A stretch of DNA of 9,679 nt from Candidatus Desantisiibacteriota bacterium (GTDB taxonomy: Bacteria; JACRDZ01): contig JACQWU010000217.1 in assembly GCA_016209155.1 (NCBI GenBank), forward strand, positions 1-9,679. The letters run 5' to 3'. Below are positions 1 to 9,679 of this stretch, piece by piece (positions within the stretch are counted from its first letter, which is position 1; each line of letters starts with the position of its first letter). Position numbers and translations under genes: made by a program. The notes beneath the pieces were generated by a model. It searched no databases, was not told where the DNA came from, and worked only from the letters and a program-made list of their open reading frames with translations.

Positions 1-1
1 T

Positions 2-184
2 CCTACAATATTTAAAAAGTTTATTGATATGCCGGGGAGGGTTGTTTATGATGGGAATAAATTTTTCATAAAAATAAGGAAAAGAGCACATACTCCGGTT
101 TTACTGGAAGTTGAAAAATTAAAAGTTCCGTTTAACATACCGTGGCTTGATGGGAAATCCGTTGAAATTGTTTGGACAGCATAA
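2..184 (+). CDS. C-terminal end of a probable transposase (partial, 5' end outside window)
   Basis: An open frame enters from the left edge and runs for 60 residues to a TAA at 182-184. The fragment is basic, with KIRKRAHTPVLLEVEKL in the middle and the ending PWLDGKSVEIVWTA. From memory this resembles the extreme C-terminus of DDE-type transposases common in AT-rich anaerobes, but the catalytic residues lie outside the window and the exact IS family cannot be named. The stop is only 13 bases before the next gene. That leaves no space for the 3' non-coding end and terminal inverted repeat an intact insertion sequence would have, so the element is probably decayed or its right end is lost. An unrelated gene co-transcribed with the downstream pair is the alternative. 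Confidence 0.45.
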   Translation, partial: PTIFKKFIDMPGRVVYDGNKFFIKIRKRAHTPVLLEVEKLKVPFNIPWLDGKSVEIVWTA

Positions 185-186
185 TT

Positions 187-191
187 AGGGG
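187..191 (+). promoter_or_regulatory. Ribosome binding site of the AAA+ ATPase gene
   Basis: AGGGG lies 6 bases before the ATG at 198. An in-frame TAG at 186-188 precludes any start further upstream, so this site and the first ATG fix the start. No convincing promoter is visible in the 13-base gap, so transcription probably begins inside or before the upstream transposase-like gene. Confidence 0.6.
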
Positions 192-197
192 ATTATT

Positions 198-1871
198 ATG
201 CTGGATAACCCATCTGTGAAAATCGGTGTTAAAGAATCTGGGGATTATCTTTCAGGTGAAGCATTGGGATACAGAGTTGATGAATGGAAAAACCTTTTTG
301 TATCAGAATTTCTGGCAGTACGCGATATACTCAGTAGAAATATTACAATACTGACCGGAGCTCGTGGATGTGGAAAAACCATGTCCTTTAGAAGACTTAC
401 TGTTTTTATGGACAAATTAATAGAAGAGCCTTCAGGAGTTCCTGGGGCCGATCAATTTATTGGTTTTTACGTTAACTGTAGAGATCTAGTTGAGGCATTC
501 CCTTGGCTTCCTCCAAAACTAAAGATAGGAACACAGCAGCAGATTATTCATTATTTTCATCTTTTATGGTTTAATGAGATTTGTAAAACTTTGGCAATAT
601 GCAGATCTAATAAAAATGAAAACTATGATTGGCTTAATAAATTTATGGTTAATTTATTAAACGACAAATATCAAGCTCTTCCTGTTGACGCTGATGTAAT
701 ATCACATGTGAAGGCTTTTATTGAAACTGAGAAGGAACGGTGCCGTCTTGCAGATTTTGGAAAGGTAAGCGGTTTTGATGCCTGGCCATTTGCCCGGCTT
801 GATTTTCTTGATATTATTCAAACAGAAATTGAAGATAATGTATCATGGATAGGTAAAAAGCCATTCTATATGTTTCTTGATGATTATACCGTACCTATTG
901 TTCAGAGACAAGCTTTAAATGGAAAACCATTTGAACTCCATCATGATTTTGAATTAGTGGATTTAGCGACAGAAAGCCTTTATCAGAGTAAAACCGAAAA
1001 ATTCAAGCTTTTAGATAATATTTTTAAGCCTAGAATAGACCGACATGATGCACTGAAAGGAAAAAATATGGGTTTATTGGATATCCTCGGGAAGATGGAA
1101 TATGATAACAATGACCTTGCATGGAAAATGCGTAAATCTGATGATAGGGAACGCATATTTTATAGTGGTGCAGATGCGTTTGTTGGTATGTGGTCAAGCG
1201 ATATAAGAATTATGATTCAAATGTTTGTAGATATGTTACGTGATGCCAATGGAGAATTAAAAAAAGAAAACTTTGTTGTATCAAAAACAATTCAGGATAA
1301 GACATATAGAAGCCAGGGTGGTGAATTCCTTGGATTTGCAGAATCTGCAAGTAGCCCGTTAGCATTGGGGAAAAAATCAAAACCAAATGCTACTAAAGTA
1401 CGCTATGGGACTCATTTAAAAGATATAGTTGAAACTTTTATTTCTATATCCCGATTCGAGCTTATCAAAGGGAACATGGTTAAAAATGAAGATAGAGAAA
1501 ATCCAAAACAAGCTTTTCGATTAGAAATTATTGACAAATTTGAACTATCTGGTCAGGTTTTTGATTATTTTGAGGGTTTAGTGCGTTGGCATCTTTTTCT
1601 ACAAGATTGGCGTGGTAAAAGTGTGAGAGGTATGATTACTCCTAGGCTATATTTAAATAGAGTTCTCATTCCTTTTGCTAATCTGACATTTTCAGGTCAC
1701 GACAACATACAACTTAGAAACGATGAATTTATAAGTTTATTGGAAAAACCAAAAGAATTCATGTCTTATTGGATAGGAAAAAGAAATGAAAAAAGAATGA
1801 AAAGACAACAGATAGAACAGCAACAGCTAGAGATATTCGATATTTCACATGAAGGAGGGAATAAAAAGTGA
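198..1871 (+). CDS. P-loop AAA+ ATPase, ORC/CDC6-like; first gene of a candidate two-gene defence or signalling module
   Basis: This 557-residue protein has no signal peptide or membrane segment and should be cytoplasmic. A Walker A motif, GARGCGKT, lies at residues 54-61 after a hydrophobic strand (ITILT). A Walker B, FYMFLDDY, lies at 223-230 with tandem acidic residues D228 and D229. Residues 322-347 (centre WSSDIRIMI, Arg337) look like an AAA+ lid with a sensor-2-type arginine. Residues 405-510 could be a winged-helix region, and RGMITPRLYLNR at 477-488 looks like a conserved block. The last 30 residues are highly charged and glutamine-rich. Only about 20 residues separate the Walker B from GKPFELHHDFELVDL, so the usual sensor-1 strand is hard to place; an in-frame deletion near base 918 is possible. 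The stop overlaps the next gene's start (GTGA), implying translational coupling. ATP hydrolysis is well supported by motif; a defence role is inferred from context only. Confidence 0.75.
   Translation: MLDNPSVKIGVKESGDYLSGEALGYRVDEWKNLFVSEFLAVRDILSRNITILTGARGCGKTMSFRRLTVFMDKLIEEPSGVPGADQFIGFYVNCRDLVEAFPWLPPKLKIGTQQQIIHYFHLLWFNEICKTLAICRSNKNENYDWLNKFMVNLLNDKYQALPVDADVISHVKAFIETEKERCRLADFGKVSGFDAWPFARLDFLDIIQTEIEDNVSWIGKKPFYMFLDDYTVPIVQRQALNGKPFELHHDFELVDLATESLYQSKTEKFKLLDNIFKPRIDRHDALKGKNMGLLDILGKMEYDNNDLAWKMRKSDDRERIFYSGADAFVGMWSSDIRIMIQMFVDMLRDANGELKKENFVVSKTIQDKTYRSQGGEFLGFAESASSPLALGKKSKPNATKVRYGTHLKDIVETFISISRFELIKGNMVKNEDRENPKQAFRLEIIDKFELSGQVFDYFEGLVRWHLFLQDWRGKSVRGMITPRLYLNRVLIPFANLTFSGHDNIQLRNDEFISLLEKPKEFMSYWIGKRNEKRMKRQQIEQQQLEIFDISHEGGNKK
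1852..1858 (+). promoter_or_regulatory. Strong ribosome binding site deciding the GTG start at 1868
   Basis: AAGGAGG lies inside the 3' end of the ATPase gene, 9 bases before the GTG at 1868. It is a near-perfect Shine-Dalgarno sequence and supports both the GTG start and coupled translation of the two genes. Confidence 0.8.
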
Positions 1872-2917
1872 GTTTTCCTTCAATTCAGATTGCACAAAAA
1901 TTGAACCCGAATAAAAGCCGACTTTTTATAGGCGCATATGGATTTGAAGATCGTAGATGTGGATGGTCTAACTATCAGAAAGAACAGGGAAAGATTTTAA
2001 AATCTGCTATCTTATTTAAATATGTGCGACCCAAGGGGGATAATAAAATTATTGAAATAAAAAAATCCCTAAATAAAATAGGAATTTTACGTCCTATTGA
2101 AATAAACTATGATGTAATGGAACCATCTAATATAGAAAATAATATTAGGAAAAAGCTAAAAAATGTTTTAGATGGTATTGAAGAAGTCATAGTTGATATA
2201 TCGACTATGACTAAATTGTCCATTCTTGTATGTTTATGCAAACTTGTAAATTTTAATGGAACGTTAAGAATTATTTATACAGAAGCTAAAGATTATGCTC
2301 CAACAAAGAAGGAATATGAGGAATATAAAGAGTCCATGAAAAAAATTGCTAAATTTCCAAGCCAAGGATTTGAAACAATTATAAGAGTAAAGTGCTTAAG
2401 CAGTATTAGAATGCAAGGACAACCTGTGACAATGATAGCATTCACATCATTTAATGAACAGCTTATCAGTCATATGATGGGAACAATAAATCCACATAGA
2501 CTTTTATTTATTAATGGTAGACCACCGCGAAAAGATTTTTCCTGGAGAGAAATAGCAACCTATGAAATTTATAAAGAGCTTATTGAGGAATATCCTGCCG
2601 GTAATCCTATTAATAAAGAAGGATTACTTGAACGTGTAGCAAGTACGCTTGATTACAAAGATACAATAGACAATATTAATGAGATTTATAATAAGTATGG
2701 CAACCATGAAAGGATTATTTGTACTGCAACGGGCAGTAAGATGCAAACTGTAGGATTATTTTTCAGTAAAATGCTACATCCTGATATACATATAGAGTAT
2801 CCTACTCCTGATAGTTATTTTGTAAAACGTACTGCAGAAGGCATTCAACAAGTGCATGAAATTGTGATAAAACATTTTTCAGAATTTATTAAAAATGAAA
2901 GACTTAAGATAAAATGA
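1868..2917 (+). CDS. Protein with two tandem CARF-like Rossmann halves; partner of the AAA+ ATPase
   Basis: This 349-residue soluble protein starts with GTG and overlaps the ATPase gene by 4 bases. I do not recognise a named family with certainty. The N-terminal half opens with a strand and the block FIGAYGFEDRRCGW (residues 20-33). It then has EVIVDISTMTKLSILVCL (106-123) and a closing strand LRIIYTEAKDY. The second half repeats this plan: VTMIAFTSFNEQL (187-199), LLFINGRP (212-219), RIICTATGSKMQTVGLFF (282-299) and IHIEYPTPDSY. The two STMTK/TGSK turns after a hydrophobic strand resemble the TGGTK ligand-binding turn of CARF domains in CRISPR-associated sensors. This suggests an intramolecular dimer that binds a nucleotide or another small ligand. 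No nuclease motif or membrane segment is obvious, so the output may act through the ATPase or through an uncharacterised activity of either half. The fold assignment is inference from motifs and predicted strands. Confidence 0.6.
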   Translation: MSFPSIQIAQKLNPNKSRLFIGAYGFEDRRCGWSNYQKEQGKILKSAILFKYVRPKGDNKIIEIKKSLNKIGILRPIEINYDVMEPSNIENNIRKKLKNVLDGIEEVIVDISTMTKLSILVCLCKLVNFNGTLRIIYTEAKDYAPTKKEYEEYKESMKKIAKFPSQGFETIIRVKCLSSIRMQGQPVTMIAFTSFNEQLISHMMGTINPHRLLFINGRPPRKDFSWREIATYEIYKELIEEYPAGNPINKEGLLERVASTLDYKDTIDNINEIYNKYGNHERIICTATGSKMQTVGLFFSKMLHPDIHIEYPTPDSYFVKRTAEGIQQVHEIVIKHFSEFIKNERLKIK

Positions 2918-2939
2918 TAAGCCTGGTAGTAATTATTTC

Positions 2940-2968
2940 TTGACATTACGTACGTTATATAGTACGCT
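2940..2968 (+). promoter_or_regulatory. Promoter and operator palindrome of the toxin-antitoxin operon
   Basis: A consensus -35 TTGACA is at 2940-2945. The -10 is less clear: TACGCT at 2963-2968 has 17-base spacing but matches poorly, and TATAGT at 2958-2963 matches better but is too close. An inverted repeat, CGTAC-N8-GTACG, covers 2949-2966, and its left arm lies in an 8-base perfect palindrome, ACGTACGT (2948-2955). YefM-type antitoxins repress their own operons by binding GTAC-centred palindromes that overlap the promoter, so this is the expected operator. Confidence 0.6.
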
Positions 2969-2972
2969 GTCC

Positions 2973-2980
2973 TTGGAGGT
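2973..2980 (+). promoter_or_regulatory. Ribosome binding site of the antitoxin gene
   Basis: TTGGAGGT lies upstream of the ATG at 2989, with GGAGG 9 bases before the start. It is much stronger than the toxin's site (AAGGA at 3214-3218, 6 bases before its ATG), as expected when antitoxin must be made in excess. Confidence 0.7.
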
Positions 2981-2988
2981 AACAGAAT

Positions 2989-3231
2989 ATGACTACACTT
3001 ACAACCAGCGAGGCAAGGGCTCAGCTTTATAAATTGGTGGATAAAACTGCTGAATCACATGAACCTATTCAAATAACAGGAAAAAGGAATAAAGCTATTT
3101 TAATTTCTGAAGGAGATTGGAGGGCTATTGAAGAAACCTTATATCTTTTATCGATTCCCAAAATGAGAGAATCTATTCGAAAAGGACTTAAAACATCCAT
3201 AGAAAAATGCAGTAAGGAATTAAAATGGTAA
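2989..3231 (+). CDS. YefM/Phd-family antitoxin
   Basis: This 80-residue protein neutralises the adjacent YoeB-like toxin and should repress its own operon. The N-terminus, TTLTTSEARAQLYKLVDKT, is the typical YefM/Phd fold start, a short strand then a helix. It continues with the basic turn ITGKRNKAILIS, the EGDWRAIEETLYLLS helix and a C-terminal tail containing GLK and ending KELKW, which would wrap around the toxin. Its length is normal for the family (about 75-90). The gene overlaps the toxin gene by 7 bases, the usual antitoxin-first order with translational coupling. An in-cis palindrome and a strong ribosome binding site precede it. The family assignment is firm; the exact subtype name is less so. 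Confidence 0.9.
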   Translation: MTTLTTSEARAQLYKLVDKTAESHEPIQITGKRNKAILISEGDWRAIEETLYLLSIPKMRESIRKGLKTSIEKCSKELKW

Positions 3232-3491
3232 ATTGGCAGATTGTCTTTACAAAACAAGCTCAAAAAGATGCCAAAAAACTTTCTGCTTCAGGACTCAAAC
3301 CCAAAGCAGAGAACCTTCTTAATATTTTAAAAGAAAATCCTTTTAAGCAGCCTCCTTCTTTTGAAAAATTAGTCGGAGATTTGGCCGGAGCTTATTCACG
3401 GCGAATCAATATTCAACATCGACTTATTTATCAGGTTCTGACTGAAAAAAAAACAGTAAAAATAATCCGCATGTGGACGCACTATGAATAA
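3225..3491 (+). CDS. yoeB: YoeB/Txe-family toxin, ribosome-dependent mRNA endonuclease
   Basis: This 88-residue toxin belongs to the RelE/YoeB superfamily, whose members bind the ribosomal A site and cleave mRNA. Residues matching the E. coli YoeB active site are all present: Glu47 in SFEKLVG, Arg66 in QHRLIY, and His86-Tyr87 at the C-terminus (WTHYE). The SRRIN block at 58-62 is also typical. Length compares well with the 84 residues of E. coli YoeB, so the gene appears intact and active. Its ATG lies within the last codons of the antitoxin gene. No terminator is visible after the stop; the following 90 bases are plain AT-rich sequence before an inverted-repeat element. Confidence 0.9.
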   Translation: MVNWQIVFTKQAQKDAKKLSASGLKPKAENLLNILKENPFKQPPSFEKLVGDLAGAYSRRINIQHRLIYQVLTEKKTVKIIRMWTHYE

Positions 3492-3585
3492 CCTTAAAAA
3501 ATCATGGTCTATACAAAATTTATTACTACAACTAACTTTTAGCCTAAAATGTAATAAAAAAAATGTGGACAAATGATGAAAATTA

Positions 3586-3670
3586 AACCACAGAAGCACG
3601 GAGACACAGAGAAAATAAATTATTATAAATAAAACACTCTGTACCTCTGTGCCTCAGTGTCTCTGTGGTT
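3586..3670. repeat. AACCACAGAG-type inverted-repeat element, copy 1
   Basis: Imperfect inverted arms, about 26 bases each, flank an AT-rich centre. The left arm (3586-3612) begins AACCACAGAAGCACGGAGAC, and the right arm (about 3636-3670) ends CAGTGTCTCTGTGGTT. Both arms contain degenerate internal repeats of the type CACAGAG. Similar AACCACAGAGACACAGAG repeats are scattered in many bacterial genomes, usually between genes; no encoded protein is needed to recognise them. The element fills most of the gap between the toxin gene and the yehS-like gene. Its right arm ends 38 bases before the yehS start, so it may lie in that gene's leader. Confidence 0.75.
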
Positions 3671-3695
3671 AAAAAATAAAGCTGTAGTGTTAGAT

Positions 3696-3700
3696 AGGAG
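3696..3700 (+). promoter_or_regulatory. Ribosome binding site deciding the yehS start
   Basis: AGGAG lies 7 bases before the ATG at 3708. An earlier in-frame ATG at 3657 falls inside the repeat arm, has no Shine-Dalgarno sequence, and would add 17 residues absent from E. coli YehS. The ATG at 3708 is therefore preferred. Confidence 0.8.
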
Positions 3701-3707
3701 CAAACTT

Positions 3708-4172
3708 ATGACAAATAACGATATTTTACGCCGTATCCGCTATATTTTTGATTTTAATGATTCGAAAATGATTGCTATATTTGGCTTAGCTGATTATAAG
3801 GTAACGAGGGAAGAGGTCAGCTATTGGCTGAAAAAAGATGATGATCCTGCGTTTCAAAAATTAAGCGGTACTCAAATGGCGATTTTTCTAAATGGTTTAA
3901 TTATCGACAAACGAGGCAAAAAAGAAGGGCTAGAGCCGGAACCGGAGAAGCATTTAAATAACAATATAATTTTCAGAAAATTAAAAATCGCGTTGAACCT
4001 GCAAGCCGAAGACATACTGGAAATTATGAACACTTCTGATTTGCGTATCAGCAAACACGAGCTAAGCGCATTTTTCCGTAAACCGGATCATAAACACTAC
4101 CGTGATTGTAAAGATCAAATTTTGCGTAATTTTTTAAAGGGTATACAGCTTAAATACCGCCAAGCTTGCTGA
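3708..4172 (+). CDS. yehS: YehS-like DUF1456 protein
   Basis: This 154-residue protein matches E. coli YehS (about 156 residues) over its whole length as I recall it. Shared blocks include the NDILRRIRYIF start, YWLKKDDDPAFQ (residues 41-52 from this start), FLNGLIIDKRGK, EPEKHLNNNIIFRKLKIAL in the middle, and a PDHKHYRDCKDQILRNFLKG end. The family is built of two similar copies of an all-helical domain, visible here as NDILRRIRYIF and NNIIFRKLKIAL. Its cellular role is not established. It has no signal peptide and should be cytoplasmic. It stands alone, with a repeat element before it and a rho-independent terminator after it. It faces the transporter operon tail to tail. Confidence 0.88.
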   Translation: MTNNDILRRIRYIFDFNDSKMIAIFGLADYKVTREEVSYWLKKDDDPAFQKLSGTQMAIFLNGLIIDKRGKKEGLEPEPEKHLNNNIIFRKLKIALNLQAEDILEIMNTSDLRISKHELSAFFRKPDHKHYRDCKDQILRNFLKGIQLKYRQAC

Positions 4173-4186
4173 TCCTGACGATGCAA

Positions 4187-4221
4187 GGGCAGGTGCAAGA
4201 CCTGCCCGTTTATTTATTTTT
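4187..4221 (+). terminator. Rho-independent terminator of the yehS-like gene
   Basis: A perfect 8-base stem, GGGCAGGT/ACCTGCCC (4187-4194 and 4200-4207), with a GCAAG loop is followed by a T-rich tract, GTTTATTTATTTTTTTT. It begins 14 bases after the yehS stop. The T tract runs into the 3' end of the convergent minus-strand gene (stop at 4210-4212). Read on the minus strand the stem has no T tract, so it should terminate mainly rightward transcription. Confidence 0.88.
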
Positions 4222-5157
4222 TTTAGTTTCCTTATCAATAATAGAATCTAATTCTTTCATGAGGTTTTTGGCTCTCCATTCGGGGATTATGAACGGGTAA
4301 TTGTTTTCGCTTGAGACAGCGATATATTTATCGTCTTTTTTCTCAGCAATTGAAATTGAATAAGATTTATTGCCTTTAAGGTCAATTTTATAAATGGATT
4401 TATTAAATTCGTTTTTTGTTTTTTCTGTTACAAAATCATCACAGACCAAATGTTTTAGAGTGTTTATGAGCGTGTCAATTTCATTTCCCTTTACTTTTTC
4501 TTTCTTATCTGTTATCCACTCAGGCTGCGCGGGCATACCTGTGTTTTTTTGCTGAGTTGTATCTGAAGATACTTTTTTAGATATTTTCATTTCTTTTTTA
4601 CTGTTATTTAAAATTATTTCCGTAATATTCTCATCAAAATTCATAACTACTTTATCCCGAACATCCGAAATTTTTTTATCAAAAGTATTACGGAGATTAC
4701 CGTTTGCCTGATAAACATTAGTATCATTATCGAGCTTAACAAAAGTATGACGGTAAGAAGATGCTGTTTTACCAATATCTATCTTTAAAAGCACCTTATT
4801 GCCTGAAAATATTTCAAAATCTATTTTTTTATCTTTATCAAGGTCATACATTCCATAATTTTTTGATTCAGATACAAGCGCGGTTAAATTAAATGCGGTA
4901 ATATCCTTAACCATTGCCTCCAGTTTTTCTTTATCAGCCGGAAATTTTTCTTTATTTATATACCATTTATCATTCTCTTTTAATAATTCTATATCAGTGC
5001 CTGTTTTGTGTAACACTATTTTTGATATATCTTTTTCATTTATCTTTGCTATTTCCGGTAAATTATAGTGAGTTTTATTTTTATTGCGTAAAAAAAGAAA
5101 AACTGAAAGAGCAATAATAATTAAAATAAGTATAATATATTCCATCTTTACTTTCAT
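4210..5157 (-). CDS. Membrane-anchored DUF4340 protein of a Gld-like ABC transporter operon
   Basis: This 315-residue protein has a single N-terminal membrane segment (residues 6-23, YIILILIIIALSVFLFL) followed by a basic RNKNK stretch, with the rest predicted outside the membrane. The sequence after the anchor fits DUF4340: ISKIVLHK, the KWYINKEKFPADKEKLEAMV block at about 64-83, and YGMYDLDKDKKIDFEIF at 101-117. The domain is repetitive in this family, and later segments (residues 175-230) appear to start a second unit with EWITDKKEK. Proteins of this family are typically encoded with GldG-like proteins and ABC-2 transporters; the biochemical role is unknown. AAGGGGAG lies close (4 bases) to the chosen ATG. 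The gene is last in the minus-strand operon, separated from gldG by a repeat element. Confidence 0.85.
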   Translation of the reverse strand: MKVKMEYIILILIIIALSVFLFLRNKNKTHYNLPEIAKINEKDISKIVLHKTGTDIELLKENDKWYINKEKFPADKEKLEAMVKDITAFNLTALVSESKNYGMYDLDKDKKIDFEIFSGNKVLLKIDIGKTASSYRHTFVKLDNDTNVYQANGNLRNTFDKKISDVRDKVVMNFDENITEIILNNSKKEMKISKKVSSDTTQQKNTGMPAQPEWITDKKEKVKGNEIDTLINTLKHLVCDDFVTEKTKNEFNKSIYKIDLKGNKSYSISIAEKKDDKYIAVSSENNYPFIIPEWRAKNLMKELDSIIDKETKKNK

Positions 5158-5188
5158 TTTACTCCCCTTCCCTTTTTTATTAAAGCTT

Positions 5189-5263
5189 AACCACAGAGAA
5201 CACAGAGAAATCTTTAAATATCAATTGTAGAGACGCAAAATTTTGCGTCTCTATTCTGTGGTT
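5189..5263. repeat. AACCACAGAG-type element, copy 2, with a nested palindrome, inside the gld-like operon
   Basis: The left arm AACCACAGA (5189-5197) continues into GAACACAGAGAAA, and the right arm TCTGTGGTT (5255-5263) is its inverse. These are the same outer ends as the element at 3586-3670. It fills most of the 112-base gap between the GldG-like gene and the DUF4340 gene, whereas the other gaps in this operon are 3 and 13 bases. Its right end is 6 bases from the gldG stop (5270-5272). It looks like a later insertion that did not break either gene. Confidence 0.75.
5228..5253. repeat. 26-base perfect palindrome
   Basis: Each half is TAGAGACGCAAAA or its complement, centred between 5240 and 5241, with no loop. 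In RNA it can form a strong hairpin on either strand. There is no T tract after it on the minus strand, so a true rho-independent terminator is unlikely. mRNA processing or partial attenuation between gldG and the DUF4340 gene is possible. This motif type, GTAGAGACGCAAAATTTTGC, is from memory a widespread interspersed repeat. Confidence 0.85.
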
Positions 5264-5269
5264 CATTCT

Positions 5270-7483
5270 TTATTTCCGAAATCGAGCCTCTATTGAACGT
5301 TTTCTTGATGAACGTTTGAACCACATAACTAAACCGATTAAAATTATTAAAACCGGTAAGCCAGCAATATTTGCGGTCTTGATCTTTGTTTTTGATTCCG
5401 GTTTTATTTCTTTTAAAGGGTTAAACCGCTGAGATTTGCTGCGCATTATGGCACGGCTTTCTTTTCCGTTTAAATAATCAATAATATTTATCACAAATTG
5501 AGCATTAGGGCTTTTTGCTTCTTTATCCAGAATATTATTCTTTAGCATCTCAGACGTTCCTATAAAAAATATCCTGCCCGGTTTTATTGATTTCTCAATC
5601 ATTGAGCCTTTATTACTAATGTTTGACATATCAACACCTTCAGGCTTTTTTTCGGATTTTTTGTCATCCTTTTTATTCTTGCCTTCTTCTTTTGTTTCTT
5701 CTTTTTTCTCCTCTTTTACAGGAATTCCCTTCCCTGCGAAATAACTTGAGAATGTTCCTTCTAAAACATAAGCCAGTGCCACTTGTTTATAATTTTTTTC
5801 ATCTGCCGGAGGCTGAATAAGCATTGGATTAAGATTTATACGTCCGGTCATTTCCCATGCTTTTTCAGATGAAGAAACCAGTTTACTTGCTTTTAAACTT
5901 CCGGTCTTCACCTTCTGCTCATCAATCTCAACCGGGGATGCTTTGACCATAATTAATCCTTTGATATTGCTTAAAAATTTCATATCTTTATTAATAAAAT
6001 CATTTTTAATAATAGGTGCAAAATATATTTTCTGTTCTCCGCCGCCGAAAGCATTTGGAATTTCCTGTTTATAACAGTTCTGATCCATGACATATGATTT
6101 TTTAACATTAAAACCATAATGTTCCAATAATCTTTCGAGACCTGTATTTAAAGGAATATAAAAAGGGCCCTGATTTCCAAACATCATATTCCCCTGTTGT
6201 GGAGGCATAATCTCATTAAAAGGATCATAAAATATTGCGATATTTCTTCCCTTCATTAAAAACTGATCAATCTGGTAAAGCTCATATTCGGAAAACTGCT
6301 CTTTAGCGCCTGCAATTATTAAAGTCGGGATTCCATCAGAAATTTCTTCATTATTTAAATTGATTCTTTTTAGGGAATAGCTTTCTGAAAGCAGTGCATT
6401 AAAATTTGCAATAGAATCTGTTTCCTGTTGTCCAAACATAGCATTCTTTTTCTCAAGAGAGAGTGTCCCATGATCTGCTATATAACCTATTTCTTCATTT
6501 GTATTTATAATATTTTCCACAATCTCATTTATGCTCTTTTCAAGATCATTCATATTGGCAAGCTGGTATTGTGTACCAATAATAGGGAGTCTTATAACTT
6601 TTAGAATCTGAATTTTTTCAAATTTTTCACCGTGAACAACAACAAGGTCAATATAACCTTTCCCGCCGGGGATTTTTTCACTGCGCCTGTCTGTGAATTC
6701 ATTCCATTGTAATGACATTGCGCCATATTTTTCCGCATCCTTAACATTATCCGGAACTTGAGACGGATCTATATAAGCAAATTTAAGTTTGTCATAATTC
6801 TTTTTATTTAATTTATCTATTGCTTCCTCTATTTTTTTAGGAATTTCATTAAGTCCTGATAAGTTCATATAAGGTCCGACTGTTTGAAGTGATGAGGATA
6901 GAAACAGCTTAATCTCTATTTTGTCTTTAAGATTTAACAATGCGCTTATTTTATTGTTCATTTTCCTGATTGTTGATGTTATGTTAAATTCAAGCCCTTC
7001 TGTTGTTGTAACCGGGGGGAGAGCTTCAATTAAATCTCCATGAATAAGCACTATTCCCATAAAAGCTTTTTGAAATTTAACTTCATCCTGCTCAATGTTT
7101 TGCACCTGAACGGGATAAATACCATAGGTTTCCGCAAGCTCCTGATTCTTTTTTACTTTCTCATCCTTCTCGCTTGATACATCATAAAATTCATAATTAA
7201 AATACTTATTGCTGGATATTGAATATTCTTCAAGCAGATCATGAAGATATCGTTCTATATTGTTATATGGAGCAGGGAGTTTATTCGTAAAAAATATCTT
7301 TATTGTAAGCGGTTCGGAAAGTGTCTCAACAGCTTTTTTACTTTCTTCAGACAATGAAAAAACTTTATTATTGGTTAAATCCATGCGAAAAAACATAACA
7401 ATACTTACCACGTTAAGCAATACAACAACAATAAAATACAACAAAAATTTAGAATAACTATTAATTTTAGATTTCTTTTCCAT
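5270..7483 (-). CDS. gldG: GldG-like ABC transporter auxiliary protein
   Basis: This 737-residue protein has an N-terminal membrane segment (residues 12-33), a large periplasmic-type region, and a C-terminal membrane segment (about 706-722, LPVLIILIGLVMWF) followed by a basic tail. After the first anchor comes the family hallmark, DLTNNKVFSLSEESKKAVE, and then LTIKIFF. The large region corresponds to the ABC_transp_aux/GldG domain, with a later segment, TLIIAGAKEQFSEYELYQID, resembling a flavodoxin-like or ThuA-like fold. A lysine/glutamate-rich low-complexity stretch (residues about 590-616, bases 5636-5716) interrupts the C-terminal part. In Bacteroidetes GldG works with GldA and GldF; in other phyla similar operons occur without gliding, and their substrate is unknown. 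AGGGAG lies 9 bases before the ATG and overlaps the stop of the preceding permease gene, indicating coupling. It may be named 'Gldg family protein' in databases. Confidence 0.88.
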   Translation of the reverse strand: MEKKSKINSYSKFLLYFIVVVLLNVVSIVMFFRMDLTNNKVFSLSEESKKAVETLSEPLTIKIFFTNKLPAPYNNIERYLHDLLEEYSISSNKYFNYEFYDVSSEKDEKVKKNQELAETYGIYPVQVQNIEQDEVKFQKAFMGIVLIHGDLIEALPPVTTTEGLEFNITSTIRKMNNKISALLNLKDKIEIKLFLSSSLQTVGPYMNLSGLNEIPKKIEEAIDKLNKKNYDKLKFAYIDPSQVPDNVKDAEKYGAMSLQWNEFTDRRSEKIPGGKGYIDLVVVHGEKFEKIQILKVIRLPIIGTQYQLANMNDLEKSINEIVENIINTNEEIGYIADHGTLSLEKKNAMFGQQETDSIANFNALLSESYSLKRINLNNEEISDGIPTLIIAGAKEQFSEYELYQIDQFLMKGRNIAIFYDPFNEIMPPQQGNMMFGNQGPFYIPLNTGLERLLEHYGFNVKKSYVMDQNCYKQEIPNAFGGGEQKIYFAPIIKNDFINKDMKFLSNIKGLIMVKASPVEIDEQKVKTGSLKASKLVSSSEKAWEMTGRINLNPMLIQPPADEKNYKQVALAYVLEGTFSSYFAGKGIPVKEEKKEETKEEGKNKKDDKKSEKKPEGVDMSNISNKGSMIEKSIKPGRIFFIGTSEMLKNNILDKEAKSPNAQFVINIIDYLNGKESRAIMRSKSQRFNPLKEIKPESKTKIKTANIAGLPVLIILIGLVMWFKRSSRKRSIEARFRK

Positions 7484-7496
7484 TTATTAACGCTCC

Positions 7497-8201
7497 CTAT
7501 TTATTTTCATTTATAATAAGGTCTGTTGCATACAGCATTACAAAACTTACACTGATAAAATAAATTAAATCTCTGGAATCAACAATTCCTTTTGAGATAT
7601 TCTGAAAATGAAAATCCGCTCCAAGATATTGAAAAATATTTAAAACCTTTCCCGGTAAAAAAAACAGCATTTTGTCTATTAAAGTGAGAATACGACAGAA
7701 TGTCATCCCGATAATAAAAGCAATAATCTGATTTCTCGTTAGCGATGAAGCAAAAAGTCCGATAGCCGCAAATGATGCTCCCATAAGCACTGCTCCTATA
7801 TACCCTCCGATTACAGGTCCATAGTCAAGCTCACCGAGGAAAGAGACAAATACTGCATAAGAAATAGTCGGCAAAAGCATAACAATTAAAAAAGCAAAAA
7901 CAGCAAAAAATTTACCCAGAACAACATCAAGGTTTGTCACCGGCATTGTATATAACAGCTCATATGAACCTGTATTTATTTCTTCTGAAAACAGCTTCAT
8001 TGTTATTGCAGGTATCATAAAAGAAAAAGTTATAGGTAAAAGTTCAAAAAAATTTCTTAGTTCCGCCTGGTTATAAAGAAAAAAAGTTGCAAAGAAGAAC
8101 CAGCCCGTAATAATTAAAAAAATTGATATTACAATATAAGCGATGGGTGAAGTAAAATAGCTTTTAAATTCTCTTACGCATATATTTAAAGAATTTTTCA
8201 T
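7497..8201 (-). CDS. gldF: ABC-2 type transporter permease, GldF-like
   Basis: This 234-residue inner-membrane protein has about six predicted membrane segments (around residues 19-42, 52-70, 99-121, 131-151, 157-176 and 211-230). The block SEEINTGSYELLYTMPVTN at 72-90, between the second and third segments, is characteristic of ABC-2/GldF permeases. It should form the transmembrane part of the complex powered by the adjacent ATPase. It starts 3 bases after the ATPase stop. Its ribosome binding site, AAGGGAGAG, lies 7 bases before the ATG and inside the ATPase gene. Thirteen bases separate it from the GldG-like gene. Family placement is firm; the transported substrate cannot be told from sequence. 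Confidence 0.9.
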   Translation of the reverse strand: MKNSLNICVREFKSYFTSPIAYIVISIFLIITGWFFFATFFLYNQAELRNFFELLPITFSFMIPAITMKLFSEEINTGSYELLYTMPVTNLDVVLGKFFAVFAFLIVMLLPTISYAVFVSFLGELDYGPVIGGYIGAVLMGASFAAIGLFASSLTRNQIIAFIIGMTFCRILTLIDKMLFFLPGKVLNIFQYLGADFHFQNISKGIVDSRDLIYFISVSFVMLYATDLIINENK

Positions 8202-8204
8202 TGT

Positions 8205-9140
8205 TTAACTCTCCCTTGTTAATTCTCTGAATATTGTTTCGAGTGTCCTTGATTCAGTATGAAATTCTAAGATAATTGAATCTGTATTCTTAATTTTTTT
8301 ATAAATTTCAGACCGGATATCGTTTTTGGTTTTACATAAAATATTAAAATCCACTATTTTGTCTTTTGTACTTTTTAAAACAACATCTTTTATCTCAGAA
8401 ATATCATTCAAGGATTTTTTAATATCGTTAAACTCGGCATTTAAAAGAGAAATATGGATTAAATAATCACTGCTGTTTTTTTCCTTAAGTTGTTCGGTTG
8501 ACCCGTCAGCAACGATCTTCCCTTTATTTATAATTATAATTCTATCACAGGTAGCTTCTGCTTCGCTCAAAATGTGCGTGGAGAATATAACTGTTCTTTT
8601 TTTCCCTATTTCTCTAATTATATTGCGGATATCGATGATCTGATTCGGATCAAGTCCTGAGGTTGGTTCATCAAGTACAAGAATTTCGGGATTGTTCATC
8701 ATTGCATGAGCAAGCCCGACACGCTGTTTATAGCCTTTTGAAAGCTCTATTACAGGTTTATGCATAACCTCATTAATCCCGCATAGATCCGCCAGCTCTT
8801 TGATTTGTTTTTCCTTACCAGTTTTTTCAACACCCCTTACATCTGCAACAAAATTTAAATAATCATAAACCAGCATATCAGGATAGATCGGCGCTGATTC
8901 CGGCAAATAACCAACCATCTTTTTTATTTCTAATGAATTGTCATATATGTTAAAATTTTCAAAACTTACATTGCCGGATGTTGGCTGCATATAACATGTC
9001 AAAATCCTCAAAGTAGTTGTTTTGCCGGCTCCGTTAGGTCCCAGAAGCCCTAATATTTCACCCTTTTTAATCTCAAAACTTATTTTATCAACAGCGCATA
9101 CATTATCATAATATTTTGTTAATTCCTCAATCTTTATCAA
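8205..9140 (-). CDS. gldA: ABC transporter ATP-binding protein, GldA-like
   Basis: This 311-residue cytoplasmic ATPase energises the downstream ABC-2 permease. Numbered from an upstream GTG, it has Walker A GPNGAGKT at 37-44, the Q-loop region GYLPESAPIYPDM at 80-92 (Glu where many ABC proteins have Gln, usual in the GldA-like group), signature LSKGYKQR at 136-143, Walker B ILVLDEP at 156-162, D-loop SGLDP, and H-loop His192. The remaining third is a regulatory-type extension seen in drug/polysaccharide ABC-2 ATPases. I prefer the TTG at 9138-9140, giving MIKIEELTKYY, because GAGGTGA sits 5 bases before it. The GTG at 9147-9149 would directly abut that same site and have no spacing. First gene of the operon. 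Confidence 0.92.
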   Translation of the reverse strand: MIKIEELTKYYDNVCAVDKISFEIKKGEILGLLGPNGAGKTTTLRILTCYMQPTSGNVSFENFNIYDNSLEIKKMVGYLPESAPIYPDMLVYDYLNFVADVRGVEKTGKEKQIKELADLCGINEVMHKPVIELSKGYKQRVGLAHAMMNNPEILVLDEPTSGLDPNQIIDIRNIIREIGKKRTVIFSTHILSEAEATCDRIIIINKGKIVADGSTEQLKEKNSSDYLIHISLLNAEFNDIKKSLNDISEIKDVVLKSTKDKIVDFNILCKTKNDIRSEIYKKIKNTDSIILEFHTESRTLETIFRELTRES

Positions 9141-9152
9141 ACTGCTCACCTC
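9141..9152 (-). promoter_or_regulatory. Ribosome binding site deciding the ABC ATPase start
   Basis: On the minus strand GAGGTGA is followed by GCAGT and then TTG. The spacing suits the TTG start and not the in-frame GTG that forms part of the site itself. Confidence 0.6.
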
Positions 9153-9200
9153 ACTTTTTATTTAGATTATCAAAATTATAATTTAAAAATTAGATTTTAA

Positions 9201-9229
9201 TATTTATCATAAGTTTTTTTCGCTGTCAA
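9201..9229 (-). promoter_or_regulatory. Sigma70-type promoter of the gldA-gldF-gldG-DUF4340 operon
   Basis: Read on the minus strand, the -35 TTGACA is at 9229-9224, followed by 17 bases and the -10 TAAATA at 9206-9201. The -10 is preceded by TG plus one base (an extended -10). Transcription would start near 9194, leaving a leader of about 50 bases. It is the only good promoter upstream of this operon. Confidence 0.65.
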
Positions 9230-9236
9230 GAGGGAT

Positions 9237-9270
9237 TTTTATTATATTTTATTATATAATTTTATTATAT
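9237..9270 (-). repeat. Three copies of ATATAATAAAA upstream of the operon promoter
   Basis: On the plus strand TTTTATTATAT occurs exactly at 9237-9247, 9247-9257 and 9260-9270. The first two share one base and the third is offset by two. Relative to the predicted start the repeats cover about -43 to -76. This is the position of UP elements, which bind the RNA polymerase alpha subunit, and is also a plausible site for an activator. Confidence 0.7.
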
Positions 9271-9309
9271 GAAAATGGCAGATAAACAAAAAGTCATCCG
9301 CCATTTTTC
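9271..9309 (-). terminator. Stem-loop terminator after the small exported protein gene
   Basis: Arms GAAAATGGCAGAT (9271-9283) and ATCCGCCATTTTTC (9296-9309) pair with one mismatch and one bulged base around a 12-base loop. On the minus strand the stem starts 20 bases after the stop codon at 9330-9332 and closes with ATTTTC and an AT-rich run. There is no clean T tract beyond it, so terminator function is likely rather than proven. It separates the edge gene from the operon promoter. Confidence 0.6.
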
Positions 9310-9329
9310 ACAACTGCAAAATTCAGGTA

Positions 9330-9679
9330 CTACTTTACTAAGTTAATTGATGCTGCTTCATTAACGCCCTCTTTTGTAATTATATATTTTACTTTAACTT
9401 TTTCGTCCTTATTGATTTTTCCTAAAGTAGTTGCTTTGAAATTAACATCATAAATAGTTGTAGTAGATTTTACTAAGAAATTATGTTCCTTATTCTTTTC
9501 ATCCAAAACAATAATTTCGGTTTTTGTCCCATTGGTGGTATCCGCAAGTGTAACCAATTGAACTTTTCCCGTCAAACTCAAACCTTCGTCTTTTTTCTTC
9601 CCTTCTTTCTTTTTAGCCTTCTCTTTGCCTGCCGGTGCAGGTGCCGCAGTTTTGCTCTTGGATTCCTGAGCAAAACATA
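9330..9679 (-). CDS. Small exported beta-rich protein (partial, start lies beyond the right edge)
   Basis: The minus-strand frame remains open to the window edge, giving 115 visible residues before a TAG. The first visible residues, CFAQESKSK, look like the end of a signal peptide with cleavage after FA. A proline/alanine- and lysine-rich linker follows (TAAPAPAGKEKAKKKEGKKK). The rest is a single strand-rich domain: SLTGKVQLV, KTEIIVLDE, HNFLVKSTTTIYD, KATTLGKINKDEKVKVKYII, and the end EGVNEAASINLVK. This pattern of TG-V, a secondary strand, and a late KVKVKY/EA-SI resembles DUF5666-type OB-like domains, from memory only. A TTG at 9579-9581 could be taken as a start, but the open frame and signal-like sequence upstream argue against it. 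A separate transcription unit from the gld-like operon. Confidence 0.65.
   Translation of the reverse strand, partial: CFAQESKSKTAAPAPAGKEKAKKKEGKKKDEGLSLTGKVQLVTLADTTNGTKTEIIVLDEKNKEHNFLVKSTTTIYDVNFKATTLGKINKDEKVKVKYIITKEGVNEAASINLVK

Follow-up and report, generated by a model that had tools for sequence, protein, structure and literature searches.

A probable three-gene defence cassette of methyltransferase, kinase–ATPase and double CARF protein, with a probably non-functional copy in a Desantisiibacteriota genome

Comparison of gene neighbourhoods identifies two overlapping genes at the start of the window (the whole stretch of 9,679 nucleotides analysed here, which is the entire contig C142) as the 3' part of a three-gene cassette in the order methyltransferase, kinase/ATPase, double CARF protein. 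Taken as a whole, the evidence is best explained, in our view with moderate confidence, by a three-gene defence cassette with a CARF-triggered kinase effector, of which the window holds a broken copy. If this is right, CARF signalling would act through an ORC-type ATPase to drive a protein kinase, and the constant methylase would tie nucleotide signalling to DNA self-marking. Most of the CARF effectors that are best known at present are nucleases or other enzymes that degrade or modify nucleotides.

The coordinates of both genes and their 4-base overlap, as given in the original prediction, are exact. The features of the locus, all on the plus strand, are:

2..184, plus strand: transposase-like ORF, its C-terminal 60 residues, open at the contig start
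198..1871, plus strand: ORC/CDC6-like AAA+ ATPase (PF24389), 557 aa
357..380, plus strand: Walker A motif GARGCGKT, residues 54-61, with an arginine inside the P-loop
873..887, plus strand: Walker B motif FLDDY, residues 226-230; D228 and D229 in 27/27 sequences
911..912, plus strand: site of an in-frame 31-codon deletion, where the tblastn pieces 261-488 and 520-827 of the L017 protein abut
1868..2917, plus strand: double CARF protein, 349 aa, sequence intact; two Rossmann domains, no fused effector domain
2192..2221, plus strand: CARF-1 motif VDISTMTKLS, residues 109-118, after the fourth strand of its domain; D110 and I111 in 35/35 sequences
2726..2746, plus strand: CARF-2 motif ATGSKMQ, residues 287-293; G289, S290, K291 and Q293 in 35/35 sequences

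The product of the first gene had been read as a P-loop ATPase from GARGCGKT and FLDDY. Both motifs are present in the translation, and the protein matches the Pfam ORC-CDC6-like family PF24389 above its curated cut-off (E 5e-20, 72 bits, cut-off 27); the ATPase of locus L024 reaches 150 bits. Within Walker A, R56, G57 and K60 are conserved in 26-27 of 27 aligned ATPases. An arginine in the P-loop is the trait singled out for a kinase-AAA-CARF family in the passage of a 2014 survey that describes it (PMC4012209). In the closest relatives, the ATPase is fused to an N-terminal Ser/Thr kinase in proteins of about 830 aa, the aligned pieces being 57-60% identical to the fused protein of locus L017. 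This alignment identifies the window ATPase as one half of such a gene.

The other half appears to lie on a second contig of the same genome, whose assembly is fragmented (3.08 Mb, 352 contigs, 79% complete). On contig C160, a methyltransferase gene precedes a kinase gene that is cut off by the end of the contig. Alignments of the closest fused relatives extend to the last codons of this kinase and resume close to the start of the window ATPase. When the L017 protein was searched against the whole genome (tblastn), residues 6–255 were found on C160, residues 261–488 and 520–827 on C142, and nothing elsewhere; the CARF gene is single-copy in this genome. Since the pieces of the L017 protein fall on these two contigs only and the CARF gene is single, the contigs are most simply one locus, and that C160 and C142 are one broken locus is well supported by these matches. 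We infer the join itself, because no read was seen to bridge the contigs and their ends do not overlap: comparison of the C160 end with the window start found no direct overlap, no long shared word and no bridging sequence. A target-site duplication at the junction was considered as a candidate and could not be established.

The flanking fragment upstream of the ATPase gene was correctly described as transposase-like. It shares 35% identity (E 6e-8) with the C-terminal end of a DDE transposase-like protein, the product of a long ORF in another genome (G009), which matches DDE_Tnp_1_4 (PF13701) with an E-value of 2e-6, under the family cut-off. A search of plasmids with the 60-aa ORF gave no match. 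Because this transposase-like C-terminus sits at the C160/C142 junction, the kinase–ATPase gene was most likely split at its linker by a transposase-bearing insertion, which would also have broken the assembly.

A second lesion lies within the ATPase itself. Residues 489-519 of the L017 protein have no counterpart in the window ATPase (tblastn). The missing 31 residues contain Q..LN, an arginine and FFK.STE (motif Q..LN...R...FFK.STE), and the conserved positions of this segment are retained in 26/26 other ATPases aligned there. In the structural model of the L016 protein, the segment forms a helix (491-501) and a strand (508-514) after Walker B, a place that we take to be sensor 1 in AAA+ proteins. 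The window ATPase does not have a complete AAA+ core with the sensor-1 strand, and an ATPase lacking this strand is very unlikely to work. With the kinase–ATPase gene probably split and the sensor-1 strand lost, the window copy is most likely non-functional and, barring an assembly error, probably no longer works. Two lesions in one gene would fit decay following the insertion; the 31-codon deletion and the gap could also be artefacts, of assembly or of strain, in a genome that is 79% complete. As a damaged remnant, the window copy is the wrong copy to test.

The second gene was proposed to encode a double CARF-like protein. This description is right, given a confident two-domain model, a match to Can1 and near-invariant pocket motifs. 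The protein matches PADLOC CARF6 profiles over nearly its full length (E 1.2e-12), and the AlphaFold2 model (pLDDT 91.5, pTM 0.92, from an alignment of 31 sequences) consists of two Rossmann-type domains and nothing further. The closest solved structure is 6sce (Z 14.5, 240 residues, 3.7 Å), a cOA-activated DNA nuclease, presumably Can1, and the alignment covers both CARF domains of that chain. Csm6, Can2, Card1, Csa3 and Cam1 follow as the next structural neighbours, and the first unrelated folds appear at Z ~7.4. Searching the solved structures with a CARF sequence profile gave no meaningful match. What had been seen as TGGTK-like turns corresponds to ATGSKMQ (287-293) and DISTMTKL (110-117). 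Over 35 homologous sequences the motifs DIS.M(S/T)(K/R)L and TGSKMQ are nearly invariant, at positions that correspond to the CARF pocket loops. With a Rossmann-like fold and a motif after the fourth strand, the protein belongs to the CARF superfamily (CARF6 clade), and ligand binding is predicted. Domain analysis found no nuclease domain in either the ATPase or the CARF protein, in agreement with the original prediction. No close relatives of the CARF protein were found in a single-sequence scan of viral contigs or in phage records.

A toxin–antitoxin pair noted downstream is YefM/YoeB (window 2989-3491) and lies directly 3' of the CARF gene. Two intergenic stretches (window 3576-3672 and 5189-5273) with the ends CCACAGA and TCTGTGG resemble a small dispersed inverted-repeat element. 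On the minus strand, positions 4210-9149 hold a gliding-type ABC transporter cluster (DUF4340, ABC_transp_aux, permease, ATPase) that is unrelated to the system.

Scanning the genome collection and viral contigs with a profile yielded 33 CARF loci, to which a Bradyrhizobium plasmid adds one; these 34 exclude the window's own genome, and 33 could be assessed for the upstream gene (L034 was left out). In 32 of these 33 loci, the gene immediately upstream of CARF encodes an ATPase, whole or partial. At the exception, L036 (109-2087), methyltransferase pieces adjoin the CARF gene on its upstream side and the kinase-ATPase is missing from between them, which is either a deletion or a contig artefact. 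The complete cassette is present in 25 loci, always as methyltransferase – kinase–ATPase – double CARF, and in 23 of these a single polypeptide of 810–910 residues combines kinase and ATPase (exceptions: L003 and L030). At L023 and L043 the ATPase or a fragment of it is present and the 5' genes are absent, although upstream sequence exists. The two-gene system of the original prediction therefore has to be redrawn as three genes, with an ATPase that is usually fused to a kinase and a methyltransferase in front.

The pairing itself was borne out. Distance matrices of the proteins correlate strongly (Mantel r 0.96 for CARF-ATPase, 0.88 for CARF-MTase and 0.84 for ATPase-MTase; permutation p 0.0005), in a test that takes no account of shared species history. 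The hosts of the loci belong to Nitrospirota-, Verrucomicrobia- and Bacteroidota-type lineages, several proteobacterial groups, Gemmatimonadota, Binatota and Myxococcales, a distribution that is scattered over phyla and includes one plasmid and viral contigs. This wide host scatter argues against shared species history as the sole cause of the correlation. From adjacency and matched distances, we conclude that the ATPase and the double CARF protein are a real co-inherited unit.

The gene neighbourhoods, which we recorded locus by locus and not as an enrichment over background, show several copies next to restriction–modification genes. HsdM and HsdS genes lie directly upstream of the cassette at L024, and type III restriction–modification genes lie beside L028, L030 and L038. 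A DUF1156 methylase is encoded downstream at L025 and L026, where a helicase also adjoins, and the neighbours at L003 are a restriction endonuclease gene and a ubiquitin-like cluster. At many other loci the adjoining genes are of housekeeping type, for example DNA polymerase I at L016 and a Mg-chelatase-like ATPase at L035. Given this context and the kinship of its domains, the cassette probably serves in phage defence. A ThyX-type thymidylate synthase gene adjoins the cassette downstream in Bradyrhizobium and upstream in Citreicoccus (ThyX gene coordinates L003:13151-14074, L020:9150-10073 and L046:826-2259).

The enzymatic parts retain their active-site motifs across the family. In addition to Walker A and B of the ATPase, the lysine, HGD.H..N and DFG of the kinase are intact in 21–23 of 23 sequences, and the methyltransferase, an N6/N4 amino-methyltransferase (PF01555), has D.F.GSG preceding SPPY. 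The kinase matches PF00069 with an E-value of about 1e-18 in L016 and C160, and its nearest PADLOC models are mad6 (E 6e-22 in L016, 4e-22 in C160) and PD-T4-6, which we take to be kinases from phage-defence systems. A fold search with a kinase-ATPase model returned kinases only among the matches listed.

We propose that the double CARF protein would bind a small nucleotide or nucleic-acid-end signal made in infection, a step suggested by the conservation of both CARF pocket motifs. It would relay this signal to the partner ATPase, which may assemble on DNA as ORC/CDC6-type ATPases do and thereby release the kinase. The kinase would be the effector, phosphorylating host proteins so that growth stops in an abortive infection, and the methyltransferase would mark self DNA or would itself be a guarded component. 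Kinase-mediated signalling was suggested for the single-chain kinase-AAA+-CARF proteins by the authors of the 2014 survey, in its passage on that family (PMC4012209).

The methyltransferase is largely constant. Mean identity is 67% and 88% in blocks 151–216 and 243–265, strong variation is confined to residues 217–242 (19% identity), and no long hypervariable recognition domain was found in the protein. This mostly constant recognition part suggests a similar target across hosts, and the protein is a poor fit to a classical restriction–modification methylase.

Related methyltransferases also head other operons. On a Salmonella plasmid and three viral contigs, one stands in front of genes for a ParA-type ATPase and a SIR2 protein (SIR2_2; L055:8920-11979, and about 5920-8979 in each of L060, L061 and L062); the domain matches come from the Salmonella plasmid, and the viral contigs were assigned by near-identical ORF starts. 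This arrangement is a candidate for a separate defence operon. At L065 (5947-8839), a related methyltransferase precedes a GmrSD_N (DUF262) protein and another that matches HEPN weakly. SIR2, GmrSD and HEPN proteins are common toxic effectors in defence systems. Since related methylases head both ParA–SIR2 and GmrSD_N–HEPN operons, these few loci favour the methylase as a shared module and the remainder as an exchangeable weapon. It is conceivable, if somewhat doubtful, that there is a modular defence family in which a methyltransferase of this constant type has interchangeable effector cassettes as its guards or else gives protection against them, namely kinase-ORC ATPase with double CARF, ParA with SIR2, and GmrSD-like with HEPN. 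If this were true, the enzyme turned on by a CARF signal in the first of these would be a protein kinase in place of a nuclease.

The same operons bear on an alternative that we consider unlikely, in which the methyltransferase and ATPase form a modification or DNA-scanning complex of the BREX or SspC type, tuned by the kinase and CARF protein, with no abortive response. The constant methyltransferase does adjoin an ORC/CDC6 ATPase, restriction–modification genes are among the neighbours, and BREX and Ssp systems use such ATPases as scaffolds for DNA loading (PMC12839542, PMC10853773). However, PglZ, a nuclease or a helicase is never constant and only three genes recur. Moreover, the related methyltransferases of the SIR2 or GmrSD/HEPN cassettes occur without this ATPase, which argues that the methyltransferase is independent of it.

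A further alternative, which we regard as improbable, concerns the source of the signal: the system would be an auxiliary effector of type III CRISPR, its CARF protein being switched by cyclic oligoadenylate from a Cas10 elsewhere in the genome. It accords with the structural proximity of the double CARF protein to Can1, a cOA-activated effector, and with two Cas10-like palm-domain proteins of ~515-531 aa in the window genome, L053 (contig C203) and L054 (contig C291), one of them with GGDD beside a RAMP protein. L053 is the protein that keeps GGDD and has the adjoining RAMP gene; L054 reads AGDE and has a RAMP-like neighbour. Against this, a strong Cas10 match (>60 bits) was found in only 8 of the 31 genomes that carry either the cassette or its CARF gene, a count weakened as a test of consistent Cas10 presence by the incompleteness of these genomes. 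Weaker matches include cross-reactions and were not trusted, because the E. coli control also gives them. A CD-NTase (SMODS) scored above cut-off in 11 of the 31, and about half of these incomplete genomes gave no sign of either Cas10 or CD-NTase. Neither is a constant partner. As no cyclase is constant, the CARF ligand may have another origin, such as RNA ends, which have been proposed as the ligand of RtcR-type CARF proteins (PMC11090510).

That the CARF protein, ATPase and kinase form a regulator and not a weapon, controlling transcription or repair upon damaged RNA like the CARF protein RtcR, is very improbable: RtcR does combine a divergent CARF with an AAA+ ATPase and presumably detects RNA ends (related discussion in PMC11090510), but the ATPase here is ORC/CDC6-like and not NtrC-like, no repair genes recur beside the cassette, and its distribution is scattered over phyla, with plasmid and viral contigs.

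The original prediction could not match the pair to a named system; a relative has in fact been described. The 2014 survey reports a small family of single-chain proteins that combine a Zn ribbon, kinase, AAA+, CARF and wHTH (Makarova et al. 2014, PMC4012209), and the PADLOC profile PDLC01925 'CARF6--CARF_STK_AAA' matches the kinase, ATPase and CARF parts of the cassette, both window proteins included, so that modules of the same kind are present in all three parts. As far as the survey's passage on it goes, the single-chain family resembles the cassette in its three modules, their order and the P-loop arginine. It differs in that the cassette has CARF as a separate gene in all loci, two CARF domains and a methyltransferase in front, and that passage mentions no methylase (PMC4012209). 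The cassette is also not one polypeptide with the leading Zn ribbon described there; no Zn ribbon was seen in those kinase N-termini that were examined. In the literature searched, which did not extend to the main 2020 CARF classification and most subscription papers, no paper was found to give the methylase – kinase–ATPase – CARF cassette a name. The split cassette with its constant methylase thus appears to be unnamed, and the kinase–AAA+–CARF single chain was already described in 2014. No function assigned to the latter family was found in the same literature. With separate genes and a fixed methylase partner, the split form offers expressible parts and intact donors for testing the function of the kinase–AAA+–CARF combination.

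The remaining relatives share fewer traits. Like the window CARF protein, the Can1/Can2/Csm6-type effectors of type III CRISPR carry a double CARF on one chain; unlike them, the cassette has no nuclease domain, has a kinase-ATPase as partner and has no obligatory Cas10. MADS combines a methylase, a kinase and an ATPase, a theme that recurs in the cassette. The resemblance to mad6 is at the kinase level only, and the cassette has three genes with a CARF sensor and no constant mad1-mad8 set. We rejected MADS as the home of the system, as only three genes recur and not the eight-gene mad1-mad8 operon. BREX type 2 / Pgl recalls the cassette with its methylase, kinase-bearing PglW and ORC/CDC6 ATPases (PMC12839542). 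In contrast to it, the cassette has a CARF sensor and no constant PglZ, BrxC-type scaffold or helicase; BREX was likewise rejected, the PglZ, BrxC/PglY and PglX core being absent among the constant members at the loci. On a viral contig, L059 (5851-8421), a distant kinase-ORC ATPase protein has Zn-ribbon-like N-terminal cysteines and is probably a single-chain relative cut by the contig end.
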